Source of the DNA: Mayamaea pseudoterrestris
Taxonomy: Eukaryota; Bacillariophyta; Bacillariophyceae; Sellaphorales; Sellaphoraceae
Assembly: GCA_027923505.1 (NCBI GenBank)
Contig: BROI01000023.1
Location: 186,001-250,000 of the forward strand
Direction of reading: 5' to 3'
DNA length: 64,000 bases
Part shown: piece after piece, positions 1 through 64,000 of the stretch
How positions within the stretch are numbered: the first letter of the stretch is position 1
Layout: every line of letters begins with the position of its first letter
Position numbers and translations under genes: made by a program
Notes under the pieces: generated by a model
What the model saw: only the letters and a program-made list of their open reading frames with translations
Told to the model about the DNA's origin: nothing
The model's database searches: none

Positions 1-1494
1 CAGACCCTTGAATACAACAAACATGCAATTTAACATTGAATGGGACTGATAGTCTTGTCATTTTGGGTGTGGAACCCATCACCATGCCAGGAGACTCCGC
101 ACATTCAACAAATGGTTGAATGTGCCAGCAGGGTCCCCTTTTTGGCTACAGGAATCATCAGCATTGCGTGCCGAGCCCTCCAATCCCTTTCATTTCATGT
201 TTGTTGACATGATGGGCTAGGAATGTGGTTACATGCACCTCAGTATCCATCACCATGGATGCTATTAGTGATACTTGGCAGATCCAAAAACTTGTTGGAT
301 CTGCGAGCCATGCACCTCAGGTGGCAAGTCCAGCTGCCTGAATGGCCCACAGACCCTGGAATACAACAAACATGCAATTCAACAATGAATGGGGCTGATA
401 GTCTTGTCATGTTGGGTGTGGAACCCATCACCATGCCAGGAGGCAACACCGCACAATCAACAAATGGTTGAATGTGCCAACAGTGCCCCCTTTTTGGCTA
501 CAGGGATCATCAGCAATGCGTGCCGAGCCCTCCAATCCCTTTCAATTCATGTTTGTTGACATGATGGGCTAGGAATGTGGTTACATGCACCTCAGTATCC
601 ATCACCATGGATGCTATTGGTGATACGTGGCAGATCCAACAACTTGTTGGATCTGTGAGCCATGCACCTCAGGTGGCAAGTCCAGCTGCCTGAATGGGCC
701 ACAGACCCTGGAATACAACAAACATGCAATTCAACATTGAATGGGACTGATAGTCTTGTCATTTTGGGTGTGGAACCCATCACCATGCCAGGAGACACCG
801 CACATTCAACAAATGGTTGAATGTGCCAGCAGGGTCCCCTTTTTGGCTACAGGGATCATCAGCATTGCGTGCCAAGCCCTCCAATCCCTTTCAATTCATG
901 TTTGTTGACATGATGGGCTTGGAATGTGGTTACATGCACCTCAGTATCCATCACCATGGATGCTATTGGTGATACTTGGCAGATCCAACAACTTGTTGGA
1001 TCTGCGAGCCATGCACCTCAAGTGGCAAGTCTAGCTGCCTGAATGGCCCACAGACCCTGGAATACAACAAACATGCAATTCAACATTGAATGGGACTGAT
1101 AGTCTTGTCATTTTGGGTGTGGAACCCATCACCATGCCAGGAGACTCCGCACCTTTAACAAATTGTTGAATGTGCCAGCAGTGCCCCTTTTTGGCTACAG
1201 GGATCATCACCATTGCGTGCCGAGCCCTCCAATCCCTTTCAATTCATGTTTGTTGACATGATGGGCTAGGAATGTGGTTACATGCACCTCAGTATCCATC
1301 ACCATGGATGCTATTGGTGATACTTGGCAGATCCAACAACTTGTTGGATCTGCCAACCATGCACCTCAAGTGGCAAGTCCAGCTGCCTGAATGGCCCACA
1401 GACCCTGGAATACAACTAACATGCAATTCAATATTGAATGGGACTGGTAGTTTTGTCATTTTGGGTGTGAAACCCATCACCATGCCAGGAGACG
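1..1494. repeat. ~350-bp tandem repeat array, left edge cut by the window
   Basis: About 4.2 copies of a 348-352 bp unit. The landmark GAATGTGGTTACATGCACC recurs at 221, 573, 922 and 1270. Copies differ by scattered substitutions and small indels. Each unit holds three inverted repeats: 11-bp arms AGATCCAACAA around a central C, CACATTCAAC facing GTTGAATGTG, and ATCCAT facing ATGGAT. The last copy breaks off near 1494, and unique sequence leads to the next gene. Small reading frames on both strands only reflect the repeat and are not called as genes. The array may continue to the left of the window. Confidence 0.93.
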
Positions 1495-1669
1495 CTTCAA
1501 GTTAACGAATGTGGCAAACTTTTTCTAACACTCGAATGCATGGCAGTGGTGCTGCAATTGGATCCAATGACACGTGTGAAGTTGCCAATGTGCTACTACA
1601 TGTTGGCAGAGAGGAGCTGTTAAATAAAGTTTTGCATCAGTAAATATGGATCGATGATTAAAGTAGTGA

Positions 1670-2635
1670 TTAAGGAATATAGTAGCCAGCATTTGCACTC
1701 TCATGAAGAGCCTCTCCCAATGGTTTGAAGAAAACAGGAGTTTCCTTGACCACTGAGAGGGACGTTACTTTTTCTTGTACAGCGAAGGCTGTTATCGCAA
1801 TCATTGCCAACCTGCCATTCTTGAGCTCCGCCAGCTGCATTCGCTTCTGTCCTTCCGTCTCCTTGAGGTAGAGTCCAAGCGGGTCGAAGCTGAGGTTGCC
1901 AGCAAAGTAGGAGGGGTTGTTGCTCTTGGCCTTGGAGATTCCGTACACGTCAATGGCCGCGGCAACTGTGAGAACAACGATCCAGTAAATAATGGGGCTG
2001 ACCTTTCCAAGCCCTCCGTTGAGGAGTGAGGGGGCGCGGCCGTCCACCCCAACCACTGGCGTGAGTCCAAGCGCGACGGCAATCTTCTTGTCCCAAAGTT
2101 TGCTGAGAGGCCAACCAGCGGCCGCCAACATGGCCTGTAATAAAGAGTCGCGAGGAATAAACATGAGTGAGATGTATGCATAAAGAATGCATTGTCTTGT
2201 TCGCAAGTATTGTGGGCAGGCACACACTCCCCAAAACCCCCAAACCGGAATCGAACCAAGGATAACCGGCTATATCACCTCTAAACACGCTGCTACTTTT
2301 CCGTCTGCTAGTGTACTATATGCTGCATACAAGGCACCATGCACTATGACAAGTAAAGGTATCGCTCTGGTTGCTGTTTTTCGTGTGCAACCTGCTACGT
2401 CCAAGGCAGCCTGACGCTCCATGAATGGAAGTGACTCGCTCATGCACAGCAATGACACTTTGGTTGGTTCCTGCATCTTGGGAGCAACTGGGACTAGCTC
2501 CTCCGGAAGAGTCGTTTCCTCATTCTTGGGAGTAATGTCCGTCATGCGAAGAGCTTGGTTCTTGGACATGGATTGCGACGTGAAAGCAGATGCGCCAGCT
2601 GACATGGCGAGGATGAGAGCAGCAGAGAACTTCAT
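1670..2635 (-). CDS. Fucoxanthin-chlorophyll a/c (LHC family) protein, atypical helix-1 region
   Basis: Light-harvesting antenna protein of the plastid. Exon 1 (2635-2399) starts with MKF, a hydrophobic signal peptide and the diatom-type cleavage site GASAF/T (residues 14-19), then a leader ending ESLPFMERQAALD, which is typical before the first LHC helix. The last exon (2134-1670) begins AMLAAAGWPL, has a middle membrane helix (IIYWIVVLTVAAAIDVYG) and the third LHC helix with the chlorophyll-binding motif ELKNGRLAM, and ends GYYIP. Splicing 2399 to 2134 (GTAGCA...TTACAG) keeps the frame and gives 233 residues, but lacks the first half of helix 1 with its usual E-x-K-H-x-R. The intron contains a GDIAG...WFD segment near 2250-2280 resembling the GDxGFDPL motif that normally precedes helix 1, but no clean exon. 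It may be an alternatively spliced, diverged or decaying copy. The family is sure; the exon model and subfamily (Lhcr-like) are uncertain. Confidence 0.72.
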
Positions 2636-2962
2636 TGTTGAATACTGTTTTGTTTGATGGTTGCGAGGCTGGACGGTGAGACGATGATCGAGAGCTTCGA
2701 ATGTAGATTGTGAAACGATTCGATAGTCTGCTGGATCGGCTGATGAGACGACAGGATGACGACGTAAGCTACGTGTTATATTGTGTGGATGAATCAGCAT
2801 CCAACAGGCTCTTTCGTGACCAAGCGCGAGACTTGTCGACTCATCGAAAGAGGTCGGTGGCATTGGTCGTCGACGATGATGATTGTGACGTTCGGTCCAG
2901 CGCATTGGCTGCGCTAGACTGGTATCGGAGCGGTACTGCGTGCATTGACTGTCGAACCATCA

Positions 2963-3190
2963 TAAAGCACGACGAGATCGTTTACGAGTACCAATGAAAA
3001 CTGCGTCATGAAACTATATGAAACGAGTGCCAGTGTCAATTACGTCACACGGCAGTAGTATGAAACAACTGCAAGTGAAAACTGCGTCACAAGGTTATAG
3101 TATGAAACGACTGCCAGTGAAAACTGCGTCACAAGGCAATAACACGAAATGAGTGCCAGTGAAAACTGCATTTTTTGTACTGACGACTGA
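2963..3190 (+). promoter_or_regulatory. Promoter cassette A: four 40-bp-spaced ACGTCA/GCGTCA boxes
   Basis: Tandem units of about 42 bp with the shared words GAAACGAGTGCCAGTG and AAAACTGCGTCA. The boxes are GCGTCA at 3003, ACGTCA at 3042, GCGTCA at 3084 and GCGTCA at 3126. The last box lies 129 bp before the ATG of the DEAD-box helicase at 3255. The cassette is homologous from its first bases (TAAAGCACGACGAGATCG) to its last (GTACTGACG) to the longer one at 23538-23978. ACGTCA and TGACGC (the complement of GCGTCA) match the CO2/cAMP-responsive elements described for the Phaeodactylum PtCA1 promoter. A regulatory role is inferred. Confidence 0.65.
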
Positions 3191-3254
3191 CGGATTCTGC
3201 GCGCGCCACCAACCATCACTTCACATTTTCGCTTCGTTCTATCAACTTATCAAC

Positions 3255-5756
3255 ATGGCCATGGAGAACCTTTTTACGGCCGCCGACGCTTCGCTCGGAC
3301 TGAACATTGTTTCTGTTCCGGCAGAAAAGACTACGGTGGTCAGACGGGCCAAGAAGAAGAACAAGTACGAAAAGCGACGACGCAAGGCCAAGGAGGCGCA
3401 GCAAGATCATTCTGGATCAGCGACATTTCGGCAAAGTCATCGAGAGCTACACTCGCAGACAAATGCAGCAGCTGGAAAGGAAGAAGATCGAATAGAAGAA
3501 GAAAATGATGTTAATGATCATGAGAATACGGATGAAGAAGAGCATGCGGATGAGCTTGCGAATGCTTCCGACGAAAACGATGCCGACGACGAACCTTCAC
3601 CTTCACTAGACAACCAAAGCGAAATCGATGCAGCCGATGAATCGCCTCAACAAGAAAATCCATTATCAACAAATCACTTACCAGGAGACGAGGAAGAAAG
3701 GGCCAAATACCTAGCCGAGTTTCACGCCCGACCAATGGAGCTTGATCGTCGCGCCGGGGTATCAAGTCGATCACTCGCTCGCTCCAAAGATTCTACGCAT
3801 TTATTCACGGAAACATCCGACTGGAACGCCTTTTCTATTCTGCACCCCAAGATTGTTGATTGCCTGCAGAATCATCTCAAGCTTGACAAACCAACGGTCA
3901 TTCAGAGTCGTACCCTTCCAGCTTTTCTCCAAGGCGACCAAAAACACAATCTACTCATTCATTCCGAAACGGGAAGTGGCAAAACGCTGGCCTATCTTTT
4001 ACCTATTCTACAGTCCCTGGCAGTCAACCAAAACGACGGCCAACTCGACAAGCGCCAGCGCGATAAAGCTGGTACTCGATGCATTATACTTTGTCCCACA
4101 CGAGAACTCGCCTCACAAATACTCACCGTTGTGGAACAAGTTTGTTCACATACATTCAATTGGATTGTTGCGGGCTGCTTGCTGGGAGAGGAGCGACGCA
4201 AGTCGGAAAAGGCACGGATTCGCAAGGGTGTGACAATATTGGCGGCCACGCCGGGTCGCATGCTCGACCACTTGGCCAAGACGGAATGTTTGCTCATGGC
4301 ATGCAAGGGAAAGGTAGAGTGGTTGGTTTTGGACGAAGCGGATCGTTTGCTTGATCTAGGCTTGGGTGATCAAGTCAAGCAGATTGTCCAGCGACTTCGA
4401 GCGAATCAGCCTGGGTCGGGTCGCAATGGAATCACCTGGCGATCGGTTTTGATTTCTGCGACAATTACATCGCACGTGGAGACACTGGCCAAGGACACTA
4501 TGATTGGTGGCGACAATAGCTGGGTCTGGGTCAAGGGAGGAGAAGAGGTCGAAACAACGTTTGCCGACTCGACGCCGCGGCAAGTGTCCCAGAATGTGAT
4601 TACAGTCAGCGCCAAACTCAAGCTGGCCGCACTTGTGGCCTTTCTAGTTCAGCGTGCCAAAAAGGGCGAGAGCTCGGTCGTTTTCATGGACACTTGTGCT
4701 GCCGTAGACTTTTACCATGCGCTCTTTCTGTCCATGAGTTCCATTTTGAGTGGCTCGACGACCGCCAGTGACGCCGTTCCCAACGGAATATTTGGTCAGA
4801 CGTGCCCCTTCTACAAGCTTCACGGAAGCGTTCCACATGGAGAGCGGCAACAGATTCTTCGACGTTTTCTGAAGCGAACAGAAGAAAAGACGGCTGGAGT
4901 GCTTTTGGCGACGGATGTGGCAGCTCGTGGATTAAACTTGCCGGACGTTGATTGGACAATTCAGTATGATCCTCCCAGCGAAGTGGCCGATTATGTGCAT
5001 CGTACTGGCCGCGTTGGTAGAGCAGGTCGAAAGGGCCATTCACTCTTGTTTCTGCTGTCGTCGGAGCGAAGTTTTCTGGACGTCTTGAAGAAGCAAGGCG
5101 TGAAGAAGATGAATGCCGTTTCGTTAACGTCGACTTTGAACGCTGCTGCCTTGATATGCGAGCAACTCACGCAAATTGGTATGCGAAGATCTGGAGGGGG
5201 CTCCGGAGGCTTTGGCGGTCCAGCAAAGTCAAGCTCAACGGATCGTAAAGGCGAAGCGTTTTGCACCGAAGTTCAAAATCGCCTGGAGGATTGCATTGTC
5301 AAGGACGATGCCAAGGTTCACGAGGAGGCGAAAGCAGCCCGAAAGGAACTCACCAAGGGTCAGCGACGCCACAAACCGAAAGCTGTGACAGGCACATTAA
5401 TGGAATTGGCTCGCAATGCTTACATATCTCATTTGCGAGCCTATCCGACCAAGGAAAAGTCGTTGCGCAACATTTTCGCCACCAAGTCTCTACACTACGG
5501 CCACGTGGCCCGATCATTTGCATTGAAGGAACCACCGACAAAGCTTACGAAAGAAACAAAGACCCCTCAGGCTTTTGTCGACAAGGAGTCCAAGAAGCAG
5601 AACAAGAGAATGTCTTTTGATCAACCGGATGGCGATGCGCCTGTCGGTGAGCGCGTCGTCAAGAAGACCAGGCGTGAGGATTTGACGCCGTATCAAGCAA
5701 AGGTATTGCTCATGGCGAACGCTTCGAGACTTGAACAGCAAAGCAATAGTTATTAG
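3255..5756 (+). CDS. DEAD-box ATP-dependent RNA helicase, DBP7/DDX31 type
   Basis: An 833-residue nucleolar RNA helicase expected to act in 60S ribosomal subunit assembly. The start at 3255 (MAMENLF, context CAACATGG) is preferred over an in-frame ATG at 3153, which lies inside the repeated promoter cassette. An acidic and basic low-complexity N-terminus with a lysine/arginine-rich stretch near residue 30 is followed by the Q-motif region (WNAFSILHPKI), motif I SETGSGKT (about 235), PTRELASQ, TPGR, DEAD in VLDEADRLLDLG (about 360), SAT, and in the second RecA domain TDVAARGLNLPDVD, QYDPPSEVADYVHRTGR and GRAGRKG (about 580). QYDPP and the C-terminal block AYISHLRAYP...LHYGHVARSFALKEPP are features of DBP7/DDX31 rather than other DEAD-box families. 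A basic tail ends the protein. One uninterrupted exon. Confidence 0.92.
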   Translation: MAMENLFTAADASLGLNIVSVPAEKTTVVRRAKKKNKYEKRRRKAKEAQQDHSGSATFRQSHRELHSQTNAAAGKEEDRIEEENDVNDHENTDEEEHADELANASDENDADDEPSPSLDNQSEIDAADESPQQENPLSTNHLPGDEEERAKYLAEFHARPMELDRRAGVSSRSLARSKDSTHLFTETSDWNAFSILHPKIVDCLQNHLKLDKPTVIQSRTLPAFLQGDQKHNLLIHSETGSGKTLAYLLPILQSLAVNQNDGQLDKRQRDKAGTRCIILCPTRELASQILTVVEQVCSHTFNWIVAGCLLGEERRKSEKARIRKGVTILAATPGRMLDHLAKTECLLMACKGKVEWLVLDEADRLLDLGLGDQVKQIVQRLRANQPGSGRNGITWRSVLISATITSHVETLAKDTMIGGDNSWVWVKGGEEVETTFADSTPRQVSQNVITVSAKLKLAALVAFLVQRAKKGESSVVFMDTCAAVDFYHALFLSMSSILSGSTTASDAVPNGIFGQTCPFYKLHGSVPHGERQQILRRFLKRTEEKTAGVLLATDVAARGLNLPDVDWTIQYDPPSEVADYVHRTGRVGRAGRKGHSLLFLLSSERSFLDVLKKQGVKKMNAVSLTSTLNAAALICEQLTQIGMRRSGGGSGGFGGPAKSSSTDRKGEAFCTEVQNRLEDCIVKDDAKVHEEAKAARKELTKGQRRHKPKAVTGTLMELARNAYISHLRAYPTKEKSLRNIFATKSLHYGHVARSFALKEPPTKLTKETKTPQAFVDKESKKQNKRMSFDQPDGDAPVGERVVKKTRREDLTPYQAKVLLMANASRLEQQSNSY

Positions 5757-5958
5757 TATGTATACATAGTGTTTATCGTTTTTCGTGTGCAGGAATACAT
5801 GTACCTACACCCTTATGGCTCGGTGCAACCTATCTACCGTCGAATTTCAAGCGATAAGTTTGCTGGCAATTACTTGAACGATAATAAGAAGCGCTCATCA
5901 CGTTCAATAAAAGTCTTCAAGGGCCGATGGTGGTAGGCAATATCTATTGTTAACGTTA

Positions 5959-7026
5959 TTATACTTGAGCTTGTGATTGCGATACTTGCTGCAACTGCGC
6001 TTCCAGCATGGCCTGTAGCTGCAAATTGTAAGCCAAAATGTTGCTGTTCATCTGATGTACCTTGCATGGGCAGATTTGCGGCGGCATGGATGCTTGCGGA
6101 GTCACAAACATGGCAAAGTCTGTTGGCATTTGCTGCTGCGGCAAGTTCCATGAGACTTCGCCACAGGCTGGCGCCGATACCGAGGCAATTGGACATACAA
6201 TGTTCATTGGAAGCTGCGATGGCATTGGAGAGTCGTCGGCGTCAAGTAGGAGCGACCGCGAATGTTTTCTTGGTTTCCGTCCAAGCAGTCCAGTTTGCGC
6301 GTACGACTTTAGATTAATTGATGGCGGCAAGAGGGAGTTCTTGAGAATGAAGCCGTTGAAATCCATCTTGGCGAATGGAACGGATGAGTCGAATGTAATG
6401 CCACCGTTAATGTCTTCCATAAAGGTTGATGTTCCACGCGAAAGAGGTGCGACCGGTCCGTCGATTGAAAAATCGCTAAAGCAACTGACATTATCCAAGT
6501 CATCGTCGTCATCCATCTTGTTGGCACCATGTTTTACTTCGGCGGCATCAATCGGAAGATTGTCTTGGTCGATTTCACTTTCTTGCTGGCTAAATGTGGA
6601 TGCTGTGCTAGCAGCGCTTGATCCAGAAACGGTGTCTCCTCCGCGACAGCTACTGGTGATGGTCTGGTCGGACTTGATGCTGCATGTCGCAGCATACTTG
6701 CTGTCAGGTTCCCTAATGGCTTGCTTGACCTTCTCAAAGGCTTCCTTGTCGGATAAGTGAACCCAGTGCTTGCCTTCTTTGCGCAGGAAGCGGCCGTTGC
6801 TTGCTTCAACAGCCTTGAAGATTGATTGGATCAAGAAGTTTTGCCGTTGCTTGTTTTGTAAAGCTTGATATATTGGCTTGTTGTGTTGAATGAGGCGACG
6901 ATACAAACGATTACCAGCGTGTCGGTTCGTCAAGCCACCTCGGCCGCATAGAATGTCGCGTTGGGTGTATGTGGTGAGCAGAACAGCAGCAGCTGAGTGG
7001 CTGGAGAGAGTTGATGATCGCTCCAT
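5959..7026 (-). CDS. DUF6824 domain protein (diatom-type, putative nuclear regulator)
   Basis: A 355-residue protein. Near residue 23 it carries the block DILCGRGGLTNRHAGNRLYR, followed by a QKR-rich stretch (ALQNKQRQNFLIQSIFKAV) and NGRFLRK...HWVHLSDKEAFEKVKQAIRE. This is the domain found in large diatom families annotated as DUF6824; its biochemical role is not known to me. The rest is Ser/Asp-rich, with an acidic patch (MDDDDDLDNVSCFSDFS) and a Gln-rich C-terminus (LQAMLEAQLQQVSQSQAQV), a composition like transcription-factor activation regions. An alternative in-frame start at 7179 would add 51 Ser/Arg-rich residues. It is divergent from the ETFRF1-like gene, with about 390 bp between the two starts. 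Confidence 0.82.
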   Translation of the reverse strand: MERSSTLSSHSAAAVLLTTYTQRDILCGRGGLTNRHAGNRLYRRLIQHNKPIYQALQNKQRQNFLIQSIFKAVEASNGRFLRKEGKHWVHLSDKEAFEKVKQAIREPDSKYAATCSIKSDQTITSSCRGGDTVSGSSAASTASTFSQQESEIDQDNLPIDAAEVKHGANKMDDDDDLDNVSCFSDFSIDGPVAPLSRGTSTFMEDINGGITFDSSVPFAKMDFNGFILKNSLLPPSINLKSYAQTGLLGRKPRKHSRSLLLDADDSPMPSQLPMNIVCPIASVSAPACGEVSWNLPQQQMPTDFAMFVTPQASMPPQICPCKVHQMNSNILAYNLQLQAMLEAQLQQVSQSQAQV

Positions 7027-7382
7027 TTTTGGTGTATTGTCACTTGATAACAGATTTGCGATGCTGTAAATGCTGGAATGCTTGGAGATGAAAGTGAAAC
7101 GTCTTGATCGGATAGTCGCTGCAGCAAAAGGTGGTCGTCGAGTTTGTGAGGACCTGCTGCTGCACCTCTGACGAGGCAACCGTGACTGAACATGTTTGAA
7201 AACTACTCTAGAGCGATCGATTCTGATGAATCAATCGACACTATTCTGTGTTGTAAGTATCGCTACAGAGTACTTCGTAACGGCTGTTAACGCCGATAAA
7301 ATCATCGAGGCTTCGTTGGAGTTCGTCTCATTCACACTTCCCCAGCAATTGATTATGGCACTGTTACCATAGCTAACATCGA

Positions 7383-7390
7383 TGACGTCA
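7383..7390. promoter_or_regulatory. Perfect palindromic CRE (TGACGTCA)
   Basis: TGACGTCA is the full bZIP (CREB/ATF) consensus. It sits between the divergent DUF6824 gene and the ETFRF1-like gene, 25 bp before the preferred ATG of the latter. An in-frame ATG at 7382 overlaps it, which argues for the ATG at 7415. Function is inferred from the motif only. Confidence 0.45.
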
Positions 7391-7414
7391 TATCTCCGAC
7401 GATCCGTTTCCACC

Positions 7415-7828
7415 ATGGAGATTCGACAACCGCCTTTCCTATTCACAGCGGTTACAGTATCCGATTATAGTATCGTGGGTACTACAAGTGGCATGATGAA
7501 TCCTCTCGTCCGCGACTTGTACAAGCGCGTCATTCACGTCGGCCGCGACTACCCGACTGGATTGCCGCACGTTCGCAAGGTTTGGAAAGATTCCATGCGG
7601 AACCGAGCCAACTGTCCAGCCTGCTACACTGATCCAGCTTCGTCGCAATGCCAGGAGGAGCTCTTTCATGCCGTCAATCGAGGAAGATTCATGGTCAAGG
7701 AGATGATTGGAGTCATAAAACTCAAGAAGTACAGAGCCATGAAGCAGCGATACGATCGCACCGATGAGACGCTAGAGGAAGCAATGGACCGAGTCGAACG
7801 ACTAGGGCATCAACAGCAGTCTCTTTAA
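7415..7828 (+). CDS. LYR-motif protein, ETFRF1/LYRM5-like (electron transfer flavoprotein regulator)
   Basis: A 137-residue protein of the mitochondrial LYR family. The line NPLVRDLYKRVIHVGRDYP carries the L-Y-K/R motif and matches the ETFRF1 signature (LYK..L..GRDYP). Downstream, GRFMVKEMIGVIKLKKYRAMKQRY matches the family's conserved C-terminal helix ending KYRAMKQRY. ETFRF1 strips FAD from electron transfer flavoprotein in the mitochondrial matrix, so a role in fatty acid or amino acid oxidation is expected. Starts at 7382, 7415 and 7493 are all in frame; 7415 has the best context (CCACCATGG), while 7493 would give a protein of the usual ETFRF1 length. An insert with Cys residues (NCPACYTDPASSQC) between the two conserved blocks is unusual for the family. 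Confidence 0.8.
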   Translation: MEIRQPPFLFTAVTVSDYSIVGTTSGMMNPLVRDLYKRVIHVGRDYPTGLPHVRKVWKDSMRNRANCPACYTDPASSQCQEELFHAVNRGRFMVKEMIGVIKLKKYRAMKQRYDRTDETLEEAMDRVERLGHQQQSL

Positions 7829-8014
7829 AATATCTGCAAAAGCATACGAGGCGCGCTTTTCCTTAAATTGATCGATGACTCTTGAAAGCCTAGCGAGAAT
7901 GATGGAATTCGAAATTTTTCGCGGTGCGAAGCAATGTCGCAATTTACAAGTGAAGCCGAAAGAACCTTCCTTACATTTGAATAAGCTTTTCTCTACGCAG
8001 CGGCAAAGCCTTCA

Positions 8015-8668
8015 TTGTTTGCATCAATGAACTTTTGTCGTCTATTTTGCAATTGGCATAAACCCATGACGCTCAAGGAATTACCAGTGATCGAAACTTG
8101 CCATGTTTGCTTCGGCAGGCAGATGCGTGGTTTCCAACTTGCGTGCTCACATGGCTACTGCGAATACTGCATGCGCCAAACCATGAGGACTGCCTTGAGC
8201 GATACTTCTCTCCTTCCGCTGCGCTGCTGCGAACTCCCTGTCAATGTAAACTACTCGAGGCTGGTGTTGGAGAGGGAGCAGGCCGATGAGCTCATGGCCA
8301 AGACTCGCAACTTGGAAGCCACGAACAAAATATTTTGTCCAAGCTGCTCCCAGATTATTAATGTGGATGCAACCAATCGCCAAACTCGCAACTACGTTAC
8401 ATGTACTTGTGGTGTTCGACTCTGTGTCGAGTGTCAAACGGCCGTTCATCCTGGCTTTTCCTGTCCGGAGAACAAGTCGGCGGTGTTGGGTTCGAACGAG
8501 CTAGTTTTAAGAATTGCGCGAGTCAATGGCTGGAAGCAATGCCCTCACTGCAAGATCTTAATAGAGCGGATCGCCGGTTGCAAGCACATGATATGCAGGA
8601 ATTGTCACAGTTCTTTCTGCTTTTCATGTCTCCAACCAAACCATCATTGCAGTTGCAGTGGTAGTTGA
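8015..8668 (+). CDS. RBR-type (RING1-IBR-RING2) E3 ubiquitin ligase, short paralogue
   Basis: A 217-residue protein made of almost nothing but the RBR module. RING1 is CHVCFGRQ...CSHGYCEYCMRQT...CCELP (residues about 30-75). The IBR is FCPSC...CTCGVRLCVECQTAVHPGFSC. RING2 is WKQCPHCKILIERIAGCKHM, with the expected catalytic cysteine C189 (the Cys of GCKHM), which accepts ubiquitin as a thioester before transfer. It aligns along its full length with the next gene (MTxxEL, RCCELP, SNELVL, NGWKQCP), so the two are tandem duplicates. It lacks the SAM domain and the cysteine-rich C-terminal tail of that paralogue and stops soon after RING2. Whether an upstream exon supplies a different N-terminus could not be seen. 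Confidence 0.82.
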   Translation: MFASMNFCRLFCNWHKPMTLKELPVIETCHVCFGRQMRGFQLACSHGYCEYCMRQTMRTALSDTSLLPLRCCELPVNVNYSRLVLEREQADELMAKTRNLEATNKIFCPSCSQIINVDATNRQTRNYVTCTCGVRLCVECQTAVHPGFSCPENKSAVLGSNELVLRIARVNGWKQCPHCKILIERIAGCKHMICRNCHSSFCFSCLQPNHHCSCSGS

Positions 8669-9316
8669 CGGTGTATGGCATTTGCTGCATGGCTTTCCGG
8701 GGAGGTTTTGGTGCTAACTGCTGAAAGGAAAATGCATTGAAGCAGTTTGCTATGCGGAAAGTTTAAATGGTCAACTCGAGGTTTCGTTGCGAAATGACCT
8801 CTGTTAATGTACATGTGTTCTTTGTGAGGGTCGAAGATTGTTTAACTAGCGACGCAAAGCGTTTGCTCCAAATTGAGGCGATCTCTTCAAGATTGTATCC
8901 AAAGAGGCTCGCAAACATGGTCCTCCAGCTAGTACAGCTCATTGTTGCCGGGGCCTGCGGCTTGGCGCGAGGCCTATCTGCAGTTGGAATCGTGCTCAGT
9001 TAAAGTTCTTTTCAACACAGCTACCGATAGTTTCATTTGTAGTTTTAGCTCCGCGTGGAGGCCTGTCAGTACAGACGTAACTCGAACATTCGTTGGCAAA
9101 GTCTTGATATAAGTCACATAGTGCTAGGTGAAGGTCGTGCAACTCGTCCGTGCAAAACCGCTGCGACGTCACGATTAAACCGAGGTTTTTATTTTTTCTT
9201 TCGTTGCCCCATCATCATGGTGCGAACGTCAGAGATCCATTTCCATTTCCATTTCATATAGAAAAGATCCATTGAAGATTAATGAGTAGAGAAAGAGGCG
9301 AGGCAGATTAAAGATC
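8669..9316. other. Intergenic spacer between the tandem RBR genes
   Basis: No gene, RNA or repeat recognised. Short reading frames at 8767-9003 and 9055-9261 lack recognisable composition or motifs. No remnant of the SAM domain or of the C-terminal zinc region of the paralogue was seen here. Confidence 0.5.
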
Positions 9317-11038
9317 ATGTTGTCAGAAGTATCTCCCGATCTGGAGCCTACAGCTGCTGCTGAATGGACCGTCAGTGATGTAGTCGCATGGGCGCGAAAA
9401 GTAAACCTTTCGGACGACTCAGTGCAGGCATTGCTGGAGAACCAGGTTGACGGATCTACACTTATAACTCTTGATCGAGCCGAGATACAAAATGAGTTAG
9501 GAATTCGATCACTTGGTGCTCGACGCTACCTTTGGGATTTAATCAAGAGTCTTCGAATAGAGCAGACGACAAAAGATTTCATTATTGCAGTCGAACTCCA
9601 CAAAGACGAGATTGTTTCGCTTGAGAATAATCTGGACCTGGAAAACCCGGACAGAGCTTCTGGGGGCAAGCCTTTGGATGCGTTTGTGGCGAACTACTTG
9701 TTGGAAGATGCAGGATCCCAGCGACAGATTGTTCAAGATCATTTGTTAGCTCTCAAGTTGCAGCGAGAGCTGGCTGGTTCTCAAGAAGACTATGAATATG
9801 CCGAGTACGCGCGAGCGGAGCAGCATCGCCTCCAGCAGCTTGCTATTCAAAGCGAATTCGATCATCGATATGCTGCCACTTTGGAAGGCAGACGAGAGGG
9901 AACAGTTCCCGACGACCAGACAATTCGAGATCCTACACTGTTTGGTATGTGCGTCGATGCTTACGCTTTGAACAGAATCAACGTGGCGGAAGCCTTGCGA
10001 ACGCGAGCAAATGTCTCCAACGAAGGAAATTCTTTCCAAGCGACGTCAATCGCTTCTACCACTGCGTCTCTGCAAAGAGACGAGGTAGCCCTCATCTCTG
10101 ACGATGAAGCAGAAGCTGAACCAATGACAATTGGCGAACTGCGCCTTATTAAGCAATGCAGTGTTTGTTCTGACAAGGCGGTACGCGGGTTTAGGCTTGA
10201 TTGTCCACATGAATACTGCGTGACATGCATGCGCCAGACTCTACGAACCGTTTTGAATGATTTTTCACTCTTGCCGTTCCGTTGCTGTGAATTGCCAATT
10301 GATTTGAGTTACGTCAAAATTGTGTTGAAGAAGAATGATGCCCACCGTCTTCTGGCCAAAGCTGAAGAAATGCAAGCCACGAATAAAATGTTTTGCCCTT
10401 CGTGCGGTGACTTCATTAACTTAGATATCATTCAATCGTCGCGTCCCTTTGTATGCAGTTGCGGCGAAAGCCTTTGCCTGCAATGCAAGACGGCCGCTCA
10501 TAATGGGCGGTCCTGTAACGAAAATCAAGCAGCTGTGCACGGATCAAACGAGTTGGTGTTGGAGGTAGCTCGTGCTCAAGGATGGAAGCAGTGCCCGGGA
10601 TGTGATACGCTAATTGAATTAGTTTATGGTTGCAACTACATGACTTGCTCCAACTGCCGACACGAGTTTTGTTTTCTCTGTCTAAGCAAGTGGTCTTTGC
10701 AAAACGGCGTGTCCTTGTGCTCATCAGGACGTTGCGACGTTTGGGACGCTGATAGGCTTCTCCAAGCTGGCGAGGCTCGTGTCCAAGCGGAAGAAGCAAG
10801 GCGAGGAGCGGAGCTGGCAGCCGACGTCCGCCAGAGGCATCTCGAGCGTGCCATGGAAGGATTGAGATTTAATGAAGGATGCAATCACCAGTGGAGAAAA
10901 AGTTACGGTCATGCAGGAGCATGTGAGCGCTGTGGCTTTGAGTTGCATATGTATTCTATGACTTGCGGCGGAGGTTGCGGATCCCATGTATGTTACACAT
11001 GTGCCCATCATCGTATTCCTCGTTGGGGGTGGCGCTGA
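9317..11038 (+). CDS. SAM domain-RBR fusion E3 ubiquitin ligase
   Basis: A 573-residue protein. The N-terminus (residues about 15-77) is a sterile alpha motif: WTVSDVVAWARKVNL...LLENQVDGSTLITLDRAEI...LGARRYLWDLIKSLR. A helical, acidic linker follows. The RBR module spans about 280-455: RING1 CSVCSDKA...CPHEYCVTCMRQT...CCELP, an IBR with CSCGESLCLQCKTAAHNGRSC, and RING2 WKQCPGCDTLIELVYGCNYM with predicted catalytic C439. After a short amphipathic helix rich in Ala/Arg/Glu comes a further cysteine-rich unit, CNHQW...CERCGF...CGGGCGSHVCYTC, ending RIPRWGWR, similar in spacing to the C-terminal unit of some fungal RBR proteins. SAM domains often drive self-association, so an oligomeric ligase is a fair inference. 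It is a tandem paralogue of the gene at 8015. Confidence 0.9.
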   Translation: MLSEVSPDLEPTAAAEWTVSDVVAWARKVNLSDDSVQALLENQVDGSTLITLDRAEIQNELGIRSLGARRYLWDLIKSLRIEQTTKDFIIAVELHKDEIVSLENNLDLENPDRASGGKPLDAFVANYLLEDAGSQRQIVQDHLLALKLQRELAGSQEDYEYAEYARAEQHRLQQLAIQSEFDHRYAATLEGRREGTVPDDQTIRDPTLFGMCVDAYALNRINVAEALRTRANVSNEGNSFQATSIASTTASLQRDEVALISDDEAEAEPMTIGELRLIKQCSVCSDKAVRGFRLDCPHEYCVTCMRQTLRTVLNDFSLLPFRCCELPIDLSYVKIVLKKNDAHRLLAKAEEMQATNKMFCPSCGDFINLDIIQSSRPFVCSCGESLCLQCKTAAHNGRSCNENQAAVHGSNELVLEVARAQGWKQCPGCDTLIELVYGCNYMTCSNCRHEFCFLCLSKWSLQNGVSLCSSGRCDVWDADRLLQAGEARVQAEEARRGAELAADVRQRHLERAMEGLRFNEGCNHQWRKSYGHAGACERCGFELHMYSMTCGGGCGSHVCYTCAHHRIPRWGWR

Positions 11039-11098
11039 GGTATGTATTACATATGGTACATGCTTTATATCGAAGAAATCATTTTGTTATATGCGTAT

Positions 11099-12652
11099 TC
11101 ATCTTAAAAGATGTGTTTGATTTGCGTTCTTCCAGTAGCGCTTGTTCCAATATAGCAATGGACTCAGCCCGATCGTCGCATTATCGTACCTAGATTCCAT
11201 CCCAAAGTATGCACCGATTCCGGCGGACGCCGCCTCCTTCATGGCAGTCCGTCGTACACTGGCGATGGATCGACTCCAAGCAGACTCACGCGCGGAAAGC
11301 TCAGTGAAACGGTTCCGGAACAAGGCCGCCAGATCAACGCGGCTCCCACACGTCGACGCATGCCCAGCACCTTCCACAACATGCACCGAAACATCCGGTA
11401 GAATACCTGCGAGCCTCTCCGCTTCGGCGATGGATGGCAGCGTTCCATCTCGTTCGCCAGCGACGATCAGCACTGGAATATCGAGTCTAGGAGCAACGTT
11501 CGCCAACTGATTCGCGATCTGGTCGCAACCTTCAGCCAGCCACTCGGATAACCTCCACTTCAGCGTCTCCTGCTTCATGAATGGAAGCACAAAGGGCAAC
11601 GAAAGTGCGACGCGACCCATGTATGCTTCCCGTTCGGCCGTATCAATGACGCTTGGCAGTGCCTTGGCGGAAAGAATCAAGCCAAGTTGTGGGAGCGAGT
11701 ACTCATCGGCAAACAATGGCAGCAGTCGCAGCAATCCAAACGCGTACAACCACGGTGGCAAATCGGCAACAGCCGGTCCTTGGGCGGCCAGTCTTGATCG
11801 ATCAAAGCACGTGGCTGGATTAATGAGAGAAAGCCCTTGTAAAGTAACGCTTGGATTAGAATCGTTGCCATTATCACTTTCCTTTGAAACCAATCGACTG
11901 GCAACATTAAGCGCTAGGATGCCTCCAAACGACTCGCCGGCAAGATAAACGGAACGTTTTTGTTTTGGAGCACCTTCCTTGCGACCAACTCCAAGGAAAT
12001 TTAGCAAAAGACTGTAGCTGCTGCTGCTGCTGCTAGTGTTGTTGTGTTCATGGGAGGTTTCATTCGCAGAATGCGCTGCGTCCAATAGTTCGCTCTGAAG
12101 ATATTGAATGACTTGGTCGCTCAGTTCTGCAAAGCTTGATCGATCGTCTGTACCAATCGTCATGCATCTAACATCAAAGATTGTCGAAAGCTCTGGAAAC
12201 TGTAAAAAAGGCGAAAAAAAGGTTCCATCAAATCCAGGAAGATAGAGGAGGAGGGGCTTGTTGGCAAGGGTCCCATTTTCATATTCTTCCACAACTGATT
12301 TGTAACCATATTCGAGTAAAGGAGATATGAAGCGAACGTCTCGTGTTCTATTTGGTATGTTTGGCAGTATAGATTGTGTTGAAGTTGCGTCAGAATCTTG
12401 GCGAATTGAAGGAGCATTGGCAATTGGACCGGCAAAGAGGCGAGACTCGATGCGAATCATCCGGCCAGGTCGTCGAACTTTTATGACAAGTGGATGAAAC
12501 GCACATGCCAGGGTGAAGCATAGCGCAATTTGGAAGAATGTAGTCGCTTGAAAAAGATGAAATCTTTGATTCTTGGATCGCTGGTTTCGCAGTTGATGAC
12601 GCTCGCATCTTTGGCGACGGAGCTGCCACTGTAATAAGTATCGCTCGATCAT
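11099..12652 (-). CDS. Plastid alpha/beta hydrolase, phytyl ester synthase (PES)-like
   Basis: A 517-residue esterase/acyltransferase of the plant PES1/PES2 type, which makes phytyl or diacylglycerol esters from released phytol and fatty acids in plastids. Visible motifs are the oxyanion-hole region LYLPGFDGTFFSPF, the strand IFDVRCMTIGTDDRSSF, the nucleophile elbow GESFGG, the family block LSLINPATCFD, the acid in VAGERDGTLPSIAEAERL, and the catalytic His in VEGAGHAS. From the 12652 start the N-terminus is basic followed by a hydrophobic stretch (FFQIALCFTLACAF), fitting a signal plus transit peptide with cleavage at ACAF/H. A start at 12841 would put 63 residues before this signal and is less likely. 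A Ser-rich insert precedes the nucleophile. It converges on the SAM-RBR gene, only 60 bp away. Confidence 0.83.
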   Translation of the reverse strand: MIERYLLQWQLRRQRCERHQLRNQRSKNQRFHLFQATTFFQIALCFTLACAFHPLVIKVRRPGRMIRIESRLFAGPIANAPSIRQDSDATSTQSILPNIPNRTRDVRFISPLLEYGYKSVVEEYENGTLANKPLLLYLPGFDGTFFSPFLQFPELSTIFDVRCMTIGTDDRSSFAELSDQVIQYLQSELLDAAHSANETSHEHNNTSSSSSSYSLLLNFLGVGRKEGAPKQKRSVYLAGESFGGILALNVASRLVSKESDNGNDSNPSVTLQGLSLINPATCFDRSRLAAQGPAVADLPPWLYAFGLLRLLPLFADEYSLPQLGLILSAKALPSVIDTAEREAYMGRVALSLPFVLPFMKQETLKWRLSEWLAEGCDQIANQLANVAPRLDIPVLIVAGERDGTLPSIAEAERLAGILPDVSVHVVEGAGHASTCGSRVDLAALFRNRFTELSARESAWSRSIASVRRTAMKEAASAGIGAYFGMESRYDNATIGLSPLLYWNKRYWKNANQTHLLR

Positions 12653-13767
12653 ACCCGATACTGTTAGTGATATAGGCTTTATCACCAATTCAATTTTCGA
12701 ACCGGCAACTATGATCAAGGAGCGTAGTGCCAAGCATGGTTGATGGAGATTGGAGATCGACGATAACGAGTCGAGAGCTTGAGCACAAACATGTCGTACT
12801 GGTTCAGAACGTTTGTCAGACTGGTTCTCAAATTCCGTCAAAGGATCGCATTGCGCTCACAGTCAATACCACCATTGACCAGCATGATGGAAAGGGGTCA
12901 GCTTCCGGTCGCTTAGTGCCCATCGTCCCGAGAACGTGTTCACGCAAAGAAAACTATGAGTTAATGATACATGCAGCTGTTCCACTATTCATTTGGATCG
13001 TATGTCGATAGCGCCTTCGAACATCGACAGCATCGAGCATCGAGCAGTCGCATCAGCCAATGCTGTCAACTTTCAGCGACCATGTATGAGCATAATATAA
13101 TTGCCACCGTGTCGTCCTTGACTGATTTCACGTCATGTATGTAAAGCGATATTGAACGCGCGTGTAGCAGTTCTTTGCAGCCGGCGTCAAAAGGTGGCCC
13201 TTGGCGAATCTCAAATCTATAGTTGTGACAATCGTGACTGGTTTTACAATCTGCAGATGGTTACACACCGAAAAGCATGCTAGGGTTGTGTGAGACAGTC
13301 TCATCGTTTGATTGTGGTTGATCAGGTTTTAGCATTACCAATAACTGAATGCGTTCCCTTGTTAAATCCATGGCTTGCATTAGCATTGATGTTGTTCAAC
13401 TATGAGCTCCAATGAGTTGCGTTTACATGACGCCAATGACTGTCAAAGGACGGCTCGGTAGGTAATGCTTGAATAGCCACCGAAGAGAACGTGTTCTATT
13501 ATAAAAAAACCTATGCCTACACACTAACTGCGGTAGTCATTATGGATACATATAAACGTTTTGCTATGTACTTGGTTATAGCGCAAGATGAATGAGCGAG
13601 CGAAAATGTAAGCGAATTATTGGAACAACAATCTATTGGTAGCGATGAAAGACTGGAAACGGTCCAAGTCAGAAGATGTAGAAAGGAATGCCGGAAGCAA
13701 GTATGGTGTGATTTGTAATGGTTGTTTTGTTGTCGTATGAAGCAACGCCAGCGCCAGCAGAATGCGC
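12653..13767. other. Gene-free stretch
   Basis: I see no convincing gene, RNA or dispersed repeat in these 1.1 kb. Reading frames on either strand are short and without recognisable motifs. A short palindrome, TGAGAC-A-GTCTCA, lies near 13291. Confidence 0.45.
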
Positions 13768-14454
13768 CTAGAGGAGAGGCAAACAAACCCTGGAAGGAAA
13801 GGGACCGGAGCGCTCGTCGTCGCGATACAAGGTAGTTGGCTGGAAGAGTGCAGGAGGCGATCCATTATGATCATGTAGCGTTCGTGGCGGAGTACTGGCG
13901 TTTGGCGCGGCTTGACATGCAACCAATGCGAGACTTGGTTCGTCAAGCTGCTTCAAACCAAGCGACCTATTCGTCTTGCAACTTAATTTCGTTGTTGTAT
14001 CTCGAAAGAGGAAGGTTGGACGCATCTTCAAGTTGATAATGCTGCTGCATGGGAGCTTGAATCGCTTGGCATTTGCAAGTATTCCGATCTGGCCGTAATC
14101 TTGCCTGCGTTCCGGTGACAAGGATGAGGAGGACTTTGACTCGAGCTCGTCGTCAAACATTGTCACCTTGCGCTTTCCTTGGATGCGAGGCGGAGAAGAA
14201 ATCTCGCCATGCTCACTGCTGCCTTCATGAGAGTCAACGGGTCGAAAGGAAGTGTTTAAATTGTATTCCTCCGCCAAGCCTTGGTTTGCTTTAGCATTGC
14301 AACGTGTGACGTGCGAATTCCGTTCCGGTGTCGGGTGACAAAGAGCGCGTGGAGTGGACGGTGGATTTATCTTGACGGCTTGAACCGCTGATGCCAACAC
14401 CATGAGGTGATGGCAAGTCGAAGTCGAATGCTTGTCCTTGGAAGTGTTAGCCAT
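13768..14454 (-). CDS. Hypothetical Ser/Pro-rich protein A, related to the gene at 15509
   Basis: A 228-residue protein not recognised as a known family. It is Ser/Thr/Pro-rich and basic, with a likely nuclear localisation stretch (IQGKRKVTMFDDE) followed by a phosphorylation-prone segment (SKSSSSLSPERRQ). The end of the protein, SPPALF...GPFPSRVCLPLL, lines up with the end of the neighbouring protein B (SPPPLY...GSFPGRLLLPTLDE). Both genes lie on the same strand with similar length (228 and 224 residues), so an old tandem duplication is likely. The start at 14454 is the only ATG that covers the whole frame. No domain supports a function. Confidence 0.55.
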   Translation of the reverse strand: MANTSKDKHSTSTCHHLMVLASAVQAVKINPPSTPRALCHPTPERNSHVTRCNAKANQGLAEEYNLNTSFRPVDSHEGSSEHGEISSPPRIQGKRKVTMFDDELESKSSSSLSPERRQDYGQIGILANAKRFKLPCSSIINLKMRPTFLFRDTTTKLSCKTNRSLGLKQLDEPSLALVACQAAPNASTPPRTLHDHNGSPPALFQPTTLYRDDERSGPFPSRVCLPLL

Positions 14455-15508
14455 CGCTCTTGCTTGCTCTTGATGTTATAACTGTATAACTGCCAGTCAC
14501 TCACTCGGTTAACGCTCGAAGTGAGGTTGAACGTTCTGATCCTCGTTGTGGAACACTTTGTGTCTTTGTCCCTCAACACTCACCTCGTGTGCGTAAGTTC
14601 AGATTGGAAGCAACTCGAACGAGGAGGGAGCCAATGGCTTACGATGAACGAAACCTTGTCACAAAGCATTGGCCGGAACGGAAAGGCAAGGACCAATCAC
14701 TCGTTCCCTGTCACTTGTGAATCGGATGGTCCACGGAACAAATTGGATGACCTCAGCCAATTCAACGGCTACTTTTGTAGCACTATCAAAGAAGGTGTAC
14801 TGACGTAAGCGGATGACGTCTGACATCACATTCGTCACTCTTCCTTCGCCTTCGACGTGACGCCAAACGTTACCCTTGCTACCCGAGTTTCGACCGGCGG
14901 AGTTGCTACGAAGGCATTTAGGTAGCATGGCCTTGACCAATTAGCAAGCGCAGCTTGCGGTTGCCTACCGCTATCGAGGTAGAAAGACTTTGGCTATCAG
15001 GTTCGTACATCTGGCGCAGTATTTTTCTTTTCTGCTGCCATGTTCTTGCTACCCATCCCTGTAGCGCTAACATGAAGGGATCGATGCATACTTACGCCAC
15101 ACCCTTCCATAGACTACTTTTCATAGGGGAACTAGCAATGACAAGGTCGCTCCACAAGGATACCAATGTGTTTTGAGACTTGCATGTGTTGACCAACGTT
15201 CCAAGTTCGCGGACTTCGATGGACGCATCGGTCAATAGCTCGGCTACAAGAGATACACATGAGTGATGTAGCGTTATATTAGCTATTGCATCTATACATA
15301 TTGCGGGAAAACGGTTATATTGTTAAAAGAGGTGACTAGAATGTCATATGCAACATAAAGGGTAGTGTACATGTAGCTCAAGTAGCCATGTCATGCAATG
15401 CGTATCAAATTGTAGAAGGCTGCAGTGCGGCCGGCTGCGGTGCGGCAGCCAAACAGACAAGGTCGAGTGAAGCGACCGATATTCACATGCAACAAAGTAA
15501 CAGCATGA
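14455..15508. other. Gene-free stretch between proteins A and B
   Basis: No gene supported in about 1.05 kb. A near-CRE (GATGACGTCTGACATCAC) lies near 14813-14830. Frames of 70-95 codons on both strands show no motif. Confidence 0.45.
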
Positions 15509-16183
15509 TTATTCATCCAAGGTCGGCAAAAGCAAACGGCCTGGAAAGGAGCCCTTGAGGTCGGAAACATCCATCCAATGCACATTGCAGGAGCGTTCAT
15601 AAAGAGGAGGCGGGCTCGTCAGATCATCGTCGCCAGCAGAAATACTTGGCGTAGAAGCAATGCTGGACCAAGGAGTTGCCGATGTCTTTGGTTTGATACT
15701 GGTTGATAGTTCAGGCGATAATGAGAACATTTCCAAGGCCGACGCGACGGAGTGGCTTGGTGATGAAAGGGAAAGATTCTCCGACAAGGCTGAGGCGCTG
15801 CTTTTCGAGCTCTTGGGATACCGGTGCATGAGATTGACGGGAGTTATTTTGTCCAAAAGTTGGAAATCGACCTCGTCGCAGCCACTTGTCGGAGTGCTCG
15901 AGTCGCCACCAGTGAGGGACAATCGTCGCTTGGGCGATACGAGGCTGTTGAGAGCACTGCGTGGTGAGAGCTGGCTGAACGAGAACAAGCTCATGGACTG
16001 ATCAAAATCTTCGACCATCATATGCTTGCTATCTTTGTCAATGTTTGGCCGGGTCGCGCAGTCAGTTGCCTGTGAGTCGAGAAGAGTCCGATGCTTGAGC
16101 GGCGTCGAGAATCGGGGCTTGACGCTGCAGACGACGGAACGTTTGATGGCTTGGCGCTTGTCGGAGGAGCTGGTGGTCTTCAT
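15509..16183 (-). CDS. Hypothetical Ser-Pro-rich protein B, related to the gene at 13768
   Basis: A 224-residue protein of unknown function, strongly enriched in Ser/Thr-Pro sites: about ten, among them LSPRS, VSPKR, STPTS, ITPVN, SSPSH, LSPEL, ATPWS and STPSI. Two of them fit the CDK consensus S-P-x-K/R (SPRS is near, SPKR exact). The stretch VSPKRRLSLTGG also holds a basic RRLS site like those repeated in the PP2C gene at 50285. The C-terminus SPPPLY...DLKGSFPGRLLLPTLDE matches that of protein A. Composition suggests a disordered, phosphorylated nuclear protein; this is inference. The start at 16183 (MKTTSSSDKRQAIKRSVV) opens a basic N-terminus. Confidence 0.62.
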   Translation of the reverse strand: MKTTSSSDKRQAIKRSVVCSVKPRFSTPLKHRTLLDSQATDCATRPNIDKDSKHMMVEDFDQSMSLFSFSQLSPRSALNSLVSPKRRLSLTGGDSSTPTSGCDEVDFQLLDKITPVNLMHRYPKSSKSSASALSENLSLSSPSHSVASALEMFSLSPELSTSIKPKTSATPWSSIASTPSISAGDDDLTSPPPLYERSCNVHWMDVSDLKGSFPGRLLLPTLDE

Positions 16184-17680
16184 GGCTGAATAGTGAGATA
16201 CTTGAGATGTTGATTAAGCAATAATGACTTGCGAGGGTGGCTTGAAAATAATGAGAGCAGGAAGTGCCAAGGTTCCTTTGGCGTGGCTCGTCGATGCGCA
16301 AATGTCCAGGTGGCACGTCGCATGGAGTTCGAATGCCCTTCGAAACACCGAACTTCGGTCTTACTTTTGGGCTCGGTGAAACTTTTCTGCGTCAGTTATC
16401 ATCGTCAGTGTATCATTGATACGATTGATGACTGCTGAACTTGCACTTGAAGTCAAATTACACCGAGAATGACGGACTGGGCATCTGTCACACATCGTTT
16501 GTTTCTCCGAGCTAGTTTGTGAAAGTCGAAGCCTACTACTACTGTAGGTGCTACTTGTAAAGTAGTTAAAAGCGCAAGCGACCAGTTGATTTGTAACATA
16601 ACAGTAGGTAAGCCAGTTCTCGCAAGCCTATCTCTTGCGTTTTCGCTGTCACTGCTACTGTGACTTGGATAGGTCGCAGCTGACCGAGGTCGAGTCAGAG
16701 TCAGCGTCTGCAAGTTTAACTAAACATAAATCCCAAGTTTAACTAAACATAAATCCATCGAGTTTTGCTATTCGTTATTTGACGACAAGACATCGTTTCG
16801 CTATATTCGGTACTCGAGTAGGTACGATAAGAATAAAATGTTGCACTCGTCGCATTTACAGACTCGATCATTGCGAATTGAGACGGTTCGCACTGATGCG
16901 AAATCATGCTGTGTCCAATGCCACCCGACGTGTCTCTTGCGCATGAAGGATGCAAGTAATGGCCACCGTTACCTGCACTTACAGACTGATGCAAGGTTTG
17001 ACCTACTGCTATGCGAGAGCACTGTAGTCCGCGATCCAGATGTTGAGCCGCTGTATGATGTGCATTGTGCATCGTCATTATGTCGCATCGCTCGTGCGTT
17101 TGGTCATGATCAAAGCAAACTGTCTGTTGATTTCTCAGTGTAAGCAATTGTTCCTCTCAATCGGCTCCAATCTCTTCTGCTTCAGCTGATTTTTGATGGC
17201 ATTACGGTTAGTTGTACGGTCGGATCATTTCATTGGAGATTGGAGAACACCTGCCAATGTGGCCTCATCGGCAATTAAAGTCACAAATTGATCAACGAGT
17301 TCCTTCTGCCTATTCTACTCATCATCGTCGAAAGTACTCGCAGTCAATCATGTTCCGGATCGGTTAAAACCGAGTAAAGGAGGAGAAGATTCGATCATCG
17401 AATGGTCGAACGAATCTATTGGCAGTTGGCAGCTACTTTTGGCCTACCGGAATACCGGAATGCCAATTCTTTTGGCATGCCCACGTTTATCATGGCACTG
17501 CATCCGTTAAAGAATTTGTTCCGCTTGTTGTCGACGGAAACGAGACAAGGTGCGCCATTTTGGTCTTGGGCTGGGGTTCCGAGCGGTCCGAAATGGTCTT
17601 GGAGGCTCGAAAACCGGGATTGATAAAGAGTGAAAACACAAAAAAAAGTATCTTCTTGAGGCCTAACCTACGTCACCATA
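16184..17680. other. Gene-poor stretch left of the transposon
   Basis: No supported gene in 1.5 kb. Frames at 16743-17147 (minus) and 16838-17143 (plus) overlap each other and have no recognisable features. The only clear structure is the small tandem repeat at 16711-16756. Confidence 0.45.
16711..16756. repeat. Perfect 2 x 23-bp tandem repeat
   Basis: Two exact copies of a 23-bp unit beginning CAAGTTTAACTAAACATAAA, at 16711-16733 and 16734-16756. Probably a slippage product, perhaps the footprint of a small duplication; no function is suggested. Confidence 0.9.
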
Positions 17681-18633
17681 CGAGGTCCGGATAGCGATAA
17701 ATTCACACGCGATAGCCCGTGTTAATTAGCGTTCGCGCGGTGGACCACGCGATAAATTTCACGCGCGCACGTCATTTTTCGTCGACCATGGCGCATCAAT
17801 CCGTCGCTCGAGTAGTATTCTTGTTCAATGCCTCCACTACTATACATGACTTGCAGTCTCATTACGTACATGAATCTGGGCATGGATCTTAAAGCGTGCG
17901 AGGAATGATAGTAGCCTTTGATGGAGCGACGAGAGCAAGCCAGTCTTTTACGGCGGACGGCTGCGTCTGCCTTGCGAGGGTGACGATTCAATAATGGAGG
18001 ACATGCAGCAATATACAAGGCGTCGGCGCGAAGCACCGTCCATATTATGTACTATAATGAATCAAAGTTTGCGCGACTCGGCGAATTGATGGTTGATCTG
18101 CGACCAATGACGGTGACTCAATCCCTTTGGCTGCTTCCTCGCCTTGTACTTGTCAGCTTGTTAACCTTGCACACGCTAGCGCATGAGCTTCAAAAACAGA
18201 CTGCATTTACGAAGGATTAGCTTGGCTTTAGACGAACGGACTATTGAAATGCGCTTCAAGGCTTCGGCAGCAGCAAGCCTTGCGACATGCTCATGCAGCG
18301 ATTGCTGACGAGCTGGAACAAGGTCAATTACCAACGAAATGGAGGACCAGACGCTATGTATTGACGGCTTTATGATAGCAGACTACAGGAGTCTGCTATG
18401 GAAGGAGCTGTACTCCATTTAGAGCATGCAATGGACTGGAATCCTCGTTTGAATGAGGAATGCGCGCGCCTTTTACACGGTCGCTCGCGACGAAAGAAAG
18501 GCCCACTTTTTGGTAGCTGAATCTTAATTGCGCCCTTAAAAGCATCATATTATAGCTTGTGTGGTTGTTTGTCGTTTGTTGTTGGTCTGGGTTACGGGCT
18601 ATCGCGTGTGAATTTATCGCTATCCGGACCTCG
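17681..18633. mobile_element. Non-autonomous DNA transposon with 40-bp perfect terminal inverted repeats
   Basis: The left end (17681-17720) begins CGAGGTCCGGATAGCGATAA, and the right end (18594-18633) is its exact reverse complement over 40 bp. TA flanks both sides (17679-17680 and 18634-18635), fitting a TA target duplication as in the Tc1/mariner group. Subterminal sequence repeats part of the inverted repeat (GCGATAAATTTCACGCGCG near 17749). No transposase is visible in the 953 bp; a minus-strand frame of 104 codons at 17722-18036 has no recognisable motif. An internal hairpin with 10-bp arms (ATAGCAGACT, 5-nt loop) lies at 18375-18399. Perfect inverted repeats suggest recent activity. 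It lies about 240 bp upstream of the Ca2+ ATPase start. Confidence 0.88.
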
Positions 18634-18872
18634 TATATGTCATTTACTTAAGTATGCATACGCCCCTCGTTCCACGCTCCTAAGTATCCATGCGCGCCGG
18701 TTTTGCATGGATGGATCTGCTTGGCCGGTGCCCTACGCGCGTCAGTCATCAAATCGAACCACTTGGAGGAAACCGCAGCCAAATCAAAGCCTCCTGTTGT
18801 ACTCTGATCTTGTTCATTTTACCAAACGACAAGGCAATACATTGAGTATAAGCGTGGTAGTTGTTTTGTATC

Positions 18873-21800
18873 ATGACGGAACCAAAAGGGAGCTTTGACA
18901 ACCCGCAGCAGCCGGACAACGGCACCAAGACGACGGGTCATTCCAACGGCTCATCGGTCGCTCCACCTTCCTCCGGTGACATGAGATTCGGCGGCCTCGC
19001 CGGAGCAGTCGAAAGCAGCATTTCAAGCATTCGCGACAGTCAACGCAACTTGACGGAACTTCCTTCCTTTAGCGTCACGGCGGATGATTTGGCCGTGTTG
19101 AGTACCGAGAATTCTCGCGTTGCCTTGGCGGATCTTTTGGACAAGGGCGTTTTGAAGTCATCCAAGGAGCAAATTGACGGAGACGTCAAGAAGGTAGATC
19201 CGGAAGCCCCCGACGCGCATGCCAAGCTGGTTGCCGACGTTTCTGCCTTGGTGGATCGCATGCGTGCGCAGTCCAGCGATGACGCTGCCAAGGAGTTCTC
19301 CGAGGGCGCCTTGGAGGCGGATCGCAACGCGGACATTGCGGCAAACGTTGTCACTACCGTACTGCTGCAGTCGAGTCCGGAACATGGAATTGATCCGCGT
19401 GAAGTCGAGCATCGTCGAACCGTCTTTGGAAGCAACGCCTTGAGCGACAAGAAGTTGGAAAGCTTTTTGAAGCTATGCTGGGAGGCGGTGCAAGACTTTG
19501 TACTCATCATGCTGATCGTATTGGGTATCATTGGAATTGTGGTTTCCACCACAACTGTGCCGGAGGGTGAAAAGTGCACGACTTGTTGGATTGAGGGATT
19601 TGCCATTTTGGTTTCGGTTTGCATTGTCGTTTTGGTCACTGCAGGAATTGACTACGCCAAGCAGTTTGCCTTTATTCGATTGACGCGATCGTTGAATGAT
19701 ACCAACACCAAGCTGGTTCTTCGCGGTGGCAAGCAAGTCAACGTTATGGATGATGATGTTGTGGTCGGAGACATTGTTTCCGTCAATTCTCATAATGCGG
19801 CTAGCATTCCAGCTGACTGCCTCTTGTTGGGACCAGTGGCGGAACTCAAGATGGATGAGAGCATGTTGACGGGCGAAAGCAAGCTGGTCAACAAGCGTCC
19901 AGGCGATATCATTCTCAGCGGAACGAATGTTGTTCAAGGTTCGGGCAAGATGGTGGTGCTTGCTGTGGGCGTCAACTCTGTGGCTGGCAAGATTCGCGCC
20001 CGCGTCTACGAGACAGAGGATGAAACTGGTGACGAGTTGGAAGGAGAAGACGAGTCGCCTCTTTTTGTCAAGCTTGATACGTTGGCCAAGCGCATCGGAT
20101 TGATGGGTGTCTTTGCCGCCATTATTGCGTTTGCTGGTAGCTGCATCATCGGTTTGGCTGTTCACAAGGATCCAGTACGAGACTTGATTGACTACTTGAT
20201 CACTGCGATTACCGTCTTGGCCGTTGCAGTTCCGGAAGGTTTGCCATTGGCAGTGACGCTTTCACTCGCCTACAGTTCCAATAAGATGATGAAGGATATG
20301 AATTTGGTCAAGCACCTGGACGCGTGTGAAACCATGGGATGCGCAACGACGATTTGTACCGACAAGACTGGTAAGTTGTGACTTAAACTCATGGACGCGG
20401 AGCGCATCTGCTGGTATGGTCATTGACCGAGTATGATTACTAATCGGCCTATATCTCCTCTACTTCAGGTACATTGACTGCGAACCAAATGACGGCCCGC
20501 GCTTTGTATTGTGGCAAGCAAAACTATCTCGTGGCCGATCCGGAACTTGCTCTTGGAGACTACATGAAACAACAAGGCGTCAATGACGAACTTGTTGATA
20601 TACTTTGTGACTGCATTGCGATTGATACGATGGATGAAACAGTTCTTGATTACAAGGACGATTCACGCGCGCAAATTGATAAGGGGCATGGTAACCCGAC
20701 CGAAGTTGCCTTGCTACAGTTGGTCCACGAGTTGGGCCAGCATTATGGCGACATTCGTGACACCACCAAGGGTCGGTCCAGCAAGGGAGCACTCGGAGAG
20801 TCTTTGGCTGAGGGCAAGCAGATTGAGTTCTCATCGGCCCGCAAGCTCATGAGTTGGGCGGTTCCCTTGGAGAGCGGTGGCTACCGTCTTTACTGTAAGG
20901 GTGCCGCGGAAGTGGTACTCGGACGCTGCACCAAGTTCATCTCGTCGGACGGATCCAGTCAAACGTTGGATGACGCAATTACTGAAGAATTTAAGGAAAC
21001 ATCCCTGGCATATGCTCGTCGCGGCATGCGTTGTCTGTCGCTCGCATTCCGAGATTTGCCTGATGGATATGACTTTGATGCTGAGTTCGACAAGATTACA
21101 AACTCGGATGGAACCCCAGCCAAGGCTGCCGAGACTGATATGACGGCGATTGCATTGGTTGGCATTGAGGATCCGTTGCGTAAGGAAGTCCCAGGCGCTA
21201 TCAAGAAGTGCTATGAAGCTGGTATTGACGTTCGTCTTGTCACGGGCGACAACCCAAACACGGCAGTTAGTATTGCGTACCAGGCAGGAATTTTACGCGA
21301 TTTTCACTTCGTCGAGGATACGACGGAGCGAGTCGCTACCAATTTGAAGGAGAATGTGTTGATGGAAGGAAAGGTTTTTCGCAGCAAAGTGTTTCGCGTT
21401 GACGATGACGGCAAGAAGGAATTCGATCAGACGGCGTTTGACAAGATCTGGCCTTCGCTGCGCGTTCTCGCTCGCAGCTCACCGGATGACAAGCTGACTC
21501 TAGCGCACGGACTTAATCAATCGAACTTGTTCGCTGATAGGGAGTACTGTGCGAAGTTGAAGAGTGAGAAGGGTATAACTGTGTTCCCTGATCGTCAGGT
21601 CGTTGCGATGACTGGTGACGGTACAAATGACGCACCAGCCTTGAAGAGGGTACGTTTTTATTGTGCCAGCGACGGTAGGCCTTTGTTACATCCTTTCTCA
21701 CACGTCTGAATTTTTCGAATCTTTCAGGCCGACATTGGTTTCGCCATGGGTATTGCTGGAACTCAAATTGCCAAGGATGCTGCTGATATTATTCTCCTTG

Positions 21801-22719
21801 ATGACAATTTTGCCTCGATTGTGACGGCTGCGAAGTGGGGACGAAACGTCTACGCGTCAATCCAAAAGTTTCTGCAGTTTCAGTTGACGGTCAACATTGC
21901 GGCTGTCGTCACTGCTCTAACTGGAGCACTGGCATATCAAACGAGCCCGCTGGCAGCAATTCAATTGTTGTGGGTGAATTTGCTGATGGACTCGTTGGCG
22001 AGTCTTGCTCTTGCATCCGAACCACCAGTTGATGAGTTGTTGCAGCGTCCGCCAGTTAACCGAACCGATAGCATGATTACGAAGCACATGGCAGCGAACA
22101 TGGTCGGTCAAGCTGTCTATCAGATCACTGTGGTAATGGTGTTGTTGTTTGCTGGTCCTAGGCTCTTGAATATAGAGCCTGGCAATGAAGTCGAGGCCAG
22201 AGACGAGAACTCGGAGCATTACACGATTATTTTCAACACTTTCGTTTGGATGCAGCTCTTTAACGAAGTCAACTCGCGAAAGCTGAAGGGCGAATGTAAG
22301 TTCTGCGGTGATTGCAAAGATATGGAATTGTTGAACGCAGTCTCACTCTCATTCTATCTTCGTGCGTAGTTAACGTTTTCAAGGGCATGTTCAACAATCC
22401 ATTGTTCTACATCATTTTGTTTACGACAGCGGGTTTACAATGTTTGATTGTTCAGTTTGGAAGCCTTGCTTTTCACGTCGTCGAAGGTGGCTTGGACGGC
22501 AAGATGTGGTTGTTGTCGCTGGCGTTTGGAGCCGGCTCGCTGCCCATTCAACAGCTTATCAATCTGCTGTATCGCATCGCTCAGCATTTCAAGCAAGGGT
22601 ATCGCATGAAGAAGCGACGTAGCAAGTATGGACATTTGTCGACGCAAAAGATCCGGACGCACGGAGAGAATTTGTCGCATCCTCATTCGGTCGAGTTGAG
22701 CGGTGGCCCAGGACGTTGA
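18873..22719 (+). CDS. P-type Ca2+ ATPase, plasma-membrane (PMCA, type IIB) class
   Basis: A calcium pump of 1,198 residues in four exons: 18873-20370, 20469-21649, 21728-22295 and 22370-22719. Introns of 98, 78 and 74 bp start GTAAGT, GTACGT and GTAAGT and end in AG; the joined exons stay in frame. Seen in order: the actuator motif DESMLTGES, the M4 calcium-site motif [14 protein letters not shown], the phosphorylation motif DKTGT split by intron 1 (Asp at about 497), the nucleotide-binding [11 protein letters not shown], the hinge [13 protein letters not shown] just before intron 2, and M5-M6 [11 protein letters not shown]...[37 protein letters not shown] spans intron 3 and is typical of PMCAs. 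The basic C-tail ([12 protein letters not shown]) could hold a calmodulin site; this is inferred. The TA-flanked transposon sits in its upstream region. Confidence 0.93.
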
Positions 22720-23537
22720 GAATTCTACGATCACGCGACATCTTACCGGACATGATACAAAGGGACACGTACAAATTTCAATTTAGCTGTTAGTAATGTT
22801 TAAGCCTCGTCATTACTTGTAGGGAGTTCTCTGCAAAGAGTTGTCTCCTCGGCCAAAGACTCACCTTTCCAAGTGAAACCGGCAGTAGCAATGCCAAATC
22901 CAAACGTGGTCCTCATGTTGTTATAGTTAATCAATTGATGTCGCGTCGACATGGTAATTAAAGTCTTTCGCATTGAGCCGTACAAACCAGCTTGACAAGC
23001 TAAAAGCACGTGGTCACATGTCACATTTGTTGTGACGAGCATTGACGACGTGCATATTCCAACTAACATACAAGCGAAACCTCTTGCAGTAAGGCTTCTC
23101 TACAAAGCATTCGCAACTGTTCAGCCGCCTCTCTTCAACTCTATCACATTTTTCATACTACAAAGAGCAATCAGGCAAACTCTTGCGTCGTGCTGAAAAT
23201 GAAACGACCGGCGACATGCGACACCCATGGCCAATCTCGTTAAAAGCGCATGCAAGAGCTCATATATCGCATAAACTAGAGGTTCGACATGCAAGTGAAG
23301 AGCCTAGTGGTGACTGCAGTATTATGATATGGGCAGCCCTCATGTGTTCGAATACTTGCATTACCATTCGACACACATGCGCAACGTGGAACCCGAGAGG
23401 CGAATCCTGGAACTTTTACACACAATGCTCTTTGACAGCACACTGATACCAATCAGCTATAACATAAAGTAGACGCCTTTTGCAATTGCAAGGACAGTGC
23501 AATGAAACAACGAAACATCCGCCGCTAGTTTCGCGCC
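22720..23537. other. Gene-free stretch before promoter cassette B
   Basis: No gene, RNA or repeat could be supported in these 0.8 kb. The few frames are under 90 codons and featureless. Confidence 0.45.
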
Positions 23538-23978
23538 TAAAGCACGACGAGATCGTTTACGAGTGCCAATGAAAACTGCGTCATTAGGCTATATTATGAA
23601 ACGAGTTCCAGTGTCAGTTACGTCAAAGGCAATAGTTTAAAACGGGTGCCAGTGAAAACTGCGTCATAAGGCAATAGTGTGAAACGAGTGCCAGTGAAAA
23701 CAGCGTCACAAGGCAAAAACACGAAACGAGTGCCAGTGAAAACTGCGTCACTAAGCATTGATACGATTCGAGTACCAGTGCACCACGTCACTAGGCAATA
23801 GTATGAAACGAGTGCCAGTGTCAATTACGTCACAAGGCAATAGTATGAAACGAGTGCCAGTGTCAATTACGTCACAAGGCAATAGTATGAAACGGGTGCC
23901 AGTGAAAACTGCGTCATAAGGCAATAGTATGAAACGAGTGCCAGTGAAAACTGCGTCATTTTTGTGTACTGACGGACC
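23538..23978 (+). promoter_or_regulatory. Promoter cassette B: ten ACGTCA/GCGTCA boxes at ~42-bp spacing
   Basis: Ten tandem units. Boxes start at 23578, 23620, 23661, 23703, 23745, 23785, 23827, 23869, 23911 and 23953, so spacings are 40-42 bp, mostly exactly 42. Six boxes are GCGTCA and four are ACGTCA. Between boxes the unit keeps AGGCAATAGTATGAAACGAG and TGCCAGTG. The last box lies 91 bp before the ATG of the GHMP kinase fusion at 24044. The entry sequence (TAAAGCACGACGAGATCG) and exit sequence (GTACTGACG) are shared with cassette A at 2963. The hexamers equal known diatom CO2/cAMP-responsive elements; function here is inferred. Minus-strand frames through this repeat are by-products. Confidence 0.7.
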
Positions 23979-24043
23979 CATACTGCGACATCTACAACCA
24001 TGCCATCCGAACAATTCGACATCATTACCATAGATAGTCCACC

Positions 24044-27000
24044 ATGGCAAGACCTTCTCGGCAGCCTCGTTCACTCATTGAAGTTATAGTTTCTACAGAC
24101 AATGACGTTCGCAACTCTTCGCTCTCCCACTACTGCGCGCTGGTGTCAACAAACTGTTTGCTCGAGCAATGCGTCGAGCTTGATGAATTTCGACGCACGT
24201 CAACAATCAACCTTTACGAACGCGTTCGCGCGTGCTTTTTTCTTTACGCAATTCATCGGTTTCACCTCGTCGATATTCCAGATAGTGGAGAGATTCCGTA
24301 TTCTGGCTACAAGTGTTTGCAGAATAGACAGTTTGAGCAAGCCATTGAGAATTTTCTAAACATTCATAACCAACGACCTTCCAAATCCATCAGCAGTGCG
24401 CTTGCCAAGGCCTACTACCACTTGGGCTTCCAACTACTAGCAAATCAAGTTCGACTTTCAGTCAAGAATCATCCTGGAAACTCGTGGATGTTTCAATTTC
24501 AGCTTGTTCAGGATCATCCGTACAACTTTCATCCAGACCTCCTCCAAGCGAACTGCAACGGAGGAAGCAAACGCTTCCTGCAAGAATCAACACCAGTACG
24601 CATGGATCTTTCGCACTGCGGATGGTCTGATATTTTCTTCCTTGGCATGGACTATCCCGAAGGTGCGCGTGTTTTGAATGCTTCGATTGACTTGTCGGTT
24701 TATGTGAATCATCAGCGCAACAATGGAGACGCAAAAGCAGCTAATGACAGCAATCAGCCGAAGCCTCCGATTGATACTATTTTGCAAGTTATTTCGGAAC
24801 CAGTCTTGCGACTAACGAGCATTGACTTGAAGTGCGAAGTCACATTGACGCTCATTTCGGAAGTGTTTGACTTTGCTAAGGACTACTTGGGACTGTTGCG
24901 CGCTGGTATCATTGCGTCGGGAATTGTTCCACTTGGTTTGGAAGACTCCAAGGCCCCACTGTCGGCACTGTTTGACAAGACAATTGGTTTAGGCAAAGGA
25001 GTGCATCTCATCACGCACGTCAATGACATTCCAAAGGGGTCGCGTTTGGCGGTATCAACAAACCTTTTGGCTTCCATCATTGCAGTCGGCATGCGAGCGA
25101 CCGGTCAAACTCAGCAATTAACTGGACCATTGACGGAGGATGAGCGACGCTTGGTAGCTGCGCGAGCTATATTAGGCGAATGGTTGGGAGGTTCCGGTGG
25201 CGGATGGCAGGATTCTGGTGGACTGTGGCCTGGACTAAAGCTTATTGAAGGTGTCCGAGCGGAAGAAAACGATCCAGAGCATGGGACGAGCCGAGGACGT
25301 TTGCTGCCGATGCATCGGCAGTTGAGTGACATTGAGGCCCCATCAACTCTACTGGAGGCTTTGCAGAACCATCTTGTACTTGTGCACGGAGGCATGGCGC
25401 AGAATGTGGGACCAGTGCTCGAAATGGTGACAGAAAAGTACCTTCTTCGTGAGTCGGATGAATGGCGAGCAAGGAACGAGGCACTCCTTATATTGGACGA
25501 TATATTAAAGGCATGCAAAGACAATGATGTTACTCGACTCGCAAAGTTGACCACGCGAAACTTCTTCGAGCCCGTCCAAACCATCATTCCTTGGGCCTCG
25601 AATGTGTATACTGAGACCATCATTTCGCGGACGCGTGAGGATTTTGGCGATGATTTTCTTGGTTTTTGGATGCTAGGTGGTTGCTCCGGTGGCGGCATGG
25701 GGTTTATTTTTAAACCCAGCGCCAGACAACGAGCTCTGGTCAGACTGCATGAGATTATTCTACACGCGAAGCGAGAACTGGAACATGCTCTGCCCTTTGC
25801 CATGGATCCATGCGTTTACAACTTTTCAATTAATCAACACGGTACAGTCGCTCAATTGCACGACGGTGCGCCACCGTCATGGATCAAGAACGGATCTACA
25901 TCGCCAGCATCAGAGGAGTCGGTATCGAACGGGGCTCTGGAGACACTGTTGAATGCGATTGGTTTTGATCGGGAGCAGCACGAAACTGTTCGCGCGCTGT
26001 ACCAGAACAGAAAGATTGGTTTGCGTCAAAACCGTCTACCGGTTAGCACTGAAATGAAAGACGTTTTACACAAGGATATTGTTACAACGAGTTGCATTTC
26101 GCCAGCGTTGCATGAGCGGGGCGTGGCCCTGATCCAAAACGGAGCAGTGGCGGTCGTTACATTAGCGGCCGGACTTGGAACCCGCTGGACACAAGGGGCA
26201 GGGTGCGTAAAAGCAATCCATCCTTTTTGTAAGCTGAACGGCAAGCATCGAACTTTTCTTGAGATTCATATCGCAAAGAGTCGTTGCATCTCAGAATTTG
26301 CTGGCGCTACCTTGCCAATGCCCCATATCATTACCACCAGCTTTTTGACGGACAAGCCAATCAAAGAATATTTGCATCGTTTTCAATGCCATGCTTATGC
26401 CGGGCCACTAATCGTTTCTTGTGGAACTGCTGTTGGCATCCGACTAATACCGACTGTCTCCGATCTCAATTTTAAGCACGAGCAAGAAGCCGTTCTTGAC
26501 AAACAAGCTCAAAAGGTCAAGGAAAGTTGCAATCGAGCCGCGAAATGCTGGGCAGAGTCATGCGGCCCGGCCAGCGACTATCGCGAAAATCTTCCATCAC
26601 AGTGCTTGCATCCAGTCGGACACTTTTGGGAAGTGCCGAACCTGCTTACCAATGGTACGCTACCACGTTTATTAGATGAACACCCGCAATTACAGTACTT
26701 GATGCTTCACAATATTGATACCGTTGGTGCAGACGTTGATCCAGCCATCTTGGGGCTCTTTGCCGACCGCGGCAGTGCTTTTGCGTTTGAGGTGATTCCT
26801 CGCCAAATCCAGGATGTGGGTGGAGGATTAGCTCGTGTGAACGGAAGGACGAGGCTCGTAGAAGGCCTGGCATGGCCGCGCGAGGAAGATGAATTTAAAT
26901 TCTCGTACTACAATAGTATGACTACATGGATCGATATCGACAAGATGCTGTACACCTTTAAACTAGACCGCGATGATCTCAGTGACGCGAGCAAAGTTTC

Positions 27001-27280
27001 TCACGCCGTCCATTCTTTTTCACTTCGGCTTCCAACGTACGTGGCGTTGAAAGATGTAAAGCGACGATGGGGCAATGGACACGAGGACGTGCTGCCAACA
27101 GCTCAGTTTGAGCAGCTATGGAGTGATATCACAAGTCTCGACGATGTCGACTGTGACTTTTTCTTGGTCCCCAGAACGAGGGGTGGTCAGTTGAAGGATG
27201 TTGCGCAACTTGATGGGTGGTTGCGTGACGGTTCAGCAAAACACTTGGAGTCCATTTGCGCATGGCCGGACAGTGAGTAA
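24044..27280 (+). CDS. Bifunctional GHMP sugar kinase-nucleotidyltransferase fusion
   Basis: A 1,078-residue single-exon protein. After a helical N-terminus (a possible TPR-like pair near residues 95-150) comes a GHMP-kinase region of the fucokinase kind: IPKGSRLAVSTNLLASII (about 330) and LGGSGGGWQDSGGLWPGLK (about 380), with a C-terminal GHMP motif in GGCSGGGMGFIFKP (about 545). From about 700 a UDPGP-like nucleotidyltransferase starts with VVTLAAGLGTRWTQGAGCVK, followed by PHIITTSFLTDK, HPVGHFWEVPNLL, LMLHNIDTVGADVDPAILG and a substrate region. Such a pair would phosphorylate a free sugar and then activate it to a nucleotide sugar. Plant L-fucokinase/GDP-fucose pyrophosphorylase has the two activities in the opposite order, so this is not a simple orthologue. 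The sugar is unknown. The start ATG at 24044 (ACCATGG) is close behind promoter cassette B. Confidence 0.8.
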   Translation: MARPSRQPRSLIEVIVSTDNDVRNSSLSHYCALVSTNCLLEQCVELDEFRRTSTINLYERVRACFFLYAIHRFHLVDIPDSGEIPYSGYKCLQNRQFEQAIENFLNIHNQRPSKSISSALAKAYYHLGFQLLANQVRLSVKNHPGNSWMFQFQLVQDHPYNFHPDLLQANCNGGSKRFLQESTPVRMDLSHCGWSDIFFLGMDYPEGARVLNASIDLSVYVNHQRNNGDAKAANDSNQPKPPIDTILQVISEPVLRLTSIDLKCEVTLTLISEVFDFAKDYLGLLRAGIIASGIVPLGLEDSKAPLSALFDKTIGLGKGVHLITHVNDIPKGSRLAVSTNLLASIIAVGMRATGQTQQLTGPLTEDERRLVAARAILGEWLGGSGGGWQDSGGLWPGLKLIEGVRAEENDPEHGTSRGRLLPMHRQLSDIEAPSTLLEALQNHLVLVHGGMAQNVGPVLEMVTEKYLLRESDEWRARNEALLILDDILKACKDNDVTRLAKLTTRNFFEPVQTIIPWASNVYTETIISRTREDFGDDFLGFWMLGGCSGGGMGFIFKPSARQRALVRLHEIILHAKRELEHALPFAMDPCVYNFSINQHGTVAQLHDGAPPSWIKNGSTSPASEESVSNGALETLLNAIGFDREQHETVRALYQNRKIGLRQNRLPVSTEMKDVLHKDIVTTSCISPALHERGVALIQNGAVAVVTLAAGLGTRWTQGAGCVKAIHPFCKLNGKHRTFLEIHIAKSRCISEFAGATLPMPHIITTSFLTDKPIKEYLHRFQCHAYAGPLIVSCGTAVGIRLIPTVSDLNFKHEQEAVLDKQAQKVKESCNRAAKCWAESCGPASDYRENLPSQCLHPVGHFWEVPNLLTNGTLPRLLDEHPQLQYLMLHNIDTVGADVDPAILGLFADRGSAFAFEVIPRQIQDVGGGLARVNGRTRLVEGLAWPREEDEFKFSYYNSMTTWIDIDKMLYTFKLDRDDLSDASKVSHAVHSFSLRLPTYVALKDVKRRWGNGHEDVLPTAQFEQLWSDITSLDDVDCDFFLVPRTRGGQLKDVAQLDGWLRDGSAKHLESICAWPDSE

Positions 27281-27519
27281 AAACACAAAAGGTGGTTAGT
27301 CTTGGCTTTCTGCAAAGCTATTGAATTCAAAGCGACACCAAGTTGCAAATATAAGATAAAGTAAAATATAGAGTGTTACATTTCCTATTGACAACTGAGT
27401 GGCTAAAATAATGATCATATATATCCCATACAATATCCACTAAATATGGAGTCAAACGATTTCCGTTTGCCACAATTTCCATGCAAATTTTCACCCAGAC
27501 TACCCATTCCACTACCAAG

Positions 27520-28353
27520 CTACTCGTCATCAGAGTCTTCATTCTCCGCATCAAGCTCGGCAATCTTTTGGTTCATGCGCATGCTAGCCTCCATGAGGCG
27601 CGTCTCAAAGGTTGCCGAATGCCGATTCGTCGGGTTGTTAGCCAAGTACACGTACGGAACAAAGACAACATCGCGAACGGTCGACGCCACAAGTCTCGGC
27701 ATGTGTGGACCATGTGCGTTGGTCAGCGAATGGCAATACGGTTCAATGTTTTCAACCATGTGAAGAGGTAGTTCAATTGCGCCACTCTCAAAAATACGTT
27801 CAAAGAAGCGAACGTTCCAGTCCGTAAACGGTCCAGTCGTATCCTGGCTGTCGAAATCTGGATCATCAAAATTTCCATGTAGGAATTGAACAAAGCAAAG
27901 GACGTTTCCAATGTGTGCCTGTGTTGCCTGGAGGAAAGTATCGAACAAGCCCATAACAGCAGACGCTCGCACTTGCGGAGATATCCAAGAACACTTGGCG
28001 AGGTTTTCCATGGTCATGCTCATGATCCAGGTATTATCAAAGTAATACATTAAGTAGCCGTTCAACTCTTGAATGAGATCGTTTGCAACTTGGTCTAGCC
28101 GCCGAGCATGCTTTATTTGCTCGATAATGTAGCGGATTCGATCCCAAACATCCGATATCATGAGGCCCTTGTAGTAAGATCCAATGGCACGCGTCAATCC
28201 AGGCTCCTGCAACTTTCGATTCAAACAGAGAAGAGTGGTTCGAAGTTGCTGGCGCATGTCAATGGGACGTTTCCAGTGTTGATAAGGACCTTCGCTGCTC
28301 GCACTGGACCCGTCTGAGGATGCAGACGAAACCGATAGTTCCTCGTCATTCAT
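27520..28353 (-). CDS. Conserved-looking hypothetical protein with acidic ends
   Basis: A 277-residue protein I do not recognise. The N-terminus is Ser/Glu-rich (ELSVSSASSDGSSASSEG), and the C-terminus is acidic (IAELDAENEDSDDE). Between them lies a compact, mostly helical body with many Trp, Tyr and Met residues (for example YLMYYFDNTWIMSMTMENLAK, GPFTDWNVRFFERIFESG and DVVFVPYVYLANNPTNRHS). There is no signal peptide or membrane segment. The composition looks like a soluble cytosolic or nuclear protein. The start at 28353 begins MNDEELSV. The gene converges with the kinase fusion upstream, and about 460 bp without supported genes separate it from the next, divergent gene. Confidence 0.7.
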   Translation of the reverse strand: MNDEELSVSSASSDGSSASSEGPYQHWKRPIDMRQQLRTTLLCLNRKLQEPGLTRAIGSYYKGLMISDVWDRIRYIIEQIKHARRLDQVANDLIQELNGYLMYYFDNTWIMSMTMENLAKCSWISPQVRASAVMGLFDTFLQATQAHIGNVLCFVQFLHGNFDDPDFDSQDTTGPFTDWNVRFFERIFESGAIELPLHMVENIEPYCHSLTNAHGPHMPRLVASTVRDVVFVPYVYLANNPTNRHSATFETRLMEASMRMNQKIAELDAENEDSDDE

Positions 28354-28812
28354 CTTTTTTCCAGACAGAACCTTCAGTACTCGCAGCTAATGAGCAATTG
28401 CAGTTGATACTTCTTCGTTGCAAGAGTCAGCAAGGAAGAGGTTTTGTCACGCTTTCGAAAACGATGTCGTTCACATAACCGGTGTGACGGTTGACGGCGG
28501 TCGGTTGTCATTGGCGCAATCTCGAGCAACCGGTACTCAAACCAGCGATGCAGGCGCTCGCAGAAACGCCTCTCCTGTTTGGCATTGCATTCCATCCGCA
28601 CCTCACGGAAGCTTCCTGGAGTTTACGAGGGAGATACGGCGAGACTAGAGTCAACGAGAGGGTCATTGCCGAGTAGTGAGAGTCGCGTGAGATTGTGAAT
28701 CTGAACGGGAAAGCTTTGGAGGTGCTGCAGACGGACAGCGCAAGGTGACGACAACCTCGACCATTGACTGGCTCCTACTGCAATCTACGGTATATAGCTG
28801 CGCATCTCCATC
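28354..28812. other. Divergent intergenic region
   Basis: About 460 bp between two divergent genes, presumably holding both promoters. Short overlapping frames (60-76 codons) show no motif. Nothing else was seen. Confidence 0.45.
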
Positions 28813-31602
28813 ATGAGAGATTACAACGCTATTCCATACAGAAGTCCCAAGCAGCGCGAGCAGTCGGGACCTCCATCGGCTGTATCAAAGTTTGTTCCTA
28901 ATATGTCAATGGACTATGTGAGACCCAGCCAGCATGCGAGGCACAGCCAAGGGGGTGAGCGAAGTGGTTCAGTACGCATTGAAACACCGTCGCAGCGACA
29001 GCAACGAACATCTCTTGAAAGTACAAGGAGGAGCAATGACTCGTCGAAAATGTTTCGCAAAAGTATTGGATCTCCTCCGCCTAGCATGTCGCTGCAACCG
29101 AAGAAGCAATCATCCTCGTCACCAACGAGCAGCCCTCAAAGCACCGCCAATACAACCAACACGGAGACGACTCTATCCGCACCAAATGCTACCGATGATA
29201 CCATTCGCCGGTTACGAAACGCACTAGTTGACGACGCGCACGTGAAGGAGTCGTCGTCGCAAGATTACCCAAACCAGCAGCACCAACAACATTACATGCA
29301 GAATGCAGCAGCTAGCAAGTCGGACTCTGAAGTCATGGAGCTTCGCTCAACAGTCCGTCAACTCAAGCGCCAGCTCGACAAGCTTCATGGTGAAAAGCAA
29401 AATCTACTCGAACAATTTCAACAACAGCTTAATAGACACGACAATACCGCTGATAATCATTCACATGATGCTGCATCAGCGCAAGACGCTCGCATTGGCG
29501 AAATGCAGGTGGAGTTGGACAGGGCGCACGCGCAAATACTCACAGCCAACATGGTCCGCAAGGAGCTGGAGGACACGCTTGAGGCGGAGCAGTATACATG
29601 GGATTTGAGGGTGCAGGATCAGGAGCGCATGATTCAACAAATGCAGGACGAGTGTGTCACGCTGGCGGATGAGTTGCTGCAGTGTAAACAGCAATGGAAA
29701 GATTCGGAGCAACAATGGTCCGGACAAGTGCAAGGGTTGCATCAACAGCTGGAAAAGACAATGAATGAGGCGCAGCACTGGAAGAATATGCAAATGGAAG
29801 ATGACCATGATATCTCGGATTTAAAAGAGCGTCTGCTGGAATTGGAGCAGGAACGAAGTGATCTCCAAAGCTGCCTTGACGAAGCGCTCAAAGAATTGGA
29901 GGCGGTTGATGCTGAACTACAAAATGATCGTGGTATGAACGAGTTACATCGAGAGAATGAGCACTTGCGTAGTCTGGTCGAGGCTGGCGATGGCGAACTT
30001 GTCGACTCTCTCCGCTACTTGCTTCGTTGGCTCATGGAACGAGACGGAGTTGAACAAGAAAGTGCACACAATACTCCAAGCAACGCGAAGGAACTTGTGG
30101 CAGCAATCAAATCGCATCTGGAAGGTGCGCCGACAAGTGACAGAGACATGTCCGCAACGCGACAGCAGGTAGAGAACCTTGAGTCGCAACTTTCTGTGTA
30201 TCGAGGCGATTTGAGAGCGCGGGAAGAAAGTAGCAACGAACTCCGGCATAGTCTGAAAGAAGCAGTGTCACTGCTACGGCCTCTTCAAGATGCAGTGGCC
30301 AAGGCCGATCAAGAGAAACTTGTTCTGCAGAATCAACTTGATGAAGTCAATCGAGACACGCACAACGACGACGTTCATGAAACATTGGCGCATCTCCAGG
30401 AGAAACTGCAGAGAAAGGAAGAAGAATGCAGTCGACTGCAAGAGCAGACAGAATCACTCACGATCCAACTATCCAAGGCAAACATGACGGCCGCAACATC
30501 ACTCGTGTCCGCGCATAAGGCGCTTGAAGCAGAATCACCATCATTATCCAAAGCTCGCGAGGGTTTGCGGGCTAAGCGACAAATGCTAGCTGATGCGCAG
30601 AATCGTTTCTCGTTATTACGATCGCCAAACAAGGTTGGCGTTGAAGTGAACAACCAGGCGCCTGTCACCCGCGATGCGGAACAACTTGAACACATGGAGC
30701 GATCCCACGAGCAAGCGCTGGAGACTGTTAAAGAGTACGAGCGACAAATCAATGACCTCCAAAATGAGTGCAAGTTACTGAAAGGAGATCTGTCTGGCAA
30801 AGAAGTCGAAATACGCGCACTGGAGCAAACGTTAGCCGATGCCAGGCGAAGCAACGACGAAAACGAGATGGCTTCGCGCCAACAAGCGCAAATTCGGATA
30901 CGAGGCTTGGAATCGTCTCAGAAAGCGCTCCAAGATGAACTTTCGGTCAGAAAGGCATCCGAGAGAAAGCTCAATAAGAGTTTGAAGGAAGCTCTAAGCC
31001 TTCTCAAACCGTTACAGCAACATTTGGAAGAAGCCGAGGCTGAAAAGAAAGAGATGTGGGACGAGCTGATTATGCTTCGCGCCCGAGCAAGTAATGTTCA
31101 TCGGCAAGGAGACGAACAAGAGCATGTGCAAGGACTGGAAGACACTATCCGACAGCTTGAATTTGAGAACTCTCGTTTGCACGATGCCCTTGAAGACATG
31201 TCACAAACAGTAAGCCAATCTCACTTGAGCGGACATACATCTGCCGTAAGCAAGAACGATTCGCGTTTGCGCGAAGACTTTGTAGAGCTGAAAAGCAGAT
31301 ACGAGGTCACTCGGGGCCGATTGGAAGACGCTCATGTTGAAAATCATGCTTTAGTAGAATCGATTAGACGGAGAGAAAAGGAAGAACGAACCATGATGGA
31401 TGAGATTCATGGTCTTCACGAACAGCTTGCTCAAACGCAGGCAGCTTTGGAGAAGGCAGCAAACGCACTCGTTGCAAGGGAAGGGAATATTGGCGGCATC
31501 AGCTATGGTCGCTTTAGCACAGATTCACAAAAAACGAAACATCAGCTAAACGGCAAAGAAAGAGACGACGCGCCCGGGGCGACTATTCGTCGATTAACCT
31601 AG
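28813..31602 (+). CDS. Long coiled-coil protein with a disordered N-terminus
   Basis: A 929-residue protein. Residues 1 to about 165 are low-complexity, rich in Ser, Gln and Pro (for example QSSSSPTSSPQSTANTTN). Residues about 170-890 are almost wholly heptad-like coiled coil rich in Glu, Gln, Leu and Arg (ELRSTVRQLKRQLDKLHGEK; LKERLLELEQERSDLQSCL). An internal repeat, SLKEAVSLLRPLQDAV near 480 and SLKEALSLLKPLQQHL near 723, stands out from the generic coiled coil. The protein resembles cytoskeletal, centrosomal or Golgi tethering proteins, but no diagnostic domain is seen. There is no signal peptide. The C-terminus is short and basic (GATIRRLT). It converges with the HAT-repeat gene about 70 bp downstream. 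Confidence 0.78.
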   Translation: MRDYNAIPYRSPKQREQSGPPSAVSKFVPNMSMDYVRPSQHARHSQGGERSGSVRIETPSQRQQRTSLESTRRSNDSSKMFRKSIGSPPPSMSLQPKKQSSSSPTSSPQSTANTTNTETTLSAPNATDDTIRRLRNALVDDAHVKESSSQDYPNQQHQQHYMQNAAASKSDSEVMELRSTVRQLKRQLDKLHGEKQNLLEQFQQQLNRHDNTADNHSHDAASAQDARIGEMQVELDRAHAQILTANMVRKELEDTLEAEQYTWDLRVQDQERMIQQMQDECVTLADELLQCKQQWKDSEQQWSGQVQGLHQQLEKTMNEAQHWKNMQMEDDHDISDLKERLLELEQERSDLQSCLDEALKELEAVDAELQNDRGMNELHRENEHLRSLVEAGDGELVDSLRYLLRWLMERDGVEQESAHNTPSNAKELVAAIKSHLEGAPTSDRDMSATRQQVENLESQLSVYRGDLRAREESSNELRHSLKEAVSLLRPLQDAVAKADQEKLVLQNQLDEVNRDTHNDDVHETLAHLQEKLQRKEEECSRLQEQTESLTIQLSKANMTAATSLVSAHKALEAESPSLSKAREGLRAKRQMLADAQNRFSLLRSPNKVGVEVNNQAPVTRDAEQLEHMERSHEQALETVKEYERQINDLQNECKLLKGDLSGKEVEIRALEQTLADARRSNDENEMASRQQAQIRIRGLESSQKALQDELSVRKASERKLNKSLKEALSLLKPLQQHLEEAEAEKKEMWDELIMLRARASNVHRQGDEQEHVQGLEDTIRQLEFENSRLHDALEDMSQTVSQSHLSGHTSAVSKNDSRLREDFVELKSRYEVTRGRLEDAHVENHALVESIRRREKEERTMMDEIHGLHEQLAQTQAALEKAANALVAREGNIGGISYGRFSTDSQKTKHQLNGKERDDAPGATIRRLT

Positions 31603-31672
31603 TTAAGGAAAAGTATCATCTGTTTTATACAATCGCTAGCTAACTATACAGCATATAAAAGTTTTGACAGCT

Positions 31673-34510
31673 TCACTCTTGATCGTCAAATGAAAGCAAT
31701 TGGCCGACTCGTCCTTCTTTTTCAAGTAGAGTAGAACCCAATTCGCCTAACAAACCCTTGCCACCGTCAACAGTCGCTTCAGTTTCTTGTTCATCGTCGA
31801 CGATACGTTCTGCAAGAGCCTTGACATCCTTTGGTACAGTACCTGCACGACGAGTCCTTATTTTGGAACCAAAAATTTCCGCCGACGCTGCTGTTGGAAC
31901 CATGGCGTTTGAATTGAAAATATTTTTGGCTCGTTTATTTAGCGCCGCAAGGCCATCAAGATTGAAGACCTGCGCTTCCAGCTCTGCAAGTGAGTGATAT
32001 AGCGGTGCATGCATGGGATCAACCTCCAAACCTTTCTCATACACCTGGCGAGCATCATTTACGTTTCCTCGTCGCATCATCAGCTCTCCCAAAGCACAGT
32101 AAAGTTCGGGCGTGTCCGGAGCACACTCGATCCCTCGACGCAGCAATAAACTAGCAAGTCCATCGTTCCCCATTTGATCTTCAATTTTGGAATAAATTAG
32201 CCATCCCGATCCATTTCTTTTGTCGCGAGTGAGTGCTTTGGATATTAAAGCTTTCGCCTGCACAAAGTTTCCTTCTCGAAATTCCATGAACGCCCAACTC
32301 TGGTACAAAGGAATATGATTAGGCGCCTTTTGAGTGCCAGTATCAAATAATGCCCGAGCTGACTCTACATTGCCAAGCCGACTCTCCATTGTAGCATATG
32401 CTTGCCACAAAGCTCCGTGTCGAGGAGCATTCTTGATTCCACTTTCAAAAAGGGTCTTGGCATTCTCAATGTTTCCTGCTCTCATCTCCATGACCCCCCA
32501 CGCTTGCCACGCTTGAGCATGCTTGGCGTCGTTGAGCACTGACAATTCAAACAAACTTCGCGCCTTCTCCTGTCGTCCTAGCATGACTTCACTCAATGCC
32601 GCACCGAGCAGCAATTGAGACGAATTCCCGTATCTAGAAATACCATCTTGAAAGACGTCCAATGCATCAGAAGGAAGGTTGCGATTTAGTTCTAGCATTC
32701 CGAGGGTATGCACTATAAAAATGGCTCGCTCGCGATGTACGTAATCCTTGCCAGCATCTTGACGCTTCACCTCTTCTCTGCCTCGCAGCAGTAGCGTTCT
32801 AGCTTGATCAACATTTCCCAACCATAGCTCCAGCATGGCATATCCATGAAAAATTGATGCTGCATCAGGGCAGTTTGCGACAACCCCTCGTTGGAATATT
32901 GCTCGTGCCTTGTCTGCATCGCCCACCTTCTGGAAAACAGTTCTTGCGTATGCATTGTAAGCTGGTCCATGGCGAGGATCGATTAGCAACGCTTCCTCAA
33001 ATAGCCCGAGCGCCTTTGTAAGGTTGTTCTCGTCGGACTCTGGATGTCGTAATTCCAGCAAGGCGTAGGCGACAATCGTTGGTGCCGACGGCTCGATTCG
33101 CAAGCTTGCTGCGTACAGCTCCCTCGCTCCAGTGTAGTTGCGCATTCGCTCTTCAATTTTCCCAGCCGCCTGCAGCAAGGAATGGTCATTTGGATACTGC
33201 TCAAGTCCCTGCCGCAAAATAGTTCGTGCTGCCCCAAATTTCCGTTGCTTGACTTCAATGTTAGCCCACGCATTGTACACGCGCCCATCAACTGCTTGCA
33301 CTGTTCCATTTTCATGATTGGCGACACAGGCACTTGCCAACGTTTTAAGCGTCGCTTGCTGTTTGGCATCCTCGGAGACCTTACCTCCACGTTGCATTCG
33401 CTTTCGACCTTCAAACCGCGCTAGTGCTACCTTGGCGACGCTGCTCGTCGGACTCGTATCAACTGCCATATGCAGCAGCTCCTCCGCTCGTGTATCATTG
33501 TGATAGTATCGCTCCTCCAACCAACTTGCCGCCAAGTATATTTCCATGCGCTCACGCTCGTCCTTGGCCTTCGAAGCATGGCTGGCGTACAATGTTCGAG
33601 CCGATGCGTAATCGCAACGAGCAATCAATACTTCGGCGAGTGAACAAACCAAAGCAGCGGTGCTCGTTTTGGTCAAGGCGCGCTCCCAAAGTTCCATGGC
33701 TTTGATTGCTGTCGGAATGACTGCTGTAGCAGTTGTAGGTGCATCCACATTTACAGTTTGATTGCTCGACAAGATACTTGACTGCTGCTGGTGCTGCTGC
33801 TTCTCCAGCTTTTTCGATTCCTGCATGAGCATTAATCCATACGCATGGCAAACATAAGGGTTGAAAGGATCAATCTGCAGCGCCCGCTCATACAATTCGC
33901 TCGCTTGATTCACTTGATTCTGCGATTGCATGTAATGCGCATAGGCATGCCACAAGTGAATCGAGTTTGGACACGCTTTGGTGCCATTGACAAAGGCTTG
34001 CACAGCTCGCTCTGGCTTGGTTGGACCTGCTCTTCTGGCTTCTAGTCGCGCCAGTGCCAAGTGGGAGTGCGCGTCGGCTGGATCAAGTTGTAAAATGTCT
34101 GTAAGCAAGCCCGTGGCCTTGCGCCACTCGCCCTTGCGCTCCAAGTCCTTGGCGCGCTGAAATAGTTGACGAATAGTATACTTCTTGGTGTCTCTGTTGC
34201 TTCGACGAGTATATGAATATTGCTGTTTCTTATTGTACTTGTTGTTGTTAAGTTGCGGAGTATTGGTAGCTCCTGTTGCGGTCGGCTTGCTCAAAGATCC
34301 GACGGCGAGGGCTGTGGATGATATTATGGAGTTTTGTTCGATACGAAGATTTTCTGGAGATGGTTTGAAAGACCGTCGTCGTCGATACGTTTGGTCAAAA
34401 GTTGGTGTATATACAAAGGCAGTGGATTGATAGAGTAAAAGACAGGACATCAGTGCTAGTATTGATTGTCGCTGGAGATTCCCTCGTAATTGATGTGTAT
34501 TAGCTGTCAT
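31673..34510 (-). CDS. HAT/TPR-repeat plastid RNA-processing factor, HCF107/MBB1-like
   Basis: A 945-residue protein. From the ATG at 34510 the N-terminus is MTANTHQLRGN followed by a hydrophobic signal (ILALMSCLLLYQSTAF/V), fitting diatom plastid import; an ATG at 34552 would add 14 residues. After a basic, Asn-rich linker the rest is a long array of 34-residue half-a-TPR repeats, such as ARTILRQGLEQYPNDHSLLQAAGKIEERM, NAKTLFESGIKNAPRHGALWQAYATMESR and ARQVYEKGLEVDPMHAPLYHSLAELE. This repeat style is that of HCF107 (plants) and MBB1 (Chlamydomonas), which bind the 5' ends of psbH/psbB transcripts and protect them from nucleases. Which plastid RNA this one binds is unknown. The short C-terminus is acidic. 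Confidence 0.85.
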   Translation of the reverse strand: MTANTHQLRGNLQRQSILALMSCLLLYQSTAFVYTPTFDQTYRRRRSFKPSPENLRIEQNSIISSTALAVGSLSKPTATGATNTPQLNNNKYNKKQQYSYTRRSNRDTKKYTIRQLFQRAKDLERKGEWRKATGLLTDILQLDPADAHSHLALARLEARRAGPTKPERAVQAFVNGTKACPNSIHLWHAYAHYMQSQNQVNQASELYERALQIDPFNPYVCHAYGLMLMQESKKLEKQQHQQQSSILSSNQTVNVDAPTTATAVIPTAIKAMELWERALTKTSTAALVCSLAEVLIARCDYASARTLYASHASKAKDERERMEIYLAASWLEERYYHNDTRAEELLHMAVDTSPTSSVAKVALARFEGRKRMQRGGKVSEDAKQQATLKTLASACVANHENGTVQAVDGRVYNAWANIEVKQRKFGAARTILRQGLEQYPNDHSLLQAAGKIEERMRNYTGARELYAASLRIEPSAPTIVAYALLELRHPESDENNLTKALGLFEEALLIDPRHGPAYNAYARTVFQKVGDADKARAIFQRGVVANCPDAASIFHGYAMLELWLGNVDQARTLLLRGREEVKRQDAGKDYVHRERAIFIVHTLGMLELNRNLPSDALDVFQDGISRYGNSSQLLLGAALSEVMLGRQEKARSLFELSVLNDAKHAQAWQAWGVMEMRAGNIENAKTLFESGIKNAPRHGALWQAYATMESRLGNVESARALFDTGTQKAPNHIPLYQSWAFMEFREGNFVQAKALISKALTRDKRNGSGWLIYSKIEDQMGNDGLASLLLRRGIECAPDTPELYCALGELMMRRGNVNDARQVYEKGLEVDPMHAPLYHSLAELEAQVFNLDGLAALNKRAKNIFNSNAMVPTAASAEIFGSKIRTRRAGTVPKDVKALAERIVDDEQETEATVDGGKGLLGELGSTLLEKEGRVGQLLSFDDQE

Positions 34511-34880
34511 ATTGCGGCAAGATCTCTTCCGTCGTTCTCCATTTTGATGCATGACTGGCCAAAGCTACGGTAGTGAGGTTAGCAGTAGAGAGGGGTAGAG
34601 TATCGTCGACAGCAAAAGGATATGCAGGCAGAACGACGGAACATCCATGGTGATGAGATGGCTGCGAGGAACAATCGTTCGTCAGTTACTCTGGAGCGCT
34701 CGATATAAAGTGTCGCACTGCTCCTCAGAAACGCCAAGGGAGGACTTTTTAGCACCTCTGCGACGTCACCATGGAGGCTCCGCATCCGCTCGTGCATCGG
34801 CAAACCGCCTCGACTCGTCGTCGCATCTTGCTGCACTGAGTATTCGAAACGGAGGCTCACCAAAAATTACAGTTTATACA

Positions 34881-35308
34881 ATGGTAGGTGATGTAATAAT
34901 GGAGGTTCATTTATAAGTCGAAAAGTATGGGGAGCGCGCAAGTCTGTCGGATGACAACGTGACGGAACGAATAGAATGCTGCAAGTTGCAAGTCGATTGG
35001 CCTCTCTACAAACTTCCTTTTGCAACAAGTATTTTCTGATATATTATGTATAGTTACAATTCATCTCAACCGTTCTCATACATTGTTTCCTCACTCTCCA
35101 GGCTGACGACGAAGTCAAGGACCCAACGCCGGCGATTCGCGCCTCGTGCATATCGTCTTGCCCCAAGCCGAAGAAGCTTTACGATGCTTGCGTTCAACGT
35201 ATCACCGATAGCAAGGAGGGAGACTGCGAAATTTGGTACATTGAACTAATTCAGTGCATGGACAAGTGCGTAGCGCCCAAGCTTTTTGCTGCTACCAAGG
35301 GTGGATAG
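34881..35308 (+). CDS. Cytochrome bc1 complex (complex III) hinge protein, QCR6/UQCRH
   Basis: A 69-residue mitochondrial hinge protein that helps cytochrome c1 dock with cytochrome c. It is split so that exon 1 contributes only the ATG (34881-34883), directly followed by the donor GTAGGT. The 218-bp intron ends CTCTCCAG at 35101, and exon 2 (35102-35308) starts ADDEVKDPTPAIRASC. The total length equals that of the plant protein, which also begins MAD-E-DP. The twin CxnC pattern is complete: SCISSCPKPKKLYDAC...GDCEIWYIELIQCMDKC, followed by the family ending VAPKLFAATKGG. The frame left of 34881 is open but would add a long extension not seen in the family. Confidence 0.85.
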
Positions 35309-35433
35309 AAACATAAGCTACTGTAGTGAAAATGTTTCAGTTACATAACTCTTTCGTCATTTACGACAATCAGTTCAATCTTCTCCCTCAGCTTTATTAA
35401 CATTAGTGAATATGACATTAGCAAACTACCGCA

Positions 35434-37362
35434 CTAAAACTCATCGCCTTCGTCATCCTCGTCTACTTGCTTCTTTCGCACTCGTCGCCGGCCATGTTCT
35501 TCGCCATTGTGAATGGCGCCTCGTACATGCTCGTGGCGAAGCAGCGTCGTTGGATGGTCTTGTCCATTATCACTGCCAGAAGCATCCTTGTCATTCTCCT
35601 TTGCATCTTCACGGTCATACTTGCAGCAGCTGCATCGCTCCAACACGTCTTGATAAAACGCTACTTCTGCATCCAGTTGCGCCACGAGCTGATTCTTTTG
35701 ATCCACTTCGTCGTACAACTCCTTGGCTTGGCGCTGCCATTCTTCGCTCATTCGATGATACTCTTCCGCGGAAGGACACTTGGGAACGAGTGGATGCGTA
35801 AAGCCGTAGACCCCAACCATGACGTGATCGCACTCGTTGGCATACCAAAAGGTTACTTCCTGGCCCTTGAGAAACGAACAGGATGCAATGATTTCAAACG
35901 TATGTGTCGCCTCGTCGTAGCGTCCACGAGTACAGGGTGGTCCAAAGTTGAGCATATCTGCAACTGGTGCCATGAAAGAATGAAGCAAGGTGCGATTGGT
36001 TGCTTCGTTTGGCGTTGCCGCGCCTTGCACCCAGTGATCCGTCGGCATGTCGGCTGGAGGTGGTAGCAATGGATCATCGCCGCCCTCGACTGCCACACTA
36101 TCGCGTCGAGGATTTGGATGCTGTAACAAGTGGCCCGCAGTCAAGTCGGGAATTGGTAGCTGCCAGTGTCGCGAGTTGACAATGGCAAATGCCCATTGAA
36201 AGTGCTCCAATGAAAACATCCATTCATCGGCAATGGGAAGTTCCTCAGCCCCGGCATCATCCAATGGTGCTTCGTCGACTATAGAAGTACGATTACCAAA
36301 TATATCTGGGTGCTCGTCGATCAAGACTTGCACCACGGTAGTGTACATGTCGCGAACGTCTCGCTTGATGCCTCGCGCTACCGCTCGAATTCCTTCCGAC
36401 GTCTCGGCTCTTAACTTGGCGTTGGACCATAAAAAGGGAAAGCTATCAACTGGAGTTCGCTCCAGTATGCGAAAATAGGGTGACAGCGGCGATCCAAAAC
36501 CAAGCTTCTTGTGGTGAAGCAACGCTATTGCCAGCAATGGAATCTCCAAGACAAAACTGTCGGTGGCAGCCGATGCATCATCGTCATTCGCAGTAGCAGC
36601 TGCGCCACTATCCCATCCATGTTTTCGTCTGGCTTCCGGTCCCATGACTCGACTAAGAACTGGATCATTGTCAATGGTTGTGGCGACGCTGAAAAGCGCC
36701 TGCATTGGTATTCGAATAATTGTTTCACCCTCTTGAATGTTTCGCGTCGCTGCCAAACCACGGACTGGAATGGTCGGAAAACTTTCAACGGGAGGAGCCT
36801 GAATATCGACATTGTCGTCATCAGCGTCGCCCCAATCTTCTGTTGGCAAAGCTTTCATGTTGTCTGGGTATTCAAACACTTGAATCTCCAAGATCGTTTG
36901 AATGCCCAGCACTTGCTTGCACCAATCCATAAAGTCTCGATGCATGCGCTTCTCCGCAGCCGAGATTGGATAGAGACCTGCAGCTCTATTGTTCGCAGTC
37001 TTTGTGAGAGTGGAAGCAACTGGAAGAGCGTCTACAAGTTGCGGTGAAGGGCTTGCTGCTGCTGCTGCTGCAGCAGTGACGTCCGCTCGAGTCGACGTAG
37101 GAGCCTTGACGCGTTTTGAATCAAAAGTCTTTTGTTTCTGCTTTGCCTTTTCCTTATCTGATTTTAACGCATTGTCGATATTAGGATACACATTTGGAAG
37201 AGATACCGGTACATTGTCTGCCGAGTGAACTGTCGATTGCAGCGTCAAGAAGGCGGAACAAAGAAATAGAATGGCTTGGGCGACGCTGAATCGGCGATAT
37301 CGGATAGAGAAAAACGTCCGCGCTTGTCGCAATGCTCCATTTAGTCCTGACTGTTCCCTCAT
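35434..37362 (-). CDS. SET-domain lysine methyltransferase (LSMT/SETD3-like) with N-terminal signal
   Basis: A 642-residue protein. From the ATG at 37362 it has a basic start and a hydrophobic segment (AQAILFLCSAFLTLQSTVHSA), a signal peptide or anchor. The SET region begins at VRGLAATRNIQEGETIIRIP and continues with LLAIALLHHKKLGFGSPLSPYFRILER, FQWAFAIVNSRHW, the signature SFMAPVADMLNFG, and CSFLKGQEVTFWYANECDHVMVGVYGF. This order is that of the Rubisco LSMT/SETD3 class, which methylates non-histone proteins. A Lys/Arg-rich C-terminal tail (GRRRVRKKQVDEDDEGDEF) follows a likely substrate-binding helical part with a cysteine cluster (LERCSCCKYD). An upstream start at 37458 runs into the satellite, so 37362 is preferred. 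The large satellite begins about 100 bp upstream. Confidence 0.82.
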   Translation of the reverse strand: MREQSGLNGALRQARTFFSIRYRRFSVAQAILFLCSAFLTLQSTVHSADNVPVSLPNVYPNIDNALKSDKEKAKQKQKTFDSKRVKAPTSTRADVTAAAAAAASPSPQLVDALPVASTLTKTANNRAAGLYPISAAEKRMHRDFMDWCKQVLGIQTILEIQVFEYPDNMKALPTEDWGDADDDNVDIQAPPVESFPTIPVRGLAATRNIQEGETIIRIPMQALFSVATTIDNDPVLSRVMGPEARRKHGWDSGAAATANDDDASAATDSFVLEIPLLAIALLHHKKLGFGSPLSPYFRILERTPVDSFPFLWSNAKLRAETSEGIRAVARGIKRDVRDMYTTVVQVLIDEHPDIFGNRTSIVDEAPLDDAGAEELPIADEWMFSLEHFQWAFAIVNSRHWQLPIPDLTAGHLLQHPNPRRDSVAVEGGDDPLLPPPADMPTDHWVQGAATPNEATNRTLLHSFMAPVADMLNFGPPCTRGRYDEATHTFEIIASCSFLKGQEVTFWYANECDHVMVGVYGFTHPLVPKCPSAEEYHRMSEEWQRQAKELYDEVDQKNQLVAQLDAEVAFYQDVLERCSCCKYDREDAKENDKDASGSDNGQDHPTTLLRHEHVRGAIHNGEEHGRRRVRKKQVDEDDEGDEF

Positions 37363-39454
37363 GTCTACTTCACGTTCAAACGTCCTGAACATGCATAAGC
37401 AAACCGACCAACTATGCGGCAGAAGTACCATGGCGAGGCAGAGGTTCCGCAGCGTCAATACCGGTAGGACTCAGCCAGCAGATGCCGTGAGATGCCGTGA
37501 CATTCAATTGCCCAAATAACATGCCATGTATATGCCCAAAGCACACCAGAATGGTGGCAGCTTCATTATTCAGTCTGTGCTACAAGAGGAAATGCCTGGC
37601 TGGTGTCTCAGGGGATGGCAATGTATTTGGTGACAACTTGTCACCAGTCTCAGCCCACAGATGCCGTGACATTCAAACGCCCCTACAGCAAGCCCTGTAG
37701 GTGCCCCAATTACACCAGAATGGTGCCAACATCATTATTCAGGCTGCGCTACAAGATGGTAGGCTTGGCTGGTGTCTCAGGGGATGGCAATGTATTTGGT
37801 GACAACTTGTTACCAGTCTCAGCCCGCCGATGCTGTCACATTTAAACGCCCCCACAGCAAGCCCTGTAGGTGCCCAAATCACACCAGAATGGTGCCAACA
37901 TCATTATTCCGGCTGCGCTACAAGATGGTAGGCTTGGCTGGTGTCTCAGGGGATGGCAATGTATTTGGTGACAACTTGTCACCAGTCTTAGCCCGCAGAT
38001 GCCGTGACATTCAAACGCCCCTAAAGCAAGCCCTGTAGGTTTCCAAATTACACCAGAATGGTGCCAACATCATTATTTAGGCTGCGCTACAAGATGGTAG
38101 GCTTGGCTGGTGTCTCAGGGAATGGCAATGTATTTGGTGACAACTTGTCACAAGTCTCAGCCAACAGATGCCCTGACATTCAAACGCCCCTACAGCAAAC
38201 CCTGTAGGTGCCCAAATTACACCAGAGTGGTACCAACATCATTATTTAGGCTGCGCTACAAGATGGTAGGCTTGGCTGGTGTCTCAGGGGATGGCAATGT
38301 ATTTGGTGACAACTTGTCACCAGTCTCAGCCCGCAGATGCCGTGATATTCAATTGCCCAAATAACATGCCATGTATATGCCCAAAGCACACCAGAATGGT
38401 GCCAACATCATTATGCATATTGCGCTACAAGATGGGTTGCTTGGCTGGTGTCTCAGGGGATGGCAATGTATTTGGTGACAACTTGTCACCAGTCTCAGCC
38501 CGCAGATGCCGTGACATTCAAACGCCCCTACAGCAAGCCCTGTAGGTGCCCAAATTACACCAGAATGGTGCCACCATCATTATTGAGGCTGTGCTACAAG
38601 ATGGTAGTCTTTGCTGGTGTCTCAGGGGATGCCAATGTATTTGGTGACAACTTGTCACCAGTCTCAGCCTGCAGATGCCGTGACATTCAAATGCCCCTAA
38701 AGCAAGCCCTGTAGGTTTCCAAATTACACCAGAATGATGCCAACATCATTGATCTAGCTGCGCTAAAAGATGGTATGCTTGGCTGGTGTCTCAGGGGATG
38801 GCATTGTATTTGGTGACAACTTGTCACCAGTCTCAGCCCACAGATGCCGTGACATTCAAATGCCCCTGCATCAAGCCCTGTAGGTGCCCAAATTACACCA
38901 GAATGGTGCCAACATTATTATTCCAGCTGCGCTACAAGATGTTAGGCTTGGCTGGTGTCTCAGGGGATGGCAATGTATTTGGTGACAACTTGTCACCAGT
39001 CTCAGCCCACAGATGCCGTGACATTCAAACGCCCTACAGCAAGCCCTGTAGGTGCCCAAATTACTCCAGAATGGTGCCAACATCATTTTTCCAGGTGCGC
39101 TACAAGATGGTAGGCTTGGCTGGTGTCTCAGGGGATGGCAATGTATTTGGTGACAACTTGTCACCAGTCTCAGCCCGCAGATGCCGTGACATTCAAACGC
39201 CCCTACAGCAAGCCCTGTAGGTGCCCAAATTACACCAGAATGGTGCCAACATCATTATTTAGGCTGCGCTACAAGATGGTAGGCTTGGCTGGTGTCTCAG
39301 GGGATGGCAATGTATTTGGTGACAACTTGTCACCAGTCTCAGCCCGCAGATGCCGTGACATTCAAATGCCCCTGCATCAAGCCCTGTAGGTGCCCAAATT
39401 ACACCAGAATGGTGCCAACATCATTATTCAGGCTGCGCTACAAAATGGTAGGCT

Positions 39455-42400
39455 TGGCTGGTGTCTCCGGTGATGGCAATGTATTTGGTGACAACTTGTC
39501 ACCAGTCTCAGCCCGCAGATGCCGTCACATTCAAACGCCCCTACAGCAAGCCCTGTAGGTGCCCCAATTACACCAGAATGGTGCCAACATCATTATTCAG
39601 GCTGCGCTACAAGATGGTAGGCTTGGCTGGTGTCTCAGGGGATGGCAATGTATTTGGTGACAACTTGTCACCAGTCTCAGCCCGCAGATGCCGTGACATT
39701 CAAACGCCCTACAGCAAGCCCTGTAGGTGCCCAAATTACACCAGAATGGTGCCAACATCATTATTCAGGTTGCGCTACAAGATGGTAGGCTTGGCTGGTG
39801 TCTAAGGGGATGGCAATGTATTTGATGACAACTTGTCACCAGTCTCAGCCCGCAGATGCCGTGACATTCAAACGCCCCTACAGCAAACCCTGTAGGTGCC
39901 CAAATTACACCAGAATGGTGCCAAAATCATTTTTTTTACTGCGCTACAAGATGGTAGGCTTGGCTGGTGTCTCAGGGGATGGCAATGTCTTTGGTGACAA
40001 CTTGTCACCAGTCTCAGCCCGCAGATGCCGTGACATTCAAACGCCCCTACAGCAAGCCATGTAGGTGCCCAAATTACACCAGAATGGTGCCAACATCATT
40101 TATCTAGCTGCGCTACATGATGGTAGGCTTGGCTGGTGTCTCAGAGGATGGCAATGTATTTGGTGACAACTTGTCACCAGTCTCAGCCCGCAGATGCCGT
40201 GACATTCAAACGCCCCCACAGCAAGCTCTGTAGGTGCCCAAATCACAACAGAATGGTGCCAACATCATTATTGAGGCTGTGCTACAAGATGGTAGGCTTG
40301 GCTGGTGTCTCAGGGGATGGCAATGTATTTGGTGACAACTTGTCACCAGTCTCAGCCCGCAGATGCTGTCACATTCAAACGCCCCTACAGCAAGCCCTGT
40401 AGGTGCCCAAATTACACCTGAATGGTGCCAACCCAACATCATTATTCATACTGCGCTACAAGATGGTAGGCTTGGCTGGTGTCTAAGGGGATGGCAATGT
40501 ATTTGGTGACAACTTGTCACCAGTCTCAGCCCGCAGATGCCATCACATTCAAATGCCCCTACAGCAAGCCCTGTTGGTGCCCAAATTACACAAGAATGGT
40601 GCCAACATCATCATTCAGGATGCGCTACAAGATGGTAGGCTTGGCTGGTGTCTCAGGGGATGGCAATGTATTTAGTGACAATTTGTCACCAGTCTCAGCC
40701 CGCAGATGCTGTCACTTTCTAACGCCCCTACAGCAAGCCCTGTAGGTGCCCAAATTATACCAGAATGGTGCCAACATCATTATATAGGCTGCGCTACAAG
40801 ATGGTATGCTTGGCTGGTGTCTCAGGGGATGGCAATGTATTTGGTGACAACTTGTCACCAGTCTCAGCCTGCAGATGCTGTCACATTCAAACGCTCCTAC
40901 AGCAAGCCCTGTAGGTTTCCAAATGACACCAGAATGGTGCCAACATGATTATTCATACTGCGCTATAAGATGGTAGGCTTGGCTGGTGTCTCAGGGGATG
41001 GCAATGTATTTGGTGACAACTTGTCACCAGTCTCAGCCCGCAGATGCCGTGACATTCAAACGCCACTACAGCAAGCCCTGTAGGTGCCCAAACTACACCA
41101 GATTGGTGCCCACATCATTGGGCATACTGCGCTACAAGATGGGATGCCTGGCTGGTGTCTCAGGGGATGGCAATGTATTTGGTGACAACTTGTCACCAGT
41201 CTCAGCCCGCAGATGCCGTGACATTCAAACGCCACTACAGCAAGCCCTGTAGGTGCCCAAATTACACCAGAATGGTGCCAACATCATTAATCAGGCTGAG
41301 CTACAAGATGGTATGCCTAGCTGGTGTCTCAGGGGATGGCAATGTATTTGGTGACAACTTGTCACCAGTCTCAGCCCGCCGATGCTGTCACATTCAAACG
41401 CCCCCACAGCAAGCCCTGTAGGTGCCCAAATCACACCAGAATGGTGCCAACATCATTATTCCGGCTGCGCTACAAGATGGTAGGCTTGGCTGGTGTCTCA
41501 GGGGATGGCAATGTATTTGGTGACAACTTGTCACCAGTCTCAGCCCACAGATGCCGTGACATTCAAACGCCCCTACAGCAAGCCATGTAGGTGCCCAGAT
41601 TACACCAGAATGGTGCCAACATCATTTATCTAGCTGCGCTACAAGATGGTATGCTTGGCTGGTGTCTCAGGGGATGGCAATGTATTTGGTGACAACTTGT
41701 CACCAGTCTCAGACCGCAGATGCCGTGACATTCAAACGCCCCTACAGCAAGCCCTGTAGGTGCCCAAATTACACCAGAATGGTGCCAACATCATTGGAAT
41801 AGGCTGCGCTACAAGATGGTAGGCTTGGCTGGTGTCTCAGGGGATGGCAATGTATTTGGTGACAACTTGTCACCAGTCTCAGCCTGCATGCCGTCACATT
41901 TAAACACCCCTACAGCAAGCCCTGTAGGTGACCAAATTACACCAGAATGGTGCCAATATCATTATGCCAGCTGCGGTACAAGTTGGTAGGCTTGGCTGGT
42001 GTCTCAGGGGATAGCAACGTATTTGGTGACAACTTGTCACCAGTCTCAGCCTGCAGATGCCGAGACGTTCAAACGCCCCTAAGCAAGCCCTGTAGGTGCC
42101 CCAATTACACCAGAATGGTGCCAACATCATTATTCAGGCTGCGCTACAAGATGGTATGCCTAGCTGGTGTCTTTGGGGATGGCAATGTGATTTATGACAG
42201 CTTGCCACCAATCTCAGCCAACAGATGCCATGACATTCAAATGCCCCTACAGCAAGCCCTGTAGGTGCCCAAATTACACCAAAATGGTGCCAACATCATT
42301 ATTCAGGTGTGCTACAAGATGGTAGGCTTTGCTGGTGTCTCAGCGGATGGCAATGTATTTGGTGACAACTTGTCACCAGTCTCAGCCCGCAAATGCCGTG

Positions 42401-44102
42401 ACATTCAAACACCCCTACAGCAAGCCCTGCAGGTTCCCAAATTACACCAGAATGGTGCCTTTATCATTATTCCGGCTGCGCTACAAGATGGTAGGCTTGG
42501 CTGGTGTCTCAGGGGATGGCAATGTATTTGGTGACAACTTGTCACCAGTCACAACCCGCAGATGCCGTGACATTCAAACACCCCTACAGCAAGCCCTGTA
42601 GGTGCCCAAATTACACCAAAATGGTGCCGACATCATTATTCATGCTGTGCTACAAGATAGATGGCTTTGCTGGTGTCTCAGGGGATGGCAATGTATTTGG
42701 TGACAACTTGTCACCAATCTCAGCCCACAGATGCTGTGACATTCAAACGCTCCTTCAGCAAGCCCTGTAGGTGCTCAAATTTCACCAGAATGGTGCCAAC
42801 ACCATTACAGTATTCCGACTGCGCCACAAGATGGTAGGCTTGGCTGGTATCTCAGTGGACGGCAATGTATTTGGTGACAACTTGTCACCAGTCTCAACCC
42901 ACAGATGCCGTGACATTCAAAACGCCCCTACAGCAAGCCCTGTAGGTGCTCAAATTACACCAAAATGGTTCCAACATCATTATTCATACTGCGCTACAAG
43001 ATGCTAGGCTTGGCTGGTGTCTTTGGGGATGGCAATGTATTTGGTGACAACTTGTCACCAGTCTCAGCCCACAGATGCCGTGACATTCAAACGCCCCTAC
43101 AGCAAGCCCGGTAGGTGCCCAAATTACACCAGAATGGTGCCAACATCATTATTCAGGCTGTGCTACAAGATGGGAGGCTTTGCTGGTGTCTCAGGGGATG
43201 GCAATGTATTTGATGACAACTTGTCACCAGTCTCAGCCCGCAGATGCCGAGACATTCAAACGCCCCTACAGCAAGCCCTGTAGGTGCCCAAATTACACCA
43301 GAATGGTGCCAACATCATTATTCAGGCTGCGCTACAAGATGGTATGCCTAGCTGGTGTCTTTGGGGATGGCAATGTATTTGGTGACAACTGGTCACCAGT
43401 CTCAGCCTGCAGATGCCGTCACATTCAAACGCCCCTACAGCAAGCCCTGTAGGTGCCCAAATTACACCAGAATGGTGCCAACATCATTTTCTAGCTGTGC
43501 TACAAGATGATAGGCTTGGCTGGTGTCTCAGGGGATGGCAATGTATTTGATGACAACTTGTCACCAGTCTCAGCCCGCAGATGCCGTGACATTCAAACGC
43601 CCCTACAGCAAGCCCTGTAGGTGCCCAAATTACACCAGAATGGTGCCAACATCATTATTCAGGCTGCGCTACAAGATGGTATGCCTAGCTGGTGTCTTTG
43701 GGGATGGCAATATATTTGGTGACAACTTGTCACCAGTATCAGCCCGTGGATGCTGTGACATTCAAACGCCCCTACAGCAAGCCCTGTAGGTGCTCAAATT
43801 ACACCAGAATGGTTCCAACATCATTATTCATACTGCGCTACAAGATGGTAGGCTTGGCTGGTGTCTCAGGGGATGGCAATGTATTTGGTGACAACTTGTC
43901 ACCAGTCTCAGCCCGCAGATGCCGTGACATTCAAACGCCCCTACAGCAAGCCCTGTAGGTGCCCCAATTACACCAGAATGGTGCCAACATCATTCTACAA
44001 TCTGCGCTACAAGATGATATGTCAAGCAGGTGTTCTTGTAGACTGTAATGTGATTGGTGACAAGTTGTCACAAGTCTCAGCCGAAGATGCCCTGTCATTC
44101 AA
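39455..44102. repeat. Satellite block, copy 1 of a 4,648-bp tandem duplication
   Basis: Identical by eye to 44103-48750, with one mismatch seen (39468 versus 44116). Even rare features match, such as the homopolymer before ACTGCGCTACAAG near 39930/44578 and the ACACCATTACAG insertion near 42798/47446. The block ends with an edge-type diverged monomer near 44000-44102. Confidence 0.9.
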
Positions 44103-47100
44103 TGGCTGGTGTCTCAGGTGATGGCAATGTATTTGGTGACAACTTGTCACCAGTCTCAGCCCGCAGATGCCGTCACATTCAAACGCCCCTACAGCAAGCC
44201 CTGTAGGTGCCCCAATTACACCAGAATGGTGCCAACATCATTATTCAGGCTGCGCTACAAGATGGTAGGCTTGGCTGGTGTCTCAGGGGATGGCAATGTA
44301 TTTGGTGACAACTTGTCACCAGTCTCAGCCCGCAGATGCCGTGACATTCAAACGCCCTACAGCAAGCCCTGTAGGTGCCCAAATTACACCAGAATGGTGC
44401 CAACATCATTATTCAGGTTGCGCTACAAGATGGTAGGCTTGGCTGGTGTCTAAGGGGATGGCAATGTATTTGATGACAACTTGTCACCAGTCTCAGCCCG
44501 CAGATGCCGTGACATTCAAACGCCCCTACAGCAAACCCTGTAGGTGCCCAAATTACACCAGAATGGTGCCAAAATCATTTTTTTTACTGCGCTACAAGAT
44601 GGTAGGCTTGGCTGGTGTCTCAGGGGATGGCAATGTCTTTGGTGACAACTTGTCACCAGTCTCAGCCCGCAGATGCCGTGACATTCAAACGCCCCTACAG
44701 CAAGCCATGTAGGTGCCCAAATTACACCAGAATGGTGCCAACATCATTTATCTAGCTGCGCTACATGATGGTAGGCTTGGCTGGTGTCTCAGAGGATGGC
44801 AATGTATTTGGTGACAACTTGTCACCAGTCTCAGCCCGCAGATGCCGTGACATTCAAACGCCCCCACAGCAAGCTCTGTAGGTGCCCAAATCACAACAGA
44901 ATGGTGCCAACATCATTATTGAGGCTGTGCTACAAGATGGTAGGCTTGGCTGGTGTCTCAGGGGATGGCAATGTATTTGGTGACAACTTGTCACCAGTCT
45001 CAGCCCGCAGATGCTGTCACATTCAAACGCCCCTACAGCAAGCCCTGTAGGTGCCCAAATTACACCTGAATGGTGCCAACCCAACATCATTATTCATACT
45101 GCGCTACAAGATGGTAGGCTTGGCTGGTGTCTAAGGGGATGGCAATGTATTTGGTGACAACTTGTCACCAGTCTCAGCCCGCAGATGCCATCACATTCAA
45201 ATGCCCCTACAGCAAGCCCTGTTGGTGCCCAAATTACACAAGAATGGTGCCAACATCATCATTCAGGATGCGCTACAAGATGGTAGGCTTGGCTGGTGTC
45301 TCAGGGGATGGCAATGTATTTAGTGACAATTTGTCACCAGTCTCAGCCCGCAGATGCTGTCACTTTCTAACGCCCCTACAGCAAGCCCTGTAGGTGCCCA
45401 AATTATACCAGAATGGTGCCAACATCATTATATAGGCTGCGCTACAAGATGGTATGCTTGGCTGGTGTCTCAGGGGATGGCAATGTATTTGGTGACAACT
45501 TGTCACCAGTCTCAGCCTGCAGATGCTGTCACATTCAAACGCTCCTACAGCAAGCCCTGTAGGTTTCCAAATGACACCAGAATGGTGCCAACATGATTAT
45601 TCATACTGCGCTATAAGATGGTAGGCTTGGCTGGTGTCTCAGGGGATGGCAATGTATTTGGTGACAACTTGTCACCAGTCTCAGCCCGCAGATGCCGTGA
45701 CATTCAAACGCCACTACAGCAAGCCCTGTAGGTGCCCAAACTACACCAGATTGGTGCCCACATCATTGGGCATACTGCGCTACAAGATGGGATGCCTGGC
45801 TGGTGTCTCAGGGGATGGCAATGTATTTGGTGACAACTTGTCACCAGTCTCAGCCCGCAGATGCCGTGACATTCAAACGCCACTACAGCAAGCCCTGTAG
45901 GTGCCCAAATTACACCAGAATGGTGCCAACATCATTAATCAGGCTGAGCTACAAGATGGTATGCCTAGCTGGTGTCTCAGGGGATGGCAATGTATTTGGT
46001 GACAACTTGTCACCAGTCTCAGCCCGCCGATGCTGTCACATTCAAACGCCCCCACAGCAAGCCCTGTAGGTGCCCAAATCACACCAGAATGGTGCCAACA
46101 TCATTATTCCGGCTGCGCTACAAGATGGTAGGCTTGGCTGGTGTCTCAGGGGATGGCAATGTATTTGGTGACAACTTGTCACCAGTCTCAGCCCACAGAT
46201 GCCGTGACATTCAAACGCCCCTACAGCAAGCCATGTAGGTGCCCAGATTACACCAGAATGGTGCCAACATCATTTATCTAGCTGCGCTACAAGATGGTAT
46301 GCTTGGCTGGTGTCTCAGGGGATGGCAATGTATTTGGTGACAACTTGTCACCAGTCTCAGACCGCAGATGCCGTGACATTCAAACGCCCCTACAGCAAGC
46401 CCTGTAGGTGCCCAAATTACACCAGAATGGTGCCAACATCATTGGAATAGGCTGCGCTACAAGATGGTAGGCTTGGCTGGTGTCTCAGGGGATGGCAATG
46501 TATTTGGTGACAACTTGTCACCAGTCTCAGCCTGCATGCCGTCACATTTAAACACCCCTACAGCAAGCCCTGTAGGTGACCAAATTACACCAGAATGGTG
46601 CCAATATCATTATGCCAGCTGCGGTACAAGTTGGTAGGCTTGGCTGGTGTCTCAGGGGATAGCAACGTATTTGGTGACAACTTGTCACCAGTCTCAGCCT
46701 GCAGATGCCGAGACGTTCAAACGCCCCTAAGCAAGCCCTGTAGGTGCCCCAATTACACCAGAATGGTGCCAACATCATTATTCAGGCTGCGCTACAAGAT
46801 GGTATGCCTAGCTGGTGTCTTTGGGGATGGCAATGTGATTTATGACAGCTTGCCACCAATCTCAGCCAACAGATGCCATGACATTCAAATGCCCCTACAG
46901 CAAGCCCTGTAGGTGCCCAAATTACACCAAAATGGTGCCAACATCATTATTCAGGTGTGCTACAAGATGGTAGGCTTTGCTGGTGTCTCAGCGGATGGCA
47001 ATGTATTTGGTGACAACTTGTCACCAGTCTCAGCCCGCAAATGCCGTGACATTCAAACACCCCTACAGCAAGCCCTGCAGGTTCCCAAATTACACCAGAA

Positions 47101-48750
47101 TGGTGCCTTTATCATTATTCCGGCTGCGCTACAAGATGGTAGGCTTGGCTGGTGTCTCAGGGGATGGCAATGTATTTGGTGACAACTTGTCACCAGTCAC
47201 AACCCGCAGATGCCGTGACATTCAAACACCCCTACAGCAAGCCCTGTAGGTGCCCAAATTACACCAAAATGGTGCCGACATCATTATTCATGCTGTGCTA
47301 CAAGATAGATGGCTTTGCTGGTGTCTCAGGGGATGGCAATGTATTTGGTGACAACTTGTCACCAATCTCAGCCCACAGATGCTGTGACATTCAAACGCTC
47401 CTTCAGCAAGCCCTGTAGGTGCTCAAATTTCACCAGAATGGTGCCAACACCATTACAGTATTCCGACTGCGCCACAAGATGGTAGGCTTGGCTGGTATCT
47501 CAGTGGACGGCAATGTATTTGGTGACAACTTGTCACCAGTCTCAACCCACAGATGCCGTGACATTCAAAACGCCCCTACAGCAAGCCCTGTAGGTGCTCA
47601 AATTACACCAAAATGGTTCCAACATCATTATTCATACTGCGCTACAAGATGCTAGGCTTGGCTGGTGTCTTTGGGGATGGCAATGTATTTGGTGACAACT
47701 TGTCACCAGTCTCAGCCCACAGATGCCGTGACATTCAAACGCCCCTACAGCAAGCCCGGTAGGTGCCCAAATTACACCAGAATGGTGCCAACATCATTAT
47801 TCAGGCTGTGCTACAAGATGGGAGGCTTTGCTGGTGTCTCAGGGGATGGCAATGTATTTGATGACAACTTGTCACCAGTCTCAGCCCGCAGATGCCGAGA
47901 CATTCAAACGCCCCTACAGCAAGCCCTGTAGGTGCCCAAATTACACCAGAATGGTGCCAACATCATTATTCAGGCTGCGCTACAAGATGGTATGCCTAGC
48001 TGGTGTCTTTGGGGATGGCAATGTATTTGGTGACAACTGGTCACCAGTCTCAGCCTGCAGATGCCGTCACATTCAAACGCCCCTACAGCAAGCCCTGTAG
48101 GTGCCCAAATTACACCAGAATGGTGCCAACATCATTTTCTAGCTGTGCTACAAGATGATAGGCTTGGCTGGTGTCTCAGGGGATGGCAATGTATTTGATG
48201 ACAACTTGTCACCAGTCTCAGCCCGCAGATGCCGTGACATTCAAACGCCCCTACAGCAAGCCCTGTAGGTGCCCAAATTACACCAGAATGGTGCCAACAT
48301 CATTATTCAGGCTGCGCTACAAGATGGTATGCCTAGCTGGTGTCTTTGGGGATGGCAATATATTTGGTGACAACTTGTCACCAGTATCAGCCCGTGGATG
48401 CTGTGACATTCAAACGCCCCTACAGCAAGCCCTGTAGGTGCTCAAATTACACCAGAATGGTTCCAACATCATTATTCATACTGCGCTACAAGATGGTAGG
48501 CTTGGCTGGTGTCTCAGGGGATGGCAATGTATTTGGTGACAACTTGTCACCAGTCTCAGCCCGCAGATGCCGTGACATTCAAACGCCCCTACAGCAAGCC
48601 CTGTAGGTGCCCCAATTACACCAGAATGGTGCCAACATCATTCTACAATCTGCGCTACAAGATGATATGTCAAGCAGGTGTTCTTGTAGACTGTAATGTG
48701 ATTGGTGACAAGTTGTCACAAGTCTCAGCCGAAGATGCCCTGTCATTCAA
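44103..48750. repeat. Satellite block, copy 2 of the 4,648-bp tandem duplication
   Basis: Follows copy 1 directly. The join at 44102/44103 is out of register: a diverged monomer breaks off after CTGTCATTCAA and the next begins at TGGCTGGTGTCTC, missing about 85-90 bp of one monomer. Copy 2 runs on at its right end into the natural, degenerate array edge. Confidence 0.9.
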
Positions 48751-49085
48751 TTGCCCATTTGTTAAGCAAGTCCATCACCATTTCATACCAGGATGGTGCC
48801 AACCTCCTAAATTTGACTGCTCTACCAAGTGAAATGCATGGCTGGTGCCTCATGATGCTGCAATGCCATTGGTGAGAACTTGCCACCAGTCCTAGCCAGC
48901 AGCAGAAATGACTTTAACAGCCCATTCTAAGAGCCATGTCTATGACCAATAGACACAAGGATGCTGCCAAAATCTTATCAAGGCTGTGCAACAAGATACC
49001 TGGCTGGTGCCTCATGATGCTGCAATGCCGCTTGCTGAGGAGTTCTTCCCAGTCAGCAGCCATGACTTTGAACAGCCCATTTCTA
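48751..49085. repeat. Degenerate right edge of the satellite array
   Basis: About two strongly diverged monomers: CTGGTGCCTCATGATGCTGC occurs at about 48841 and 49000, with TTGGTGAGAACTTGCCACCA in place of the palindrome. The block ends near CAGCCCATTTCTAG. Divergence towards the edge is typical of satellites homogenised from the middle. Confidence 0.75.
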
Positions 49086-49271
49086 GGACAAAAATTGGAT
49101 AGTCTAAAGTATATGTAATAATCTAGTTGTTTTGGACGCTACGTCAGTCTTTGAAATGTGTGTATTTGGTCAAGATTGCCCTCTCTGTTCTTTCCTGATT
49201 TATCGTTTAAAAGCTCGCTTTCTAAGCAAGTGAATGTCTCTTACTCGCACCTCTCTACTTACTGTGAACCC

Positions 49272-49835
49272 TCATTCATCTCCAACACTGCCAGCAGGTA
49301 ATTCTTCAGGCTCCTTTCCAATTAGCTTAGCAACGACTGGTGTCAGCAAAACAGTGGGGGGAAACCGAATTGGACTGGCCGCCTTGTGCGCGGCGTAGGC
49401 AATGGCAAATGTTCCCGCTTTTTCCCCAACACCGCCGCTGCTCGTGGCAATTCCAACCTTCTCCAAAAGCGCACCAACGTCAATTCCATTGTCCACCAAA
49501 AGGTAGCAAATGGCGAAACTAACTACGGCGAGTGGAATGGAGGTTGCAAGGTAGGCAATTCCATACTTCTTAAGCAGGCTCTTGGCAGATTCGCCGCCAT
49601 CCTTTTTCTTTAATGATTCCATCAAGCCAATTTCAAGTCCGAACTTTTCGGTAGTTTCCTCTGGAGACTTGACAGCGTCGGTCGACGGTTTGGTGAGCAA
49701 CTGTAAGCGAGTTGCTGAGGATGCTGCTGCGACCGAACTTGTCGCCCTTGCTCCCATTCTTGTCGGAGCATTCGTCCAGGCGCAAGCCGTCGCCGCTAAT
49801 GCCAGAAGGTTTGCGAGCCTCAGCAATGTCAACAT
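49272..49835 (-). CDS. DUF1279 (FAM210-like) membrane protein, plastid presequence
   Basis: A 187-residue protein. It starts with a signal peptide, MLTLLRLANLLALAATACAW, followed by TNAPTRMGARATSS, which looks like a diatom bipartite plastid targeting sequence. The DUF1279 domain covers the second half: LLKKYGIAYLATSIPLAVV with a membrane helix (FAICYLLVDNGID), and then AGTFAIAYAAHKAASPIRFP with PTVLLTPVVAKLIGK. The AAHKAASPIR motif is highly typical. Proteins of this family sit in organelle membranes (mitochondrial FAM210 in animals, plastid members in algae); the molecular role is not settled. The downstream (3') side abuts the degenerate satellite edge, about 190 bp away. Confidence 0.85.
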   Translation of the reverse strand: MLTLLRLANLLALAATACAWTNAPTRMGARATSSVAAASSATRLQLLTKPSTDAVKSPEETTEKFGLEIGLMESLKKKDGGESAKSLLKKYGIAYLATSIPLAVVSFAICYLLVDNGIDVGALLEKVGIATSSGGVGEKAGTFAIAYAAHKAASPIRFPPTVLLTPVVAKLIGKEPEELPAGSVGDE

Positions 49836-50284
49836 GGTGATATTGTATGCTAATTACAGTGATGGGATCGATGTTGTTGACAGTTGTAATGGAAGTTGAA
49901 GCGACGAGCAACGATGTGATGTCGAACGATGACGTGTTCATGGAGAGATCACGATTCATCCGTCGTGGTGCGAAACGCTGCAGTTTGTTTGATAGTTTGT
50001 GGTTTTCCAATGAAAACACAAATGAGGGCAATATTAAAACATCTATTTTAATGAAATCTACGTCATCATCGCTCCGAATGACCGAATGACTGGAGGAGGA
50101 ATCATGCGAACGATCCGCACAGCCTCACAAAAAGGCGCATCGGAGCCGCAACGTAGCGCGTTAAGAGCATTGCTTTCCTCTTATTAAAGCAAATCAATCA
50201 TCATAGTCACGTCTGCAGGACTTGCTTTACAGAGGAGCATCTTGAAATTCGCAGTTTGCTGCTGTTACATCTCACTAGTTCGTC

Positions 50285-52081
50285 ATGTCATCATCAAACT
50301 CCGCCAAGAACGCATCGGCTGTTCCATCGCCAGCCACCGACGAAAAGGATGAAAAGAGTCAAAGCTTTCGAAAGAGACGCTTGAGTCTTTCAAATCACAC
50401 TAAGCAATCTGCTGAATTAGAAGATGACGACGAGGACGTGGATATCGAGGCGCCGACAACAGCAACTTCAGCTACGTCTTCTCGACTGGAAGAAGTCAAT
50501 GATGTATCTCAAGACATTTCACACTCGCAAACTGACGAAGACGACGACGATTCATCACCAGATCCATCAGAAAAGGCGCAGTCCTTTCGCAAGCGTCGCC
50601 TATCGCTTCCGAACTTGCTAGCTCTGGCAAACGCGGCTGCGGCAGCAAATGACACGGACAATATGGAACCTCCTGCCAAGCGATCACGCCGCGACTCGGC
50701 GGCAAGCGCTGCAACCTCAACTTCTGGACGTAGCTCTGGTGAGCATGAGCAGCAGCAATGGTTTCCAAGCAAGACGCTGCATGCGAGTGAGCTTCTCCAT
50801 GACGGAGTTCCTCCGCCGTCGCCGGCGGTGCATGCCAATAGCATTCTCTACGAGCTGCAGCCGCTTCCTCCAATGCCAAGTGCAGCAGCGCAATTCTCTA
50901 CGGCAACGGCCGCCTTGAACAGCTGCAGCAGCAAAAAGAGCAGCTCCATAAGTATTGAGCCAAAATGGAAGCGCAGGCTAACAATTAAGAGCAAGCATGA
51001 GGAGCACAAGCTGCCCTTTCCTCGAGATATTGTTGGAACGTATAGTTGCCATGGAGTGGAACCAGTCTACGATACGGACTATGAAGCCGCCGATGACGAT
51101 GAAGAATGGGACGAAGATGACGACGAGGGCGCCGATGACGAGTCACCATTAAAGACGAGCTCTAAGACGACAACGAAACTCACTGTAGATACTAATGACA
51201 GCATTCCATGCGCCGCCGTGGCTGCCAAGATTAACCAGGATCGAGGCGGCATTGCCTTTCCATATGGAAATTGCCCTCGGATGGCCCTCTTTGCCGTTTA
51301 CGATGGACACGGACAAGGTGGTGAGCTCGTGTCGCAGTACACGCTTGCAGAGATGCAACGACGGCTGGAGCGACATGAAACGTTTCCCAGTGATTTACAT
51401 AAGGCCTTTGTTGACACCTTTCACGCGATTGATGAAGGTCTGAAGTCGGAGCCACTTATTGAGCCAGTTTATGCGGGCACGACAGCCTGCGTCGCGTTGC
51501 TGAAAGAAAATGTTTTGACGTTGGCAAATGCAGGTGACTCGCGAGCGGTGGTAGCCCGGAAACGAGTAGACGGCAAAGCAGGCTCATCAAAATCGTCATT
51601 ATTTAAGGCCACGGCACTGACGGTTGATCAGAACCCCGACTTGCCGGAGGAGATGCAACGCATTCTATCGGCTGGTGGTTATGTCACGCCAGCACCGGCT
51701 CCTGGCTTGTCGGCGCGCGTTTGGCTCGACCCAGGTTGCACCCAGATTGGTCTGGCCATGGCGCGATCGATTGGCGACCATGCCGTTTCAGAGGTTGGAG
51801 TCATTGCAACGCCAGTCGTGACGACGTATACAGTGCATGCGGACGACGAGTTCCTGATCCTCGCATCCGACGGCGTCTGGGAGTTCTTGTCGTCACAGAA
51901 TGCTGTTGACATTGTCGGAGCGAACCTTGATCGAGGCGCCACCAAGGCTTGTCAGGCTTTGATTGAAGCGGCAGCTGCCAAATGGCACGAGGAGGAGGGA
52001 GAGTATCGGGACGACATTACAGCGATTGTTGTACGGCTACCAAATCTATGGAATGGAAGCGACAAAATGGGGAAAGCATAG
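50285..52081 (+). CDS. PP2C (PPM family) Ser/Thr phosphatase with repeated RKRRLSL motifs
   Basis: A 598-residue metal-dependent phosphatase. The C-terminal catalytic part starts at VGTYSCHGVEP and has the metal-binding motif ALFAVYDGHGQGG, AGTTACVALLKENVLTLANAGDSRAVV, GLAMARSIGDHAV, DEFLILASDGVWEFLSSQ and RDDITAIVVRL, so all key Asp residues are present. The N-terminal 240 residues are disordered and hold two copies of FRKRRLSL (residues 28-35 and 101-108), an RSRRDSA (about 133) and KWKRRLTI before the catalytic domain. All resemble basophilic kinase (PKA/AGC-type) sites. An acidic stretch (DDDEEWDEDDDEGADDE) interrupts the start of the catalytic domain, between VEPVYD and the first metal motif. 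Single exon. The start ATG is preceded by GTTCGTC. Confidence 0.9.
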   Translation: MSSSNSAKNASAVPSPATDEKDEKSQSFRKRRLSLSNHTKQSAELEDDDEDVDIEAPTTATSATSSRLEEVNDVSQDISHSQTDEDDDDSSPDPSEKAQSFRKRRLSLPNLLALANAAAAANDTDNMEPPAKRSRRDSAASAATSTSGRSSGEHEQQQWFPSKTLHASELLHDGVPPPSPAVHANSILYELQPLPPMPSAAAQFSTATAALNSCSSKKSSSISIEPKWKRRLTIKSKHEEHKLPFPRDIVGTYSCHGVEPVYDTDYEAADDDEEWDEDDDEGADDESPLKTSSKTTTKLTVDTNDSIPCAAVAAKINQDRGGIAFPYGNCPRMALFAVYDGHGQGGELVSQYTLAEMQRRLERHETFPSDLHKAFVDTFHAIDEGLKSEPLIEPVYAGTTACVALLKENVLTLANAGDSRAVVARKRVDGKAGSSKSSLFKATALTVDQNPDLPEEMQRILSAGGYVTPAPAPGLSARVWLDPGCTQIGLAMARSIGDHAVSEVGVIATPVVTTYTVHADDEFLILASDGVWEFLSSQNAVDIVGANLDRGATKACQALIEAAAAKWHEEEGEYRDDITAIVVRLPNLWNGSDKMGKA

Positions 52082-52264
52082 AGTATAGAACTAGTAGTTG
52101 CACCTTTACAATCATTTATGAGAGTTAATGTTAGAGTATGATACAGCGTTGAGCTTCTATGCGAGGCCGACGGCGGAAGAAGAGTCTATCATTTGGCATT
52201 CATATTGTACATTTACTCTGCAGTTAGGAAAGTGGCATGCGCGAGGTGATGTTACAAACGGTCT

Positions 52265-53688
52265 TTACGATTGCTGGCAGTTGACAGGTTGTGGCTGCCC
52301 GCCCTTATCGTCATCATCCGACTCGTAAGCGGTTTCGTGGTTTTGAAGACCGCCCTTGCCAAACGTTCGAACGTCGGCGTGGTCCAAATGCACAATCTCG
52401 ACATCCTCTTGCTTGCTATAATCCTCGTCCATGGTGTCTGGGCCGGGCAGGAAATCCTTCAAGCCTTCAATATCGTCTGGTGTAAGCTCGTTGTCACCAG
52501 GAAATTCCACCGTGAACAAAATGTATCTGCGATTTCAAAACGTCGAGGATGTTAAGAACAATCTCCGAGCTGCGCAAGTTTTCAAATTCACTGCTACGAC
52601 TTACAAGTTACCCTTGACAAAGGGATTCCCTCGACTAGGCATGCCTTCATTTGGAACTTTCTTGACAAACGGTCGGCCATCTTGAGTTTGCGCTCGAATG
52701 ACTTCGCCAGGCCGACTTTGAATGACTACTTGCCGACCGTCCAAATGTTCAATCTTCCATGAAAAGCCGCACAGTGCTTCCTTCAACGAAAGCTTCTTGG
52801 TCACAAGCAGGTCGGCGCCTTTCCGCTTGAACAAATCATGCTCCTTTTCTTGAATAATAAAGTTGACATGACCAGCTTCCATGTTTGGCTTTTCGTCTGC
52901 CATGTTTTGAAAGACAATCTTTGAATTATGTTTCATTCCTTTTTCAACCAAAACCTCCAAAATCTTTCGCTCCGACTTCTTCTTGTACATGTAGCCTTCC
53001 CCGTTACATGATGCGCAACTTCGTTGAATCTGCTGCACCATACCTAATCCAATCTGACGCAATTCAACAACGATGCCTTGTCCATCGCACTGCCGACACA
53101 TGCGAGGCTCTCCCACCATGACTTGTCGCGTCACTGCCAGCTTGATAGTCTTGCCGTTATACAAATCTTGCAGACTAACGTCAATTGGATGACTGACATC
53201 GTCACCTCGAGTTGGTTCTCTGGACCGCCGCTGCCCCCCTCCAAAAAACATGCTGAACAAATCCTCCGCTCCGCCGCCTCCGCGTCGACCATCATCGTCA
53301 TCCGCTACTCCCTCCAAACCAAACTTGTCGTACTTGGCTCGCTTGTCAGGATCACTGAGAATTTCGTAGGCAGCATTGATTTCCTTGAACTTGTGCTCGT
53401 CGCCGCCCTTGTCAGGGTGGTTCGTCATGGCAAGCTTGCGGTAGGCCGTCTTGATATCCTTGGGAGTGCAAGTCTTTTTTAACTGCGAAACGAGAAGCGG
53501 TAATGAAACTGCATGAGTAAATACAAGCATGACACGACTACAAGCTACTCTTTTTCAATTTTTAGACTCACTCCAAGTGTTTCGTAGAGCTTGGTTGTGT
53601 CCGCCGCGCGAGGGTCGGCTCCTCCTCCTCGTCGGCCGCCGCCGCCAAAGTGAGCGTGTGAAAACGGGTCTCCGCCACCAAAGAACAT
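52265..53688 (-). CDS. DnaJ/Hsp40 co-chaperone (DNAJA/Ydj1 type), farnesylation motif, one zinc centre lost
   Basis: A 418-residue protein in three exons: 53688-53572, 53482-52605 and 52526-52265. Introns begin GTGAGT and GTAAGT and end in CAG; the joined frame is complete ([21 protein letters not shown] and [23 protein letters not shown]). The N-terminus is Gly-rich ([18 protein letters not shown]), then a J domain with HPD at 61-63, a G/F region ([12 protein letters not shown]) and the substrate-binding domains, where [10 protein letters not shown] and [16 protein letters not shown] are typical. Only two of the four CxxCxG motifs of type I DnaJ remain (CRQCDGQG and CASCNGEG, about 168-200). 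They are motifs 2 and 3; motifs 1 and 4 are missing. The C-terminus is CQQS, a CaaX farnesylation box like CQTS in DNAJA1. Cytosolic partner of Hsp70. Confidence 0.9.
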
Positions 53689-53996
53689 GTCGTTGCGTGA
53701 GCGAAGAAAAGGTTATCAAGAGGCGCCTTTCGCAGAAAAAGACTATATGTGACAGCAAGTAGTAGCAAGGAAGAATGAATGGAACGCCATCGTGGGATGA
53801 GCGGCGCGCTGGCGCGGTGCAGTTTCGTGGATGTTGGCGTGGTCGTAGTGCGACACAAGTACCGCTCCGTCACGTCAGCGACATCGGGCGTCGCCGAAAG
53901 CGCTGGGGCGTCACAATGGCGGCCACCTGCTTCTCTCGGCGACCTTGTCTTGTATTTGTACATACTCTCACCTTCTTCATTCAATAGCATAGCATC

Positions 53997-55163
53997 ATGG
54001 CCGACGACGAAACGCCTCGCAAGGAAATTTACACGTACAAGGCGCCATGGACCGTCTACGCCATGGCTTGGAGTCGGAGGTACGCTTGATTGATGCGCTA
54101 CGAAAGTGTCTGTTTCGCCCCGTCACGAGGAATGGAAATGATTGTACAGTACTATTCCTAATTCCCTTTATAATTTCTTTTTCATTGTTATTACAGTAAA
54201 CCCGACCCGCAGTCACAGTTTCGTCTCGCCATTGGAAGCTACGTGGAGCAGTATTGCAACGCCGTTCACATTGTCAAGAAGCTTCCAACGGAGAATGAAT
54301 TGGGAGTTTCACTATACAAGGCTGGCGAGTTTGATCATCCATACCCATGTACCAAGATTCTATGGAGTCCGGAATATAGCAATGCCACTAACAGCAATAA
54401 TCATTACACTCATGGCGCCCGCGATTTGCTTGCCACCACGGGCGACTATTTGCGCATTTGGAACTGCTCGCCTGACGATCCGAATCCCACCAAGGAATGC
54501 TTGCTGAACAATAACAAGACTTCGGAATATTGCGCGCCTTTGACTTCGTTTGACTGGAATGACACTGACGCATCAATTGTTGGGACATGTAGCATCGACA
54601 CAACATGCACCATTTGGAATATTCACACGCAGCAAGCCATGACGCAACTGATTGCTCACGATCGAGAAGTATTTGACATTGCATTCGCGCGCGGCAAGGA
54701 TGTGTTTGCAAGTGTTGGAGCAGACGGCTCGGTGCGGTTATTTGATCTGCGCTCGCTGGAACATTCCACCATTATTTACGAGTCACCCAATCTGGATGCA
54801 CTCTTGCGCCTCGAGTGGAACAAGCAGGATCCAAACTACTTGGCAACCTTCATGGTTGACTCGCGACGAACCATAATATTGGATATTCGTGTTCCGTCCA
54901 TGCCGGTCGCCGAACTTGGTGGACATTTAGGCTGCATCAATGCCACGGCGTGGGCGCCACATAGTTCCTCGCACATTTGCACGGCGGGCGATGACTCGCA
55001 GGCTTTGATTTGGGACATTGCCAGCATGCCCAAGCGACCCGTTGAAGATCCAATACTTGCCTATAATGCTGGCGGGGAAATTAACAATTTGCAGTGGTCG
55101 GCGGCGCAACCGGATTGGGTTTCCATCGCCTTTCATGACAAGTTGCAAATACTGAGAGTATAA
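53997..55163 (+). CDS. WD40 protein of the TTG1/AN11/DCAF7 family
   Basis: A 349-residue beta-propeller protein in two exons: 53997-54079 and 54197-55163. The 117-bp intron runs GTACGC...TTACAG; the split codon restores WSRSKPDPQ. Exon 1 reads MADDETPRKEIYTYKAPWTVYAMAW, and exon 2 continues FRLAIGSYVEQYCNAVHIV, YPCTKILWSPE, DLLATTGDYLRIW, SFDWNDTDASIVGTCSIDTTCTIW, VFDIAFARG...SVGADGSVRLFDLR, NYLATFMVDSRRTIILDIR and WAPHSSSHICTAGDDSQALIWDI. Length and block order match DCAF7/TTG1 (about 340 residues), a scaffold that links kinases such as DYRK or transcription factors to partners and can serve Cul4-DDB1. It is divergent from the DnaJ gene, with 308 bp between the starts as a shared promoter region. 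Confidence 0.9.
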
Positions 55164-55563
55164 CGAAGCGTTGTTGTTGGAGTACATTAGCCAGCTGCAA
55201 TGTCGCATTGTCGATGAACAAGCGACGCGCCAACGAAGAGAAGGAAGACCTTCCTATCGCAATCTGCTGCACGGGTCGAGGCAAACGCATGCGACACTAT
55301 AGAATGGTCAACGCGGAACGAACAGTTATAACCAGACTATGAAAGTTTATATAATACGTGATTACTACTGATTGATGTAAAAGTGGATCTAGCTACAGTT
55401 GCATTATTTATTACATGACATAAAGTGTCACGGTTTGGGGCTGCACATTTATCACTGCAAAACTCATGACAGCCAAGAGTTCGCTCGCAGTCGGATGTTA
55501 CGATGATCCACAGACTTAACAATTGGCACGACATGTTCTTAATTATATGCCGCATACCAGTAT
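55164..55563. other. Intergenic region between convergent genes
   Basis: 400 bp between the ends of two convergent genes. Nothing recognised beyond presumed 3' untranslated sequence. Confidence 0.45.
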
Positions 55564-56673
55564 TCAAACAACAAGACCCTTCTCGGCATTTAAATACGTG
55601 GCCAACTGCCCGAGCCAAGTCAAGTCTTGCTTTCGAAACGCCACCAGGAGCTGATCGGACGCCATGCAAATGCACAACTCGTCCGAGATTCGCTGCAGTA
55701 CCACTGTTCGAATAGCGTCTTTGCTTTGATCGTCGTTGGCGGCCGCAGTGTCGTCTACACCAAACAGCAGAGCCTGAGAAACTGGATGTGTGACTGGCAA
55801 GGATATGCGACCCGTCGACGATTGTTGAAGCAGTTGGACAGCGTCGCAACATGCATCAGTGCGAAACGGCTCTTCCTTTGTGCCTATATTACTAGAAAAC
55901 AAGTGGCTCTCTCGCTCGATTCGAAAGCTAATTCCATTGCTGGTGTTCAGTATCATCATGCAAGACGCAGGCGTGAGCGACATGAATGTTTGCGTCGCCC
56001 ATTCAACTCGGTTTTGCCATTCGGCCGAGTATCCGTTCCTCTCTGAAGCAACTGTATTAATGGACCAAACCTTTCGCGTCGTCAAGGCATTTCTATCAGC
56101 GCCAGTTTTTATCTTCTGGTTCTTTGTTGGCAGTGCTAAATCATTCGAACCATTGCGATTGCTAGATCGAAAGGACTCGATGAATCCTTGCAGCAAAACC
56201 AGCAGACTATATGCAACCGACATGATCTCCGCAAGGTTGCTACTTGCAGTAGCGGTTGTTGTTTCTGTGATTGTTAATGCTCCGTAGTAGTGATTCCAAG
56301 CGGCCAAGCTCAAGCCCAAACTCCCTGCCAAAAGTCGCAATCGCGGTCCTTGCAAGCCTGGAATAAAAAAGCCTGAACCACGTTCCACGGCAGCAGACGG
56401 ACGAACGTAGACTCCTTCTGGTCGTTGAGTTCGTTGCGATTCGGTTGTTTGTACATTGGTAGAGAAAGACGTCTTGATTTGCGACTTGTCGCTTGACGAC
56501 GGATCAGCATCTTGACGTTCGGTTGCGGAAAGCTGCCATGACGGAAGAAAGCGACAAGTTTGATAGCGAGGTATGCTTTGCTGCACTTTTGTAAATGATT
56601 CACTTGCTAGAGGAAGCAGTAAAGTTGTCAGTAAGACTCTTCGGATGGCATAATGTTGCGGCGACTTCCTCAT
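55564..56673 (-). CDS. Cytochrome b6f cofactor-assembly protein, CCB2/CCB4-like (plastid)
   Basis: A 369-residue protein. From the ATG at 56673 a basic start and hydrophobic signal (AIRRVLLTTLLLPLASESF/T) suggest plastid import; an ATG at 56694 adds seven residues. A Ser/Gln-rich linker is followed by two membrane segments around GPRLRLLAGSLGLSLAAWNHYYG and NLAEIMSVAYSLLVLLQGFIES, and a soluble C-terminal half ending SDQLLVAFRKQDLTWLGQLATYL. Two close helices followed by a domain ending in a Leu/Trp-rich D..WL..LA motif is the pattern of CCB2/CCB4, factors that attach haem ci to cytochrome b6 in thylakoids. The assignment rests on this layout and is moderate. Confidence 0.55.
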   Translation of the reverse strand: MRKSPQHYAIRRVLLTTLLLPLASESFTKVQQSIPRYQTCRFLPSWQLSATERQDADPSSSDKSQIKTSFSTNVQTTESQRTQRPEGVYVRPSAAVERGSGFFIPGLQGPRLRLLAGSLGLSLAAWNHYYGALTITETTTATASSNLAEIMSVAYSLLVLLQGFIESFRSSNRNGSNDLALPTKNQKIKTGADRNALTTRKVWSINTVASERNGYSAEWQNRVEWATQTFMSLTPASCMMILNTSNGISFRIERESHLFSSNIGTKEEPFRTDACCDAVQLLQQSSTGRISLPVTHPVSQALLFGVDDTAAANDDQSKDAIRTVVLQRISDELCICMASDQLLVAFRKQDLTWLGQLATYLNAEKGLVV

Positions 56674-56861
56674 GGTCGTAAATGTGTGCGACAAAATCCG
56701 ATGATGTGTGGCTTCGTCATTTCAGTGCCGGTCAGACGAGAACAAAGTTAGGACAACCATGCAAGGATCTTACTATATACAACCGAAGCAATAAATAGCA
56801 ATTTGTATTAGCAATGAATTATGAGTGACTAAATAGAATGAGTCTACAGAGATGGTATTTT

Positions 56862-57827
56862 CTAGGATGAGATGGCAGAGGAAGAGACAGAAGCAGACTC
56901 GAGCACAACTTCGATTGGCTCCTCATCAGGAAATGTAGTACTTGCTATGATAGTTTCCTTCGCAGTTGTATCACTTGTGTCACTGGAAATGGCGCTCAGT
57001 AGAAACATCCAAAAGAAAGATACACATGCGATGAATAATATGCGATAGCGCTCCGGAACGACAGAGAATGTAACGGTTTGAACAGGGGTCCACAATCCCC
57101 AGTACTTTATCAACAAACCGCGTCGCAACACATCCTCCTTGTACTTTCCGAGTCCCTTTATGGCAGTCTCGGACCATTTTCCATTGGTAGCTGGTGCGTC
57201 GCTCGACTCGTTCTCGTTCGCGTCGTCGCCAGAGTTCATGACGAATGCCTTGATAATGTACGCACACGGGAGACACGCAAACGGCGCAAAGATGATCTGG
57301 TCCGCCAAAACACTCGTTGCTACCGTTTGGAAGGAACCGTCATTGCCAAACCAAGCTGGAAACAAATGTCCATACAAAAACTCCTGAAACAGTCCTTGGT
57401 AGATGCCGCCATAGACGATAAAGGCTACATTGCGCGCAAGGTCAAGACTGTTGCTCTTCTCTTGATGAGTCGCAATGGTAGAGTTGGCGGGAGCTGTAAC
57501 TCGATCATCTTGATCTGTGGCATCGCTGGACGCAAGCTGCGACTGAGCCACAAGGTCGGCTGTTCCAGCTTTGAAGGAACACGTCAGAAAGGCTGCAATG
57601 TATGGTTGAGTTTGAAAGAATGAGTCGATGGCCGACGTTAAGGGTTCTGGAGATACTTGGAGCGCTACTGGGTGTATTGTAGATTGACTTGGTGATATTC
57701 TCCTGCTAGTTACAAATGTTACTGGCGCGTTAGAAAAGGAGAGGATGTGCTCAAGCCTTGCAAGAAGAACGAGCGTAATTAAGCGTGTCCTCGAGAATGG
57801 TTCTAATATCCATATTCGTTTCTTCAT
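56862..57827 (-). CDS. Mpv17/PMP22 family membrane protein, plastid-type presequence
   Basis: A 321-residue membrane protein. From the ATG at 57827 (MKKRIWILEPFSRTRLITLVLLARLEHILSF/SNAP) the leader resembles a diatom signal plus transit peptide; an ATG at 57953 would add 42 residues. The Mpv17 core starts near TQPYIAAFLTCSFKAGTADLVAQ, continues with ARNVAFIVYGGIYQGLFQEFLYGHLFPAWFG, VLADQIIFAPFACLPCAYI and the family signature KYWGLWTPVQTVTFSVVPERYRILFIACVSFFWMFLLS. Mpv17 proteins form channels in organelle inner membranes. Two Ser/Asp-rich insertions and a long acidic C-terminal tail are unusual. It is divergent from the first globin gene, with about 570 bp between the starts. Confidence 0.86.
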   Translation of the reverse strand: MKKRIWILEPFSRTRLITLVLLARLEHILSFSNAPVTFVTSRRISPSQSTIHPVALQVSPEPLTSAIDSFFQTQPYIAAFLTCSFKAGTADLVAQSQLASSDATDQDDRVTAPANSTIATHQEKSNSLDLARNVAFIVYGGIYQGLFQEFLYGHLFPAWFGNDGSFQTVATSVLADQIIFAPFACLPCAYIIKAFVMNSGDDANENESSDAPATNGKWSETAIKGLGKYKEDVLRRGLLIKYWGLWTPVQTVTFSVVPERYRILFIACVSFFWMFLLSAISSDTSDTTAKETIIASTTFPDEEPIEVVLESASVSSSAISS

Positions 57828-58070
57828 TATCTTTTTCAAAGTAACCAAATTTTTCTTGTTGATTAATGGTAGACGATTGCAGCAACAATAGAAGTGCAAG
57901 TCTTGATGAATGGCCTGTCGACTTGTCGACTGACGCCAATTGTCGCGCGCCAACGAAGAGAAACATTCAAATCCTTTGAACCGCTACGACATGCGCTATA
58001 CTAGCGGTGGCAGGCACATTTTTATCTTGCGTGGATTGACTCATTTTTCCGATTAGGGGTTAATCTGAAT

Positions 58071-58087
58071 AAGTCACGACGTGACTT
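58071..58087. promoter_or_regulatory. 17-bp perfect palindrome in the Mpv17/globin divergent promoter
   Basis: AAGTCACG-A-CGTGACTT, two inverted GTCACG half-sites around a central A. It lies 244 bp from the Mpv17 start and 313 bp from the first globin start. The symmetric shape fits a dimeric factor such as a bZIP protein; this is inferred. Confidence 0.5.
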
Positions 58088-58399
58088 TACTTAAGGGCAA
58101 AATACATATGCCGGTCACAGTCGCGAAATAAATTCTGACGCCACAAAAAGGATGGTATGCCGCTTCTATAGCCCCGCTTGTCTGCGCGTGCAGTTGTCAC
58201 TGTCAGTGGCGAAATGGTCCGGGGAAGACAAGATGGATAAATTCGACCAGCACAGCGCAAAGTTTCAACGAACAAATCAAAGTAGCAGATTATACAGGGC
58301 TCAGACTTTTGCAAAGTAAACAGCTTGTCAAGGCGCTATACACAGTTCATCTGATCCATTCAGAGACTCATTCCCGTTAGCTAAGCAGCCCGCAAGAAC

Positions 58400-58876
58400 A
58401 TGATTGCCCAACTCACGAGCGACACTTCCACAAGATCCATCAATAGCCAATGCTCCCAAACTCCAAAGTCCAAGCGCACACTACTGGATCGTCTTGGAGG
58501 AGTCCCAGCGCTGAGAGCGGCCGTTTCGGAGTTTTACAAGCGTCTCTTGGCCGATCCCGCGCTGACCATCATGTTTGAGGGTGTCCGAATGCCTCTGCTC
58601 CGTACACATCAGCTAGCGTTTATGCGAACTGCTTTCACTGAGATTCCTGAAGACTTTGATGTATTCAACCATATTGTCCAAAAGCATATGCGTCTCTTTT
58701 ATGACAAGGGACTCAACGAGACACATTTTGATTTGGTAGCGACGCACTTTGTCCAGACGCTGCAGCATTTGGGAATTTCGGTTGAGTTGGTGACGGAAGT
58801 GGTGGACATTGTCGTCCCATTGAGAGCCGCGTTTGCCCATGGAGCAGAGATTAACGTTGGTCGCTATTTTGTTTGA
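58400..58876 (+). CDS. Truncated haemoglobin (group 1-like), single domain
   Basis: A 158-residue protein with one 2/2 globin domain after a short Ser/Thr-rich leader. The pattern is TLLDRLGGVPALRAAVSEFYKRLLADP (helix A-B with Tyr B10), FEGVRMPLLRTHQLAFMRTAF (E helix), the proximal F8 His in IVQKHMRLF, and GLNETHFDLVATHFVQTLQHLG (G-H). It binds haem and O2/NO; in algae such globins serve NO dioxygenation or O2 handling. Domain boundaries match the family length of 110-130 residues. There is no obvious plastid presequence. It is first in a cluster of four globin genes on the same strand. The start at 58400 (AACATGATTG) is the only in-frame ATG before the domain. Confidence 0.9.
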   Translation: MIAQLTSDTSTRSINSQCSQTPKSKRTLLDRLGGVPALRAAVSEFYKRLLADPALTIMFEGVRMPLLRTHQLAFMRTAFTEIPEDFDVFNHIVQKHMRLFYDKGLNETHFDLVATHFVQTLQHLGISVELVTEVVDIVVPLRAAFAHGAEINVGRYFV

Positions 58877-59157
58877 GCAGCTAAAGTTTACCTATGTGTG
58901 TAGATTCCGTTGACTATTACCACGACAATGTATACTACTGTATACCCAACAACGCATAATGCATATGCTGGCACTAACATATCTGCGCGCTTCAGCTTTG
59001 TAAAGCTATTACTGTACGTACAACAAAGTCGGCAGGAAAGCGCATAAAGGCAAGGCTTGCCTGAAGGATAGGTCGACTAACAGAGCTTCTGCAAGAAGGC
59101 ATGTGAGGTGAAGTCAATCTGGATGGTGTCGTTGTCATTGCTTTGTCGCGACTATGC

Positions 59158-59180
59158 ATACTGTACCGGTAGTACAGTAT
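59158..59180. promoter_or_regulatory. Inverted repeat upstream of the double-globin gene
   Basis: 9-bp perfect arms ATACTGTAC and GTACAGTAT around CGGTA, 186 bp before the start at 59366. A smaller related pair, GTATAC-TACT-GTATAC, lies near 58930. Possibly an operator or part of the previous gene's end; unproven. Confidence 0.35.
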
Positions 59181-59365
59181 AGCCCAAGTCACGACGAACA
59201 AGTCAATAGCGGAGACGATGACGTAGTTGAGGTTCGTTGTCATCGTCACTGGACTCGTCGAATATCAGGCAATTGTCCAAGTTGAAGTGGAAACGTGCCA
59301 ATTATTTCGAGACTTGGGACCGAAAGCCACATTCACTCAAAGACTCTCCTCCAGCCCAAGCAACC

Positions 59366-60220
59366 ATGAGGAAGGATGCAACCTTGTTTGACCGCCTCGG
59401 CGGCTTACCAGCTCTCCGTGCCGCCGTGGATGAGTTCTACAAGCGACTCTTGGCAGATCCGGAGCTTTTCGTCATGTTTGAGGATGTTCGCATGCCTCTC
59501 TTGAAGACGCATCAACTTGCATTCATGAAGGTGGCCTTCAGCAAGATTCCCGATAACTTGGATGTTCCAAAGCTGATCATGACGAAACATATGCGGCTTT
59601 TTCTCAACAAGGGACTCAACGAGACTCACTTTGATCTCGTTGCGCAGCATCTAATTGATACATTGCAACATCTCAAAATCAAGCAGCACTTGATCGACGA
59701 GGCCATAGGAGTCATTGCTCCTCTTCGAGGGGTTTTTGAACAAGGCGGCAAACTCAAGGTTGAAAAGGAGGCTCGGGCATCCTCTCCAGTCAGCACTGCC
59801 ACTGATCCAGCCATTGAAGCCGCTGTGTCATCGTCGCTTTTGGAACGACTTGGAGGCACGGACGCCGTCCAAGCGGCTGTCAAGGGACTCATGGAGTGCA
59901 TGACGGCGGATCCGGAGTTGCTGCCCTTCTTTGACAACGTTAATTTGGGGCAAATGAAGCGTCATCAAGTCGCCTTTATAAAAATTGCCTTTTCCGACTC
60001 TCCCAAGGACGCCAGAGGCCTCGACGAACATATTCGCAAGTCACACGCTCGACTCATGCAAGAGAACGGTTTAAACGCACGACATTTCGACCGAATGCTA
60101 TCGCACTTTCAAAACGTTCTGAATGACTTGGAGGTTGCAGAACCCGTGATTGATGAGGCCAAATTGGTCCTCGGAAAGTTTCGCCGCGTCTTTGAGCAAT
60201 TGGAACTTGTTGAATGTTAA
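59366..60220 (+). CDS. Tandem (two-domain) truncated haemoglobin
   Basis: A 284-residue protein with two 2/2 globin domains. Domain 1 (about 8-135) has LFDRLGGLPALRAAVDEFYKRLLADP, FEDVRMPLLKTHQLAFMK and F8 His H75 in MTKHMRLF. A linker rich in Ala and Ser (about 138-160) leads to domain 2 with LLERLGGTDAVQAAVKGLMECMTADP, FFDNVNLGQMKRHQVAFIK and F8 His H227 in RKSHARLM. In domain 2 the position of the distal Tyr B10 holds Met (M176), so ligand binding should differ. The start at 59366 (CAACCATGAGG) is preferred; no better ATG lies upstream. Domain 1 is closest to the neighbouring globins, so the gene arose by local duplication plus fusion. Confidence 0.9.
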   Translation: MRKDATLFDRLGGLPALRAAVDEFYKRLLADPELFVMFEDVRMPLLKTHQLAFMKVAFSKIPDNLDVPKLIMTKHMRLFLNKGLNETHFDLVAQHLIDTLQHLKIKQHLIDEAIGVIAPLRGVFEQGGKLKVEKEARASSPVSTATDPAIEAAVSSSLLERLGGTDAVQAAVKGLMECMTADPELLPFFDNVNLGQMKRHQVAFIKIAFSDSPKDARGLDEHIRKSHARLMQENGLNARHFDRMLSHFQNVLNDLEVAEPVIDEAKLVLGKFRRVFEQLELVEC

Positions 60221-60650
60221 AGTAACGTTGTATCGCAGCACATGGTAATAGTTTAGCGTTTATAAGAAGAATGTTTAAATGCTAAAAGCACTACTTTGCT
60301 TGTGAGCAGACTCGAAGAAGCACCAGTGACACAAGAGATAGCTCGCCTTCACCATTGTTCTTTCGTGGCCATTGATAGGGTTCAGGTTTCCCGGTGGAAG
60401 AACTGCCGCCGGAAGAAAGCGACCAAGAGACGGAAACAAACACACCAAAAGTACTCCACCGATCTTCATCATGCTCCACAATCCGCAATTTACAATCTAC
60501 CGTCCCCATCGTCGTCGTCCTGTCTTGGTCGCTAACTTGTCGAAAGAAGCGATAACATTCCACTTGCTTTTATTGGCATTCCGGCATTCCCTCGACCTTC
60601 AACTTTCTGTCCGCGACCACTGCTAACATCCTTTTCGTCACGTACGCATC
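60221..60650. other. Spacer between the two double-globin genes
   Basis: 430 bp without a supported gene; it presumably carries the 3' end of the first and the promoter of the second double globin. Confidence 0.45.
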
Positions 60651-61514
60651 ATGGCGACTGCAAAGAACGAATCTCCTACACTTTTTGATCGTCTTGGTGG
60701 CGTCGTTGCGCTCCGAGCTGCTGTTGAGGAATTTTACAAACGACTGCTGGATGACCCCAAGCTCTACATAATGTTCGAAGACGTCAAGATGCCACTGCTC
60801 AAGTACCATCAGTTGGCCTTTATGAAGATTGCATTCAGCAAAATACCCGACGATTTGGATGTGGCTGAATTGATTTTGCAGAAGCACATGCGATTGTTTT
60901 TAAACAAGGGTTTGAACGAAACGCATTTTGATATTGTCGCTCAGCACTTTGTCGAAACTCTCCATCACCTCGGCATTGGTAACGATTTGGTGAATGAAGC
61001 GGCCGGCATCATTGTGCCATTGCGACCAGTCTTTCAAAAGGGAGCGTTGCTCAAGCTAGAGCAAGACAAGGCCAAGGCGGACGGAAAAGCTTCCCCAGTG
61101 ACAACCATTGTCCATGACCAGACTCATCATGCCAACGAACCAACCTTAATCGATCGACTCGGAGGTAACGACATGGTCAAGGCTGCCGTTAAAAGTTTGT
61201 ACGAGCGCATGCTAGATGATCCAATGCTCGAACCATTTTTTGAATCCATCAATTTGGCGCAGCTCAAGCATCACCAGATTTCGTTTCTGAAGATTGCCTT
61301 TACGCAGGTGCCGAGTGATCTTGACGTCACCCAGTACCTTGGCCAAACGCACGCTCGCTTGATTCAAGAACAAGGTTTGAATGCGATGCATTTTGACAGA
61401 ATGCTTTCGCATTTTGCCAATGCTTTGATCGAGCTTAATGTGTCGGAAGGGGTGATTCAGGAGGCCGCATCGGCCATTGGAGCGTTTCGCGTGGTTTTTG
61501 AAGCAAAGGAGTAG
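60651..61514 (+). CDS. Tandem (two-domain) truncated haemoglobin, paralogue
   Basis: A 287-residue protein parallel to the previous gene along its whole length. Domain 1 has TLFDRLGGVVALRAAVEEFYKRLLDDP, FEDVKMPLLKYHQLAFMK and F8 His in LQKHMRLFL. Domain 2 has TLIDRLGGNDMVKAAVKSLYERMLDDP (distal Tyr B10 kept), FFESINLAQLKHHQISFLK and F8 His in GQTHARLIQ. The linker (about 140-165) is charged and His-rich near its end (VHDQTHHANE). Both haem sites look intact, unlike in the neighbour. The start MATAKNE at 60651 has the good context ATCATGG. The second domains of the two double globins share more with each other than with the first domains, so fusion came before the gene duplication. Confidence 0.9.
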   Translation: MATAKNESPTLFDRLGGVVALRAAVEEFYKRLLDDPKLYIMFEDVKMPLLKYHQLAFMKIAFSKIPDDLDVAELILQKHMRLFLNKGLNETHFDIVAQHFVETLHHLGIGNDLVNEAAGIIVPLRPVFQKGALLKLEQDKAKADGKASPVTTIVHDQTHHANEPTLIDRLGGNDMVKAAVKSLYERMLDDPMLEPFFESINLAQLKHHQISFLKIAFTQVPSDLDVTQYLGQTHARLIQEQGLNAMHFDRMLSHFANALIELNVSEGVIQEAASAIGAFRVVFEAKE

Positions 61515-61941
61515 GTGCCTGCTTTAATTAACTCATAGTCCTGTCTTGTTCTACCTGTGTGTTGTATAGTTGTATACTCGTACCTCCAACTAGCACACAC
61601 AGCGCTCACCTATGTTGAAGTTGAGAATTGGAGTGACGACCATGCGTCATAATGATCTCGTTCGGGTCGTGTCGCTCGGTCATTTCGACAGTGGAAAGCG
61701 ACCCTTTATATTGCCGGACGTTTTTGTTGAAACTGAAGTTGCCAAAATGCCGGAACTACGTTCGCGAACGGGGGTTCGTGCGAACCACCTTCTCATTTCT
61801 ATCGGCACGTTGCGCCACTAACTGTAAACAAGTGAACCAAGTGGCCTCATAAAATCCAAAACACAACCATTTGAGATTCACTACAGCCTTTTACTTTCAC
61901 ATCTCACATTCCGTCCTTCTAAAGCAACTGCTCAAGCAACC
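61515..61941. other. Spacer before the membrane-anchored globin
   Basis: 427 bp. A short frame at 61612-61821 shows no motif. Nothing else recognised. Confidence 0.45.
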
Positions 61942-62490
61942 ATGCAGATTCTTGATGACGCATCCATTTTAACTCCAGCTCTCTACGCGTCGGTTATTCT
62001 CCTCGTTGGTGTATCGGCGTGGGCATTGAACGCGCGCTTGACGCAAAAGTCCAAGACATTTACTAGCAAAAGGTCGCTCACGATCAAGGAGAAACTTGGA
62101 GGCGATGCTGCAATTGAAGCCGCTGTTGATGAATTCTACAGGCGCGTCCCGGTCGACCCCCAGCTGGCTCCCTTCTTCGCCGGCTTCTCCATTAAGCATC
62201 TCAAGAATCATCAGCGCAACTTTATGAACAATGCATTTACTGGTAATCCGGGTAACTTGGATTTACATGACATGATGCTGAAGCGACACGCCAAGCTTTT
62301 CAATGAGCGAGGACTGAAAGCGGAACACTTTGACCTTGTGGCAGGCCACTTGGTGGCGACACTCCAACACTTGGGCGTTGAACCAACAGTCATTGGTGAG
62401 GCGGCTGCCGTCGTCATGTCGCTTCGTCCAGCCTTCGAGGAAGGCGAGCAATTGGCCAAGTTTGCCAAGGCAAATGAAAATCAAGCCTAG
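61942..62490 (+). CDS. Truncated haemoglobin with N-terminal membrane anchor
   Basis: A 182-residue protein. Residues about 8-30 (SILTPALYASVILLVGVSAWAL) form one hydrophobic helix followed by a basic stretch (NARLTQKSKTFTSKRS), a signal anchor or uncleaved membrane tether. The globin domain has TIKEKLGGDAAIEAAVDEFYRRVPVDP with Tyr B10, FFAGFSIKHLKNHQRNFMNNAF, F8 His in LKRHAKLF, and GLKAEHFDLVAGHLVATLQHLGV. It is less like the three upstream genes than they are like each other, and resembles bacterial group 1 globins more closely (FYRRVPVDPQLAPFFAG). It closes the globin cluster. The start at 61942 (CAACCATGC) covers the anchor. Confidence 0.88.
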   Translation: MQILDDASILTPALYASVILLVGVSAWALNARLTQKSKTFTSKRSLTIKEKLGGDAAIEAAVDEFYRRVPVDPQLAPFFAGFSIKHLKNHQRNFMNNAFTGNPGNLDLHDMMLKRHAKLFNERGLKAEHFDLVAGHLVATLQHLGVEPTVIGEAAAVVMSLRPAFEEGEQLAKFAKANENQA

Positions 62491-62716
62491 ATAACAAATG
62501 AAGCAAGAGACGTGTGTGGAGTCTTGCTAGGTTCAACAAGTAACCTATAATATAATGGCAAGAATTTTATGTGACGTTTAACGAAATAAACCACAAATTT
62601 GTCGTTTAGCTTCCCGTGCCAACTATGTCAGACACGACTGGTCGTAAGCTTTTGCCGTTGAGATGAGGCAAGAGTTGAGTTTGCCGAAGACTTGCTGTCC
62701 AAACACATCAGCAATC

Positions 62717-63934
62717 TTATGAATTAAGCGCTATGGCATGTATATCTTTAGCCGAGCAAAGGATTGTAGCCGACTTGGTGGCGCCAGTCACTTGGCAAAC
62801 CTCGCTATCGCGTAGGCAGATGGGAGTGGACGGCGCTAAACTGGCCGACTTGTCATTGACGAGCTCATTCCACTGGTCATCCATATGAGGAAAGAAAGAG
62901 TACTGGCCAACAAGACTCAACCCTGGAGTTCCTTTCCAATCTTCGTAACTTTCCATTCCAAGCACAACGCGGGGATCGTCCCAGCCCTTCCAGCAAGCCG
63001 TTTCCATCCTTGCGCCAACCAAGATGGCGCCCGCGCTGGACCCAATGTACATTCCGCTCTTGCTTGTGCAGAAATCAAGCAAGTCTTGCTTATACCCGAT
63101 CGTCTTGTGCAGGCAGTGGTGCAGCCAGAATGTGTTTCCGCCTTGCACGTAGACCAAGTGTGGCTGCCATGTGCGCATGGCGTCGTGCGCCGTCTGTGGA
63201 AAAGCACTTGCCGCAGCATGAATTCCACCAGTCGCTTGCGGCTGCTTGATTGACCCATCGTCCCAGTCAATGGTCACCACGTGAATGTCAATAGATGGAA
63301 GAAGCTCTTGCAGCAAGTTGACAATGTCGTTCCGACGTGACTTGCCGTCGGCCCTTGCGCGCTGCCGTTGCTTGCCAGGTGAATTAGTCGAGTCAAGTCG
63401 CAATGCATACATGGCGGTGGGAATGTAGACGAATCGAAGAATGAGCGAAGAAGATTCATTGTCGTTGCTTATGTAGTCCTTCTGATATTGCCGCAGCAGA
63501 TCAAGTGGACTCGTTGCACCTTTATTCTGCTGCAACTGCTCGAGCGCGTCATCAACAAACTCCAGCTGCTCCACCGCCGACATGTCTGGCCCTGCGCAAG
63601 GACTGAATTTGACAGTATCTTTGATTCTTTGCTCCAATCTGTGCTGCTCCTGCGTCAGCAAGGCGAGAATCAAGCCTTGTTGAACAAACGCTTGAGCTGT
63701 GGGATTGGGTCGCAAGCCGTCAGAGAATGATGATAACAGCAATCCCTGCGCCATCCACGGTCGACTTTCTTTGTCAGCATTTGTATCATCTGCATCATGA
63801 GAGACTCCAAAACGTGCTGATAGTTTCGTTGATTGTCGAAGAAACAAGCCTTGCGAAGATGCGACGAGACAGAATGCTTGGCCGCGTTGAATAGTAACGA
63901 GGACGAAAAGAGTCAATGATGCCAGTTTGATCAT
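62717..63934 (-). CDS. Peptidase S51 family protein (dipeptidase E/cyanophycinase-like), secretory or plastid presequence
   Basis: A 405-residue protein. The N-terminus MIKLASLTLFVLVTIQRGQAF/C is a signal peptide with a plastid-type cleavage site. A family-specific N-terminal part (residues 60-150) precedes the S51 fold: FVYIPTAMYAL, DIHVVTIDWDD, LVYVQGGNTFWLHH, the nucleophile elbow YIGSSAGAILVG with the Ser of SAGA, and LVGQYSFFPHMDDQW with a His expected near the active site. S51 enzymes cleave N-terminal Asp dipeptides or cyanophycin; the substrate here is unknown. It faces the globin cluster convergently, about 225 bp from its last gene. The long N-terminal extension is unusual for the family. 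Confidence 0.82.
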   Translation of the reverse strand: MIKLASLTLFVLVTIQRGQAFCLVASSQGLFLRQSTKLSARFGVSHDADDTNADKESRPWMAQGLLLSSFSDGLRPNPTAQAFVQQGLILALLTQEQHRLEQRIKDTVKFSPCAGPDMSAVEQLEFVDDALEQLQQNKGATSPLDLLRQYQKDYISNDNESSSLILRFVYIPTAMYALRLDSTNSPGKQRQRARADGKSRRNDIVNLLQELLPSIDIHVVTIDWDDGSIKQPQATGGIHAAASAFPQTAHDAMRTWQPHLVYVQGGNTFWLHHCLHKTIGYKQDLLDFCTSKSGMYIGSSAGAILVGARMETACWKGWDDPRVVLGMESYEDWKGTPGLSLVGQYSFFPHMDDQWNELVNDKSASLAPSTPICLRDSEVCQVTGATKSATILCSAKDIHAIALNS

Positions 63935-64000
63935 TAGTTACTGTTCAAGCAATTACTACGAATGTAGATTATGCGCATTGCTTTCAGATAAATTGGCATC

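What the first reader, a model, noticed from the sequence alone, without database searches (positions are those of the whole stretch)
23538..23978. Two unrelated genes share a homologous tandem promoter of CO2/cAMP-type boxes
The cassettes at 2963-3190 and 23538-23978 share entry, unit and exit sequence, and each stands just before an ATG (a rRNA helicase and a sugar kinase/nucleotidyltransferase). Nothing else in the two genes is alike, so the regulatory block itself was copied or moved. The units carry ACGTCA or GCGTCA, matching the CCRE2 and CCRE3 elements described for the Phaeodactylum PtCA1 promoter. It may be a portable promoter that puts genes under common CO2/light/cAMP control.
Basis: partly seen in the sequence, partly recalled or inferred. 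Interest (0 to 1): 0.78.

Follow-up and report, generated by a model that had tools for sequence, protein, structure and literature searches.

The report
Repeat arrays shared by many promoters
A 42-base repeat, stacked in blocks of about four or eight copies, sits near the starts of many unrelated genes in this alga-like genome, often between two genes that point away from each other, and its nearly unchanging letters suggest that it is a shared docking site for proteins that control genes.

Summary
The two window arrays (2963-3190, 23538-23978) belong to a genome-wide family: 836 exact copies of a 12-base core (reversed-pattern control 1) in an estimated 180-190 arrays in 30.6 Mb. In 53 arrays examined, 296 of 369 spacings are 42 bp. 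Sizes cluster at 4-5 and 7-12 units, none of 6. In 13 of 23 arrays of 8-9 units the most aberrant linker is the one after unit 4. Two blocks (AAAC..TGCCAGTG and CGTCA) stay nearly invariant while parts of the linker drift, so they look selected. Of 46 classifiable arrays 32 lie between divergent genes, 13 in tandem and 1 in convergent regions. ACCATG words face outward 36:5 within 100 bp. Neighbouring genes are mostly unrelated (40 of 74 ORFs with Pfam hits). Best reading: a dispersed protein-binding promoter module, mostly in bidirectional promoters. CGTCA matches the letters of diatom CO2/cAMP elements. Three of the 40 identified neighbours are photosynthetic or Calvin-cycle type and none is a carbon-concentrating gene; no expression data were available. 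The divergent-gene bias weakens when intergenic length is weighted (p 3e-8 to 0.09).

The parts
2963..3190 (+). Array 1: degenerate entry unit, 4 further cores, exit TTTTTTGTACTGACG
23538..23978 (+). Array 2: degenerate entry unit, 9 further cores, exit TTTTTGTGTACTGACG
2964..2988 (+). Entry 25-mer, shared only with array 2 in the genome (up to 3 mismatches)
23539..23563 (+). Entry 25-mer, shared only with array 1 in the genome (up to 3 mismatches)
3255..5756 (+). Gene downstream of array 1: DEAD-box helicase
1673..2635 (-). Gene divergent from array 1: light-harvesting protein. ORF 1673-2164 hits PF00504; ORF 2270-2635 (MKFSAALILAMSAGASAF..) has no Pfam hit and is taken as its N-terminal exon by inference; the junction is not determined
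24044..27280 (+). Gene downstream of array 2: 1078 aa, UDPGP domain match at residues 842-968

Best explanation
The arrays are copies of one dispersed cis-regulatory module that works as a protein-binding platform in promoters, chiefly bidirectional ones. Shown here: dispersal, 42-bp phasing, constrained blocks, sizes of about 4 or about 8 units with an odd linker after unit 4 in many, and position near predicted gene starts. Inferred: each unit binds an unknown factor at AAACGAGTGCCAGTG and a CRE/bZIP-type factor at (A/G)CGTCA. A 42-bp step is four helical turns, so bound proteins would repeat on one face of the DNA and could bind cooperatively. A four-unit block (168 bp, about one nucleosome) would keep the shared promoter open and drive transcription outward to one or both sides. 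Blocks spread by copying, sometimes with flank, and grew by tandem duplication of several units. The inducing signal is unknown; CO2/cAMP or light is possible but not shown.
For: 836 exact core hits against 1 in the control. About 180 arrays, scaled from 31 arrays holding 75 of 440 adjacent core pairs on contigs C1-C5, counted by hand from the listing. 42 bp in 296 of 369 spacings, 41-43 in 348. In 199 internal units located from their neighbours (array L004 left out, only units whose neighbours are exactly 84 bp apart) the 16-base core has 0-2 mismatches in 195 and CGTCA is exact in 178, while four linker positions fall to 50-66%. Sizes of 53 arrays: 4-5 units 11, 7-12 units 39, none of 6, and one each of 2, 3 and 24. 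In 13 of 23 arrays of 8-9 units the most aberrant linker is uniquely after unit 4, p about 1e-6. L061 (after unit 4) and L028 (after unit 5) carry a copy of their own 5' flank inside the array; L076 and L002 repeat blocks of 4 and 6 units; the two flanks of L058 share 52 bp at 87%. Neighbours: 32 divergent, 13 tandem, 1 convergent of 46; 7 more of 53 could not be classed. Nearest coding ORF points outward in 81 of 97 (tests). ACCATG within 100 bp of the edges: 36 outward against 5 inward, p 8e-7, in 30 and 5 of 106 flanks. Flank shared across contigs near the array: L068/L071 and L044/L071. bZIP matches exist: 19, 14 over cut-off.
Against: No expression, chromatin or binding data. The divergent bias depends on the null: Fisher p 4e-4 by number of intergenic regions against the window (8 of 30, its own two arrays included), but p from 3e-8 to 0.09 when weighted by intergenic length under three gene-calling thresholds and two baselines. 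Gene calls are ORFs with a codon score, without intron models. Most ACCATG words open only short frames, so they are not all start codons. In tandem cases the array does not prefer one orientation (9 '++', 4 '--'). Parts of the linker (AGGC, TA) are also 92-97% conserved, and some variable positions reflect two unit types rather than drift. No single function among neighbours. Copying with flank is shown for few arrays; flanks of most arrays share nothing, and units do not match by position between arrays.
Confidence: 0.54

Rival explanations
1. A mobile minisatellite-bearing element that inserts into open promoter DNA and has no role in transcription.
For: Many dispersed copies at mostly unrelated genes; uneven spread, for example every exact core on C1 lies beyond 2.248 of 2.995 Mb; promoters are common open targets (established knowledge).
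Against: No target-site duplication: longest word shared by the two 25-base flanks 4.08 on average against 4.24 for mismatched pairs, 53 arrays. Blocks conserved while other positions vary. None of the 40 array-facing ORFs with a Pfam hit is a transposase; one (L076) hits an aspartyl-protease family and, below cut-off, a gag-type one; 34 ORFs had no hit.
Confidence: 0.18
2. An insulator or general-regulatory-factor site that keeps two head-to-head genes independent or keeps nucleosomes away, without activating them.
For: Between divergent genes in 32 of 46, as recalled for BEAF-32 sites in Drosophila; mixed housekeeping neighbours; no orientation preference in tandem cases (9 '++', 4 '--').
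Against: 13 of 46 arrays lie in tandem intergenic regions, array 2 among them; CGTCA letters are those of an activating element in a diatom.
Confidence: 0.14
3. One reading: a CO2/light/cAMP (CCRE) regulon carried on a portable promoter.
For: ACGTCA in 86 and GCGTCA in 90 of 199 units; CCRE letters confirmed in passages of two papers; bZIP matches; a light-harvesting gene beside array 1, a phosphoribulokinase beside L046 and a ribulose-phosphate 3-epimerase-like gene beside L028. I raised this rival from 0.07 to 0.10 after the last two were identified.
Against: 37 of 40 identified neighbours have no such link and none is a carbon-concentrating protein; the letters are short; the other constrained block is not part of a CCRE; the species is not identified.
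Confidence: 0.1
4. Iteron-like replication origins placed in divergent promoters.
For: Phased repeats and divergent intergenic position; the estimated number would give one per about 160 kb.
Against: Very uneven along contigs: the first 2.2 Mb of C1 has no exact core; no direct evidence.
Confidence: 0.06

Closest known systems
CO2-cAMP-responsive elements (CCRE1-3) of the Phaeodactylum PtCA1 promoter (PMC7378808, PMC4915529, passages)
   Same: The letters ACGTCA and TGACGC (reverse of GCGTCA) occur in most units.
   Different: Here one CGTCA per 42 bp in arrays of mostly 4-12 units, joined to a second constrained block, near mostly unrelated genes; CO2 response untested.
BEAF-32-type sites between head-to-head genes in Drosophila (recalled; one search gave only a search listing)
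   Same: Binding sites between divergent housekeeping genes.
   Different: Different motif, regular long arrays, other lineage; boundary activity untested.
Minisatellites / variable tandem repeats in promoters (PMC3899988, start of abstract in a listing)
   Same: Head-to-tail 42-bp units at gene starts.
   Different: One family shared by an estimated 180-190 loci with a common architecture and constrained blocks, not locus-private expansions.
Transposon-spread transcription-factor sites (recalled)
   Same: Dispersed copies of a regulatory-looking sequence at unrelated genes.
   Different: No target-site duplication found and no transposase among identified neighbours.

Membership tests
CCRE-type CO2/cAMP promoter | TGACGT / ACGTCA / TGACGC elements near the transcription start | tested here: inconclusive
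   Letters present in most units; transcription starts unknown.
CCRE-type CO2/cAMP promoter | Response to CO2 and cAMP | not testable with these tools
   No expression data; organism unnamed.
CCRE-type CO2/cAMP promoter | Drives carbon-concentrating genes | tested here: not met
   0 of 40 Pfam-identified neighbours (74 ORFs scanned of 77 called, 53 arrays); 3 are photosynthetic or Calvin-cycle type. About 130 arrays were not examined.
Tandem repeat (minisatellite) | Head-to-tail units of 10-100 bp | tested here: met
DNA transposon / MITE | Target-site duplication | tested here: not met
   53 arrays; word shared by the 25-base flanks no longer than in mismatched pairs. Array ends are somewhat uncertain.
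DNA transposon / MITE | Terminal inverted repeats | not tested
   No dedicated test; one array (L043) is followed by an inverted array.
Insulator between head-to-head genes | Location between divergent promoters | tested here: inconclusive
   32 of 46 divergent, but significance depends on the length-weighted null.
Insulator between head-to-head genes | Boundary or enhancer-blocking activity | not testable with these tools
   Needs Hi-C or a reporter assay.

The most novel reading that the evidence does not exclude
The genome uses a transposable, nucleosome-sized promoter module: four phased 42-bp double binding sites (168 bp), or two such modules joined, which can be copied as a block into or over shared promoters and by itself defines a bidirectional promoter at an estimated 180-190 loci, independent of gene function.
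Probability: 0.28. Interest if true: 0.82.

Novelty: new variant of a known kind. Interest (0 to 1): 0.62.

Why it matters
If the arrays are promoters, a single repeat family ties together the transcription of a few hundred mostly unrelated genes in one alga, and its regular design (about 4 or 8 units, four helical turns apart) makes cooperative binding and array-length effects directly testable. It would be a clear natural case of promoters copied as modules, and a ready bidirectional promoter part for algal work. If they are insertions without function, they still mark which promoters are open to insertion.

Tried and rejected
Target-site duplications: none found. Matching of units by position between arrays (31 arrays of 8-10 units): only a weak signal, 0.776 identity at offset 0 against 0.761 at offsets 3-4 and 0.780 at offset 6, so most arrays are not simple copies of one master array. 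A composite exit 25-mer searched genome-wide with up to 3 mismatches: no hit; it fits neither window exit closely enough, so this says nothing about the exits elsewhere. ACCATG as a general core-promoter motif of this genome: no clear excess upstream of 24 predicted window genes. ACCATG as true start codons: most open short frames. Exact unit pattern in viral contigs: 0 matches. Rfam on the window at gathering scores: none. Species: the 18S search failed twice with a machine error; RuBisCO large subunit was not found in the contigs; one paper search by assembly figures and passages of a long-read diatom paper did not name the genome. A light-harvesting protein from contig C10 has, after multi-domain LHCI chains, FCP/LI818-type chains among its best PDB hits, and the ORF at 2270-2635 carries an ASAF-like presequence (meaning recalled); together they suggest an alga with a secondary red plastid, no more. 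Prior reports: the listings (15 of 606 shown) held nothing that matched this family by title or start of abstract; most subscription papers are not in that library.

Full report
What is there. Both window arrays exist as described. A 42-bp unit, roughly CAtaAGGCAATAGTAy-GAAACGAGTGCCAGTG-nnAAnTnCGT, is repeated head to tail, 5 cores in array 1 and 10 in array 2, counting a degenerate first unit. A 25-mer of the entry is common to these two arrays only, so the pair, 20.6 kb apart, is a special local copy. Array 1 lies between a light-harvesting gene on the reverse strand (PF00504 in ORF 1673-2164; ORF 2270-2635 is taken as its N-terminal exon by inference) and a DEAD helicase gene (ATG 3255). 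Array 2 lies before a 1078-aa protein with a UDPGP domain.

It is a family. A 24-mer of the unit occurs 686 times with up to 3 mismatches (reversed control 0), and the 12-mer core 836 times exactly (control 1). Adjacent core pairs number 440; on contigs C1-C5, 75 pairs fall in 31 arrays by my count of the listing, which scales to about 180 arrays. I studied 53 arrays: 27 in 4-kb loci, 10 in 2.5-2.8-kb loci, and 16 from search loci. They were picked from the listings, so well-conserved arrays are over-represented, and roughly 130 arrays were not seen.

Anatomy. Of 369 spacings 296 are 42 bp and 348 are 41-43. Sizes are 4-5 units in 11 arrays and 7-12 in 39, none of 6, with one each of 2, 3 and 24. 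There are two unit types, ending AAAACTGCGTCA (A) and TCAATTACGTCA (B). In 31 arrays of 8-10 units B is the first unit in 16 but unit 4 or 5 in only 4 and 3. In 13 of 23 arrays of 8-9 units the most aberrant linker is uniquely the one after unit 4 (about 3 expected). L061 at that point, and L028 after unit 5, repeat their own 5' flank; L076 and L002 repeat blocks of 4 and 6 units; and the two flanks of L058 share 52 bp at 87%. So some long arrays grew by duplicating several units, at times with flank. On the 3' side the array ends within one base of CGTCAT in 22 of 53.

Constraint. I took 199 internal units from the positions of their neighbours, using only units whose neighbours are exactly 84 bp apart and leaving out L004. 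Core positions AAAC and TGCCAGTG are 96.5-99.5% conserved and CGTCA is exact in 178; one unit has lost its core. Four linker positions drop to 50-66% and several carry all four bases, while AGGC and TA in the linker stay at 92-97%. Units inside an array are about as alike (0.782 identity) as units of different arrays (0.72-0.78 by offset), so most arrays are not freshly made. Selective keeping of the two blocks is the simplest account, but part of the variable positions reflects the A/B types.

Position. By codon-scored ORFs, 32 of 46 classifiable arrays lie between divergent genes, 13 in tandem and 1 in convergent regions; 7 of the 53 could not be classed. The window has 8 divergent of 30 intergenic regions, its own arrays included (Fisher p 4e-4). 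This is weaker than it looks: divergent regions are long here, and with length weighting p runs from 3e-8 to 0.09 with the calling threshold and baseline. Nearest coding ORFs point outward in 81 of 97 cases, p between 5e-7 and 0.05 under nulls of 0.60-0.76. An independent sign: within 100 bp of the array edges ACCATG faces outward 36 times and inward 5 times (30 and 5 of 106 flanks; one flank of L066 holds three), while at 200-400 bp it is 9 against 6. Some of these are start codons; most open short frames. Among tandem cases the array points to the gene in 9 and away in 4, no clear preference.

Neighbours. Of 77 array-facing ORFs called I scanned 74; 40 have a Pfam hit at E up to 0.001, a few of them below the curated cut-off: cullin, DEAD helicases, RPA1, aconitase, pseudouridine and dihydrouridine synthases, guanylate kinase, tubulin-like, poly(A) polymerase, ribosomal L19, zinc transporter and others. 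Three touch photosynthesis or carbon fixation: the light-harvesting gene of array 1, a phosphoribulokinase (NCBIfam 371 bits, cut-off 236) beside L046, and a ribulose-phosphate 3-epimerase-like protein beside L028 (below the NCBIfam cut-offs). None of the 40 is a carbonic anhydrase or bicarbonate transporter. Only 3 pairs of ORFs are similar to each other.

Spread. No target-site duplication. Flanks are mostly unrelated, but L068/L071 (38 bp, 95%) and L044/L071 (125 bp, 78%) share flank within 160 bp of the array on different contigs, and L039 and L041, on C3 and C5, share the same linker after unit 4. So blocks have been copied in some cases; the mechanism is unknown. Copies are uneven: on C1 every exact core lies beyond 2.248 of 2.995 Mb.

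Judgement. The CO2/cAMP label rests on letters that do match and on 3 of 40 neighbours; it is possible and not shown. I judge a protein-binding promoter module, mostly in bidirectional promoters, the most likely; an inert insertion, an insulator and an origin remain open.

Noticed in passing
window 37490-48750: An 11.3-kb satellite of 169-bp units (about 66 copies) with a 338-bp period also reported; neither is a multiple of three, so it is unlikely to be coding.
   Followed up: no
window 1-1493: 4.3 copies of a 349-bp repeat at 95% match reaching the left end of the window; CACCATGG recurs in it at 251, 603, 952 and 1300.
   Followed up: no
L043 (G000:C4 near 421,667-421,954): Two arrays of the same family lie next to each other in opposite orientation in one divergent intergenic region.
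   Followed up: partly
L004 (G000:C9:37,750-38,780): A 24-unit, almost identical all-B array, apparently a recent expansion.
   Followed up: no
G000:C9:782,162-801,395: Two pairs of array hits, each 9,078 bases apart and 10,090 bases from the other pair, suggest a tandem segmental duplication carrying arrays.
   Followed up: no
flanks of arrays, for example L012, L051, L061, L062, L068: TC(C/G)ACCATG(A/G)-like words face outward 20-100 bp from array edges and often start only short frames; perhaps a core-promoter or upstream-ORF signal.
   Followed up: partly
L046 and L028: Array-facing genes for a phosphoribulokinase and a ribulose-phosphate 3-epimerase-like protein, the only Calvin-cycle-type neighbours seen.
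   Followed up: partly
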